Shown piece after piece: positions 1 to 47,995 of a DNA stretch of 47,995 bases (position 1 is its first letter; every line of letters starts with the position of its first letter). The translations under genes and the position numbers were made by a program. This DNA comes from Gammaproteobacteria bacterium. GTDB taxonomy: Bacteria; Pseudomonadota; Gammaproteobacteria; Steroidobacterales; Steroidobacteraceae. The stretch covers positions 1-47,995 of the forward strand of contig JAJPKM010000043.1 in the NCBI GenBank assembly GCA_021323735.1. Direction: 5' to 3'. The notes under the pieces are model-generated. The model worked only from the letters and a program-made list of their open reading frames with translations. It did not search any database and was not told where the DNA came from.

Positions 1-97
1 CAAAGACGGCGGGTACGTTGGCGGCCAGAAATCCCACCCGCGAGCAGCCGGCCAGGAAGGCGGCGGACAGCCCGGCAAGCGCGATCCGGCGCGACAT
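1..97 (-). CDS. Lipoprotein, N-terminal fragment (gene runs off the window)
   Basis: Only the first 32 codons are present. The N-terminus is a classic lipoprotein signal peptide: two arginines after the start Met, a hydrophobic stretch, and a lipobox reading LAGC. The mature protein would be lipidated on that cysteine and anchored in the periplasm. The residues after the cysteine (SRVGFLAANVPAVF) resemble the start of some lipoprotein alpha/beta hydrolases, but this is a weak impression from a short piece. An in-frame ATG at 121 is an alternative start that would overlap the upstream HExxH gene by 14 bases. The gene follows that one by 10 bases and is probably co-transcribed with leuS and lptE. 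Confidence 0.6.
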   Translation of the reverse strand, partial: MSRRIALAGLSAAFLAGCSRVGFLAANVPAVF

Positions 98-107
98 GGG
101 TTTTTCG

Positions 108-587
108 CTATCGGCAGGCATAGGTCGGACGGCTTTGCGCATCGAGGACACCGTGCCCTATCAGCCAGGTACGCGCATCCTCGGCATCCTGATCGAACCA
201 GCGCGCGGCACTTCCCAGCCTGAAGGTATAGCCCCACTCATCCATGTCGCGGCACATGCGCTCCCGGCCGACATTCGGCAGGTACTGCGCCAAGATGATT
301 TGCAGATAGCAGACCGCATTCTCCTCGGCGTGATCGCCGCCCGCGTCGGTGTCCAATCCGGCGCGCCGCTCCGGCGTCATGCAAATAAAATGTGCGCCTT
401 CGTGCAGCACGGAGTGCACCGGCGTATCGAGGCGCGCGAAGATCTTCGATCCCATCAAGCCCGCCTCGCGTTCGCCCCAGTAGGAGCCGGGAATGAACTC
501 GCCGGCCGCCACCAGCTGCAAATCCAAGCCATAGCGATCCAGGAGTACCTGCAGGGCGAGGCGATCGATGGCGTTGACCAGCAGCAC
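108..587 (-). CDS. Small HExxH (gluzincin-like) hypothetical protein
   Basis: A 159-residue protein without signal peptide or membrane segment, so probably cytoplasmic. It has an HEGAH sequence (residues 62-66) that fits the HExxH zinc-peptidase signature, followed about 20 residues later by a GDHAEENAVCYLQ segment whose glutamates (88-89) could be the third metal ligand. This is inferred from spacing only; I do not recognise the family and peptidase activity is not shown. The start is a GTG preceded by GAGGG. It lies 16 bases after lptE, where holA (DNA polymerase III delta) sits in many gammaproteobacteria, and just ahead of a lipoprotein gene. Confidence 0.7.
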   Translation of the reverse strand: MLLVNAIDRLALQVLLDRYGLDLQLVAAGEFIPGSYWGEREAGLMGSKIFARLDTPVHSVLHEGAHFICMTPERRAGLDTDAGGDHAEENAVCYLQIILAQYLPNVGRERMCRDMDEWGYTFRLGSAARWFDQDAEDARTWLIGHGVLDAQSRPTYACR

Positions 588-603
588 CGGGCCCTCACGC
601 GGT

Positions 604-1089
604 CTACTTCAAGCTCGTCAGACGGTGCATGGCGATGGCCACCAGATCACGCGCCATCTGCTGGCGCAGGATGTCCGCCTCGTTCGCCTTGGCAAGCTGC
701 AACGCCTCGTTGAAACTGAAGTCCCTCGACAGGCTGATGGTCTGCGGCGCCAGCACCTCCTTGTCGGCGATGCGTGCGCTGAACGTGACGGTGTACGTGA
801 GCTCATATTCGGTGGGGATGTTCTTCCCCGACACGGCCAGCGTGCGTTGCTCGACCAAGTCCTTGGTGATGTCCACGAATGCCGTGGCGCCATCGCGTGT
901 CAGGGTCGGCGCGGCGCCGGCACTCTTGAGCGCATGCTCGAACTCGCGCGAAAAGTCCGTGTACGGATCCTTGAGCGACAGGTAGGGGCGCGCCATGACT
1001 GCCGGCAGGGCATCGCTCCCCGCCAGCCGAAAGCCGCACCCGCCAAGGGCCAACACGCCCAGCACCATCGTATATTTTGCGATGGCCAC
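604..1089 (-). CDS. lptE: LPS-assembly lipoprotein LptE
   Basis: LptE is the outer-membrane lipoprotein that plugs the LptD barrel and helps deliver lipopolysaccharide to the cell surface. The protein starts with a short signal peptide and a lipobox LGGC followed by GFRL, which is typical of LptE (a CGFxL start). It is about 161 residues, normal for the family. I place the start at a GTG at 1089, five bases after the leuS stop, because it gives a lysine-containing n-region; the internal ATG at 1068 would leave an 11-residue signal without positive charge. The leuS-lptE order is standard in gammaproteobacteria and supports the call. Confidence 0.88.
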   Translation of the reverse strand: MAIAKYTMVLGVLALGGCGFRLAGSDALPAVMARPYLSLKDPYTDFSREFEHALKSAGAAPTLTRDGATAFVDITKDLVEQRTLAVSGKNIPTEYELTYTVTFSARIADKEVLAPQTISLSRDFSFNEALQLAKANEADILRQQMARDLVAIAMHRLTSLK

Positions 1090-1094
1090 GAGCG

Positions 1095-3686
1095 CTACAC
1101 CACGATGTTCACGAGCTTGCCGGGCACGATGATCACTTTGCGCGCCGGCGCGCCACCCATGAATTTCTGCACATTGGCTTCGGCCAGTGCGGCGGCCCGC
1201 ACTGCGGCTTCGTCCGCGTCCACGGCAATGGCAATGTGGGCGCGCAGCCTGCCATTCACCTGCACCACCCATTGCAGCGTGGACGATTGCAGCGCGTCGG
1301 CGTCGACTTTTGCCCAAGCCTCATCGATGAGCGCCGTGCGATGTCCCAGGTGCCGCCACAGCGCATGGGTTACATGCGGAATGATGGGCGAGAGCCCCTG
1401 CACCGCAATCTCCAGCGCTTCCTGGGCGACGCTTCGGTCCTGGGGCGAGGCCTGCGGAAGCTTCGCCAGCGCATTCAACAATTCCATGACGGCGGCAATC
1501 GCCGTGTTGATCGTGCGGCGGCGGCCGATGTCATCCGTCACTTTTGCCAGGGTCTGATGCGCCTGCCGGCGCAGGCCGCGCTGCGTCTCGTTCAAGGCGG
1601 CCTTGTCGAGCGGCGCCGCCGGCCCCTGGGATACGTGGTCGTACACGGCCTTCCACAGGCGCTTGATGAAGCGGTACGCGCCCTGCACGCCCTCATCCGA
1701 CCACGCCAGGGTTTGCTCCGGCGGCGCCGCGAACATCATGAACAGGCGCGCCGTGTCGGCACCGAATTCGTCCACCAGCACCTGCGGATCGACGCCGTTG
1801 TTCTTGGACTTCGACATGGTCACGATGCCGCCCGATTCGACCTCCCCGCCGTCGGCGCGCAGCACCGCGAGGCGCTGCTGCGTGTCCTTGTCGACCGTGA
1901 CCGTCACCTCGGCCGTATTGAAGTATTGCACCCGGCCCGATTCGGGCTTGCGATAGAACACCTCGTTCAACACCATGCCCTGGGTGAACATGCGCGCGAA
2001 AGGCTCCTTGAACGGCACCGCGCCCATGTCATGCATGAACCGGGTCCAGAAGCGCGAATACAGCAGATGCAAAATGGCGTGTTCGATGCCGCCGATATAC
2101 TGATCCACCGGCAGCCAGTACTGCACCCGATGGTCGAGCATCGCCTGGTCGTTGTCGGCGCAGGCGAAGCGCAGAAAGTACCAGGACGAGTCCACGAAAG
2201 TGTCCATGGTGTCGGTTTCGCGCCGCGCATCCGCCCCGCATCGCGGGCATTTGACGTTCAAGAACGCGGCGTGTTTGAGCAGCGGATTGCCGCTGCCGTC
2301 CGGCACCAGGTCCACCGGCAGTACCACCGGCAGCTGCTCATCCGGTACCGGCACCGCACCGCAGCCCTGACAATGAATGATGGGAATCGGGCAGCCCCAG
2401 TAGCGTTGGCGCGAAATGCCCCAGTCGCGCAGCCGCCAGGTCACGCGCTTCTTGCCCAAGTCTTTGACGCTCAAATCGGCGGCAACGGCCGCCACCGCAG
2501 CCTCGTACTCGAGTCCATCGTACCGGCCGGAATTCACGCAGCGCCCATGCTCGGAATACCACGACTGCCAGGCCTCGAGCGAATACGGACGCCCCTGTAC
2601 ATCGATGACCGGCTTGATGGGCAGGCCGTACTTCTTGGCGAATTCAAAATCCCTCTCATCATGGGCCGGGACTCCCATGACCGCACCCTCGCCGTAGCTC
2701 ATGAGCACGTAGTTGCCCACCCAGACCGGGATGGCTTCACCGCTGATGGGATGGCGCACATGCAGCCCCGTGGGCATGCCCCTCTTCTCCTGCGTGGCCA
2801 GCTCCGCTTCCACCGCCGGGCCGCTCTTGCATTCGCGGATGAAGGCGCTGAGTGCCGCATTGTCCTTCGCGGCGTACGCGGCCAAGGGATGTTCCGCCGC
2901 CACCGCGCAAAAGGTCACACCCATGAGGGTATCGGCACGCGTGGTAAAGGCATGCAGCACGCCGCCCTCACCGATATCGTGGGGGAACCCCAAGCGCACG
3001 CCCTCGCTGCGGCCGATCCAATTCGCCTGCATGGTGCGCACGCGTTCGGGCCAGTCCTTCATGTCCTTCAGGGAATCGAGCAGATCTTCGGCGTACGCCG
3101 TGATCTTCAGGTAGTACATGGGGATTTCGCGCTTCTCGACCGGTGCTCCGGTACGCCAGCCGCAGCCGTCGATGACCTGCTCGTTGGCCAGCACGGTCTT
3201 GTCGACGGGGTCCCAATTGACCACGCCGGTTTTCTGGTACGCGATGCCTTTTTCCAGCATGCGCAGGAACAGCCACTGGTTCCAGCGATAGTACTGCGGA
3301 AGACAGGTCGTAAGCTCTCGGTTCCAATCCAGGCCGTAGCCCAAGGACTTCAGCTGCGCCTTCATGTGAGCGATGTTGTCCAGCGTCCATTTTGCCGGCG
3401 GCACGCCGTTTGCCATGGCGGCATTCTCGGCCGGCAGTCCGAAGGCGTCCCAGCCCATGGGCTGCAGCACATTGCGGCCGTTCATGCGCATGAATCGCGC
3501 CAGCACATCGCCTATGGTGTAATTGCGGACATGCCCCATGTGCAAGCGACCGCTTGGATAGGGGAACATGCACAGGCAATAGTATTTTTCGCGGCCGTCG
3601 TCTTCCTGAGCCGCGAAGCTATGGTGTTGGTTCCAATAGTGTTGGGCCTCCGCTTCGATAGCGGCGGGTTCATATCTTTCTTGCAT
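1095..3686 (-). CDS. leuS: Leucyl-tRNA synthetase
   Basis: Class I aminoacyl-tRNA synthetase that charges tRNA-Leu with leucine in the cytoplasm, using ATP. Its 863 residues match the bacterial LeuRS length. The HIGH-type motif is HMGH at residues 49-52 inside [11 protein letters not shown], and the second ATP-binding signature is MSKSK at about residue 620. Between them lies the editing (CP1) domain with a TTRADTLMG segment, the threonine-rich site for clearing mischarged tRNA. A zinc-type cysteine cluster ([18 protein letters not shown]) sits before the catalytic core resumes. The gene is divergent from lnt and precedes lptE. Confidence 0.98.
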
Positions 3687-3751
3687 GATGGGCTAGCAGA
3701 ATACCCGAGATGCCCCACGGCCGCGAACTGCTCTTTGAGACAAAGGATCGC

Positions 3752-5320
3752 ATGCGAAACTTGAATTTTTACGGGGCACTCGCCCTCAGTACCTTGAGCG
3801 GCTGCCTGTGGTTTTTATCCGTTACGCCCTTTGACTATTCCGCCCTGGCCTGGATCGCCGCCGTTCCCATGTTCCTGGCCATTGAACGCGCCGGCAGCTT
3901 TCGCGCCGCGCTGTTTCTCGGCTGGTGGGCCGGCCTGGTCGAAACCGCGGGCGGGTTTTATTGGCTGATCGACGTGATGCGCCGCTTCGCAGACTTTCCC
4001 TGGGTGGGTGCGGCACTGGTGTTCCTGCTGTTCTGCGCCGCCCGCGCGATTATTTTTCTGCTGTTTACGGCCGCCGTCTGCGCGATTCGCCGGCGCTTTC
4101 GCCTCCCCATGGCATTGCTCGGACCCATGGCCATGGTCAGCTGCGAGTTGGTGGTTCCCCAGATCTTTCCCTGCGGCCAGTGGATCAGCCAGGCATGGAA
4201 CCCTCTGGTCATCCAGATCAGCGAACTCACCGGACCCTTGGGCGTCACCGCGCTGCTGATGATGGTCAATGGCGCGCTTTATGACTTGATGGTGAATGCG
4301 CGCGCCGCCCGCTACCCCGCGATCGCCGCCGGTGCCCTGCTGGCAGCGGCCCTCATTTTTGGGTCGGTGCGCATGCGCCAGGTCGATGCCGTTCTCGAGC
4401 ATGCACCGCGCCTCAAGGTGGGCCTGGTTCAGCCGAACTTCGCCTACTCCGCCACCGGGGAATTCTCGCGCGATGAGGTGCTACGCCAGCTGGGCGCCTT
4501 GCAGGAGCAATCGCGCCGCCTGGAAAGCGAGGGCGCCCAGTTGCTGGTGTGGAGCGAGGGCGCCTTCCCCATCGCCGTACCGCGCGATTTCAGCGCCGAT
4601 TTCTCGCCGGATTCTCTGGCCATGATCCGCCGCGGCTTTGCGGTGCCCACGCTCATCGGCGCCGAGATGTACGATGCCGCGCACGAGGATGCATTCAACT
4701 CGGCGTTATTGCTGGACCGAAACGGCAAGGTCGGGGGCCGCTACGACAAAGTGCGCCTGCTGGCTTTCGGAGAATACATTCCCGGCATCGAGGCCTTTCC
4801 CTGGCTGCGCAAGCTCCTCCCCGACGGCGCGGGCAAGTTTACCGCCGGCGCCGGCCCCGGCGCCATCTCCCTGCAGGGACCCGGCGATCTGGGCCTGCGA
4901 TTGGGACCGGTCATCTGCTACGAAGACATATTGCAGGAATTCCTGCGCGGCGTCGGGCAGCTGCATCCGAACCTCTTGGTCAATTTGACCAGCGATTCCT
5001 GGTTCGGCGCCGAAACGGAACCCTGGGAGCATCTGGCACTGGCGGTTTTCGCCAGCGTGGAATTGCGCGTGAGCATGGTTCGCGCGGTGAATTCCGGCGT
5101 ATCCGCACTCATCGATCCGAATGGCCGGCTGCTGCAAAAATCCTACGCCGACGATCCCTACCGCAATCCACGGCCTGCCGATGGCATCCTGGTGTCGGCG
5201 CCCATCGTGCCGGGCGGTCACACGGTGTACACCGCCGTGGGCAATTTATTTGCCTACCTCTGCCTGGCAGGAACGCTGATCCTTGTCACGATCGCGCTGC
5301 GCGGCCGACGCCAAACTTAG
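3752..5320 (+). CDS. lnt: Apolipoprotein N-acyltransferase
   Basis: Inner-membrane enzyme that adds the third acyl chain to the N-terminal cysteine of lipoproteins, the last step before Lol-dependent sorting. An N-terminal half of several hydrophobic helices is followed by a periplasmic nitrilase-like domain. The catalytic triad is visible as Glu268 (WSEGAFPI), Lys333 (YDKVRLLAFGEY) and Cys389 (GPVICYED), nearly the E. coli numbering. I chose ATG 3752 because AAAGGA lies five bases upstream; an in-frame start at 3710 would add 14 residues. In E. coli lnt follows corC; here it faces away from leuS and is separated from corC by about 2.5 kb. Its stop overlaps the convergent small gene by 4 bases. 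Confidence 0.96.
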   Translation: MRNLNFYGALALSTLSGCLWFLSVTPFDYSALAWIAAVPMFLAIERAGSFRAALFLGWWAGLVETAGGFYWLIDVMRRFADFPWVGAALVFLLFCAARAIIFLLFTAAVCAIRRRFRLPMALLGPMAMVSCELVVPQIFPCGQWISQAWNPLVIQISELTGPLGVTALLMMVNGALYDLMVNARAARYPAIAAGALLAAALIFGSVRMRQVDAVLEHAPRLKVGLVQPNFAYSATGEFSRDEVLRQLGALQEQSRRLESEGAQLLVWSEGAFPIAVPRDFSADFSPDSLAMIRRGFAVPTLIGAEMYDAAHEDAFNSALLLDRNGKVGGRYDKVRLLAFGEYIPGIEAFPWLRKLLPDGAGKFTAGAGPGAISLQGPGDLGLRLGPVICYEDILQEFLRGVGQLHPNLLVNLTSDSWFGAETEPWEHLALAVFASVELRVSMVRAVNSGVSALIDPNGRLLQKSYADDPYRNPRPADGILVSAPIVPGGHTVYTAVGNLFAYLCLAGTLILVTIALRGRRQT

Positions 5321-5673
5321 GCGAAGAAATTGATCTTCGAGCCCGCTGCAGCGATGGACGCAGCAGTCGAGTTCGCGTTCGTCGCAGCAGTCGAGTTCGC
5401 GTTCGTTGCAGCAGTCTGGGCCGTTGCTTTGGCGGAAGCTGCGGCAAGGCTTGCCGGAGACGGTGGCTGCAGCCCGAGGAGTTGCTGAAGCGAATTGAAT
5501 GCATTTCCGAACAGGCCCTGCGCGGCTCCGACCGGAACTTGCGCAGCGGTGCTGCTCGTAGAATCAGTCGATGAATCCAGGTCAACGCCCTTTTTGTGGC
5601 CGTGGCCATGAGGCTGAACATTCAGGGCGGGCAGCGCGCTGGAAACAGAAGCGGGAATGGCAAGTGACGACAT
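5317..5673 (-). CDS. Small low-complexity hypothetical protein with internal repeat
   Basis: A 118-residue protein rich in Ala, Ser, Thr and Asn. Near the N-terminus is a His/Lys patch (QPHGHGHKKG), then a Ser/Thr linker, an AQVPVGAAQGLFGNAF segment, and a duplicated ATNANSTA peptide near the C-terminus, ending in NFFA. An AAAGGA Shine-Dalgarno sits seven bases before the ATG, which argues that it is real. No signal peptide is evident. Small proteins with a GHGHKKG patch occur in other Proteobacteria without known function, as far as I recall. It is convergent with lnt and shares 4 bases with its stop. Confidence 0.6.
   Translation of the reverse strand: MSSLAIPASVSSALPALNVQPHGHGHKKGVDLDSSTDSTSSTAAQVPVGAAQGLFGNAFNSLQQLLGLQPPSPASLAAASAKATAQTAATNANSTAATNANSTAASIAAAGSKINFFA
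5360..5416. repeat. 24-base tandem repeat, about 2.4 copies, in frame
   Basis: Two nearly identical 24-base units (5360-5383 and 5384-5407, differing at the last base) and nine bases of a third. The unit length is a multiple of three, so it encodes the duplicated Ala-Asn-Ser-Thr-Ala octapeptide in the small minus-strand protein. Copy number changes would keep the frame. Confidence 0.85.
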
Positions 5674-6031
5674 GGAACTATCCTTTGTTTAAGGGTAATA
5701 AATCGCGATGGCGGCAACGAATTGCCGCATGCGGTCCGCCGCGGCCGGGCATTGCCGCCCGCTCGGCCGACAACCGGCCTGAATCGCTTGAATCCTGCAT
5801 ATGCGGATCGCCTGTGCTACGAAAATCCAAAATTACTTTGCTCGCCATGACTAAAGCAGTTTTCGTGCCAAGGCCTCACATCATCCGGGCTTGCGGAATC
5901 GGAATACCACTTGATCGGTTTTGCCCCGCGGAACTGCCTTCATCATGACGTGTCTTCACATTGTGGGATTTCAGGTGCTTACGAGCTAAGTGCAGTTGAA
6001 GTCAAGCGCCACAGGATCGGGAGGTACTGCG
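5674..6031. other. Intergenic region with a 7-bp hairpin
   Basis: Noncoding stretch between the small minus-strand gene and the MscS-type gene. A perfect hairpin lies at 5711-5728 (stem GCGGCAA/TTGCCGC, loop CGAA), 38 bases upstream of the small gene's ATG, so it could sit in that gene's leader or promoter. No convincing sigma70 promoter pair, RNA gene or terminator was recognised; the region is more AT-rich around 5820-5880. Confidence 0.4.
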
Positions 6032-6868
6032 ATGGACGAAATCAAAATCGGTGAGCACGATCTGCTGACATTCCTCAAACCGGGCACGGTGTGGGGCGCC
6101 CTGATCTATTTGGTAATTTTCTTGATCCTGGCGCTGCTGGTCACGCGCGGATTTCGCGCCGCGGTGCACGCATCGATGACGCGCAGGGGACATATCGACC
6201 GCACCACGATCAATTTCTTGCAGCAGTTCGGCTCGGTGCTGATCTGGGTGATCGTTGTCATTCTGTATGCACATCTCATTCCGGCCTTGCGATCCATGGG
6301 CACCGCATTGCTGGCCGGTGCGGGCGTGGTGTCCGTCGTCATCGGCCTCGCGGCGCAGAGCACGCTGGGCAATCTGGTCGCGGGTATTTCGATCGCGCTG
6401 TATCGGCCGTTTCGCCTCGGCGACACGCTGCAAGTGACCGCGCCCACGGGCACCGACATTGGCGTGGTCGAGATGATCTCTCTGGGCTACACCACGCTGC
6501 GGGCGCCGGACGGCCATATGATCGTTCTGCCCAACGCCATCGCCGCCAGCCAGGTCACCATCAATCTCAACACCACCTACGCACCCTGGCCGATCACCAT
6601 CACCATTCGATTGAGTCGCGATGCGGACATCGAATCCGCGCGCCGGCTCGCGCTCAGCGTGGCCGCCGAGACCGCGGGGGAGCAAGCGGTGGTCGGCGCC
6701 TTCCTGACCAAAGTGGACGCCGCCGCCATCACCCTGGAACTGCGATTCAAGGCCACGGACGCCCCGAGCCGCGACACCTTGAGATCGAAGATGCTCATGA
6801 CGCTGCCCCAGCGATTCGCCGAAGCCAAGATTGGTTCCAGCGGCACCGAGCTGCCCGCGTTCTCCTAA
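6032..6868 (+). CDS. Small-conductance mechanosensitive channel, MscS family
   Basis: Inner-membrane channel that opens under membrane tension to release solutes on hypo-osmotic shock. At 278 residues it is the size of E. coli MscS. Three hydrophobic segments are visible (roughly 18-45, 65-90 and 95-130); the third carries the family hallmark AAQSTLGNLVAGISIALYRP, with the Gly/Ala-packed pore helix, followed by FRLGD and a beta domain with LPNAIAASQVT. The start at 6032 follows GGGAGG at ideal spacing; an in-frame ATG at 5990 is less likely. It stands alone between the lnt-convergent gene and the GST-like gene. Confidence 0.93.
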   Translation: MDEIKIGEHDLLTFLKPGTVWGALIYLVIFLILALLVTRGFRAAVHASMTRRGHIDRTTINFLQQFGSVLIWVIVVILYAHLIPALRSMGTALLAGAGVVSVVIGLAAQSTLGNLVAGISIALYRPFRLGDTLQVTAPTGTDIGVVEMISLGYTTLRAPDGHMIVLPNAIAASQVTINLNTTYAPWPITITIRLSRDADIESARRLALSVAAETAGEQAVVGAFLTKVDAAAITLELRFKATDAPSRDTLRSKMLMTLPQRFAEAKIGSSGTELPAFS

Positions 6869-7065
6869 GTCTGCGCGCGTCCGGCGCCGACAGTGCCGAC
6901 GATCGGATAGTGACTTTGCCAATCGCGAGCTGGCAAATGCGAGTAGATCGCACGAAACCGCGACCGGCGGAACGATCCACGATTTGGCGTCGCGCCAATG
7001 ACCCTGTATGAAGCGTCGCCTCGGCGCCTGATAGAATCGCGGCTCTTAGAATTCCTGGAAGAATC

Positions 7066-7830
7066 ATGACCACATCCGCCGAAAAGAAAATCCGTCTGTA
7101 CGAACTCGCGCTGGCCGACGGTCGTTCCGCCAGTCCCTTCGTCTGGCGCATCCGCTATGCCCTGGCTCACAAGGGTATTGCCTTCGAGACGGTGAAATTG
7201 GGCTTTACCAACATACCCGGCGTATTCGGCGGCAAGTTCAAGACGGTTCCGATCCTAGAGCACGGAGACACCGTACTGGCGGAAAGTTGGGACATCGCCG
7301 AATACCTCGACCGCGCCTTTCCCGACCGCCCACCACTGTTCTCGAGCCCGGGCGAGCTGGCGGTGATCCGGCTCACCGAGGGCTGGTTCATGAATGAGAT
7401 CTTGAGAAAAATGTTCCGGCTGTACGTCAAGGACGTTCATGACGCCGCGCGTCCGCAGGATCAACCTTACTTTCGCGAGAGCCGCGAGAAAAACATGAAG
7501 GGCAAGACGCTGGAAAGCTTTGCGGCAGACCGGGCTTCGTACTTGCCGGCGCTACGCGCTTCGCTGCAGCCGCTGCGCATCCACCTGCAAAAATTCCCCT
7601 TCCTCGGCGGCAGCACGCCGAATTTCGCCGATTACATCGCGCTGGGTTCGTTTTATTGGGCCGCCGCCGCCGGCACCATGCCGATGCTCGAGCACGACGA
7701 TGCCCTGCGCGACTGGCTCGACCGCGGCTTCAACTTGTACGGCGGCATTGCGCGCGATCCGGGCGTGGGGCCGCTGTTCGAGGCGGCGAAGGCTCAGGAA
7801 CCCGATTCGGCGGGCGGCTCGATATCGTAG
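7066..7830 (+). CDS. Glutathione S-transferase family protein, LigE/beta-etherase-like
   Basis: A 254-residue cytosolic protein with an N-terminal thioredoxin-like GST domain (SPFVWRIRYALAHKGI, cis-Pro region KTVPILEHGDTVLAES with the E/S glutathione-binding pair) and an all-helical C-terminal domain containing TPNFADYIALG. The SPFVWR...YALAHKG pattern is like the LigE group of beta-etherases, which cleave lignin-type aryl ethers with glutathione, but related GSTs have other or unknown roles, so the substrate is not assigned. GGAAG precedes the ATG. Its 3' end overlaps that of corC by 37 bases on the opposite strand. Confidence 0.85.
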   Translation: MTTSAEKKIRLYELALADGRSASPFVWRIRYALAHKGIAFETVKLGFTNIPGVFGGKFKTVPILEHGDTVLAESWDIAEYLDRAFPDRPPLFSSPGELAVIRLTEGWFMNEILRKMFRLYVKDVHDAARPQDQPYFRESREKNMKGKTLESFAADRASYLPALRASLQPLRIHLQKFPFLGGSTPNFADYIALGSFYWAAAAGTMPMLEHDDALRDWLDRGFNLYGGIARDPGVGPLFEAAKAQEPDSAGGSIS

Positions 7831-8657
7831 GGAACGGTCACACGTAATAGATCGATGCGGCGCCGATCGGCGCGCAAGATGCGAAATTCCAAGTCGCCGA
7901 CTTTGATGGTTTCGCCGCGGCGCGGTAGCCGACCGAATTCCTGCATCAGCAAACCGCCGATGGTGTCGTAGTCCTCATCGGAGAACTGCGTGGAAAAGTA
8001 GCGGTTGAAATCCGCGATCGGCGTCAATGCCCGCACGGTGAATTCACGCGGGCGCTCCTTGCGGATGGTTTGGTCGTCCTCGACGTCGTGCTCGTCGTCG
8101 ATTTCGCCGACGATTTGCTCGATGACATCTTCGATGGTAACCAGGCCGCACACTCCGCCATATTCGTCGACCACCATGGCGATGTGATTGTGGCTGCGGC
8201 GAAATTCCTTCAGCAGGACATTGAGCCGCTTGCTCTCCGGCACGAAGCTCACCGGGCGCATGTATTCGCGAATCTCGAAATCTTCGTCCGCCGCCGACTG
8301 CAGCCGCAGCAAATCCTTGGCCAGTAGTATCCCTAAGATCTGATCGCGATCCTCGCCGATTACCGGGAAGCGCGAATGTCCCGATTCGACCACCCGTTCC
8401 ACGAGCTTGTCCGGCGGCTCATCGCGTTCGACGAACACCATTTGCGAGCGCGGCACCATGATGTCGCGGACCTGCATATCCGCCACGGCCAGCACGCCTT
8501 CCAGCATGACCAGCGCATCGCCGTCGAACAGTCCTCGTTCGCTCGCCTCGCGCAGATGCTCGACCAGCTCCGCCAGATCGCGCGGCTCGCCGGTCATCGA
8601 CTGGGTAATACGCTTTAACCAGCGGCCGGTGGTGCCGCCTTGAGGTTGTTCGGGCAT
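7794..8657 (-). CDS. corC: CBS-domain protein CorC (Mg/Co efflux; HlyC/CorC family)
   Basis: A 287-residue cytosolic protein with two tandem CBS domains (about residues 65-190, starting VRDIMVPRSQMVFV) and a C-terminal CorC/HlyC transporter-associated domain (YDTIGGLLMQEFGRLPRRGE). E. coli CorC (YbeX) is linked to cobalt/magnesium efflux, and recent work also ties it to ribosome metabolism. It lacks the N-terminal membrane DUF21 domain, like E. coli CorC. It comes after ybeY with a 63-base gap, continuing the miaB-phoH-ybeY cluster. No Shine-Dalgarno is visible before the ATG. Confidence 0.94.
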   Translation of the reverse strand: MPEQPQGGTTGRWLKRITQSMTGEPRDLAELVEHLREASERGLFDGDALVMLEGVLAVADMQVRDIMVPRSQMVFVERDEPPDKLVERVVESGHSRFPVIGEDRDQILGILLAKDLLRLQSAADEDFEIREYMRPVSFVPESKRLNVLLKEFRRSHNHIAMVVDEYGGVCGLVTIEDVIEQIVGEIDDEHDVEDDQTIRKERPREFTVRALTPIADFNRYFSTQFSDEDYDTIGGLLMQEFGRLPRRGETIKVGDLEFRILRADRRRIDLLRVTVPYDIEPPAESGS

Positions 8658-8720
8658 GGGAGAGAGAGCATACCGGATCTAGGGCCAACGCGGCTCACGC
8701 GGAATACTTCAAACGGGCCC

Positions 8721-9251
8721 CTACAGATAGGGATTTGAAAACCCAAGCCGATCAAGGATTTGAACCTCACGGGCGGCCATTTTTGCCGCTTCCCGGGTGC
8801 GCTCATGATCGAATCCTTGAAGATGCAGTACCCCATGAACGGTCATGTGCGCCCAATGCGCACGAAGAGACTTGCCCTGGGCCCGCGCTTCCCCGGCCAC
8901 GATGGGCGCGCAGATCACCAGTTCTCCCAGGAAGTAGCGACCGTCCGGAAAAGGCCCGGCGCCCGCGAAAGACAGCACATTGGTGGGCTTGTCCTTGTGC
9001 CGATAGTGCGCATTCAAACGCCGGCTGCGCGCTTTGCCGACGATGCGCACCGACAGCACCATGGGCCGGCTCGAGGACTTGAGCGCCGCGGCCGCCCACT
9101 GGTAGAGCAACCGCGCGCCCGGCACCCAGGGGCTGCGCGACGCATAACTGACGTCGAGTTCCAGGCGCCGCGCCGAACTGGGAACATCCTCCTCGTCGGC
9201 TTCGTGCCGATCGCCAATTCTGTCTCGTTCGCGGCCACGGGGAATACTCAG
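8721..9251 (-). CDS. ybeY: Endoribonuclease YbeY (16S rRNA 3'-end maturation)
   Basis: Zinc-dependent endoribonuclease needed for 16S rRNA maturation and 70S quality control. The signature HGVLHLQGFDHE contains the three zinc histidines, and KPTNVLSFA is also typical. The first ATG/GTG in frame (GTG 9125) would delete the conserved N-terminal strand, which is clearly encoded upstream (LELDVSYASRSPWVPG). The frame is open back into phoH; the only well-placed candidate is a CTG at 9251, five bases after an AGGAG that overlaps the phoH stop. This gives 176 residues against about 155 usual. The start codon is therefore inferred. Confidence 0.9.
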   Translation of the reverse strand: MSIPRGRERDRIGDRHEADEEDVPSSARRLELDVSYASRSPWVPGARLLYQWAAAALKSSSRPMVLSVRIVGKARSRRLNAHYRHKDKPTNVLSFAGAGPFPDGRYFLGELVICAPIVAGEARAQGKSLRAHWAHMTVHGVLHLQGFDHERTREAAKMAAREVQILDRLGFSNPYL

Positions 9252-9259
9252 ACAGACTC

Positions 9260-10243
9260 CTAGCCGCCGTCGCTGGGCCCGGGGCTGTTCGCCTCATAGG
9301 CTTGGACGATTCTCTGTACCAGGGGGTGGCGCACCACGTCGCGTGAGGTGAACAGGGTGAAGGCAATGCCGCGCACGCCGCGCAAGATATCGATGACGGT
9401 GCGTAAACCGGACTGCTTGGAATTCGGTAGATCGACCTGTGTGATGTCGCCCGTGACCACCGCCTTGGAACCGAAGCCGATGCGCGTCAAGAACATTTTC
9501 ATCTGTTCGTTGGTGGTGTTCTGCGCCTCGTCCAAGATCACGAAGGAATCGTTCAACGAGCGTCCGCGCATGAACGCCAACGGCGCGACCTCGATCACAT
9601 TGCGCTCGATCAGTTTCGCCACCCGCTCGAAGCCCAGCATTTCGTACAGCGCGTCGTACATCGGGCGCAGGTAGGGATCGACCTTTTGCGATAGATCGCC
9701 CGGCAAGAAGCCCAAGCGTTCGCCGGCCTCGACCGCCGGGCGAACCAAGATGATGCGCCGGACCTTTTCCGATTGCAGCGCCTCCACCGCACACGCCACG
9801 GCGAGGTAGGTCTTCCCCGTGCCCGCAGGGCCTATACCGAAGGTCAGATCGTGGTTGCGGACATTGTTCAGGTACTCGGTTTGATTGGCCCCGCGCGCCC
9901 GCACCGCACCGCGTGCGGTGCGCACTTTTAATTCGTCGGAATCCGCGGTGGCCTCGGCGTTGTTGCTGTCCATGTCCAACTCCTGCAAGGCAATGTGTAC
10001 CCGTTCGGAATCCACAGGCTCGCGCTGCGCGCGCGCGTAAAGATCCTGCAATACCGATTCGGCGCGCTTGACCGCCGGCGCCAATCCCACCAATTGAAAT
10101 CGATTGCCGCGACGCCGCACCTCCACGCCCAATCTTGATTCGATCAGCCGCAGGTGTTCATCGAGAGGCCCGCACAACTCGACCAGACGGACGTTGTCCG
10201 CCGGCGCCAGCAGCACGTCCCGTGTCATCGGCGCCGAACTCAC
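9260..10243 (-). CDS. ybeZ: PhoH-like ATPase (YbeZ)
   Basis: Cytoplasmic P-loop ATPase of the PhoH family, a partner of YbeY in RNA metabolism. Walker A is GPAGTGKT and Walker B is FVILDEAQN, followed by [16 protein letters not shown], all standard for PhoH. An N-terminal KH-like region ([13 protein letters not shown]) precedes the ATPase. I chose the GTG at 10243, which overlaps the miaB stop by 4 bases (GTGA) and has GGAG four bases upstream, giving 327 residues; ATG 10228 is the alternative. The stop is followed at once by the ybeY ribosome binding site, so the two are probably translationally coupled. Confidence 0.94.
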
Positions 10244-11589
10244 GCGGCTCCGGCGGCGACGAGACGTCCGCGAAGCGAATTCGGCATCGCCTCGGTAATG
10301 ACCACGTCCGTAAAGGTATTCAAGATCGTGTCGCGGGCATCGGCCGGGGCATCGAAATTGACCCAGCGGTTGTTGTCGGTCCGGCCGGCCCATTGCGCAG
10401 GATTGCGCTTGGCGGGCCGCTCCACCAGAACCCGTTGGCGGCTGCCCACCATGCGTTCGGAAATCGCGCGCGCCTGTCCGTTCAACCGCTGCTGCAGCAG
10501 CTCGAGGCGTTGCTGTTTGACCTCATGGGGTACCTCATCGATCAGCGCCGCGGCCGGCGTGCCGGGCCTGCGGCTGTACAGAAAGCTGAACGATTGGTCG
10601 AATCCGACATCGGCCACCAAATTCATGGTGGCCATGAAATCCTGTTCCGTTTCTCCCGGGAAACCCACGATCAGGTCGGTTGAAATGCAGATGTCCGGCC
10701 GTACGGCACGCAGCTTGCGCAGCTTCTGCTTGTATTCGAGCACCGTGTGGCCGCGCTTCATGGCGGCGAGGATCCGGTCCGAGCCGCTCTGCACCGGCAA
10801 ATGCAAATAGTTGTTGAGCTGCGGCACGTTGGCATACGCCTCGATCAAGCTGTCGTTGAAATCCAGCGGATGCGAGGTGGTAAAACGAATGCGCTCCACG
10901 CCCGGGGTGGCCGCCACGAAATGGATCAAGGTCGACAAGTCGGCCGGCGTGCCATCGGCCATGGGGCCGGCATAGGCATTGACGTTTTGCCCGAGCAGCG
11001 TGATTTCGCGCACACCCTGCTCGGCCAGGCCCTGCACCTCGCGGAGCACCTGGTCGAAGGGGCGGCTGATTTCCTCGCCGCGCGTGTACGGTACGACGCA
11101 GAAGGTGCAGTACTTGCTGCAACCCTCCATGATGGAGACGAAGGCGGTGGCGCCGTTGGTGCGCGGCTGGGGCAGGCGATCGAATTTCTCGATCTCCGGA
11201 AAGCTGATGTCGACTTGCGCACGGCCGGACTGTTTCAAACCGTCGAGCATTGCGGGCAGGCGATGCAGGGTTTGCGGTCCGAACACCAGATCGACGAACG
11301 GAGCGCGCGCCGTGATGCCCTCGCCCTCCTGGCTCGCCACGCAGCCCCCCACGCCGATGACCACATGCGGGCGCGCCTGCTTGAAAAGGCGCCATTCCCC
11401 CAGCAGCGAGAACACCTTCTCCTGGGCCTTTTCCCGCACCGAGCAGGTATTGACCAGCAGGACGTCCGCTTCGGCCGGGTTGTCGGTGCTCCTCATGCCG
11501 TGAGCCGCCTCGAGTACGTCCCGCATCTTGCCGGAATCGTATTCGTTCATCTGACAGCCGAAGGTTTTTATGTATAAAAGACCGGGCAT
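10240..11589 (-). CDS. miaB: tRNA-2-methylthio-N6-dimethylallyladenosine synthase MiaB
   Basis: Radical-SAM methylthiotransferase that converts i6A37 to ms2i6A37 in tRNAs reading UNN codons. Its 449 residues show the expected three parts: an N-terminal UPF0004 domain with cysteines for the auxiliary 4Fe-4S cluster ([29 protein letters not shown]), the radical-SAM CSKYCTFC motif (CxxxCxxC) with SRPF downstream, and a C-terminal TRAM domain ([10 protein letters not shown]). It leads the miaB-ybeZ-ybeY-corC cluster and is divergent from the deformylase gene with only 47 bases between them. Confidence 0.97.
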
Positions 11590-11636
11590 TTACAGCATAG
11601 GCTCACGAGGAAAAGGCCGCTAAGATACTAGGAACC

Positions 11637-12170
11637 ATGGCAATACGCGATGTTCTCAAAATGGGCGATCCACGCCTCCTGGCGCTGTCGGCGCCGGTGG
11701 ATGAGTTTGGCACCCCCGAGCTTACGGACCTGCTCACCGATATGCGGGACACGATGCGACATCTCAATGGGGCCGGGCTCGCCGCACCCCAGATCGGCGT
11801 CGGGCTGCGTGTGGTGATATTCGGCTTCGAGGAAAATCCGCGCTATCCGGAAGCGGATCCGGTGCCCTTTACGGTACTCATCAATCCGCGCCTCACCCCC
11901 TTGAGCGAGGCCTTGGAGGACGGCTGGGAGGGATGCCTGTCGGTCCCCGGCATGCGCGGCCTGGTACCCCGCTACCGCGAACTGCGGTACACGGGCTTCG
12001 ATGCCGCGGGCAACCCCATCGATCGCAGCGTGAAGGATTTTCACGCCCGTGTGGTGCAGCACGAGGTCGATCACCTGGACGGAATCCTCTATCCGCGCCG
12101 GATCCGGGATCTCACCCAATTCGGTTTCAACGAGGCCTTGTTTCCCGGGGAAGACCTGGCCGATGACTAG
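11637..12170 (+). CDS. def: Peptide deformylase
   Basis: Metalloenzyme that removes the formyl group from the N-terminal Met of new proteins. The three diagnostic motifs are present: [10 protein letters not shown] (residues 45-54), EGCLS with the metal-binding Cys100, and QHEVDH with His142, Glu143 and His146. At 177 residues it is a normal bacterial deformylase. It is not next to fmt, the usual partner of the housekeeping copy, so it may be a second deformylase; the rest of the genome would decide. AGGA precedes the ATG by three bases. Confidence 0.95.
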
Positions 12171-12202
12171 GGGCCGCCGGACTTTGGGCGCATATTCCCG
12201 AT

Positions 12203-13318
12203 TTACGCCGCGTCGAAAATCACCACCCCACGTCCCTGCTTCCCTTCATTCAGATCGGCGAAGGCGCGCGGCGCTTCATCGATGGAGTAGGTCCGTGTAA
12301 TGAGTTCATCGAGCTTCAAACGGCCGCTGCGGTACAGGCCGATCAAGCGCGGAAAATCCAGCTGCGGGCGCGCCGACCCATACATGCTTCCGGTGAGGGT
12401 CTTTTCCGTCGTTGCGGCTTGCTGAGCGCTCAAGACGATCTGATCTTTCGGACCTGCAATTCCCACGATGACCGCGGTGCCGCCGCGCCGCAACACACCC
12501 CACGCCATCTCCGAGCTTCTGCCGTTTCCCACACAATCAAAAGCGTAGTCCGCACCGCCGCCGCACAGCTTGAATAAATCCTTGCCGACATTCGCCTGAC
12601 CGGTAATGTTATAGCCGTGGGTGGCGCCGAACCGCTTCGCCATCTCGAGCTTTTCATCGCTGGTGTCGACGGCCACGATCATGCCGGCGCCGGCGATGGC
12701 GCAGCCCTGGATGGCGTTCAACCCGACGCCGCCGCAACCGATAACGAGGGCGATCGAACCCGCTTCGACCTGGGCGGTGTTGACCGCGGCGCCCACGCCC
12801 GTCATCACCCCGCAGGCAATCAGGGCTGCCCGATCGAGTGGCATGCTTCGATCGATCTTGACGACATTGTCCATGTGTACGGTCGCGTACTCAGCCATGA
12901 CGCCGCAGCCGCAGAACACGTTGAGATCCTGCCCTTTTGAATCGCGGGTGCGGACGGTGCCGTCGGGCAGCGTGAACAGTGATTTCAGCGATTGCACGCA
13001 TAGTTGCGGCCGGCCGGTCTGGCAATAGTGGCAATGCCCGCACATGCTCACGAACGAGCTGACCACATGATCACCCACCACGTAATTGTCGACGCCGTCG
13101 CCGACCGCAGCGATGACTCCAGCACCTTCGTGGCCCAACACCAACGGCAGCGGATAGTTGATGGTGCCGTTGGTCGCCGACAGATCGCTGTGGCAGACGC
13201 CACAGGCGGCGATGCGCACCATGACTTCGCCATGCTTGGGCGCGGCGACTTCGATCTGTTCCACCACGACGGGCTTGCCGAGTTCACGCGCCAAGACCGC
13301 TTTCGCCAATTGAGCCAT
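12203..13318 (-). CDS. Zinc-dependent alcohol dehydrogenase (MDR family)
   Basis: NAD(P)-dependent medium-chain dehydrogenase of 371 residues. Catalytic zinc ligands are Cys42 (CGVCHSD) and His63 (GHEGAGV), with Cys169 as the likely third. The structural-zinc lobe is CGHCHYCQTGRPQLC (Cys93, 96, 99, 107). The Rossmann motif is IGCGGVGL near residue 193, with Asp218 suggesting preference for NAD. The start at 13318 has GGGGA upstream. It lies 19 bases after an acyl-CoA dehydrogenase gene, so it probably belongs to the same catabolic operon and may oxidise an alcohol intermediate; the substrate cannot be read from sequence. Confidence 0.92.
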   Translation of the reverse strand: MAQLAKAVLARELGKPVVVEQIEVAAPKHGEVMVRIAACGVCHSDLSATNGTINYPLPLVLGHEGAGVIAAVGDGVDNYVVGDHVVSSFVSMCGHCHYCQTGRPQLCVQSLKSLFTLPDGTVRTRDSKGQDLNVFCGCGVMAEYATVHMDNVVKIDRSMPLDRAALIACGVMTGVGAAVNTAQVEAGSIALVIGCGGVGLNAIQGCAIAGAGMIVAVDTSDEKLEMAKRFGATHGYNITGQANVGKDLFKLCGGGADYAFDCVGNGRSSEMAWGVLRRGGTAVIVGIAGPKDQIVLSAQQAATTEKTLTGSMYGSARPQLDFPRLIGLYRSGRLKLDELITRTYSIDEAPRAFADLNEGKQGRGVVIFDAA

Positions 13319-13337
13319 GCTGAAATTCCCCGTGAGA

Positions 13338-14474
13338 TTAGGAGCGCGTGAGCGCAGCGTAGCGCTGCAAATGGGTATCGCTGTCGCCAAACATGAGTTG
13401 CGCGGCGGTCAGCCGTTTGAACCAGTGGCTGACGATGAGTTCATCGGTCATGCCCATGCCGCCGTGCAGCTGCACCGCTTGTTGACCGACGAAGCGGGAT
13501 GACTGACCGATCAGGGCCTTGGCGGCCGACAGGGCGCGTCGGCGCTCCGTGACATTCTGGTCGGCGCAGCGCAGCGCCGCCAGATAACTCATGGAGCGGG
13601 CCTGCTCCAAGTGAATCAGCATGTCGGCGATGCGGTGCTGCAAGGCCTGGAAGTGGCCTATCGCCGTGCCGAATTGCTGGCGCGACTGGACATACGCCAC
13701 GGTGGCATCGAGCAGCGCCTGCATGACCCCGACCGCCTCGGCGCACAGGGCGGCAAGCCCGATGTCCAGGGCCGCCTCGATGGCGGGCAATGCCGCTCCC
13801 TCCTCGCCGAGCCTCGCGCCTACCGGCACCTGAACCGCTTTCAAATACACTTCCGCGGCGCGCTGGCCGTCGATGGTGGGATACACATCCAAGGTCAAGC
13901 CCTGGGCTTCCCGCGGAACTCTAAACAATGAAATGCCTTTCGCATCGTGAGGCTCGCCGGCGATGCGCGCGGAGATGAGCAGGGTGTCGGCGGTGCCGGC
14001 ATGCAGCACGACGGCTTTGTGACCATCGAGCAGGTAGTGATCGCCGGCTTTTTTCGCCCGGGTGGTCACCCACTGGGTCTCGAAGCGCGACTCGGGTTCA
14101 TAGTGCGCGAGCACGGCAATGGCCTCGCCGCTCGCCATGCGCGTGAGCAGCTCGGCGGCCGCGGCATCATCGACGGCGCGCAGAGCCGCGGTCGCGATCA
14201 CGGCGCTGCTCAAGAAGGGCTCGAGCAGCAGGCTTCGACCGCAGGCGCCCATGACGCTCAAGGTTTCCAGCGGCCCGAATCCCAATCCGCCCTGCGCCGT
14301 CGGCACATTGAGCGCGAGCACGCCGAGCTCCGCGAGCCCTGCCCATGCCGTTCGGTCCCACCCGACAGGCGAGGCATTGATGGCCCGAAATCGCTCGAAG
14401 GTGTACTGCTCGGTCAGGTAGCGGCTGACCGTGTCGTGCAACTGCTGCTGCTCATCGCTGAATTCGAAGTTCAT
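13338..14474 (-). CDS. Acyl-CoA dehydrogenase, probable subunit of a pair
   Basis: A 378-residue FAD-dependent acyl-CoA dehydrogenase family protein. The N-terminal helical domain starts with EFSDEQQQLHDTVSRYL, and the C-terminal domain has QLHGGMGMTDELIVSHWFKR. It lacks the GGTNEIQ segment found in the upstream partner. In steroid and side-chain degraders, two adjacent divergent acyl-CoA dehydrogenases often form a heterotetramer; the 30-base spacing to the next gene upstream supports that by analogy. Substrate and partner are inferred. The alcohol dehydrogenase gene follows. Confidence 0.9.
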   Translation of the reverse strand: MNFEFSDEQQQLHDTVSRYLTEQYTFERFRAINASPVGWDRTAWAGLAELGVLALNVPTAQGGLGFGPLETLSVMGACGRSLLLEPFLSSAVIATAALRAVDDAAAAELLTRMASGEAIAVLAHYEPESRFETQWVTTRAKKAGDHYLLDGHKAVVLHAGTADTLLISARIAGEPHDAKGISLFRVPREAQGLTLDVYPTIDGQRAAEVYLKAVQVPVGARLGEEGAALPAIEAALDIGLAALCAEAVGVMQALLDATVAYVQSRQQFGTAIGHFQALQHRIADMLIHLEQARSMSYLAALRCADQNVTERRRALSAAKALIGQSSRFVGQQAVQLHGGMGMTDELIVSHWFKRLTAAQLMFGDSDTHLQRYAALTRS

Positions 14475-14504
14475 TCTGGAAAGCTTCTCTTTAGAGACCG
14501 GTCA

Positions 14505-15713
14505 TCAGAGACCAACGATCATCTTGGAAATAATGTTTTTCTGAATCTCGTTGGTGCCGCCGAAAATCGACAGTTTGCGCTGATTCATGTAAGCCGCGGC
14601 CAAGGTGGCGGCATAACGCGGTCCCGGCGCCGCGCGAGCCGGGTCCGACTGCCACCCAGCCTCCATCGCTTCGCGGCGAAAGGGCAGCGCATAAGGTCCG
14701 ACCGCACGCATCATGAGTTCGGAAATGCGCTGCGCGATTTCGGTGCCGCGGATCTTCAGGATGGAGGCCTCGGGTCCGGGAGTACGCGAACCCCGCTCGC
14801 CGGACAGTACGCGCAGGTTGGTGATCTCCAAGGCCCACAGATCGATTTCAACCTGGGCGATGTCGGCCGCGAACAGGGGATCGTCGATCAGCGGCCGGCG
14901 ATTTTTCATCTCGCTGCCGGCAATGCGCTTGAGCCGCGCCAGTTCCCGCTTGGCGCCGCCGATCCCGGCGATATTGGTGCGCTCATGGCCGAGCAGAAAT
15001 TTGGCGTAGGTCCATCCTTTATTTTCATCGCCGATGCGGTTCTGGACCGGCACGCGCACATTCTCGAACCAGATCTCGTTGACCTCATGGCCGCCGTCGA
15101 GCAGCATGATCGGCCTGACGCTGATCCCCGGGCTCTTCATGTCGATCAATAAGAAGCTGATACCGGATTGCGGCTTGGCTTGGGAGTCGGTGCGCACCAG
15201 GCAAAAGATCCAATCGGCGTACTGACCCAGGGTGTTCCAGGTCTTTTGGCCGTTGACGACGTAGTGATCGCCCTCGAGCGTCGCCCGGGTTTTCAGCGAC
15301 GCCAAGTCGGAGCCGGCGCCGGGCTCGGAGTAACCCTGGCACCACCATTCGGATCCGGCGCTGATCGGGGGCAAGAATCTCTGCTGCTGAGCCGCGTTGC
15401 CGAAGGCCATGATCACCGGCGCCACCATCTTCGTACCGAAGGGGATCAATCGCGGGGCGCCCGCCAGGGCTGTTTCCTCTTCAAAAATATATTGCTGGAC
15501 CGAATTCCAACCGGGGCCGCCGAATGCCTTGGGCCAGCCCACCCCGCCCCAGCCGCGCTCATGCAGGGTGCGCTGCCAGAGCACGTGGTCCGCTCGCGTA
15601 AGCTCGAACCCATTGAGTACCTTGTCGCGGATGGCCGGCGGCAGTTTTTCGCGCACGAAGGAGCGCACCTCTTCGCGAAACGCCTGCTCTTCTTCAGTAA
15701 ATTCTAGACGCAT
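14505..15713 (-). CDS. Acyl-CoA dehydrogenase
   Basis: FAD-dependent enzyme of 402 residues that introduces the alpha-beta double bond into acyl-CoA. Motifs include the FAD/substrate segment WWCQGYSEPGAGSDLASL, VNGQKTWNTLGQYADW, and a C-terminal KLSIFGGTNEIQKNIISK. The start at 15713 (MRLEFTEEEQAF) fits the family; an in-frame ATG at 15773 would run through the palindromic operator and is rejected. It is the first gene of a three-gene operon (two acyl-CoA dehydrogenases and an alcohol dehydrogenase) and is divergent from the IclR-type regulator, its likely controller. Confidence 0.93.
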   Translation of the reverse strand: MRLEFTEEEQAFREEVRSFVREKLPPAIRDKVLNGFELTRADHVLWQRTLHERGWGGVGWPKAFGGPGWNSVQQYIFEEETALAGAPRLIPFGTKMVAPVIMAFGNAAQQQRFLPPISAGSEWWCQGYSEPGAGSDLASLKTRATLEGDHYVVNGQKTWNTLGQYADWIFCLVRTDSQAKPQSGISFLLIDMKSPGISVRPIMLLDGGHEVNEIWFENVRVPVQNRIGDENKGWTYAKFLLGHERTNIAGIGGAKRELARLKRIAGSEMKNRRPLIDDPLFAADIAQVEIDLWALEITNLRVLSGERGSRTPGPEASILKIRGTEIAQRISELMMRAVGPYALPFRREAMEAGWQSDPARAAPGPRYAATLAAAYMNQRKLSIFGGTNEIQKNIISKMIVGL

Positions 15714-15732
15714 TAGGGGGTTTCCGTTTACA

Positions 15733-15762
15733 TTCTGTTCCGCAGTACAGAACTTAGTTCTG
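15733..15762. promoter_or_regulatory. Overlapping palindromes, probable IclR-type operator
   Basis: The 90-base gap between the acyl-CoA dehydrogenase operon and the iclR-type gene holds three half-sites in alternating orientation: TTCTGT (15733-15738), ACAGAA (15747-15752) and GTTCTG (15757-15762). The last two form a perfect palindrome, CAGAAC-TTA-GTTCTG (15748-15762), while the first two form a second with an 8-base spacer. The position between divergent genes fits autoregulation and control of the operon; the factor is inferred. Confidence 0.65.
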
Positions 15763-15803
15763 AAATAGTGCAAAATTATGCGGATGAGGATCAGGGGTTG
15801 TCA

Positions 15804-16622
15804 ATGACGCCTAAAGGTAAGCCGAATATCTCGGCGGTAACCGCCGCCGCCAAAACCGACCGCCACTTCGTGAACGCCCTAGGAAGAGGACTGGAAGTGC
15901 TGGCCTGTTTTCGCCATGGCGATCGTATGCTCGGCAATCAAGACCTGGCGCGCTCCTGCGGCCTGCCGAAATCCACCGTCTCCCGGCTCACCAATACGCT
16001 GACCAAACTCGGCTATCTGGTGTATGTCGAGGAAAGCGCGAAGTACAGCCTTGGAATCGCCACCTTAAGCTTGGGCAGTGCCATGCTGGCTCGCCTGGAT
16101 ATCCGCAAACTCGCGCATCCGCGGATGCAGGAGTTGGCCGAATTCGGCCAGTGCATGGTAAGCCTGGGAACGCGCGATCGCCTCTCGATGCTGTACATCG
16201 ACGTGGTGCGCGGCTCGGGCGCGGTCACCTTGAGCCTGGACATGGGCGCGCGAATTCAGATCGCCACCTCCGCCATGGGCCGCGCGTACATCACCGCCGT
16301 CCCGGAGAGCGAAAGAAACGAGATCATGGAGCGCGTGCGCGAGCTGGTACCGAAGGATCGGTGGCAGGAGATCAAAGCGGGCATCGACCAGGCGATGCGG
16401 GACATCCGCGAACTCGGCGTGTGCTGCTCATTCGGCGAATGGCAGAAGGATGTCAACGGCATTGCCGTACCGGTGCGCCCCGGCAGCGGTTTGCCACCGA
16501 TGCCCATCAACTGCGGCGAGCCGGCCTACATGGTGTCGAAGGATTTCTTGCTGGAGAAGGTGCGCCCCAAGCTCATCGCATTGGCCAACGAACTGGAAAC
16601 TTCGCTGGGCACTTTGTCCTGA
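15804..16622 (+). CDS. IclR-family transcriptional regulator
   Basis: A 272-residue DNA-binding protein. The N-terminal winged helix (ALGRGLEVLACF, then LARSCGLPKSTVSRLTNTL as the recognition helix region) is followed by an IclR effector-binding domain (about residues 90-265) with YIDVVRGSG, ATSAMGRAYITAVPE and GVCCSFGEW. Such regulators usually control a neighbouring catabolic operon and bind a small aromatic or acyl ligand. ATG 15804 has AGGGG at seven-base spacing; an upstream in-frame start at 15768 would enter the operator region. Divergent from the acyl-CoA dehydrogenase operon. Confidence 0.93.
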   Translation: MTPKGKPNISAVTAAAKTDRHFVNALGRGLEVLACFRHGDRMLGNQDLARSCGLPKSTVSRLTNTLTKLGYLVYVEESAKYSLGIATLSLGSAMLARLDIRKLAHPRMQELAEFGQCMVSLGTRDRLSMLYIDVVRGSGAVTLSLDMGARIQIATSAMGRAYITAVPESERNEIMERVRELVPKDRWQEIKAGIDQAMRDIRELGVCCSFGEWQKDVNGIAVPVRPGSGLPPMPINCGEPAYMVSKDFLLEKVRPKLIALANELETSLGTLS

Positions 16623-16772
16623 ATCCTATTGGGCACTTGCCCCGAATCCTAAATAATAATTCGACCGACGAAACCTTTTGACCTCCCGATGCCTCTGAAG
16701 AGGCTGGGCTTTGCAGCCCTGCAAGTAGATCGATTTCGCTTGGGTTCCGAAATGCGCTCGAGGAGCAAAAGG

Positions 16773-17813
16773 ATGAGCATGTCTTTCAAGATCCGTGCGC
16801 TTGCCATCGTGGCAGGCGGTCTGCTGCTGGGAGCCGTCCCGGCGACGTTCGCGGCCGAGAGCCCTAACGCCGGCATCGACCAATCGTCCTTCGTTTCCAT
16901 CGGCGGCATCGACCAGTGGATCAGTATCAAAGGCGAGGATCGCCGCAACCCCGTGTTACTGGTGGTTCACGGCGGACCGGGCGAATCGCAATGGCCGGTG
17001 GCCGATAAGTATGAGCCCTGGGAGAAAGCGTTCACCGTCGTACTGTGGGACCAGCGTGGGGCTGGGCACACCTACGGCCGCTACGGCGCGAAGACGCCGG
17101 ACTTCTCACTCAAGCGGATTGCAAGGGACGGGATAGAGGTAACTGAATATCTTCGTCGCACGCTCGCTAAGAAAAAGATCATCGTGCTGGGACATTCGTG
17201 GGGCTCAACCGTCGCCACTGCCATGGTCCAGCTCAAACCGGAACTGTTCGCGGCCTATGTGGGCACAGGACAAGCGGCGAGTTGGAAGGCCACCTCCAAC
17301 ATGCGGTTCGATCTGGCGTTGGCCAAGGCGCGCGAGGATGGCGATGCGGTCACCGTCAAGCAGTTAGAGGAGAAAGGGCCGCCGGATCCCAACGATCCCG
17401 AACAGGCCTTCGCCGTGAACATCTGGGCCGCGATGGCCCCGAGCGACCAGGCTTGGATAGGCTCGTTGCGTGCCCACATACCCGAGTTGAAGGCCAAGTA
17501 CCCCAAGGATTTCCAGGACTTCCAAGACGGCTTCCAGTTCAGCGTCGAGCATGCCCTGCCCGACCAGATGCAGCTCGACCTGCCGAAGACCGCCAGCAAG
17601 GTCGGAACGGCCTTCTTCATCATCCAGGGAGAGCACGACGTCATGACGCCCACCCAGGCGGCCATCGACTATTTTAATGGAGTCTCAGCACCGACGAAGG
17701 AGTTGATCCTGATCCCGGGTGCCGGACATTTCGCCTTCATGACCGCTCCGGATGCATTCCTGGCCGGATTGATCGACAAAGTGCGCCCGGTCGCCATCGC
17801 GCGCGGTGCTTGA
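16773..17813 (+). CDS. Secreted alpha/beta hydrolase, proline iminopeptidase-like (S33)
   Basis: A 346-residue protein with a Sec signal peptide (about residues 1-27, ending ATFA before AES), so likely periplasmic. The core is an alpha/beta hydrolase: oxyanion loop HGGPG (66-70), DQRGAG (94-99), nucleophile elbow GHSWGS with Ser142, and probable Asp289 (GEHDV) and His319 (GAGHF). HGGPG plus DQRG(A/C)G is the pattern of proline iminopeptidases, but secreted homologues may act on other esters or amides, so the substrate is open. GAGGAG precedes the ATG. It follows the iclR-type gene by 150 bases. Confidence 0.9.
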   Translation: MSMSFKIRALAIVAGGLLLGAVPATFAAESPNAGIDQSSFVSIGGIDQWISIKGEDRRNPVLLVVHGGPGESQWPVADKYEPWEKAFTVVLWDQRGAGHTYGRYGAKTPDFSLKRIARDGIEVTEYLRRTLAKKKIIVLGHSWGSTVATAMVQLKPELFAAYVGTGQAASWKATSNMRFDLALAKAREDGDAVTVKQLEEKGPPDPNDPEQAFAVNIWAAMAPSDQAWIGSLRAHIPELKAKYPKDFQDFQDGFQFSVEHALPDQMQLDLPKTASKVGTAFFIIQGEHDVMTPTQAAIDYFNGVSAPTKELILIPGAGHFAFMTAPDAFLAGLIDKVRPVAIARGA

Positions 17814-17913
17814 TCTCCGGCGCCGGTAACGACGGGTACCTGGTAAGAGAAATATTTGGATTGGCGAATCGGCGGGCGGGCAATATCCTTGAAGACCCTG
17901 CGGCCACCAAGGC

Positions 17914-18972
17914 TCAGGCAATCGTTTCGGCCAAGGGCACTCGCGCACCCGCGCGCCAATCGGACGGCGATTGTCCGGTCCAGCGCCGGAACGCTCGGGT
18001 GAAGCAGCTTCCGGCGGAGAATCCGAGCAAGTAGGTCACGTCGCTGACGCTATGCCTCGGCGCGCTCAGATAAGCCAAGGCCAGGGCGTGGCGGGTGTTG
18101 TCGAGTATCTCTTTGTACGTCGTGCCGCTTTCGCCCAATTTTCGCTGCAGCGTGCGCGCGCTCATGTTGAGAATTTCCGCGATGTCTTCTTGGGAGGGTT
18201 CGCCGTGCTCCAGGCGCTGGGTCAGCACCTCGCGTACTCGCACCTCGATGTTGTCGCGCTCCAACTGCGACAAGTACTGAAGCGCGATCGCGTCATTGTG
18301 CCGTGCCAACTCGGGATTTCCCCCGTCCAACGGACGCTCGACGCTGTCGCGGTCGAACACCAAGCGAGTCTGCTCGGCGTCGAACACCAACGGGGCGCGC
18401 AGCAAGCTCAGGAAATCGTCGAGCTTCGGCGGCTGTGAGCGGCGAAACTCGATGCGCAGCGGTGAATATTCTCGGCCGATGAGAGAGCGGCACATCCGCA
18501 GGTAGAGGCCGACCACGGCATCGATGGGTGCATCGCCCAGTTCAGTCGTCGGCGAGATGATGAAGTGATATTCAGACCCGCATAGATAAAATTGGTAGTC
18601 GACCGCGTCGCTCACGATGTGGCAGTAGCGTTGCGCGCGCTGGAAAGCCTCTTTGAGTGTGGAACTTGCGGACATGCCATAACTCATGGCGTGAAAACTC
18701 GTCGGCCGAATGTAGCTGGCCACCTTGAGGCCGAATGCCGGATCGCCGGTCGCGTCCAGCGCGATCTTCCACAGCCGCAGACTATAGGTCACCGGACAGC
18801 GCGCGGTTGGACCCTCCAGGGACCTCGCATCCAAGCCCGCTTCGGCGAGCAGCGCCACGCTATTGCAGCCGGCGGCATCCAGCGCCCGGCAGATCGCCTT
18901 GACCCAGGAGCAGAGCGTGGTTTTACCGTTTCCCGAGCCAGCCGCCGGTACCCGCGTTGTTTTCGCGCCCAA
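17914..18972 (-). CDS. AraC-family transcriptional regulator with Arabinose_bd-type N-domain
   Basis: A 352-residue regulator. The N-terminal two-thirds matches the ligand-binding domain typical of OruR/ArgR-like AraC proteins (VTYSLRLWKIALDATGDPAFGLK, shown here only by its start VTYSLRLWKIALDATGD). The C-terminal AraC DNA-binding domain carries two helix-turn-helix units (EDIAEILNMSARTLQRKL and VSDVTYLLGFSAGSCFTRAF) and ends FRRWTGQSPSDWR. The start is TTG at 18972, five bases after AAGGAG; no ATG fits. It is convergent with the secreted hydrolase. The regulated genes are not evident. Confidence 0.92.
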   Translation of the reverse strand: MGAKTTRVPAAGSGNGKTTLCSWVKAICRALDAAGCNSVALLAEAGLDARSLEGPTARCPVTYSLRLWKIALDATGDPAFGLKVASYIRPTSFHAMSYGMSASSTLKEAFQRAQRYCHIVSDAVDYQFYLCGSEYHFIISPTTELGDAPIDAVVGLYLRMCRSLIGREYSPLRIEFRRSQPPKLDDFLSLLRAPLVFDAEQTRLVFDRDSVERPLDGGNPELARHNDAIALQYLSQLERDNIEVRVREVLTQRLEHGEPSQEDIAEILNMSARTLQRKLGESGTTYKEILDNTRHALALAYLSAPRHSVSDVTYLLGFSAGSCFTRAFRRWTGQSPSDWRAGARVPLAETIA

Positions 18973-19018
18973 TTCGTCTCCTTTGAATCAGCATCGCCGC
19001 CGAATCATACCGCCGACT

Positions 19019-19165
19019 TTAGGCATCGGCTAAGGAAAACCCGCAGTGCCCGCACCACGGTTCGGTCATCCGGGGCTTGGCTGGCCGTGCGGGTACCGCC
19101 ACGGCGTTGAGGAAGGTGCGCTCCGGACCGCCGACCCCAAATCGGCACGGCCGGGCCGTGCTCAT
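19019..19165 (-). CDS. Possible 48-residue Cys-containing ORF (conflicting frames)
   Basis: This lies in the 345-base gap between the AraC gene and ssb. The ATG at 19165 has a strong GGGAGG five bases upstream and the product ends EPWCGHCGFSLADA, with a CxxC pair. However, an open frame on the plus strand (stop at 19284-19286, possible starts TTG 19077 or GTG 19116) also has coding-like third-position GC and ends EWADPTIDAAYHDVWELL. Both cannot easily be real over the shared stretch. I recognise neither product; one may be a gene remnant. Confidence 0.3.
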   Translation of the reverse strand: MSTARPCRFGVGGPERTFLNAVAVPARPAKPRMTEPWCGHCGFSLADA

Positions 19166-19317
19166 CGCCACCTCCCGGTTCCACCATCCGGCCCATGCCG
19201 CCGAGTGGGCGGATCCGACCATCGACGCGGCGTACCATGATGTGTGGGAGCTGCTGATGGAGGGACTGGGCGCGCCGCGACTGTGAGCCTCGGTAAGTCC
19301 TCGAGGAAAACTCCTAC

Positions 19318-19794
19318 CTAGAACGGAATGTCGTCGTCGAAATCTTCTTTTCCACCCGCCGGAGCGGGCGCAGAGGACTGATCGTACTCATCCCGAGGCG
19401 GGGCACCGCCACCGGCGCTGCGCTCCGCGCCGCCGCTCCCACCGCCACCACCACCCGCGCGTCCGCCGAGCATTTGCATATTGTCGGCGATGATTTCGGT
19501 GGTGAATCGGTCGTTGCCCTGCTTGTCCTGCCATTTGCGGGTACGCAGCTTACCCTCGACGAAGACCTGCGAACCCTTGCGCAGGTACTCGGCGGCGATT
19601 TCCCCCAGCCGACCGAACAGCGCAATGCTGTGCCACTCCGTGCGCTCCTGCTGGGCGCCGGAAGCCTTGTCCTTCCAGGATTCACTGGTGGCGATACGAA
19701 TATTCGTCACCGTCATGCCGCTCGGCATCGATCGGGTCTCGGGGTCAGCGCCCAGATTTCCCACCAAAATGACTTTATTCACGCCACGCGCCAT
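19318..19794 (-). CDS. ssb: Single-stranded DNA-binding protein
   Basis: SSB coats single-stranded DNA in replication, recombination and repair. It is 158 residues with an N-terminal OB fold ([17 protein letters not shown], residues 6-22, then [10 protein letters not shown] and [17 protein letters not shown]), a Gly-rich linker from about residue 111, and the acidic tip DFDDDIPF that recruits partner proteins. The start at 19794 follows AAGGGGA. It is divergent from uvrA, a common gammaproteobacterial arrangement. A possible -10 box (TACAAT, minus strand, 19823-19828) lies 29 bases upstream, without an obvious -35. Confidence 0.97.
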
Positions 19795-19987
19795 GTCGGT
19801 TCCCCTTGATTCAATGCCAGCCATTGTACACGGCGAACCTAAGACCCACGATCGGCATTGAAGGGGCGTTGAGGCAGATATGGGCATCACCGCATGGATT
19901 CAGCCGCGCTGACCCCAGCAAGCTCGCCTCTGTGGCGCCCCGCCGCAAGACCCATGCCGCACCCTGCCGTGGGCGTTCTGCCGGGCG

Positions 19988-20018
19988 TTGGACCCTCGCT
20001 TGACGCGGCGCGTATAGT
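19988..20018 (+). promoter_or_regulatory. Possible promoter of uvrA with a very short leader
   Basis: TTGGAC (19988-19993) and TATAGT (20013-20018) with a 19-base spacer, which is longer than ideal. Transcription would start around 20025, only a few bases before the uvrA ATG at 20029, and no Shine-Dalgarno is visible. No E. coli-type LexA box (CTGT...ACAG) was found in the ssb-uvrA gap. Confidence 0.4.
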
Positions 20019-20028
20019 AATCGGTTAG

Positions 20029-22881
20029 ATGCAAAATATCCGAATCCGGGGTGCCCGGACCCACAACCTGAAGAACATCGACCTCGACCTGCCGCGCGAG
20101 CAGTTGATCGTGTTCACCGGACTGTCGGGGTCCGGCAAGTCCTCTTTGGCGTTCGACACCATCTATGCCGAAGGCCAGCGGCGTTACGTGGAGTCGCTGT
20201 CGACCTACGCCCGGCAGTTTCTGTCCATGATGGAAAAGCCCGATGTCGACACCATCGAGGGATTGTCGCCCGCCATTTCCATCGAGCAGAAATCGACCTC
20301 GCACAATCCGCGATCCACAGTGGGCACGGTGACCGAGATTCACGACTATCTGCGGTTGCTGTTCGCCCGCGCCGGCACGCCGCGCTGCCCCGATCATCAC
20401 ATCGATCTCGCCGCGCAAACGGTGAGCCAGATGGTGGACGCAGTGCTGCAGCACCCGGAAGGCACCGCCATGCTGCTGCTGGCGCCGGCCATCGCCGAAC
20501 GCAAGGGCGAGCACGCGGAGCTCATCGAGGAATTGCAGGCGGGCGGTTTTGTTCGCGCCCGCATCGATGGCAAGGTGGTCGAACTGGACCAGGCGCCAAA
20601 ACTCGACGTGCGGCGCAAACACACCGTCGAAGCCATCGTCGATCGCTTCAAGGTGCGCCCGGATTTGACGCAGCGCCTGGCGGAATCCTTCGAAACGGCG
20701 CTGCGGTTGGGCCAGGGAGTCGCGCGCATCGCCTACATGGACGATCCGGAGCGGGCGGAACTCGTGTTCTCGGACAAATTTGCCTGTCCGATCTGCAACT
20801 ACTCCTTGACCGAGCTGGAGCCCCGGTTGTTTTCCTTCAACAGCCCAATCGGTGCCTGCCCCACCTGCGACGGCCTCGGCACCCAGGATTTCTTCGATCC
20901 GTCCAAAATCGTCGCCAATCCACACCTATCGTTGGCGGGCGGCGCAGTGCGCGGCTGGGATCGGCGCAACGCCTATTATTTTCAATTGATCCAGTCCCTG
21001 GCGCGCCACGCGAAGTTCGACATCGAGGCGCCCTTCGAATCGCTGCCGCAGCAGATCAAAGATCTGGTGCTGTTCGGCAGCGCCGACCAGCAAATCGAAT
21101 TCAAGTACTTGGACGGCAAGGGCGGTACCGTCTCGCGCAAGCATACCTTCGAGGGTATCGTCAGAAATCTCGAGCGCCGCTACACCGAGAGCGAATCGGT
21201 GGCCGTGCGCGAAGAGCTTGCCAAGTATCGTTCGTCCAGGCCCTGTCCCGAATGCGCGGGAACGCGTTTGAATCGCGCGGCACGCAATGTATTCGTCGGC
21301 GGCAGGAGCATTCCCGACATCTCGACGTTGTCGGTGGAGCTCGCGCTCAAGTTCTTCGGCCAGATCACACTCCCGGGTTGGCGCGGCGAAATAGCGGTGA
21401 AGATCGTCAAGGAAATCAATGATCGCTTGGGGTTCCTGGGCAACGTGGGGCTTGGCTATCTCACCTTGAATCGCAGCGCCGATACCTTGTCGGGCGGGGA
21501 AGCTCAGCGCATTCGCCTGGCCAGTCAGATCGGCTCCGGCCTGGTGGGCGTCATGTACATCTTGGATGAGCCCTCCATCGGGCTGCACCAGCGCGACAAC
21601 CAGCGCCTGCTCGATACCTTGGTGCATCTGCGGGATCTGGGCAACACCGTGATCGTCGTAGAGCATGATGAGGACGCCATACGCCAAGCTGACCATGTCG
21701 TCGACCTAGGTCCCGGCGCGGGCACGCATGGCGGGCGCATCGTCGCACAGGGCACGGCGGCGGAAATCGCCGCGAACTCGGACTCCGTCACCGGCCAGTA
21801 CTTGAGCGGTCGGCGTCGCATCGAGATTCCGGCGCTGCGTCATGTTCCGGATCCGAAGCGCATGCTGCGCGTGATCGGGGCCACCGCCAATAATCTCAAG
21901 GAGGTCACGGCGGAATTTCCCTTGGGGTTGATGACCTGCGTGACGGGTGTGTCCGGATCGGGCAAGTCGACGCTCATCAACGACACGTTGTTTCGTGCGG
22001 TGGCGACCTCGCTCAACCGCGCGGCGGCAGGCAGTGCGCATTTCGATCGGATCGAGGGTCTGGACTTCATCGATCGGGTGATCGAAATCGATCAGAGCCC
22101 CATCGGGCGCACACCCCGGTCGAACCCCGCCACGTACACCGGCCTGTTCGCGCCGATTCGCGACATCTTTGCCGCGGTGCCCGAGGCCCGTGCCCGCGGC
22201 TATGAGGCAGGCCGTTTCAGTTTCAACGTGAAGGGCGGACGCTGCGAGGCCTGTCAGGGAGACGGCGTCATCAAAGTCGAGATGCATTTTCTCGCCGACG
22301 TCTATGTGCCCTGCGACGTGTGCAAAGGCAAGCGCTACAACCGCGAGACGTTGGAGATCAGCTTCAAGGGAAAGAACATCCAGGAAATCCTCGACATGAC
22401 GGTCGAGGATGCCTTGCCGTTCTTCTCCGCGGTGCCCACCGTGCAGCCGAAGTTGCAGACCCTGCTCGATGTCGGTCTCTCGTACGTGCGGTTGGGACAA
22501 AGCGCAACCACGCTCTCCGGCGGCGAGGCGCAGCGGGTAAAACTGGCTAAGGAGCTTTCCAAGCGCGCAACCGGGCGCACTCTGTACATTCTCGATGAGC
22601 CGACCACCGGACTGCACTTCGCCGACATCGCGCAGCTGTTGGTGGTATTGCAGCGGCTGCGCGATGAGGGCAACACCGTCATCGTGATCGAGCACAATCT
22701 GGATGTCATCAAGACCGCCGACTGGGTCGTGGATTTGGGACCTGAAGGCGGGGACAACGGCGGCCGCATCATCGCGGTCGGCACGCCCGAACAGATTGCG
22801 GCGAACAAAGCTTCGTATACAGGGCACTATCTGCGTGCCACATTGGCGACGGCGCGCGGCCTCGAACGCAAGCGGGCATGA
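20029..22881 (+). CDS. uvrA: Excinuclease ABC subunit A
   Basis: DNA-damage sensor of nucleotide excision repair; a dimeric ABC ATPase that loads UvrB. The 950 residues contain two ABC modules: Walker [10 protein letters not shown] near residue 31 and GVSGSGKST near residue 640, with signature sequences LSGGEAQR in both halves. The zinc modules are visible as CPICNYSL...CPTCDGLG and CEACQGDG...CDVCKGKR. Length and motif order are standard. The ATG has no Shine-Dalgarno and lies close to a possible promoter, so the message may be nearly leaderless. The stop overlaps the next start by 4 bases (ATGA). Confidence 0.98.
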
Positions 22882-23480
22882 TGGCATTGCGTGCGACCGG
22901 CCAATTTGCGCCGCTCGTCGGGACGCTGATCGGAGCCTGCGGCGGGCTCGTTTATTGGGTGGGGGTGCAAGTCTGGCCATCGAACGTGGCGGTGATCCTG
23001 TCCATGGCGTCGACCGCTCTCCTCACCGCCCGGCTGCCGGGTGGCATACCGGCGGCGCGGCTCGACGCCTCGAGCCGGCTGCTGTGCCTGCTCATCAAGT
23101 ACAACGCACTGATGGCACTGTCCGCGGCGAAGCTGCCGTTCGACGTGCCGGCCAACGTGCCGCTGGGCTTCATCATGCTGTGCGGATATGCGGCCAGTTT
23201 CGCGTTGCCGTTGCCCGTCACGGCGCTGCGGCCCGCCGAGACGGCGCCCTTGAGCAGCGGTACCTTGGCCCTGGCGCTGGCGATCGGTTTCGTGCCTGCT
23301 GCGTTGCTGGGCATTCCAGGGCTGGTCGGGCTCGCCGCCGCAACTTTGGCGTCCATGGGAATCCTGGTACTTCTTAGAGTTGGGCGTGCGCCGAGTTCCC
23401 AGCCTGCGCCGGCGTTGACCCAGTCGCTGACCGAGGTATGTTTTTATTTGGGCGCGCTGGCAACCTGGAGATACGTTTGA
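22878..23480 (+). CDS. Small polytopic membrane protein, weakly CobS-like
   Basis: A 200-residue, strongly hydrophobic protein with about five or six predicted membrane segments. Stretches such as [14 protein letters not shown] and [13 protein letters not shown] resemble parts of adenosylcobinamide-GDP ribazoletransferase (CobS), which finishes the cobalamin nucleotide loop at the membrane. The acidic HxDGLAD-type motif expected between these stretches is not there, so enzyme activity of that kind is doubtful; the resemblance itself is an impression from reading. The ATG overlaps the uvrA stop (ATGA) and its own TGA overlaps the pyrD TTG, so the three genes are coupled. Confidence 0.6.
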
Positions 23481-24511
23481 GACGCGCCCCGGCCGTCACG
23501 CGGGGCATCGCGCGCGCTGCGCTGCCCTTGCTCACCCGCCTGGATCCTGAGTTGGCCCATGATCTGGGGCTGGCCGGCTTGAAGTGGATCCGGCCGCTGT
23601 GGCCGGCACCCCAGATCCGCGCCGAGTCGTCCGTGCTCTGCTTCGGCTTGCGATTCGCGCACCCCGTGGGACTCGCGGCGGGCTTCGACAAGAACGGCGA
23701 TTACCTCGACGCCCTGGGAGCCCTCGGGTTCAGCCATATCGAGTTGGGCACCGTGACGCCGCGTCCGCAGCCGGGCAATCCCAAGCCGCGCATGTTCCGG
23801 ATTCCGGGAAGCCTCACCCTGATCAACCGCATGGGCTTCAACAATAAAGGCGTCGATCATTTGATTGCGCAGCTGTCGCGCAGCCGCTACCGGGGAATTC
23901 GCGGCATCAGCATCGGCAAGAACTTCGACACGCCCATCGAGAACGCGCAGGATGACTATGTGGCCTGCCTGCGCAAGGTCTACGCCCATGCAGATTATGT
24001 GGCCGTCAATGTGTCCTCGCCCAACACCGCGCGCTTGCGCGAGCTTCAGGATCGCGACGGACTGCAGCGCATCGTCGGCGCGCTGCTCGAGGAGCGTGTC
24101 GTATTGCAGCAGCGCCATGGCAGGCGCGTGCCCTTTTTGGTCAAAGTGGCGCCCGATTTGAGCGAGGCGCAGGTATCGGCGCTGGCGCAGGAGCTGCGTT
24201 CGTTGCAACCGGACGGGGTGATCGCCACCAATACCTCCAGCGACTTAAGTGTGCTGGGCAAGCCGCTTCCACCGACCTTAAGCGGCGGCTTGAGCGGCGC
24301 GCCGCTGCACCCCCGCTCCCTCCAAGTCATCGCGCAATTGCGCAGCGAGCTGGGAACCGGCTTCCCCCTCGTCGGGGTGGGCGGCATCGTCAGCGCGGAG
24401 GCGGCTCGCGAAACGCTGCGTGCGGGTGCAAACCTGCTGCAGGTCTATACAGGCTTTGCCTACCGCGGCACGGATCTACTGGACGAAATCCTCCAGGCCC
24501 TGCCACCCTGA
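23477..24511 (+). CDS. pyrD: Dihydroorotate dehydrogenase (quinone), class 2
   Basis: Membrane-associated flavoenzyme of pyrimidine synthesis that oxidises dihydroorotate to orotate and passes electrons to quinone. It is 344 residues against 336 in E. coli. Class 2 features are the N-terminal helical extension (ALPLLTRLDPELAHDLGL), GLAAGFDKNGD, the catalytic-serine segment NVSSPNT, and the FMN-binding VGVGGI. The TTG at 23477 shares its TG with the upstream TGA and has GGAG six bases before it, giving a coupled start. A longer start at 23438 lies inside the preceding gene and is less likely. Confidence 0.96.
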   Translation: MRRAPAVTRGIARAALPLLTRLDPELAHDLGLAGLKWIRPLWPAPQIRAESSVLCFGLRFAHPVGLAAGFDKNGDYLDALGALGFSHIELGTVTPRPQPGNPKPRMFRIPGSLTLINRMGFNNKGVDHLIAQLSRSRYRGIRGISIGKNFDTPIENAQDDYVACLRKVYAHADYVAVNVSSPNTARLRELQDRDGLQRIVGALLEERVVLQQRHGRRVPFLVKVAPDLSEAQVSALAQELRSLQPDGVIATNTSSDLSVLGKPLPPTLSGGLSGAPLHPRSLQVIAQLRSELGTGFPLVGVGGIVSAEAARETLRAGANLLQVYTGFAYRGTDLLDEILQALPP

Positions 24512-24567
24512 CTGCCCAAGGCACGTTCGCGGTTTATTACATTTGATTGCGCTCTGTCGATTGAGTC

Positions 24568-25431
24568 TTACTTGGACGGCAGCGGAATGAATTCGGTTTC
24601 GCCGGTTACGGGTGCGAATTGACCGTTCGCCCATCGGGCTTTGGCCAGTTCGATCCGTTCACGTGATGAGGCGACGAAATTCCACCAGATATAGCGTGGC
24701 GTGGGAAAGCGCTTGCCGCCGAGCAACATGGCGCGCGTTTCGCCGACGGCACGCAGCCGGTGCTGCATTCCAGGCTCCAGCACCGCGAGTTGGCCCTCGA
24801 TGAGGGTGCTTTCGCCAATGGCCACCTCGCCGCTCACCACATAGAGGGCTTGTTGATCGTGCTCGGCGGGGAACTCGAGGGTTGCACCCGGCCTGAAGGT
24901 CGCATCGACATACAACGTTGGCCACAGGGTCTGGACCGGCGAGCGCAAGCTGAACCCTTCGCCCGCAATCATCGTCAAGACGACGCCATCCACGGTGCGC
25001 TGCGGCAATGCTGCGGCCGGGTAGTGCGTAAAGTCCGGCTCCATGTCCTCATGGCCATCGGGCAGGGCCACCCAACTCTGGATGCCGTGTATTTTCTGGC
25101 CGGCCGCGCGCGCCGGATGCGGCGTGCGCTCCGAGTGTGCGATGCCCCGGCCCGCCGTCATCCAGTTCACGTCCCCCGGGCGGATCTCGCGCACATTGCC
25201 GAGGCTGTCGCGATGCTCGAGCGAGCCTGCGAACAGGTACGTGACCGTGGCAAGTGCGATATGCGGATGCGGCCGCACGTCGATTCCTTGCCCCGGCTCG
25301 AATTGTGTCGGCCCTAGGTGATCGAAGAAAATAAATGGGCCCACCATGGGGTACCCTGCCGCGGGAAGCACGCGGCGCACGATGAACCCGCCCAGGTCGC
25401 GCTCGCGCGCGCTCACACGTTGTATTGGCAT
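24568..25431 (-). CDS. Pirin family protein
   Basis: A 287-residue bicupin of the pirin family; characterised members bind iron and some have quercetin dioxygenase activity, while many have no known substrate. The N-terminal cupin holds the metal ligands: two histidines in RPHPHIALATVTY and the His/Glu of GRGIAHSERTP. The usual acidic residue after the HPH motif (HPHxGxE) is alanine here. The C-terminal cupin includes LYVVSGEVAIG. The start at 25431 (MPIQRVSARERDLGGF) matches the family. It is convergent with pyrD, with 56 bases between the stops and no clear terminator. Confidence 0.93.
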   Translation of the reverse strand: MPIQRVSARERDLGGFIVRRVLPAAGYPMVGPFIFFDHLGPTQFEPGQGIDVRPHPHIALATVTYLFAGSLEHRDSLGNVREIRPGDVNWMTAGRGIAHSERTPHPARAAGQKIHGIQSWVALPDGHEDMEPDFTHYPAAALPQRTVDGVVLTMIAGEGFSLRSPVQTLWPTLYVDATFRPGATLEFPAEHDQQALYVVSGEVAIGESTLIEGQLAVLEPGMQHRLRAVGETRAMLLGGKRFPTPRYIWWNFVASSRERIELAKARWANGQFAPVTGETEFIPLPSK

Positions 25432-25596
25432 TTTGCGCTCGAGACGATTCCTGCCGGCATTATGACATCGAGACAGTTCTATACCCACGGTACCTCCTTC
25501 GGGTGCTGTCGTTAAATGCTGACAGACGGCGCCGCGCCCCTCCCCGGTGATATCTTCCTCGATGCGCGGAGGGTTGGACCTTAAGGTGGGCGATCG

Positions 25597-27081
25597 ATGA
25601 CGGAGATCGAGATCTGGACGAAATGGGAGAGCCAGATCGTCAATGGCCTCTATCCTCTGCGCCGTTTCCTCGGGAGGTCAAACCACAGCGTCGTATTCCT
25701 GACCGAGCATAGGGCGCAAAGTCCTGCCAAGGCCGCCATCAAGCTCGTGCCGGCGGAGCCTGGACTGGCGGAGGCGCAGCTCTCGAACTGGAGGAGGATC
25801 GCCGCGCTTTCCCATCCCCACTTGATCCGCACGTTCGATTCAGGCCGTTGCAGGCTAGGAGGACATCCGTTTCTCTTCGTCGTGATGGAGTACGCCGACC
25901 AAACCCTGGCTCAGCTTCTTCCTCACCGCGCTCTCACCCCCTCTGAGCTGCGCGAAATGCTGATTCCAACCCTCGACGCCCTAGCCTACTTGCACGGCCG
26001 CCGTTTGGTGCAGGGCCAGCTGAAACCGCCGAACTTCCTGGTCGTCGGCGATCAGCTCAAGCTGGCGAGCGATACCATTCGAGCGTTCGGGGAACCCGCG
26101 CCGTCCATCGCCAAGCCGTCCCTGTACGATCCTCCGGAGGCCAGAGGTGGCGCCATCGACGGCGCCGGGGATGTCTGGGGCTTGGGTATCAGCGTGGTGG
26201 AAGCGCTTACGCAAAGGCTTCCGGCACTGGATGAAGTTTCGATCGTGACCCCCGCGCTGCCTCCGGCATATCAAAGCGCCGTGCGCCAATGCTTGAATCG
26301 CAGTCCGGCCGAACGTCCGACGATGTCTGAGCTGCAAGCGCAATTCGGCCTTTCCCAGCCCGCGGTGGAGGCCCCGAATCCCGCAGCCGCCGAGGCACCC
26401 AGCCCAACGGCGCCACACACTGCGGTACCTTCGAACTCGACTGAACCGCAAGCTACAGCTCCGCCATCCGCCGCGCCGCAGCCCATCGCGCCGCAATCTG
26501 CCGAGACACAGTTCAACGCATCGCAGCCGATCGCTCCGCCAGCCGCCGCGCCGCAATCTGCTCCGCCACAGTCCAACCCAAGGGCACCACTGCTCGGCTT
26601 AGGCGTTGGCGTGGGCGTCATCCTCTTGGTGGCCACATGGGCGGTCATGCATGCCCACCGTCCGCACTTAGGTCCCGAACCCGGCTCAGTCGGACCCCCA
26701 TCCTCCTCACCATCTCCGGACCCGCGGGCCGCGCCGCTGAATTCGGCGTCTACCCCGGCCGCGACGGCGGCGCTACATACGGCGGTGCTACATCAAGAGA
26801 CTCCCGTCCTCTCCCACCGCACGCGCAACACCATTCATGGCCAGGTTAAGGTCACCGTGCTCGTGACGGTGGATCGCTCGGGAGTTGTCGTCGGCGAGGA
26901 TGTGCGAAACCCCGGATCGAGCAAGTACTTCATGCGGCTGGCAGTCGATGCCGCGAAAAAATGGCAGTTCGCACCTGCCGAAACTCAGGAGCCGCAGCAA
27001 TGGCTCCTGGAGTTCGACTTCACCCGCGGCGGCGTCGCCGCCCGGGCGACGTCCGGCGGTGCGGGTGTCCATCGCGGGTAG
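25597..27081 (+). CDS. Membrane-anchored pseudokinase with TonB-like C-terminal domain
   Basis: A 494-residue fusion. Residues 15-255 form a Ser/Thr-kinase fold: lysine of the AIK motif is kept (Lys49), as are VVMEYAD and [14 protein letters not shown]. The catalytic HRD loop is replaced by QGQLKPPN (about 139-146), losing the catalytic Asp, and DFG reads ASD, so phosphotransfer is unlikely. Residues 255-330 are a Pro/Ala/Gln-rich linker, 332-351 a single membrane helix, then a second Pro/Ser linker and a TonB-family C-terminal domain (412-475: [25 protein letters not shown]). Topology suggests a cytosolic pseudokinase and a periplasmic TonB-like end. I recall similar pseudokinases in soil bacteria; the function is unknown. 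Confidence 0.85.
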
Positions 27082-27097
27082 AACCTTTCAAGGACCT

Positions 27098-27150
27098 GCC
27101 TCGAGCAGTATCTACCTCGAGTAGGATGCCTCGCGCGGCTGTGCCTCGAG
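27098..27150. repeat. Four GCCTCGAG-type direct repeats upstream of folE
   Basis: CCTCGAG occurs at 27099, 27115 and 27144, with a variant CCTCGCG at 27129, giving starts 16, 14 and 15 bases apart. The array fills the gap after the pseudokinase stop and ends 47 bases before the folE ATG. It could be an iterated binding site or a chance low-complexity stretch. Confidence 0.5.
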
Positions 27151-27197
27151 CTCATGCTATGGTAGGCGTGACAAGCGCGTGGCTCTTGGGAGATCGC

Positions 27198-27800
27198 ATG
27201 CCTAAAAGAAGAACCCGGACCGTGAGCCGAAGGGCCGCGGAGGCGGCCGTGCAAACCCTGCTGCGCTGGGCGGGCGACAATCCCGACCGCGAGGGCTTGC
27301 GCGATACCCCTAAGCGGGTCGCGAACGCCTACCGGGATTGGTTTTCAGGCTACTCCATCGATCCCGGGGCATATTTGCGCCGTACCTTCGAAGAAGTCGA
27401 GGGCTACGATGAGATGGTGGTGCTGCGCGACATCTCCTTCGAATCCTTCTGCGAGCATCACATGGCGCCCATCATCGGCCGCGCCCATGTCGGCTACTTG
27501 CCCACCGATCGGGTGGTCGGCATCAGCAAGCTGGCACGCGTGGTCGACGGCTATGCGCGCCGCTTCCAGGTGCAGGAGAAACTCACGGCGCAAATCGCCG
27601 CATGCATCAATGAAGTCCTCAAGCCGCGCGGCGTGGGTGTCGTCATCAACGCCGTTCACGAATGCATGACCACCCGCGGGGTGCACAAACGCGGCGTATC
27701 CATGGTCACCAGTAAAATGCTCGGCACGTTCCGCGCCGATGCCAGCACGCGTGCGGAATTCCTGCGCTTCATCGCGATCGAGGGCAGCAATCAGCGCTAG
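27198..27800 (+). CDS. folE: GTP cyclohydrolase I
   Basis: First enzyme of tetrahydrofolate (and, in some bacteria, queuosine) synthesis, converting GTP to dihydroneopterin triphosphate. It is 200 residues, forming a decamer in known members. Zinc ligands are Cys85 and the histidines of FCEHHMAP, with Cys156 in [18 protein letters not shown] and [12 protein letters not shown] are also diagnostic. ATG 27198 follows GGGAG by five bases and gives the usual N-terminus. The stop overlaps that of the convergent zinc-ribbon gene by 4 bases. Confidence 0.97.
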
Positions 27801-28150
27801 CGGGGCTTAGGACCTCGCACCGGCATCAATTCCACCGAGAAGCTGTATCGATGCCGCTCGCCGGGCTGCAGCGCGCCGACTCCAACCACCTGGCGCGCGA
27901 CTTTTTCTCCCTGCTCATTGGTGATGGCGACCACCACGCAGTATTCGCATTGTTCACCGCGCCCGGGGTGGTGAATGGTCCCGTCGATGCGCATCGCCGA
28001 TACCGCCTGAGCCTGCGGCTCGGCATGCGTCGTGTTGAAGCGCAGGTGATGTTGGCAGCCCGGGCATATATTCGCACTCTGCAAGACCGTCGCCTTGCAA
28101 TGAGGGCATACCCGGGTTGCTCCGAGAGTGCTCTGGCGAGCGACACTCAT
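27797..28150 (-). CDS. Zinc-ribbon hypothetical protein
   Basis: A 117-residue cytosolic protein. The N-terminal part has two CxxC pairs (Cys15/18 in CPHC and Cys29/32 in CPGC), forming a probable zinc ribbon. The remainder reads as a small beta-rich domain ([48 protein letters not shown]) ending in basic residues. I do not recognise a named family. It starts three bases after the bactofilin stop, so the two are probably one operon, and the zinc-ribbon protein may work with the bactofilin at the cell envelope or poles; that is inference from position. Confidence 0.8.
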
Positions 28151-28153
28151 GGC

Positions 28154-28666
28154 TTAGCTGCCGTTCACCAGACCTTTGACCTTCCCTTTCTCATCGTCCC
28201 AGCCGAACTCGACATGCCCGCGCATACGCGATCCCGCCGCGACCGTAATGGACCCGGCCTTCACATCGCCGACGATCACGCCGCCTTCGAGCACGTCGAC
28301 CCGCTTCGCGGATTCGATATTGCCCTGCAGCTCACCGCCGACCACCACGATCCCAGCCAGCACTTGGCCGGTCAGATGAGCACCGCTGTCCATGGTGAAA
28401 TTTCCATCGATGCGCACATCGCCCTTGAAGCGGCCTGCCATGCGCACATTTCCCGAACCCTCGATCTTGCCTTCGATCGACAGATTCGCGGCAATCACCG
28501 ACTCTCCGCCTTCGACGGCGGTCTTGGGTGTGGGGCGGCGGGGCGAAACGGCCAATCCCGGATCGCTGGCAACGCGCTCGGGCGGACTTCGCTCCGGGGC
28601 CAAAGCCGATGCAGGAACGGAGGGACCTGCAGGGGCGGACGTGGGTTTTTCATTCCAAAGGGCCAT
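28154..28666 (-). CDS. Bactofilin (polymer-forming cytoskeletal protein)
   Basis: Bactofilins self-assemble without nucleotide into filaments that localise envelope enzymes. This 170-residue protein has a disordered Pro/Ala/Ser-rich N-terminus (residues 1-50) and a right-handed beta-helix core (about 55-155) with repeating hydrophobic/Gly turns: SVIAANLSIEGKIEGSGNV, GRFKGDVRIDGNF, LTGQVLAGIVVVGGELQGNI, VIVGDVKAGSITV. The tail is short and charged. It is followed immediately by the zinc-ribbon gene and is divergent from the aminotransferase gene. Confidence 0.93.
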   Translation of the reverse strand: MALWNEKPTSAPAGPSVPASALAPERSPPERVASDPGLAVSPRRPTPKTAVEGGESVIAANLSIEGKIEGSGNVRMAGRFKGDVRIDGNFTMDSGAHLTGQVLAGIVVVGGELQGNIESAKRVDVLEGGVIVGDVKAGSITVAAGSRMRGHVEFGWDDEKGKVKGLVNGS

Positions 28667-28785
28667 AGGGTAACTCTCCCGCTGTAGTGGATAAAGCGTA
28701 CACGCTAACCCCGGCGAATGTCATCGGCCTACTGTCTGATAATGGAGACGGTGAGTTCTCCGGCCAGTCGCGCTACGGTCAACGA

Positions 28786-28791
28786 TATAAT
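28786..28791 (+). promoter_or_regulatory. Consensus -10 box upstream of the aminotransferase
   Basis: A perfect TATAAT 31 bases before the proposed TTG start. No good -35 hexamer is found at 16-18 bases upstream, so recognition would need an activator or another element. Confidence 0.4.
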
Positions 28792-28821
28792 GCACCCTAC
28801 ATAAGACAGGGGCGTTATCTT

Positions 28822-30015
28822 TTGTTTCAATCACTCGATCGACTGACTCCCGATACCATTCTCGGATTGATGGCCCAATTTCGGGCCGACCCCGCACCGA
28901 AGAAAGTCGACTTAGGCGTCGGTGTGTACCGCGATCTTTCCGGCAACACGCCGGTTCTGAACTGTGTGCGCAAGGCGGAAAGAGAGGTATTGGCGGCTCA
29001 GACCAGCAAGTCCTACATAGGCGCGGCGGGGCGCGAGGAATTCAACCATGCAGTGGAGGAATTGGTGCTGGGCGCAGACCATGCCGCGCGCCGCGATCGG
29101 CGCGCCAGAACCCTGCAGACTCCCGGAGGGTGCGGCGCACTGCGCGTGGGCGCTGAACTGATCAAAGTCGCCGCGCCAGGTGCCGCAGTGCACTTGAGCG
29201 ATCCGACCTGGGGCAATCACGCGCCCCTGTTGGGGGGCTGCGGGTTGAAGCTCGAGCGCTACCCTTACTACGATGCCGCCACCCACGAGTTGCGCTTCGA
29301 GGCGATGATCGAGCGCCTCGAGGCTGCGCCGGCCGGCGACACCGTACTCATCCACGCGTGCTGTCACAATCCCACCGGCGCGGACCTCGATTCTCAGCAA
29401 TGGCAGGCGGTGGTACAAGTCCTGCAGAGGCGCGGCCTGGTGCCATTCCTGGACCTGGCTTACCAGGGCTTCGGCTCATCTCTGGAGGGGGACGCCGCTG
29501 CGGTGCGCATGGTGGTGGAGCGCGTGCCCGAAGCGCTCATCGCCGTATCGTTCTCCAAAAATCTCGGCCTGTATCGAGAGCGCGTCGGCGCTTTGATCGC
29601 CATCAGTGAGAACCCGGTGCGCGCCGACGCCACGCAGAGCCACATGCTGCAGATCGCCCGCAGCATTTATTCGATGCCTCCGGACCATGGCGCCGCCATT
29701 GCCGCTGCGATCTTCGCCGACCCGCAGCGCAAGAATGAGTGGATTCAAGAACTCGAGGCCATGCGCGGGCGAATTCAGGACATGCGCACCCTGCTCACCG
29801 ACAGACTTCGCCAAGCGACGGGCAATGATGCGTTCGATTTCATCCGCACCCAACGCGGCATGTTTTCGCTGCTCGGCGTGTCGCGCGCGGCCGTCGAGCG
29901 GCTGCGCGACAAGCATCACATCTACATGCTCTCGGACAGCCGCATGAACCTGGCCGGCATCATGCCCGGGAATGTCGACTACGTGGCCGAAGCCTTTGCC
30001 GCGGAGCGCGGGTGA
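28822..30015 (+). CDS. Aspartate/aromatic-amino-acid aminotransferase (class I)
   Basis: PLP-dependent transaminase of the AspC/TyrB family, exchanging amino groups between aromatic or acidic amino acids and 2-oxoglutarate. The PLP lysine is in VSFSKNLGLYRERVG, and CCHNPTGADLD, SDPTWGNH and VGVYRDLSG are also diagnostic. A TTG at 28822 gives 397 residues starting FQSLDRLTPD after the initiator, the usual family length; the frame is open further upstream but through the putative promoter. The choice between Asp and Tyr/Phe as main substrate cannot be made here. Confidence 0.93.
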   Translation: MFQSLDRLTPDTILGLMAQFRADPAPKKVDLGVGVYRDLSGNTPVLNCVRKAEREVLAAQTSKSYIGAAGREEFNHAVEELVLGADHAARRDRRARTLQTPGGCGALRVGAELIKVAAPGAAVHLSDPTWGNHAPLLGGCGLKLERYPYYDAATHELRFEAMIERLEAAPAGDTVLIHACCHNPTGADLDSQQWQAVVQVLQRRGLVPFLDLAYQGFGSSLEGDAAAVRMVVERVPEALIAVSFSKNLGLYRERVGALIAISENPVRADATQSHMLQIARSIYSMPPDHGAAIAAAIFADPQRKNEWIQELEAMRGRIQDMRTLLTDRLRQATGNDAFDFIRTQRGMFSLLGVSRAAVERLRDKHHIYMLSDSRMNLAGIMPGNVDYVAEAFAAERG

Positions 30016-30070
30016 ACCGACTATCTAAGGCCTCCAAACCGAGCGCGCCGACTGTTCGTGAATGTGTCCG

Positions 30071-30925
30071 CTAATCCGCCAAGGCCTGGCTCAGCGCCGT
30101 GACTTCCGCGGCGGAGTCCTGCATGACGGCCAGGGTTTTGGCCTCGTTCAAGCCCAGCCGTTTCGCGGCCGGTAGCTCCCGAAGGGTGGCTTCGAGGCCG
30201 GCGATATCCGTGCCATAGGAAACCATGAGGACCGCGACGCCGACCACGTCGGAGAGATCGGCGGCGTCCAGATCGGTGCGCGAAAAATCTTCCTGCCCCA
30301 CTGCCCGTGCCATGGCCTCGGAGAACTTCCAGGTCTCGATGATGGCCTTGCCGATGGAGGGGTACCAGTCGTCGATGATGTCGTTCAGCGCCGATTCGCC
30401 GGCAAACAATTCCGGGTGATCGGCGGCGCGCGTCAGAATGTACAGCTTGCCGATGCCGTGCATCATGCCGGTGAGCATCGCCTCGTCCGGATTGACCCGG
30501 GTGCAGGTCCTTGCCAACACATAGGAGTACGCGGCCACATAGGTGCTGCGCTCCCACAAATCGTTCAGATGCGCCGTCAAGTTCGCCAACTTGTTGTTCT
30601 TGCGCATCTGGCTCATGGAGAAGGAAATCGAAGCGCTACGCACCATGTTGTGGCCGATCCGCGCAATCGCGGTACGCAGGTCAGTGACATCGCGCCCGCT
30701 GCGATTGATCGCCGCCGAATTCGCTATGCGCAGCAACCGCGCCGCGAGCGCAGGTTCAGAGCCGACGACCCTGACGATCTGATCCATCCGCGTGTTCGGA
30801 TCGGACAAGATGCGCCTGACTTGCAGGGCAATCTCCGGAAACGACGGCAAATCGACGTGCCCGCTCGACAGCTCGCCTGCCAGGCTACGAATGAAGTCAA
30901 ATGCGACGGTGGATGCGGGCTGCAC
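30071..30925 (-). CDS. HDOD-domain protein
   Basis: A 284-residue protein dominated by an HDOD domain, a non-catalytic relative of HD phosphohydrolases used in signalling and stress responses. LPSFPEIALQVRRILSDP, RLLRIANSA, IARIGHNMVRS and MLTGMMHGIGKLYIL mark the fold. No GGDEF, EAL or receiver domain is attached. The start is uncertain: GTG 30925 and TTG 30934 are both possible and neither has a strong Shine-Dalgarno. It follows the GNAT gene by 70 bases on the same strand. Its target process is not shown. Confidence 0.88.
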   Translation of the reverse strand: MQPASTVAFDFIRSLAGELSSGHVDLPSFPEIALQVRRILSDPNTRMDQIVRVVGSEPALAARLLRIANSAAINRSGRDVTDLRTAIARIGHNMVRSASISFSMSQMRKNNKLANLTAHLNDLWERSTYVAAYSYVLARTCTRVNPDEAMLTGMMHGIGKLYILTRAADHPELFAGESALNDIIDDWYPSIGKAIIETWKFSEAMARAVGQEDFSRTDLDAADLSDVVGVAVLMVSYGTDIAGLEATLRELPAAKRLGLNEAKTLAVMQDSAAEVTALSQALAD

Positions 30926-30995
30926 AGGACTCAATGAATCGGCCGGAAGAGTGCATTCTTGAGGTCGTTCCGAGGAACCTGCCCATGCAGTGCCG

Positions 30996-31517
30996 TCACT
31001 TCTTCGAGGCGGATGGGCGGCTCGCGAAACGCTGTTGTACTTCGCCGTTGCGCGAGCGTTCCGTGAAGCGGCCCGAGCTGTAGCGGGTAACCACATCACG
31101 CCAGAAAGCGACCGAGCCGGGATGGCGCATGTACTCGACGATTTCCCAGTCGCCGGCGAACCGATCGAAAATCAAAGTGGCGGCATTGCGGCCGATGCCG
31201 GCGCGGCGGTACGGCATTCGAACGAAGAATTCGGACATCCGATAATCCGCCGTCTTCTCGCCCGCCATTGCGATGCGCGGCCGCGTGACCAAGGCGAAGC
31301 CTACCTGATCGGTTCCCTTGAGAATGAGCAGCGGATGCGATTGGTCGTTGGAGAACCAGTTGGCGAATATTTCATCTTGGTGGGGATTGTTCGCGCCGAG
31401 GACGGAAAACAGCCCGGTATTCAAATCGGCCAGGGATTCTATGTACTCGCCGTAAATGCTCTGGATCCAGTGGCGATCCGGCTTCGAATGTTTGGCGTCG
31501 CGGATACTGACGAGCAA
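30996..31517 (-). CDS. GNAT-family N-acetyltransferase
   Basis: A 173-residue protein with a GNAT fold. The acetyl-CoA pyrophosphate loop is in FFVRMPYRRAGIGRNAA (R/Q-x-x-G-x-G/A pattern), preceded by the beta-strand LLILKGTDQVGFALV and followed by FWRDVVTRYSSG. Substrate is unknown: members acetylate amines, antibiotics or proteins. The start is a TTG at 31517, with only a weak GGTAAG upstream. It lies downstream of a small lipoprotein gene but is separated from it by a hairpin terminator, so it probably has its own promoter or depends on read-through. Confidence 0.85.
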   Translation of the reverse strand: MLVSIRDAKHSKPDRHWIQSIYGEYIESLADLNTGLFSVLGANNPHQDEIFANWFSNDQSHPLLILKGTDQVGFALVTRPRIAMAGEKTADYRMSEFFVRMPYRRAGIGRNAATLIFDRFAGDWEIVEYMRHPGSVAFWRDVVTRYSSGRFTERSRNGEVQQRFASRPSASKK

Positions 31518-31534
31518 CGAATCTTACCGTCTTG

Positions 31535-31583
31535 AAAAAGACACAGCCCGGACGAACGTGCCTGATGGCCGTCCGCCCGGGCT
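31535..31583 (-). terminator. Rho-independent terminator after the Ala-rich lipoprotein gene
   Basis: Read on the minus strand, AGCCCGG pairs with CCGGGCT and GACG with CGTC (31570-31583 with 31545-31554, bulge of three), followed by GTGTC and a run of five T. It lies 24 bases after the lipoprotein stop. Confidence 0.8.
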
Positions 31584-31606
31584 TGTGGAATCAGAGACGA
31601 AGCGTA

Positions 31607-31822
31607 TTACGGCTTCGCAGCTGATGCCGCGCTGGCAGCCGCATCGGCAGCCGCGCTCGCGGCAGCGGCCGAATCAGCAGCGGCAGAGGCAGCGGCGTCC
31701 GCAGCAGGGGCGGCGGCGGGAGGAGGCGTCGTGGCGGCCGGGGCAGGAGCCTCGGTCTTGCTGCCGCAGGCACTCAGCATGAATGCAGCGACAACGGCGG
31801 TCAGAGCAAGTTTGGTCTTCAT
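31607..31822 (-). CDS. Small Ala-rich lipoprotein
   Basis: A 71-residue protein with a clear lipoprotein signal peptide (MKTKLALTAVVAAFMLSAC) and lipobox LSAC at residues 16-19. The mature part is almost only Ala, Pro and Ser with scattered Asp, so it is probably an extended or helical surface-anchored spacer in the envelope; the residue after Cys is Gly, which does not signal inner-membrane retention. No known family beyond small alanine-rich lipoproteins. It has its own hairpin terminator and an AT-rich 250-base upstream gap, so it looks like a single-gene unit that could be well expressed. Confidence 0.8.
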   Translation of the reverse strand: MKTKLALTAVVAAFMLSACGSKTEAPAPAATTPPPAAAPAADAAASAAADSAAAASAAADAAASAASAAKP

Positions 31823-32072
31823 CTATCGATACCCCAGAAATTTTAAGATAAAAAATTTAGGCCGAGCGTGTTGTTTTTGGGCTAAACCCTCAACGTCCCG
31901 GCCGATTTTAGAGTGTTTTTGCGCAATTTCATACCTCTTTCGGCTCCCTTTCGACCAAGCGCTCTCGCCTCGCAAGCCGGAAATCTTCAGAAGGGTTAAG
32001 GACCTATAGCGCCCGCGTGCATCTGGCGCATAATTTGGAGGATTGTTTCCAGGCCCTTGCGGTGGAGGATTT

Positions 32073-33416
32073 GTGAACGACTTCAGTCTCGATCAGCTCT
32101 ACGTGGCGCATCTAACGACACTCATGCAGCGTACCGACCGTTCGCTCGCGCAGAGCGGCTTTGATGCATTGGTCGTTCACGCCGGCCGCCCGCCCGCGCT
32201 GTTTCTGGATGACCAGGACTATCCTTTCAAGGTGAATCCGCAATTCAAGGCTTGGGTTCCCATCGTTGACAATCCACGCTGCCTGCTCATGTATTCGCCC
32301 GGGAGCCGTCCCAAGGTACTCTTCTATCAGCCCAACGATTTCTGGCATAAGCCGGCCAAGCTGCCTACGGCAGCCTGGACGGCAGCGCTTGATTGGACCG
32401 TCATCGACGATGATTCGAAGGCCGCCACGCACTGGGCCAAACTAGGCCGTACCGCCTTCATCGGTCCCCAGGCGCTGCCGGGCGTGGACCCCGAATGCGC
32501 CAACCCCAAGGAGTTGATCGCGAGGCTGGAGTATGAACGCGCGGTAAAGACGCCCTACGAACTCGCCTGCCTGCGCAAGGCGAATGAATTGGGCGCGCGG
32601 GGCCATGCGGCGGCCTTCGCGGCCTTCAGCCGCGGGGGTTCCGAATACGAGGCGCACATGAGTTATCTGGCGGCCTGCGCGCAGCGCGAAGAGGAGATGC
32701 CTTATAACAACATCGTCGCTTATAACGAGAATACGGCCGTGCTGCACTACCAGCACCTGGAACGATCGGCGCCTTCGCCTCTGCGCTCCTTCCTCATCGA
32801 CGCGGGTGCCCAATGCCGGGGCTATGCGTCGGATATCACCCGCACCTATGCAAGGTCGCCCGGGCGCTATGCGGACCTGGTGCAGGCCGTCGATCGGGCT
32901 CAATTGGCGCTCTGTGGCGAGATTGTCGCGGGCCGCGACTACCGCGAGGTGCACCTCTCGGCACACCGCATACTCGGCGATGTCCTGGAACAGGTCGGTC
33001 TTACCCGTTTGCCGGGACAGGCCGCGCTCGAATCAGGCGTAACCAGCGTGTTCTTCCCGCATGGCATCGGTCACTTGCTGGGCCTGCAGGTACACGATGT
33101 CGGCGGCGTGATGAGTGAGCGATTGGGCCATGAGCGCGAGCGGCCCAAGGGGCACCCCTACCTGCGCCTGACCCGAATGCTGGAGCCGGGCGTGGTGGTG
33201 ACTGTCGAGCCGGGCATTTACTTGATCGATTCGCTGCTGGCGGCGGCGCATGGGGATGAGCGGCGGGCGCATATCGACTGGGCCGTGGTTGAGGAACTGA
33301 AGCCCTACGGTGGTGTTCGGATCGAAGACAATGTGGCGACCACCGCCGATAAACCCGAAAACATGACCCGGGACGCCTTTACCCGAACCGCCGTGCGCAA
33401 GGATGCGGCCGCGTGA
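32073..33416 (+). CDS. pepQ: Xaa-Pro dipeptidase PepQ
   Basis: Cytoplasmic dinuclear-metal peptidase of family M24 that splits X-Pro dipeptides; E. coli PepQ has 443 residues, this one 447. The five metal ligands are in place: Asp243 and Asp254 (IDAGAQCRGYASDITRTY), His334 (HGIGHLLG), Glu379 (VEPGIYL) and Glu418 (GVRIEDN). The GTG at 32073 is preceded by GGAGG. The N-terminal domain (LVVHAGRPPALFLDD) is the expected creatinase-like fold. It is convergent with rplQ, with a likely shared hairpin between the two stops. Confidence 0.95.
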   Translation: MNDFSLDQLYVAHLTTLMQRTDRSLAQSGFDALVVHAGRPPALFLDDQDYPFKVNPQFKAWVPIVDNPRCLLMYSPGSRPKVLFYQPNDFWHKPAKLPTAAWTAALDWTVIDDDSKAATHWAKLGRTAFIGPQALPGVDPECANPKELIARLEYERAVKTPYELACLRKANELGARGHAAAFAAFSRGGSEYEAHMSYLAACAQREEEMPYNNIVAYNENTAVLHYQHLERSAPSPLRSFLIDAGAQCRGYASDITRTYARSPGRYADLVQAVDRAQLALCGEIVAGRDYREVHLSAHRILGDVLEQVGLTRLPGQAALESGVTSVFFPHGIGHLLGLQVHDVGGVMSERLGHERERPKGHPYLRLTRMLEPGVVVTVEPGIYLIDSLLAAAHGDERRAHIDWAVVEELKPYGGVRIEDNVATTADKPENMTRDAFTRTAVRKDAAA

Positions 33417-33433
33417 GAGAAAGGCGGGTGCTT

Positions 33434-33462
33434 GCGAGGATTGCCGGAGACGGCCTCCTCGC
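33434..33462. terminator. Probable bidirectional hairpin between pepQ and rplQ
   Basis: A 7-bp stem GCGAGGA/TCCTCGC (33434-33440 with 33456-33462) with an inner short stem, lying midway between the convergent stops of pepQ (33416) and rplQ (33494). T-runs are weak on both sides, so efficiency is uncertain. Confidence 0.5.
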
Positions 33463-33493
33463 GAGCGAGCGACGCTGAATTCTGCCGCTTAAG

Positions 33494-33985
33494 TCAGGCG
33501 GCCGCTTTCGCCTTGCGGCGCTTGGGCGCGGCAGCCTCACTCTCGGCGGCGGGCGCCGCCTTCTTGGGCTTCTTGGCGCCCTTGGGAGCTTTGGCCGACT
33601 TATCGTCCTGCTCCTCGGCGGCTACAACGGCCGGGTCCACCAACTGCATGAGCGCCATATCGGCCGAATCGCCGGGACGCGGTTCCATTTTCAGAATTCG
33701 CGTGTAGCCGCCGGCGCGCGCCTTGAAGCGCGGGCCTAGGTCCGCGAACAGCTTCTCCACCACGGCCTCGTCCCGCAGGCGCGCATAGGCCAGCCGGCGC
33801 AACCCGATCGAGTCGACTTTGGCCAGGGTGATCAACGGCTCCACCACGCGCCGCAACTCCTTCGCCTTAGGCACCGTGGTGCGAATGGTTTCGTGTTGCA
33901 GCAGCGAGGTCGCCATATTGCGCAACATCGCATGACGATGAGAGGCATTTCGCGATAGCTGACGCCCGCTGTTTCGGTGACGCAT
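33494..33985 (-). CDS. rplQ: 50S ribosomal protein L17
   Basis: Large-subunit protein near the exit-tunnel rim and last gene of the alpha operon. The core ([20 protein letters not shown] onward, residues 1-120) is conserved, including [19 protein letters not shown]. At 163 residues it is longer than E. coli L17 (127): the extra part is a Lys/Ala/Pro-rich tail ([17 protein letters not shown] and similar). The tail probably extends over rRNA or is disordered. It follows rpoA by 27 bases. Confidence 0.97.
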
Positions 33986-34012
33986 GTTCTTCTCTCAACC
34001 CTTATCGATGAT

Positions 34013-35026
34013 TCAAATGCCGTCGCGCTCGTCGTCGCGCTTCAAGCCCGGAGGCGGCCAATTGTCGATCCGCATGCCCAACGTCAAGCCGTGGCTCTCC
34101 AGAACCTCTTTGATCTCGGTCAAAGACTTCTTGCCCAGGTTCGGCGTGCGCAGCAGCTCGACTTCCGTGCGCTGTACCAGATCGCCGATGTAGTGGATGT
34201 TCTCGGCCTTCAAGCAATTGGCTGAACGCACCGTGAGTTCCAACTCATCGACCGGCCGCAGCAGGATCGGATCGAACTGCGTTTCGGTGGCTTTCGTGGT
34301 CGATTCGTCCTGACCCTGCAGGTCGACGAACACGGACAGCTGGTCCTTGAGAATCCCGCCGGCGCGGCGAATGGCCTCCTCAGGATCGATGGTACCGTTG
34401 GTTTCGATGTCCAGAATGAGCTTGTCCAAGTCGGTGCGCTGCTCGACGCGAGCGCTCTCGACGTTGTAGGTCACCTTGCGCACCGGACTGAAGGAGGCAT
34501 CCAGTTGCAGGCGGCCGATCGCGCGCGTCTGCTCTTCGAAGGCCATGCGCTGTGCCGCCGGACGATAGCCGCGACCGCGCTCGACCTTGAGGGACATCGA
34601 CAGCTCGCTGGCCTTCGTCAGATTGGCGATGACCAGGTCCGGGTTCAAAATTTCAATATCATGATCGCCCGCGATATCGCCGGCAGTCACGGGTCCCGGA
34701 CCCTTCTTGTGCAGACGCACTTCGGCCACGTCGCGCGTGTGCATGCGGATTGCGACCGCCTTCAAGTTCAAAAGAATGTCGACCACATCCTCTTGCACGC
34801 CTTCGATGGCGGTGTATTCGTGCAGCACGCCCTCGATCTCGATCTCGGTGATCGCCGCCCCCGGCAGGGAGGACAGCAGTACGCGGCGCAGCGCATTGCC
34901 CAGCGTGTGGCCGAAACCGCGTTCGAACGGCTCGATCACGATGCGGGCATGGCGCGTCGACACGGGCTGTACTTTTACGACCCGCGGTTTCAAGAATTCA
35001 TTGATCGATCCCTGCATGGATTTCAC
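34013..35026 (-). CDS. rpoA: RNA polymerase alpha subunit
   Basis: Alpha subunit that starts RNA polymerase assembly and contacts activators and UP elements. Its 337 residues split into the dimerising N-domain ([20 protein letters not shown], residues about 33-52) and the C-domain (about 255-330) with [14 protein letters not shown], the helix-hairpin-helix that binds UP-element DNA. It sits between rpsD and rplQ as in other gammaproteobacteria and is co-transcribed with them. Confidence 0.99.
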
Positions 35027-35070
35027 CTTTGACTAAAGCCTTAGGACTCGCAGCATCGCGCCGCGGTACG

Positions 35071-35694
35071 CTACTTGGAGTACAACTCGACGACGAGGCT
35101 CTCGTTGATGTCCGGCAGAATTTCCTGCCGATCGGGAACCGATTTCAAAATCCCCGAGAACTTCTTGTCGTCCACTTCGACCCAGTCCGGAAAACCGACC
35201 TGGGTGGCGACGGTCAAGGCAGCCGTGATGCGCGTCTGCTTCTTGGCCTTCTCGCGCAAGCTGATGACATCGCCCGCCTTGCACTGGTAGGACGCGATAT
35301 TCACCAGCTTGTCGTTGACGGATACGGCCTTGTGGCTCACCAGCTGACGGGCCTCGGCACGCGTGGAGGCGAACCCCATGCGGTAGACCACGTTGTCCAA
35401 ACGGCACTCCAAGAACTGCAGCAGCGTCTCACCGGTCGCGCCCGGACGGCCCGCGGCCTTCTGATAGTAGTTGCGGAATTGGCGTTCCAGAACTCCATAC
35501 ATGCGGCGTAGCTTTTGCTTCTCGCGCAGCTGCAGGCCGTATTCGGACAGGCGCTGCTTGCGTTCGCTCTTCACGCCGCCCGGCGGCACTTCCAGCTTGC
35601 ACTTCGACTCGAGCGGCTTGGAGCCGCTCTTGAGGAACAGATCGGTTCCCTCACGACGAGAAAGCTTGCACTTCGGACCGGTATATTTTGCCAT
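35071..35694 (-). CDS. rpsD: 30S ribosomal protein S4
   Basis: Primary 16S rRNA-binding protein that nucleates small-subunit assembly; in E. coli it also represses the alpha operon by binding the rpsM leader. The 207 residues start [19 protein letters not shown] and contain the S4 RNA-binding domain ([19 protein letters not shown]). The N-terminus lacks the CxxC zinc motif of the zinc-bound form. It lies between rpsK and rpoA with gaps of 33 and 44 bases. Confidence 0.98.
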
Positions 35695-35727
35695 TGCGAA
35701 CCTTTGACTAGACTTTGAGCACGGCGC

Positions 35728-36156
35728 CTAAACGCGGCGCTTCTTGGGCGGACGGCAGCCGTTATGCGGAATCGGCGTCACATCCTCGATGTTGGTGATC
35801 TTCAGACCGCAGCCGTTCAAGGCACGCACCGCCGACTCGCGTCCCGGGCCCGGGCCCATCACGCGCACTTCGACATTCTTCACGCCATGTTCCTGCGCCG
35901 CGGTGCCGGCGCGTTCCGCGGCAACCTGCGCTGCGAACGGCGTCGATTTGCGCGAGCCGCGATAACCGCAACCGCCCGATGTCGCCCAGGACAGCGTGTT
36001 GCCCTGCCGATCGGTGATGGTAATGATGGTGTTGTTGAAGGAGGCATGCACGTGCGCGATCGCATCCAGCACGTTCTTGCGCACTTTCTTGCGCGCAGGT
36101 TTGGCGCCTTGCGTGGCGGCCGCGGCCTGCTGCGTATTCTGTTTCGGATCAGCCAT
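35728..36156 (-). CDS. rpsK: 30S ribosomal protein S11
   Basis: Platform protein of the small subunit that contacts the mRNA exit region. It is 142 residues against 129 in E. coli; the extra residues are an Ala/Gln-rich N-terminus ([19 protein letters not shown]). The conserved core includes [38 protein letters not shown] and the C-terminal [12 protein letters not shown]. Its start codon is preceded by the repeated double-hairpin element also seen before rpsJ, within a 76-base gap after rpsM. Confidence 0.98.
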
Positions 36157-36168
36157 TTATACTTCCCG

Positions 36169-36217
36169 TGCGCTTCGCGCAACTGTTGACGGGGTCGCGG
36201 CGACCCCGACCGAAAAA
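36169..36217 (-). repeat. Double-hairpin leader element, rpsK copy
   Basis: Read on the minus strand: a T-run with CGG, a large stem (36190-36197 with 36201-36208; CGGGGTCG pairing CGACCCCG), the spacer GTCAACAGT, then a small hairpin TGCGC-GAA-GCGCA (36169-36181) ending 12 bases before the rpsK ATG. A near-identical element is found at 47781-47830 before rpsJ. The T-run precedes the stem in the direction of transcription, so it is not a standard terminator for this operon. Confidence 0.8.
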
Positions 36218-36232
36218 ACCTTACCCAAGCCT

Positions 36233-36613
36233 TTAGACCTTGCCCGGCGGCGCGTTCATCTTCACCGCCTGCTTGCGCGGACCTTTGCGCGTGCGGGCAT
36301 TGGTGCGCGTGCGTTGGCCGCGCATCGGCAGGCCCTTGCGATGCCGGATGCCACGGTAGCAACCCAAATCCATGAGGCGCTTGATGTTCATGGACACTTC
36401 GCGGCGCAGATCGCCTTCCACGGCGAATTTCGCGACCTGAGATCGCAATGAAGCCACTTCGGCGTCGGTCAAGTCCTTCACCTTGACGTGATGCTTCACG
36501 CCGGCGGCATCACAGATGCGTGCGGCACGGCTGTTGCCGATGCCGAAAATATGGGTCAGGCCGATGACGACATGCTTGTTCATAGGAATGTTGATGCCGG
36601 CGATACGCGCCAT
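36233..36613 (-). CDS. rpsM: 30S ribosomal protein S13
   Basis: Head protein of the 30S subunit that contacts the 50S (bridges B1a/B1b) and P-site tRNA. Its 126 residues begin [20 protein letters not shown] after Met and end in a basic tail ([17 protein letters not shown]). The H2TH region [16 protein letters not shown] is typical. It is the first gene of the alpha operon and lies just downstream of a good sigma70 promoter. Confidence 0.98.
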
Positions 36614-36650
36614 CTATTTCTCCACCCGCGCCCACGAAAAAAAGCGCGGC

Positions 36651-36679
36651 AGTATATTAGAAAATCCTCTGAAAATCAA
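36651..36679 (-). promoter_or_regulatory. Sigma70 promoter of the alpha operon (rpsM-rplQ)
   Basis: On the minus strand, TTGATT (36674-36679) and TATACT (36651-36656) are separated by 17 bases, close to consensus. It sits between rpmJ and rpsM; transcription would start around 36644. The leader contains CCGCGC and GCGCGG around a T-rich loop, which could form a hairpin near the rpsM start, where S4 binds in E. coli. Confidence 0.8.
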
Positions 36680-36710
36680 TCGCCCGGGTTGCTTTGGGCC
36701 GCCCACGCGC

Positions 36711-36827
36711 TTAACCCTGCCTCTGTTTGTGGCGGGCGTCCGATGAGCAAATGATGTAAACGATGCCGCGTCGCCGCACGACTTTGCAGTTCTTGCAGAT
36801 CTTTTTGACGGAAGGACGAACTTTCAT
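36711..36827 (-). CDS. rpmJ: 50S ribosomal protein L36 (zinc form)
   Basis: A 38-residue protein too short for many gene callers. It reads [19 protein letters not shown] and ends ARHKQRQG. The zinc ligands of the C+ form are Cys11, Cys14, Cys27 and His33. The ATG overlaps the secY stop by 4 bases (ATGA), with GGAG at seven-base spacing, so translation is coupled to secY. A Zur-regulated zinc-free paralogue, if any, would be elsewhere. Confidence 0.97.
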
Positions 36828-38176
36828 TTTTTAGCTCCAATGCCCCGAAGGCTGGCCTTTTTCATCAGGCCCTCGTATTGCTGCGACATCATGTGCGACT
36901 GCAGCTGCGCGACGAAATCCATGACACCGACGACGATGATCAGCAGGGAAGTACCGCCAAACTGAAAGGGAATGGCCGGATTCACCATGCGAATGATCTC
37001 GGGCAGCAAGCACACTGCCATGATGTACAGGCCGCCCCACAGGGTGAGTCGGGTCAGCACCTTGTCCAGGTATTCGCCCGTCTGCAGTCCCGGCCGGATG
37101 CCGGGGATGAAGGCGCCCGCCTTCTTCAAGTTCTCGGCCGTGTCGCGGGCGTCGTACACCAGCGCCACATAGAAAAACGCGAATCCAATCACCAGGAGGC
37201 CGAATAGCACCACGTGCAACGGCTGCCCGTAGTTGAGGATGGCGGCGATTCTTTGCAGGCCGCTCTGGATGAAATTCGGGTTGGGGCTATTGCCGAAGAA
37301 CTGGGCGATCGTCGCCGGAAATACCAGCAAGCTGGAGGCAAAGATCGGGGGGATGACGCCCGCCATGTTCAATTTGAACGGTAAATGGGTGCTTTGGCCC
37401 TGCATCATCCGCCGGCCGACCTGGCGCTTGGCGTAGTTCACCTGGATTTTGCGCAGCGCGCGCTCCACGAACACGCAGAACAGCGTGACCAGCACCACGA
37501 CCACCAGGATCAGCAGCACGATCAAGGGATTCATCTCACCGGTGCGCACCATGTCCAAGGTATTGCCGATGGCGCGGGGCAGCCCGGCAATGATGCCCGC
37601 CACGATGATCATGGTGATGCCGTTGCCGATGCCGCGCTCGGTGATCTGCTCGCCCAGCCACATGACGAACAAGGTGCCGGTGGTGATCGAGACCGTCGCC
37701 ACGAACAGGAACTGCGGACCGGGGTTGGGCACCAAGTTGCCGCCTGAATTCTGGATCGCCAGCGCCGCACCGAAGCCCTGGAAGGCCGCGAGCGCCACCG
37801 TGCCATAGCGCGTGTATTGCATCAGCTTGCGGCGGCCGGACTCCCCGTCCTTGCGGATCTGCGCCCACGGCGGGTACACCATCGAGGCCATCTGTACGAT
37901 GATCGAGGCGGTGATGTAGGGCATGACATTCAGCGCAAATATGCTGAAACGCTGCAGTGCGCCGCCCGAGAACATGTTGAACATGCCCAGCAGCGTGCCG
38001 TTCTGGGTCGAGAAGAAGGCGGCAAATTTCGCCGCGTCGATGCCCGGCACGGGGATGAAGGTGCCGATCCGGTACACGATCAGCGCGCCCAGCAAGAACA
38101 CCAGACGCTTGCGCATTTCAGCGAAGCGGGTGATGTCCCCCAGGGCGGCGGCGGCGTTGGTGCTGGATGTGGCCAC
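36824..38176 (-). CDS. secY: Protein translocase subunit SecY
   Basis: Core channel of the Sec translocon in the inner membrane. Its 450 residues contain ten hydrophobic segments; recognisable parts are [12 protein letters not shown] in the first segment, the plug-side [39 protein letters not shown], and the cytoplasmic loop [20 protein letters not shown]. Length and order match E. coli SecY. It is within the spc part of the ribosomal cluster, after rplO and overlapping rpmJ. Confidence 0.99.
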
Positions 38177-38185
38177 GGGTTTTCT

Positions 38186-38626
38186 CTAAGCCTCGAACTT
38201 TCCGCCCGCGGCTTCCACGGCGCTCTTGGCGCCCTTGGTCGCGGTGACCGATTTGTCCTTCACGGTGAACGGCTTGCTGACCGATCCGGACAGAATGATT
38301 TTCACCAGCTTGGTGCCTTCGGGGACGAGATTCGCCTCGATCAATCCGGCGAGCGTGACGTCGGCGCCGGATACCCGCATGAGATCCGACAGGGTCAGTT
38401 CGGCACGCGAGGCCTTGATGGCGGAACGGAAACCGGTCTTCGGCAGGCGCCTCTGCAGCGGCATCTGGCCGCCTTCGAAGCCCACCTTGTGATAACCGCC
38501 CTTACGCGCGCGCTGTCCCTTGACGCCGCGGCCGCAGGTCTTGCCCTGGCCGGCGGAGGCACCGCGTCCCACGCGCAAACGTGTGCGTTTGGAGCCGGCG
38601 CCCGGCTTGATGGTATTTAGTCGCAT
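38186..38626 (-). CDS. rplO: 50S ribosomal protein L15
   Basis: Late-assembling large-subunit protein. The 146 residues begin MRLNTIKPGAGSKRTRLRVG, followed by the Gly/Arg-rich extension (GRGASAGQGKTCGRGVKGQ) that penetrates 23S rRNA, and a globular C-domain (VSGADVTLAGLIEANLVPEG). The ATG follows the rpmD stop directly with no gap, so the two are coupled; secY follows after nine bases. Confidence 0.98.
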   Translation of the reverse strand: MRLNTIKPGAGSKRTRLRVGRGASAGQGKTCGRGVKGQRARKGGYHKVGFEGGQMPLQRRLPKTGFRSAIKASRAELTLSDLMRVSGADVTLAGLIEANLVPEGTKLVKIILSGSVSKPFTVKDKSVTATKGAKSAVEAAGGKFEA

Positions 38627-38857
38627 TTAACCCTTCCCCGAACTCAAGGCGGTCTCTACTTTGAGCATATGGCTCGCCGCATTGACCATGCCGCGGTTGG
38701 AAGGCGTATCCGCCACCACCACGCTATGTCCTATCCTGCGCAGCCCCAGGCCCTTGACGGACCCGCGGATACTGGCCAGCTGCCCGTAAACGCTCTTGAT
38801 CAAAGTCACTTTGATGGTCTTTCCGCCGCCCGACTTCTCTGCTGCTTTGCTGGCCAT
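38627..38857 (-). CDS. rpmD: 50S ribosomal protein L30
   Basis: Small large-subunit protein with a ferredoxin-like fold. The core ([20 protein letters not shown], then [20 protein letters not shown]) is standard, but the protein is 76 residues against 59 in E. coli because of a short Lys/Gly N-terminal extension ([11 protein letters not shown]) and a longer C-terminus. I take ATG 38857; a TTG two codons upstream overlaps the rpsE stop. The stop abuts the rplO start. Confidence 0.96.
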
Positions 38858-38859
38858 GA

Positions 38860-39366
38860 TCAACCTACGATCTCTTCGACGCTCTTGCCGCGCTTGGCCG
38901 CGATGTCATCGGGGGTGCGCAATTTGCCCAGCGCATCCATGGTGGCACGCACCACATTGATGGGATTGCGCGAGCCGTAGCTCTTGGCGAGCACGTTGCG
39001 CACGCCGGCGCACTCGAACACTGCGCGCATGCCGCCACCGGCGATCACTCCGGTACCGTCCGCGGCCGGCTGCATGTACACCCGCGTAGTCCCATGCCGT
39101 CCTTTGACAGCATAGAACAGGGTTTCGTTCTTCAAAGATACCGTGACCAGGCTTTTTCGCGCCTGCATCATGGCCTTGGAGATCGCCACCGGCACTTCGC
39201 GCGCCTTGCCGTATCCAAACCCGACCCGGCCCGCGCCGTCGCCGACGACGGTCAGCGCGGTAAAGCCGAACTGCTTGCCGCCCTTGACCACCTTAGCCAC
39301 GCGATTGACGGCGACCAGCTTTTCGAGCAGGTCATCGCCGGTCATCGGTTTTTCTGTTCTCGCCAT
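38860..39366 (-). CDS. rpsE: 30S ribosomal protein S5
   Basis: Small-subunit protein at the mRNA entry site, involved in translational accuracy. It has 168 residues. The N-terminal S5 double-stranded-RNA-binding domain ([20 protein letters not shown], then [19 protein letters not shown]) and the C-terminal domain ([19 protein letters not shown]) are both clear. Residues in KVVKGGK are where spectinomycin resistance mutations arise in E. coli; the wild-type-like sequence is present. Gap to rplR is 17 bases. Confidence 0.98.
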
Positions 39367-39383
39367 TGCCTAAAGACCTCTAG

Positions 39384-39743
39384 TTAGAACTCGAGACCCG
39401 CTTCGCGAGCGGCCTCTGCCAGCGCCTTGACGCGCCCGTGGTACATGAAACCGGACCGGTCGAAGGCGACCTTCTTGATTCCCTTGGCCGTCGCGCGCGC
39501 CGCGATGGCGCGGCCGACCGCCTTGGCAGCTTCGATGTTGCCGGTGGTTTTCAATTCCCCGCGTACGTCCTTCTGCAAGGTCGAGGCGGCGACCAGCACC
39601 TTGTCGCCCTCGGGTGCAATGATCTGCGCATACATGTGCTGCGGCGTGCGATGCACCGAGAGACGCAAAGCGCTGAGCTCTTTGATCTTTACCCGGCCCC
39701 GCAGCGCGCGGCGCAATCGGGTGTCTTGTTTGGTCAATTTCAT
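39384..39743 (-). CDS. rplR: 50S ribosomal protein L18
   Basis: 5S rRNA-binding protein of the central protuberance, 119 residues, close to the 117 of E. coli. The Arg/Lys-rich N-terminus ([20 protein letters not shown]) contacts 5S r[23 protein letters not shown] and the C-terminal [20 protein letters not shown] are conserved. It sits between rplF (two-base gap) and rpsE. Confidence 0.98.
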
Positions 39744-39745
39744 GA

Positions 39746-40279
39746 TTACTTCTTCTTCGCTTCTTTCAGCGAAATCTTCTCGTCCGAATATTTCACGCCC
39801 TTGCCCTTATACGGCTCCGGCGGCCTGAAGCCCCGGATCTCCGCGGCGGTCTGACCGACGCGCTGCCGATCGATGCCCTTCACCAGGATCTCGGTCTGCG
39901 TGGGCGTTTCGATGGTGATGCCGTCCGGGATCGCAAAGTTGATCAGATGCGAATACCCCAAGGTCAGCGTCAGGCTCTTCGCCTGGACCGCGGCGCGGTA
40001 GCCCACGCCCACCAGCTCCAGCTTCTTCTCATAGCCCTTGGTAACGCCCGTGACCATGTTGGCGAGGTGAGCGCGTGTCGCACCGGCGATGGCATTCATG
40101 CCCTCTGCCGCCGTATCGGCCTGCACTTCCAAATGTTTGTCCTGCTGCACGACCTTGACGCCGCTCTTGATCGCCAGCGTGAGCGAGCCCTTGGCCCCTT
40201 TCAGCGTGACGGCTTCTGCGCCGATCGTGGCGGTCACGCCCTGCGGCAGATCCACCGGCATTTTTGCGACTCGAGACAT
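39746..40279 (-). CDS. rplF: 50S ribosomal protein L6
   Basis: Large-subunit protein near the factor-binding site with two similar beta domains. The 177 residues begin [20 protein letters not shown], and the second domain carries the conserved [20 protein letters not shown] and the C-terminal [20 protein letters not shown]. Length equals that of E. coli. Gap to rpsH upstream is 27 bases. Confidence 0.98.
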
Positions 40280-40306
40280 AATAAAACCCTGAAGTTATCG
40301 TCAGTA

Positions 40307-40702
40307 CTACTGGACGACGAACAGCACTTCGCCGCCGGTGCCGGCCGCGCGCGCTTGTTTGTCGGACATGATGCCCTGCGGCGTCGAAACCACCGCCACG
40401 CCCAAGCCGCCGAGCACCTTGGGCAACTCGTCCTTGCCGCGGTAGATGCGCAGGCCCGGACGGCTGATTCGCTCGATGCGGTCTATCACAGGCCGGCCAT
40501 CGTGATACTTCAGCTCGATCGACAGAGTGCTCTTCGCGCCGCTCGCGTCGACACCGAAGTCCGCAATGTAGCCCTCGGCCTTCAGCACCTTGAGAATGGC
40601 CACTTTCAGCTTCGAGGCGCCCATGCCTACGCTGGGTTTGCCAGCGGATTGCGCATTGCGAATACGCGTCAACAGGTCGGCAATCGGATCAGTCATGCTC
40701 AT
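40307..40702 (-). CDS. rpsH: 30S ribosomal protein S8
   Basis: Central-domain 16S rRNA-binding protein and, in E. coli, translational repressor of the spc operon. The 131 residues start [20 protein letters not shown], almost the E. coli N-terminus, which fixes the ATG at 40702 (GAGG upstream). The C-terminal RNA-binding end is [20 protein letters not shown] and GGEVLFVVQ. The upstream rpsN stop is 10 bases away. Confidence 0.98.
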
Positions 40703-40712
40703 TGTGCGCGCC

Positions 40713-41018
40713 TCACCAACTCGCCTTCGACAGGCCTGGAATCTCACCGCGATTGGCCGCCTCGCGCAGCTTGGTGCGGGCCAGACCGAACTTGCGGTAT
40801 ACGCCGCGTGAACGGCCCGTAATGGAGCAGCGGTTGCGCTGCCGCGTGGCGCCGGCGTCGCGCGGCTGCTTCTGCAGCTCCACTTGCGCGGCTTCACGAG
40901 CCTCCGGCCCGGTCTTCGGGTCGCGGATCAGCTCTTTGAGCTCAGCGCGCCGCTTAGCGTATTTCTTCGCTATCTTGAGGCGTTTTTTCTCGCGCATGAG
41001 CATGTTCGTCTTGGCCAT
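40713..41018 (-). CDS. rpsN: 30S ribosomal protein S14 (zinc-free form)
   Basis: Small-subunit head protein, 101 residues, the longer zinc-independent type found in Proteobacteria: it has only one cysteine ([12 protein letters not shown]) instead of the two CxxC pairs of the short zinc type. The C-terminus [19 protein letters not shown] and SKASW are standard. It follows rplE by 11 bases. Confidence 0.98.
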
Positions 41019-41029
41019 GGGCTATTACC

Positions 41030-41572
41030 CTACTTACGGAACGGAAAGTTGAAAGCTTCTAACAGCGCGCGCCCGTGCTTGTCATCGCGCGCCGACGTGG
41101 AAATGGTGATGTCCATGCCACGAATTTGATCGATCTGGTCGTACTGGATCTCGGGGAAAATGATCTGCTCTTTGACGCCCAAGCTGTAGTTGCCGCGGCC
41201 GTCGAAGGAGCGCGTGCTGATGCCGCGGAAATCCCTGATGCGCGGAATGGCGATGCTCACCAAGCGGTCCAGGAACTCGTACATGCGGTCGCCGCGCAGG
41301 GTCACCTTGCAGCCGATCGCCTGGCCGTCGCGGACCTTGAAGGTCGCGACCGACTTCTTCGCCTTGGTCACCGCGGGCTTTTGTCCGGTGATCTTGGCCA
41401 TGTCGGCGGTGGCGGCGTCCATGACCTTCTTGTCGGCCACGGCCTCGCCCACGCCCATGTTCACCGTGATCTTCAGGATCCGGGGAACTTGCATCGTGTT
41501 CTTGAGCTCGAGCTTCTGCTTGAGTTCCGGCACGAGCTTTTCGTTGTAAATCTGTTTGAGTCTAGCTGCCAT
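41030..41572 (-). CDS. rplE: 50S ribosomal protein L5
   Basis: 5S rRNA-binding protein that contacts P-site tRNA and forms bridge B1b with S13. The 180 residues include [39 protein letters not shown], the conserved [20 protein letters not shown], and the C-terminal [12 protein letters not shown]. Only 12 bases separate it from rplX. In E. coli the S8 repressor site lies around the start of this gene; I did not resolve one here. Confidence 0.98.
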
Positions 41573-41584
41573 GTTTGTTACCCG

Positions 41585-41905
41585 CTATTTCGCGTCGACC
41601 ATCTCTTTGTTCGACTTGAATACGCGCACCTTGCGGCCGTTCTCGAGCGACTTGAAGCCGATGCGATCGCCCTTTTGCGTCGCCGGATTGAAAACCAGTA
41701 CGTTCGATATGTGCAGCGGCGCCTCGCGCTCGATGATGCCGCCCTGCACCCCCATCTGGGGATTCGGCTTCTGATGCTTCTTCGATATGTTGAGACCTTC
41801 GACGCGCAGGCGATCATCCGCCAGCACTTCGATGACGGTGCCCTTGCGACCCTTGTCCCGACCGGCGATGAGGATCACCGTGTCGCCTTTGCGAATCTTC
41901 TTCAT
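41585..41905 (-). CDS. rplX: 50S ribosomal protein L24
   Basis: Assembly-initiating large-subunit protein with an N-terminal KOW motif ([19 protein letters not shown], residues 6-24). At 106 residues from ATG 41905 it matches the E. coli length of 104; an in-frame upstream start would read through the hairpins in the leader. [18 protein letters not shown] is conserved. Unlike its neighbours it has a 100-base untranslated gap upstream, full of hairpins. Confidence 0.97.
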
Positions 41906-41917
41906 AAATTTTCCACG

Positions 41918-41991
41918 GGCTACGCCCGAACATTTCCGCGGGTTTGCACAAAGCCGCAAACCCGCTCCGATAGGCCGGCGCTGCGCGCCGG
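41918..41991 (-). other. Three hairpins in the rplN-rplX gap
   Basis: In transcription order: CCGGCGC/GCGCCGG with loop GCA (41975-41991), a perfect 10-bp stem GCGGGTTTGC/GCAAACCCGC with an 8-base loop (41938-41965), and CGGGC-GTA-GCCCG (41916-41928) just before the rplX ATG. No T-run follows any of them. The arrangement of a long stem and then a short hairpin before a start codon resembles the rpsK and rpsJ leaders but the sequences differ. Confidence 0.7.
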
Positions 41992-42005
41992 ATTCAAGAG
42001 TCGTT

Positions 42006-42374
42006 TCACAATACCTCGGGTGCTAATGAGATAATCTTCATGAACTGCACGTTGCGCAGTTCGCGCGTCACCGGCCCGAAAATACGCGTGCCGATGGGCT
42101 CGAGCTTGTTGGTCAACAGCACCGCGGCATTGGTATCGAAGCGGATCAGCGACCCGTCGGCACGGCGCACGCCGCTCTTGGTGCGCACTACGACGGCGTC
42201 GTACACCTCGCCCTTCTTCACCTTGCCGCGCGGGATTGCATCCTTCACGCTGACCTTGATGACATCACCCACCGCGGCATAGCGGCGCTTCGACCCGCCG
42301 AGCACCTTGATGCACATCAGCCGCTTCGCACCGCTGTTGTCGGCCACATTCAAAATCGTTCGCATTTGAATCAT
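42006..42374 (-). CDS. rplN: 50S ribosomal protein L14
   Basis: Beta-barrel large-subunit protein at the intersubunit face (bridges B5 and B8) and docking site of the silencing factor RsfS. The 122 residues include [39 protein letters not shown] and the C-terminal [10 protein letters not shown]. First gene of the spc group; here it follows rpsQ by only 13 bases, so no separate spc promoter is seen where E. coli has one. Confidence 0.98.
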
Positions 42375-42387
42375 AGGGGCGGGCCTC

Positions 42388-42690
42388 TCATTCTGCCCGG
42401 GCGCGATCTACCACGCGCACCAGCACCCAAGATTTCCGACGCGACATCGGCCGGCACGGCTTGATGGAAACCGTGTCGCCTTCCTTGTACTCATTGCTCT
42501 CGTCATGCGCCAGCAGCTTGGTGGTGCGGCGGATGTACTTGCCGTAGGTCGGGTGCTTGACCAGGCGCTCGATGGAAACCGCGATGGTCTTGTCCATCTT
42601 GGTGCTTACCACCTTGCCCGTGAGCAGGCGTTGCCCCGGAACCGGCGCGGCGCCCGCGGCCGTTCCTGCTGATTGCGCTTCGCTCGACAT
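42388..42690 (-). CDS. rpsQ: 30S ribosomal protein S17
   Basis: Primary 16S rRNA-binding OB-fold protein. The core ([20 protein letters not shown], then [20 protein letters not shown]) is standard, with an Ala/Pro-rich N-terminal extension, giving 100 residues against 84 in E. coli. I take ATG 42690, with GGAG eight bases upstream; an ATG at 42711 that overlaps the rpmC stop (ATGA) would add seven residues and is a real alternative. Confidence 0.96.
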
Positions 42691-42707
42691 CACAGTATCT
42701 CCAGAAG

Positions 42708-42896
42708 TCATTTACGCACCTGCGCAAGCACCGTCTTCACGCGTGCAATGTTCTTACGCACCTTCGCAAACTGGTCCGGCTTCGCCGCCTGACCCGTGGC
42801 ACGGGCCATGCGCAGATTGAATTGTTCACGGCGCAGCTTGAGAAGCTCCTCGCCGAGCTCCTTCGGCTGCTTCGCGCGTAAATCTTTGGCCTTCAT
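42708..42896 (-). CDS. rpmC: 50S ribosomal protein L29
   Basis: A 62-residue two-helix protein at the tunnel exit, next to L23, where nascent-chain factors dock. The sequence starts [20 protein letters not shown] after Met and contains the conserved [14 protein letters not shown]. The ATG overlaps the rplP stop by 4 bases (ATGA), as its own stop may overlap the upstream alternative start of rpsQ; these genes are translationally coupled. Confidence 0.97.
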
Positions 42897-43309
42897 GTAC
42901 GCACCTGACGCTTGACGAACGCGGTCGAGACCGACAGCTTGGCGGAAGCCAGCCGGAATGCCTCGCGCGCAATGGTTTCGCTCATGCCTTCGATCTCGAA
43001 CAGCACCTTGCCGGGCAGCACTTTCGCTACCCAATATTCCACGTTGCCCTTGCCCGAGCCCATGCGCACCTCGAGCGGCTTCTGGGTGATCGGCACGTCC
43101 GGGAATACGCGTATCCAGATACGGCCGCCGCGCTTCACGTAGCGCGAAATGGCGCGGCGTGCCGCCTCGATCTCGCGCGCGGTCATACGACAGCGGTTGG
43201 TGGCCTTGAGACCGAACTCGCCGAACGCCACGGAATTTCCGCGGTGCGCGCTGCCCGAGATCTTGCCCTTGAATTGTTTGCGGAACTTGGTCCGCTTCGG
43301 CTGCATCAT
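42893..43309 (-). CDS. rplP: 50S ribosomal protein L16
   Basis: Large-subunit protein that positions A-site tRNA and is needed for peptidyl-transferase activity. The 138 residues begin [19 protein letters not shown] (a second Met may be the true start) and include [37 protein letters not shown] and [19 protein letters not shown]. Length is close to E. coli (136). The gap to rpsC is 16 bases. Confidence 0.98.
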
Positions 43310-43325
43310 GCTTGAGTTACCTAGT

Positions 43326-44048
43326 TCAGCTTAAGCTCGGCGCTGCTGCGGTTTCGGCGGTCTTCGCCGCACCCTCGGCCTCGGCGGCTTCCGGGGCCTC
43401 GGCTTCCGGCGTCTCGAACACTTCGCCTTTGAAGATCCAAACCTTGATGCCGATCACGCCGTAAGTGGTCTGAGCCTCCGCCAGCCCGTAGTCGATATCG
43501 GCACGGAACGTGTGCAGCGGCACGCGCCCCTCGCGATTGGTCTCGGTACGGGCAATTTCCGAACCGTTCAAGCGGCCGGAAATGCGCACCTTGATGCCGA
43601 GCGCGCCCGAACGCATGGTGTTGGTCACGGCGCGCTTCATGGCGCGGCGGAACATCACGCGCTTTTCCAACTGCTGCGAAATGCCTTCGGCAACCAGCTT
43701 CGCGTCCAGCTCGGGCTTGCGGATCTCGGCAATATTGAGGCGCACGTCGTTCATGCCCATACCTAAGATCTTGGCGACGGCGGTACGCAGCTTCTCGATG
43801 TCCTCGCCCTTCTTGCCGATCACGATTCCCGGCCGAGCCGTATGAATGGTGATGTTGGCGCGGCGCGCCGCCCGCTCGATATGAATGTTGCTCACCGACG
43901 CATCGGCCAGCTTCTTGTTCAGGAACCTGCGGACCAGGAAGTCGGTATGAATGTTCGAGGCAAAGTTCTTCGAATGCGCATACCACTTCGACGACCAGTC
44001 GCGGGTTATCCCCAAACGAATGCCAATCGGATTTACTTTCTGACCCAT
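43326..44048 (-). CDS. rpsC: 30S ribosomal protein S3
   Basis: mRNA-entry protein of the 30S head, with helicase activity on mRNA together with S4 and S5. The 240 residues start [20 protein letters not shown] and contain a KH domain with the GxxG loop IGKKGE, and a C-domain with [16 protein letters not shown]. The last 25 residues are an acidic/Ala-rich tail ([13 protein letters not shown]), unlike the basic tail of E. coli S3. The start overlaps the rplV stop by one base. Confidence 0.98.
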
Positions 44049-44392
44049 TAGGCGTCTACCTTCCCGTCGGACACTTGAACCAGGATGTGACTGTTGCGCT
44101 TGGCGATGCGCACGCCCCGTCCCTTGGCGCGCGCGTGAAAGCGCTTGAGCATCGGCGCCGGATCGACCTCGACGCGAGTGACTTTCAGATCATCGACATC
44201 GGCGTTGAAATTGTTGTAGGCGTTGGCGATCGCGGAGTCCAATACCTTGAGAACGATCTTGGCGCCCTTCTTAGGCATGAACTTCAGCGTATTGACCGCG
44301 AGCGTTGCCGACTTGCCGCGAATGGTGTCGACGACCAGCCGGCATTTCTGCGGAGAGATCCGCGCGTAGCGTAAAACTGCTTTGGTCTGCAT
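44048..44392 (-). CDS. rplV: 50S ribosomal protein L22
   Basis: Protein whose long beta hairpin lines the peptide exit tunnel near the macrolide site. The 114 residues include [20 protein letters not shown] and the hairpin region around [20 protein letters not shown] with [15 protein letters not shown]. No insertions typical of macrolide resistance are seen. Length is close to the 110 of E. coli. Confidence 0.98.
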
Positions 44393-44394
44393 GA

Positions 44395-44676
44395 CTATTC
44401 AGCCGCCGTGACTTTCTTGTCGCCGGAATGCGCCTTGAACGTGCGCGTGGGGGCGAATTCACCGAGCTTGTGCCCGACCATGTTCTCCGACACCAGCACC
44501 GGTACGTGCAGGCGTCCATTGTGTACGGCGATGGTCAAACCGACCATATCGGGAATGACCATGGAGCGCCGCGACCAGGTCTTGATCGGTCGGCGATCAT
44601 TCTTTTGGCTGGCGGTCTGCACCTTCTTGGCGAGGTGCAAATCCACGAACGGGCCTTTCTTGAGCGAACGAGGCAC
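44395..44676 (-). CDS. rpsS: 30S ribosomal protein S19
   Basis: Head protein that forms bridge B1a and binds with S13. It starts with GTG at 44676 and reads [20 protein letters not shown] after the initiator, the conserved N-terminus, which fixes the start; GGAG lies nine bases upstream. [20 protein letters not shown] and [20 protein letters not shown] are diagnostic. It has 93 residues (E. coli 92). The frame stays open upstream into the rplB end, but no homology lies there. Confidence 0.97.
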
Positions 44677-44693
44677 TTTGAGTTTCTCCAGTC

Positions 44694-45530
44694 TTACAAT
44701 CGTTTGTTCTTGCGACGCTGAACGATCATGGTGTCCGTTCGCTTGTTGCGGCGCGTCTTCTTGCCCTTGGTCTGCAGACCCCACGGGCTCACCGGATGCG
44801 GATTGCCTTGACCGGACTTGCCTTCGCCGCCGCCGTGCGGGTGATCGACCGGGTTCATGACGACGCCACGCACCGTGGGACGAACTCCCAGCCAGCGCAC
44901 CGCGCCGGCCTTGCCGAAGACGCGCAAGTTGTGTTCGTCGTTGCCGACTTCACCGATGGTGGCGCGACAATCGACGTGCACTTTGCGCATTTCGCCCGAC
45001 TTCAAGCGCAGGCTGGCGTAAACACCCTCGCGCGCGGCGAACTGCGCCGACGCACCGGCGCTGCGCGCCATCTGGCCGCCCTTGCCGACCTTCAGCTCGA
45101 TGTTGTGCACCGTGCTGCCGACGGGTATGTGCCGCAGCGACATGGCGTTGCCGGCCTTGATCGGCGCATCGGCGCCGGAACGGATTTCATCGCCGGCTTT
45201 GACGCCCTTGGGCGCCAGGATGTAGCGGCGTTCGCCGTCCTTGTACAGCACCAGAGCCAGGTGCGACGTGCGGTTAGGATCGTATTCCAGGCGCTCGACG
45301 ATGCCGGGAATGCCGTCTTTGTCGCGCTTGAAATCCACCAAACGATAACGCTGCTTGTGACCACCGCCGATGTGGCGCGTGGTTTGCCGGCCCGAGTGGT
45401 TGCGGGCGCCGGTGCGGTTCTTCTTGATGGTCAGGGATTCGAGCGGACCGCCCTTGTGCAGGTGCGACCGGTCGATTTTGACTACGAAGCGCGCACCCGG
45501 TGAGGTCGGCTTCATCTTGATGAGTGCCAT
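44694..45530 (-). CDS. rplB: 50S ribosomal protein L2
   Basis: One of the most conserved large-subunit proteins, needed for subunit joining and peptidyl-transferase activity. The 278 residues start [18 protein letters not shown] after Met and contain the catalytic-region histidine segment [13 protein letters not shown] and the basic C-terminus [38 protein letters not shown] is also standard. Gaps to rplW and rpsS are 11 and 17 bases. Confidence 0.99.
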
Positions 45531-45541
45531 GGCCTTCGCTC

Positions 45542-45844
45542 CTATTTCGCCGAGGCGCCGGTGAAGTCTATGGACTGGCCTTCACCCAAGCGCACGTAGG
45601 CCTTCTTGAAGCCATTGCGCTTGCCCGGCATGTTCTTGAAGCGCCGCGTCTTGCCGGGACGATTCAAGAGGTTGACGCCCTCGACCTTGACCTCGAACAT
45701 CAGTTCGACGGCCTGCTTGACCTCGGCCTTGGAGGCATCGTCACGCACGCGGAACACGTATTGGTTCGCGTTCTCAGTAACGGTAGCGGCCTTTTCCGAC
45801 ACGTGCGGCTGAATCAGCACGGTCATGAGTCGTTCTTTATTCAT
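45542..45844 (-). CDS. rplW: 50S ribosomal protein L23
   Basis: Tunnel-exit protein that docks trigger factor and SRP. The 100 residues include [40 protein letters not shown] and [20 protein letters not shown]. The ATG at 45844 lies within the last codons of rplD and has GGAGG five bases upstream; an ATG six codons later is possible. The 8-base overlap with rplD implies coupled translation. Confidence 0.98.
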
Positions 45845-46460
45845 TCGCGCCTCCGAGACGCTGGTCCAGCAACTTCAGGGCGCCCACGGTCGCGACGACC
45901 TTGTCGTGCTTGACCAAGCTCAAGGGGTCAAGCGCGGATACGGCCATCACTTCTACGTGGGGAACATTGCGGGCCGCGAGAAACAGTTTCTCCTCGTAGG
46001 CCTCGACCAGAATGAGCGCCCGGGTCAATCCGAATTCGGCCAACTTGGCCGTGAGCAGCTTGGTCCGGGGCGCCGCAAGCTCGATCGACTCCACGGCCAC
46101 CAAACGATCCTGACGCACCAGTTGCGAGACCATGGTCTGCATGGCGGCGCGGTACATCTTGCGATTGACCTTCTGCGAAAAATCGCGCGGCTTGGCGGCG
46201 AAGGCGCGACCGCCGCCGACCCAAATGGGGCTGCGGATCGAGCCGGCACGCGCCTGGCCGGTGCCCTTTTGGCTCCATGGCTTCTTGCCGCCACCGCGCA
46301 CTTCGGCGCGGCTCTTCTGTGCCTTGGTGCCGGCGCGGCCGGCTGCCATGTACGCAGTCACGACTTGATGCACCAGCGCTTCGTTGTAAGCGCGCCCAAA
46401 GGCGGCGTCCGACAATTGAATCTCGCTGGCGGGTGTCGCATTTTTCAGCTGGACTTTCAT
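45837..46460 (-). CDS. rplD: 50S ribosomal protein L4
   Basis: Protein with a long loop lining the exit tunnel opposite L22. In E. coli it also represses the S10 operon by binding its leader and causing transcription termination. The 207 residues include [20 protein letters not shown], the loop [20 protein letters not shown], and [20 protein letters not shown]. Whether it autoregulates here is unclear since the promoter and long leader lie before rplC rather than before rpsJ. Confidence 0.98.
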
Positions 46461-46466
46461 GTGGGT

Positions 46467-47222
46467 CTACTTCTTGTCGGCTTTGGCGGCGCCGGCCTTG
46501 GGTGCGGCGCCTTTCGCGGCAGGAGCGCCCTTGGCGGCAGTGGGAGCCTTGTTCGGCATCAACTTCTGGCGGCGCGCCTGGCCCAAGGCCTTCACCGACG
46601 GCCTCACGATCACGCGGCTGCCCTCGGCGCCCGGAACTGCGCCGCTGATCAGCAGCAGATTCCGCGCCGCGTCCACTTCGACGATGCGCAAATTTTCGAT
46701 GGTGCGGTTGCGCACACCCATGTGGCCCGACATGCGCTTACCCTTGAACACGCGTCCCGGGGTCTGGCGCTGGCCTATGGAACCGGGAGCGCGGTGCGAC
46801 ACCGAGTTTCCGTGGGTCTTCATGCCGCCCGCGAAATTGTGGCGCTTCATCGTGCCTTGGAAGCCCTTACCCACCGTGGTGCCGGTGACATCGACGACTT
46901 GGCCGGCGGTGAACATGTCGACTTTGATCTCGCCGCCCGCGGCCAGCGCATCGCCTTCGCCCTTCCCTAAGCGGAATTCCTGAGAGGTATAGCCGGCGGC
47001 GACATTCGCCTTGGCGAAATGGCCGGCCAGGGCTTTCCCGACCCGCGATGCGCGGCGGCTGCCAATAGTGACCTGAACCGCGCGATAGCCGTCGGTTTTA
47101 TCGTTCTTGACTTGCGAGATGCGATTCGGCAACGCCTCGACGACCGTCACGGGCACGGTTACACCGGCGTCGGTGAATACTCGGGTCATGCCGCACTTAC
47201 GGCCAACCAGACCAATGGACAT
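46467..47222 (-). CDS. rplC: 50S ribosomal protein L3
   Basis: Early-assembling protein that reaches toward the peptidyl-transferase centre. The core begins [19 protein letters not shown] and includes [40 protein letters not shown] (its Gln is methylated by PrmB in E. coli) and [14 protein letters not shown]. It is 251 residues against 209; the extra is an Ala/Lys/Pro tail ([17 protein letters not shown]). ATG 47222 has GAGGA upstream; a TTG two codons earlier is less likely. Its own promoter and a 130-base leader lie upstream. Confidence 0.97.
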
Positions 47223-47228
47223 TGTCAA

Positions 47229-47355
47229 TCCTCATACAGCGAGGGCTTCAATGAGCCTCGCATCGTTGCGAAAGATCAGCGGTTTGGACACACGGACCCC
47301 AAATCCCCGTAAGAATTTGGCGTCGGCACCCACGCGCTCCGACCTCTAAAATGGA
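47229..47355 (-). promoter_or_regulatory. Long leader of the rplC transcript
   Basis: About 130 untranslated bases between the predicted start point near 47355 and rplC. On the minus strand it can form CCAAAT/ATTTGG with a 10-base loop and, nearer the gene, GCGAGG/CCTCGC with an 11-base loop. Its position makes it a candidate for L4-type feedback, but I cannot match it to the E. coli S10 leader. Confidence 0.45.
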
Positions 47356-47361
47356 CGCGGG

Positions 47362-47389
47362 AGTATACCCGAAATCACCCTAAGTTCAA
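47362..47389 (-). promoter_or_regulatory. Sigma70 promoter upstream of rplC
   Basis: On the minus strand, TTGAAC (47384-47389) and TATACT (47362-47367) with a 16-base spacer, between the rpsJ stop and rplC. The -10 box is identical to that of the alpha-operon promoter at 36651. It would make rplC-to-rpsQ and beyond independent of rpsJ-tuf transcription. Confidence 0.8.
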
Positions 47390-47424
47390 GCTTTCGGCAG
47401 CGCCTGGCCAGGCGCGCGTCAGCA

Positions 47425-47736
47425 CTAATTCAATTTGATTTGGACGTCGACGCCGGCCGGCAATTCCAGCTTCATCAGCGCATCCACGGTCTTGTCCGTT
47501 GGGTTCAAAATGTCCATTAGCCGCTTGTGCGTGCGGATTTCGAACTGATCGCGGGCATCCTTATCGCCGTGCGGGGCCGTAAGGACCGTGAATCGCTCCA
47601 TTTTGATGGGCAGCGGTACGGGACCCTTGACGGTGGCGCCCGTGCGCTTCGCGGTGTCCACGATCTCGCGAGCCGACTTGTCGATCAAGCGATGATCGAA
47701 AGCCTTCAGGCGGATGCGTATGTTCTGATTTGCCAT
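47425..47736 (-). CDS. rpsJ: 30S ribosomal protein S10 (NusE)
   Basis: Small-subunit head protein that also acts as NusE in antitermination and couples RNA polymerase to the ribosome through NusG. The 103 residues equal E. coli S10: [60 protein letters not shown]. It is separated from tuf by 176 bases with four hairpins, and from rplC by a promoter and a leader, so it may be transcribed with tuf. Confidence 0.98.
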
Positions 47737-47755
47737 GTTTATTTAACTCTTCCCA

Positions 47756-47770
47756 GGGCCGAAACGGCCC
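47756..47770 (-). repeat. Short hairpin before rpsJ
   Basis: A 6-bp stem GGGCCG/CGGCCC with an AAA loop on the plus strand (TTT on the transcript side), 20 bases before the rpsJ ATG. It resembles the core of the neighbouring double-hairpin elements but lacks their flanking T-run. Confidence 0.6.
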
Positions 47771-47780
47771 CGAATTACCA

Positions 47781-47830
47781 TGCGCTTCGCGCAACTATTC
47801 ACGGGGCCGAAACCGGCCCCGCCCGAAAAA
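47781..47830 (-). repeat. Double-hairpin leader element, rpsJ copy
   Basis: Same layout as at 36169-36217: T-run, large stem (47802-47809 with 47814-47821; CGGGGCCG pairing CGGCCCCG), spacer, then TGCGC-GAA-GCGCA (47781-47793). Against the rpsK copy, the fifth position inside the stem changes from a T-A pair to a C-G pair on both arms, so pairing is kept. Confidence 0.8.
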
Positions 47831-47877
47831 GGTGGTGGATCTTACGCTATTCCAGACGCTTGCGCGCCAGAATTTCC

Positions 47878-47896
47878 CGGGGCCGATGCGGCCCCG
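47878..47896 (-). repeat. Third copy of the large stem, after tuf
   Basis: CGGGGCCG/CGGCCCCG with a 3-base loop, the same 8-bp stem as the rpsJ copy, again with CCCC and a run of five A on its plus-strand right side. It lies 17 bases after the tuf stop and lacks the small TGCGC hairpin. It may act on tuf 3'-end formation or read-through to rpsJ. Confidence 0.7.
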
Positions 47897-47912
47897 CCCC
47901 AAAAAGTAAAAC

Positions 47913-47995
47913 CTAAGCGATCACCTTGGCGACCACGCCGGCGCCCACCGTCTTGCCACCCTCGCGGATCGCAAAGCGCAGACCCTGCTCCATCG
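47913..47995 (-). CDS. tuf: Elongation factor Tu, C-terminal end (cut by the window)
   Basis: Only the last 26 codons are present. They read MEQGLRFAIREGGKTVGAG and then VVAKVIA before the stop, the conserved end of EF-Tu domain 3. EF-Tu brings aminoacyl-tRNA to the ribosome as a GTP complex. Its place upstream of rpsJ matches the str-S10 order (rpsL-rpsG-fusA-tuf-rpsJ) in many gammaproteobacteria; the 5' part lies outside the window. Confidence 0.95.
   Translation of the reverse strand, partial: MEQGLRFAIREGGKTVGAGVVAKVIA

What the first reader, a model, noticed from the sequence alone, without database searches (positions are those of the whole stretch)
36169..36217. A repeated, covarying double-hairpin element in front of rpsK and rpsJ
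Two roughly 50-base segments, 11.6 kb apart in the same gene cluster, share nearly the same sequence: a TGCGC/GCGCA mini-hairpin, a conserved AACT-TT-ACGGGG spacer/stem and a CCGAAAAA flank (plus-strand reading). In the large stem, one copy has a T-A pair where the other has C-G, changed on both arms, and the loops differ (CGG versus AAAC). Compensatory change points to selection for folding rather than a recent exact duplication. Both lie directly before a ribosomal protein start codon (12 and 44 bases away). This could be a family of small palindromic elements living in ribosomal leaders, or a shared RNA regulatory site.
Basis: seen in the sequence. Interest (0 to 1): 0.72.

Follow-up and report, generated by a model that had tools for sequence, protein, structure and literature searches.

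The report
Sense-strand double hairpins between core genes
A short pair of RNA hairpins recurs, mostly on the transcribed strand, in the gaps between housekeeping genes of one bacterial lineage, where it comes and goes between species and may let neighbouring genes of one transcript be expressed at different levels.

Summary
In detail: two ~50-base double hairpins precede rpsK and rpsJ, with a compensatory C-G/T-A pair. On the coding (minus) strand each is an A hairpin (CGGGG-YCG...CGR-CCCCG), an eight-base linker and a B mini-hairpin (TGCGC-GAA-GCGCA).

They belong to a dispersed family: 15 copies at 12 loci in this genome (E<=1e-4), e.g. before fusA, gapA, atpD and rpoB; up to tens in some congeners; a few in other genera of the family. 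In 369 sampled genomes of the class only the own genome passed E<=1e-5.

It is not an ordinary REP (few copies, no GT(A/G)G head, no Y1/RAYT transposase in 23 genomes) and not a conserved S11 leader: 17 of 18 relatives have a bare 3-25-base gap before rpsK, the sister species included.

Between co-directional genes 68 copies run with transcription and 8 against. Small hairpins carry GNA/GNRA loops on the sense strand 61 times, the reverse type 10 times. Stems covary.

Best reading: a lineage-amplified intercistronic RNA element acting as a message boundary (3'-protecting A, open linker, 5'-capping B). Family, polarity and recent gain are shown; the mechanism is inferred, and a mobile-DNA-only reading remains open.

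The parts
36209..36216 (-). 5' box of copy 1 (TTTTCGGT, variant of CTATCGGA)
36190..36208 (-). A hairpin of copy 1, before rpsK (8 pairs, loop CCG)
36182..36189 (-). linker of copy 1 (TCAACAGT)
36169..36181 (-). B mini-hairpin of copy 1 (TGCGC-GAA-GCGCA), 12 bases before the rpsK start
47822..47829 (-). 5' box of copy 2 (TTTTCGGG)
47802..47821 (-). A hairpin of copy 2, in the tuf-rpsJ gap (8 pairs, loop GTTT)
47794..47801 (-). linker of copy 2 (TGAATAGT)
47781..47793 (-). B mini-hairpin of copy 2, identical to copy 1
47853..47896 (-). third, diverged A-linker-B copy in the tuf-rpsJ gap
   Evidence: R2 E=3.7e-6; fold
47754..47772 (-). lone A-type hairpin before rpsJ
   Evidence: only E=0.09 as part of an R1 match
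41975..41991 (-). lone C-type hairpin (CCGGCGC-GCA-GCGCCGG) followed by CCTATCGGA, in the rplN-rplX gap
35728..36156 (-). rpsK (S11), downstream gene of copy 1
36233..36613 (-). rpsM (S13), upstream gene of copy 1
47425..47736 (-). rpsJ (S10), downstream gene of copy 2

Best explanation
It is one member of a lineage-specific family of small intercistronic RNA elements: [C hairpin] - CTATCGGA - A hairpin - GTTGAAAGTT - B hairpin with a GNA or GNRA loop - A/G-rich stretch, often close to the next start codon. Copies are gained at individual gaps, mainly of core operons, and are found mostly on the transcribed strand. In the polycistronic message the element most likely acts as a segment boundary: the strong A hairpin protects the 3' end of the upstream message, the open linker is where processing would occur, and the B hairpin caps the 5' end of the downstream message beside its ribosome-binding site, so that neighbours can be expressed at different levels. 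Shown here: family, structure, covariation, polarity, gain and loss, core-operon placement. Inferred: cleavage, stabilisation, uncoupling.
For: 15 copies at 12 loci, by my reading 9 of the 12 at translation, transcription, ATP-synthase, glycolysis or nucleotide genes; flanking families confirmed by Pfam where scanned. Polarity: 68 sense against 8 antisense among copies between co-directional genes, of 110 copies in all; by locus cluster 30 sense-only, 5 antisense-only, 3 both, 17 other of 55. Loop polarity in co-directional gaps 61 GNA/GNRA against 10 reverse type of 228 hairpins, against 38 and 50 in coding DNA of the 400-kb sample. Covariation. Box and linker conserved. Same kinds of gap occupied in several species and other genera: rpsG-fusA, rplL-rpoB, rpsB-tsf, sucC-sucD, atpH-atpA. 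At rpsG-fusA some relatives without it carry other hairpins, three or four with a T run. Intercistronic stem-loops set transcript ratios in C. cellulolyticum (PMC4423207, passages).
Against: No transcript data for this lineage. 20 of 110 copies lie between convergent or divergent genes and 8 run against co-directional genes. The fold of some copies with their flanks is not better than shuffled or not two separate hairpins. Relatives do well with no element at the same gaps. In the ribosomal-protein loci not chosen by the model the loop polarity is only 5 against 2. The loops and polarity could also come from replication-linked insertion.
Confidence: 0.45

Rival explanations
1. A selfish REP- or MITE-like palindrome spread by an unknown enzyme in trans, surviving in gaps because insertions elsewhere are harmful; the hairpins serve mobility, not the host.
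For: Gain at rpsM-rpsK in G000 alone, absent from its sister G020; near-identical B in several loci; patchy numbers between congeners, 0 to 37; both orientations at the same gap in different species (infB-rbfA, erpA-ndk).
Against: No Y1/RAYT transposase in 23 genomes (other families not searched); strong sense bias; sense-strand GNA/GNRA loops; few copies; concentration at core operons.
Confidence: 0.27
2. A dispersed RNA regulon: a trans-acting protein or small RNA binds the box and linker and controls translation, transcription and energy genes together.
For: Conserved single-stranded CTATCGGA and GTTGAAAGTT; copies concentrated at core genes.
Against: The linker drifts outside the genus (GTTGAA in 5 of 20 copies from L242-L261); near relatives without copies; copies after genes, between convergent genes (12 of 110). 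No binding partner was sought.
Confidence: 0.14
3. A partial terminator or attenuator between cistrons.
For: Strong G+C-rich stem A; some relatives have a hairpin with a T run in the same rpsG-fusA gap.
Against: A is followed by GTTGAAAG, not a T run; the terminator scan flagged none of the three copies in the window.
Confidence: 0.08
4. A single-stranded DNA hairpin made or inserted on the lagging-strand template; the apparent sense bias only reflects core genes running with the fork.
For: GNA-loop hairpins are very stable in DNA (recalled); core genes usually run with the fork (recalled).
Against: Not tested: no replication map of these contigs. GNRA tetraloops (17 of the 61) are a classical RNA motif.
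Confidence: 0.04
5. An autogenous leader bound by S11 or S10.
For: Position before rpsK and rpsJ.
Against: Absent before rpsK in 17 of 18 relatives; the same element stands before gapA, atpD, fusA and others; no Rfam match at gathering scores and four chance-level ones around copy 1.
Confidence: 0.02

Closest known systems
REP/BIME elements with RAYT transposases (PMC2817692; abstract and passages)
   Same: Small dispersed intergenic palindromes with compensatory changes in the stems
   Different: No GT(A/G)G head, no Y1 transposase gene, 15 copies instead of usually over 100, two unlike hairpins with a conserved linker, strong sense bias
Selective RNA processing and stabilisation stem-loops (PMC4423207, C. 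cellulolyticum; passages)
   Same: Hairpins in operon gaps, orthologous sets changing between species; proposed function the same
   Different: There individual stem-loops tied to mapped processing sites; here one repeated double-hairpin family, no transcript data
Repetitive hairpin-forming / double-hairpin elements of mitochondrial genomes (PMC2800124, passages; listing)
   Same: One or two hairpins inserted in intergenic regions, scattered between related taxa, sequence divergent
   Different: Mitochondrial; no strand bias or core-operon concentration known to me
TAACTGA repeats of Beggiatoaceae (PMC4679880; abstract and passages)
   Same: Mostly forward-oriented intergenic repeats just before start codons, some in ribosomal-protein operons and at fusA; post-transcriptional role proposed
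   Different: Heptamer direct repeats without hairpin structure; 169 sets in one genome

Membership tests
REP/BIME | Cognate RAYT (Y1_Tnp) transposase in the lineage | tested here: not met
   PF01797: 0 of 23 genus genomes; control rings in 5 of 14 named genomes including E. coli. Several genomes are incomplete.
REP/BIME | GT(A/G)G head at the foot of the palindrome | tested here: not met
   Majority flank is CTATCGGA in 81 copies
REP/BIME | High copy number, usually over 100 | tested here: not met
   15 copies at E<=1e-4, 26 matches at E<=0.05; up to 37 in a congener with R1. The paper's table also lists REPs with about 20-50 copies, so this alone does not exclude.
REP/BIME | Alternating inverted orientation within composites | tested here: inconclusive
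   68 sense, 8 antisense between co-directional genes; some gaps (tuf-rpsJ of G010, G018, G021) hold copies in both orientations
Mobile element in general | Target-site duplication or a mobilising enzyme | tested here: inconclusive
   None seen by eye at rpsM-rpsK against the G020 gap, but the flanks are too diverged; only the Y1 family was searched
Autogenous ribosomal-protein leader | Conserved at the same gene in relatives | tested here: not met
   rpsM-rpsK: own genome only of 19 gaps read
Intrinsic terminator | Stem followed by a T run | tested here: not met
Known Rfam family | Match at gathering score | tested here: not met
   Window: 0 matches
Selective RNA processing and stabilisation stem-loop | Lies in gaps between co-transcribed genes | tested here: met
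   68+8 of 110 copies between co-directional genes; co-transcription itself not tested
Selective RNA processing and stabilisation stem-loop | Mapped processing site and different transcript levels of the flanking genes | not testable with these tools
   needs RNA sequencing
Mitochondrial double-hairpin element | Two hairpins joined by a short linker, lineage-specific in gaps | tested here: met
   (a resemblance of form; descent from mitochondrial elements is not claimed)

The most novel reading that the evidence does not exclude
A bacterial RNA 'plug-in': a copy-and-paste double hairpin, selected at the RNA level, by which a lineage adds expression boundaries or a common regulatory site to essential translation, transcription and ATP-synthase operons, read by a trans-acting factor through the conserved CTATCGGA box and GTTGAAAG linker, and spread without a known transposase.
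Probability: 0.2. Interest if true: 0.82.

Novelty: new variant of a known kind. Interest (0 to 1): 0.6.

Why it matters
Ribosomal-protein operons are usually treated as static. Here gaps inside them gain structured elements between sister species, mostly in one polarity, often between genes whose products are needed in different amounts. That gives natural with/without species pairs for testing how intercistronic hairpins set protein ratios, and a case of repeats that look recruited at the RNA level and spread without a RAYT.

Tried and rejected
Rejected: autogenous S11/S10 leader; RAYT-driven REP; intrinsic terminator; known Rfam family. Hundreds of hidden copies: a 400-kb sample of G000, G010 and G018 gave two marginal R2 matches (E 0.0015 and 0.0026) and one GNA/GNRA hairpin in 82 co-directional gaps. 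For full copies that sample is underpowered: about 0.7 would be expected in its 200 kb of G000 if 15 copies were evenly spread.

R1 matches in genomes outside the genus were mostly weak; of those printed I took L177 and L182 as possible relatives and did not use the others.

Limits of the counts: searched 62, 59 and 82 chosen sources, not all loci held. The 115 matches became 110 after overlapping ones were dropped; one search profiled 81 of the best 82. Rows were fetched in part (60 stretches, best scores first). The gene caller is my own codon score and sometimes starts a gene too early: 17 of 83 distances to a downstream sense start are negative, 32 are 2-17 bases, 34 longer. One search missed the fusA start in 12 of 19 loci; one search read 18 (a second G004 match, L315, was dropped). 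The rpsJ start of G007 was not found. The clusters join loci that share one homologous flank. The tree is a quick one with SH-aLRT only. Searches used stricter filters that lose weak matches.

Paper searches: listings only, except passages of four papers. None of the listed items looked like a description of this element; that is no proof of absence.

Full report
OBSERVATION. The genes are on the minus strand, so the element is best read there: a strong A hairpin, an eight-base linker, a B mini-hairpin TGCGC-GAA-GCGCA, then the start of rpsK or rpsJ (coordinates; S13, S11, S10 by Pfam). The T-A/C-G exchange in the A stem is real. The tuf-rpsJ gap also holds a third, diverged copy and a lone A hairpin, and the rplN-rplX gap a lone C-type hairpin followed by CCTATCGGA.

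FAMILY IN THE OWN GENOME. The 16-mer around B has 4 exact matches, and 23 with up to 2 mismatches against 8 for the reversed control; several of the inexact ones lie in coding sequence without an A hairpin. A model of four copies (R1) found the rpsJ copy, not in its training set, at E=3.1e-14. A model from 70 aligned copies (R2) gives 15 matches at E<=1e-4 and 26 at E<=0.05. The 15 lie at 12 loci: tkt-gapA, proC-yggT, rpsM-rpsK, after infA, tuf-rpsJ (2), a PEP-synthase-like gene/orn, infB-rbfA, rpsG-fusA (2), rplL-rpoB, erpA-ndk, a gap near a gyrB/parE-type gene (2), atpG-atpD. S7, S11, S13, S10, EF-G, GAPDH, P5CR, YggT, IF-2, RpoB, AtpD, AtpG, the orn-type exonuclease, the PEP-utilising enzyme and the gyrase-B-type gene were confirmed by Pfam; tuf, tkt, rbfA, infA, rplL, erpA and ndk were recognised by eye. 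Three of the 13 best copies lie in this 48-kb window (Poisson p=0.0005 for even spread).

RANGE. With R1, 29 of 60 relatives have a match at E<=0.01; the large sets are in the same genus (37, 25, 23, 21, 13, 13, with 18 in the own genome), while some congeners have none. With R2, 18 of 120 genomes of the family, in 9 of 25 genera, have a match at E<=1e-4. Among 369 genomes of the class only the own genome passes E<=1e-5. In other genera stem sequences differ but the A-linker-B layout recurs, at rpsG-fusA, rplL-rpoB, rpsB-tsf, sucC-sucD and atpH-atpA among others (names by eye). The linker drifts: GTTGAA is in 5 of the 20 copies from L242-L261, one of them without an A hairpin.

STRUCTURE. On the 70-copy alignment 98.5% of cells pair (shuffled mean 91.5), 8 of 13 pairs change on both sides (shuffled 2.5), 60 cells change on both sides (shuffled 18.3), 0 of 500 shuffles as high, and slid versions fall far below. 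That alignment was fitted to the model and leans towards it. Single-sequence folding is mixed: z=-0.48 for the rpsK gap, -4.12 for the rpsJ gap (A pairing with the lone A hairpin), -0.95 for the third copy, -1.91 for gapA, -3.40 and 0.10 for the two fusA pieces. In 81 copies CTATCGGA is the majority sequence before A; an upstream hairpin of any kind is found in 40, 30 of them ending 8-10 bases before A; B loops are mostly GAA, GTA, GCA or GNRA-type tetraloops.

POLARITY. Of 110 non-overlapping copies 68 run with both flanking genes, 8 against both, 12 lie between convergent and 8 between divergent genes, 14 at contig ends. By locus cluster: 30 sense-only, 5 antisense-only, 3 both, 17 other, of 55. 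In 231 co-directional gaps, many of them chosen because they hold a copy, 61 of 228 small G+C-rich hairpins have GNA/GNRA loops on the sense strand and 10 the reverse type. In coding DNA of the 400-kb sample the numbers are 38 and 50. In the ribosomal-protein loci alone, not chosen by the model, it is only 5 against 2. The polarity is what an RNA-level role predicts; a replication-linked cause is not excluded.

GAIN AND LOSS. rpsK was found in 19 of 23 genomes of the genus, the own included. The rpsM-rpsK gap has the element only in the own genome; 17 others have 3-25 bases and G004 has an 80-base gap with a double hairpin of other sequence. G020, the sister of G000 (SH-aLRT 100 on 16 proteins, 18 genomes), has 14 bases. 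So this copy is a recent gain, and a similar structure was gained separately in G004. At tuf-rpsJ, of 14 gaps 4 have full copies, 1 the A hairpin only, 8 none (5 of these with an unrelated hairpin by eye) and 1 was not read. At rpsG-fusA 7 of 18 have it; of the 11 without, three have a hairpin with a T run and one a G+C-rich stretch with a T run, two other hairpins, five gaps of 5-12 bases. The element-bearing species mostly start fusA with ATG (6 of 7), the others with GTG (11 of 11). In G021 the infB-rbfA and erpA-ndk gaps hold inverted copies, so the same gaps seem to be hit more than once.

WHAT IT IS NOT. Not a REP/BIME by the tested features (head, RAYT, usual copy number; features from PMC2817692). 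Not a known Rfam RNA. Not an intrinsic terminator. Not an S11 leader (above).

MECHANISM. The most economical reading is an intercistronic message boundary: A protects the 3' end of the upstream message, the open linker is the processing site, and B, 2-17 bases before the next sense start in 32 of 83 cases with 17 more unreadable through early start calls, caps the downstream message. Several recurrent gaps separate proteins needed in different amounts (L7/L12 and RNA polymerase, S7 and EF-G, EF-Tu and S10, AtpG and AtpD; general knowledge). Work on C. cellulolyticum reports that intercistronic stem-loops set such ratios (PMC4423207, passages). No step of the mechanism has been shown for this element. 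A bound factor and plain mobile DNA remain open.

NOVELTY. Hairpins between cistrons and hairpin repeats are known. A structurally conserved, sense-biased double hairpin that is gained at gaps of core operons, without RAYT, is to my knowledge a new variant. Six paper searches listed nothing that describes it; most subscription papers are not in that library.

Noticed in passing
window 47223-47424 (rpsJ-rplC gap, minus strand): A 168-247-base leader before rplC in 9 of 9 genomes read, with a promoter-like TATACT in most and a conserved GGTCGGAGCGCGTGGGTGCCGACGCC hairpin whose G-T-C-G-G/C-C-G-A-C stem becomes GCCGG/CCGGC in G006, G015 and G019; no Rfam match. Looks like an undescribed ribosomal-protein leader.
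   Followed up: partly
window 41906-42005 (rplN-rplX gap): The own genome has a gap of 82 bases or more with a lone C hairpin and CCTATCGGA; nine relatives have 0-17 bases, G018 has 126 bases of other sequence, two were not read.
   Followed up: partly
L295-L312, fusA start codons: fusA starts with ATG in 6 of 7 species with the element and GTG in 11 of 11 without (Fisher p=0.0004, not corrected for kinship).
   Followed up: partly
L268, rpsM-rpsK gap of G004: An 80-base gap with a double hairpin of unrelated sequence (GGCGCC-type stem, then GGCGC-GTA-type hairpin) at the same place as copy 1.
   Followed up: no
L230 and L231 (G021): Inverted copies at infB-rbfA and erpA-ndk, gaps that hold sense copies in other species.
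   Followed up: no
L247, L244, L249 (genus g2): The B hairpin ends directly in the ATG of the next gene (rplF, a carB-like gene and rplO by eye), so the hairpin abuts the start codon.
   Followed up: no
L303, L308, L309, L310 (rpsG-fusA gap of G004, G022, G006, G015): Terminator-like hairpin or G+C-rich stretch with a T run just upstream of fusA in species that lack the element.
   Followed up: no
window 36651-36679 (secY-rpsM gap): Promoter-like TTGATT-17-TATACT upstream of rpsM; the TATACT-like part recurs in most of the 17 genomes read.
   Followed up: no
G018:C28, G010:C147, G013:C460: These contigs have the same lengths as PLUE01000039.1 (bog_1223), PLAH01000027.1 (bog_1204) and JANYIY010000256.1 (GL140_3), recorded as Gammaproteobacteria MAGs, which suggests the lineage.
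   Followed up: partly
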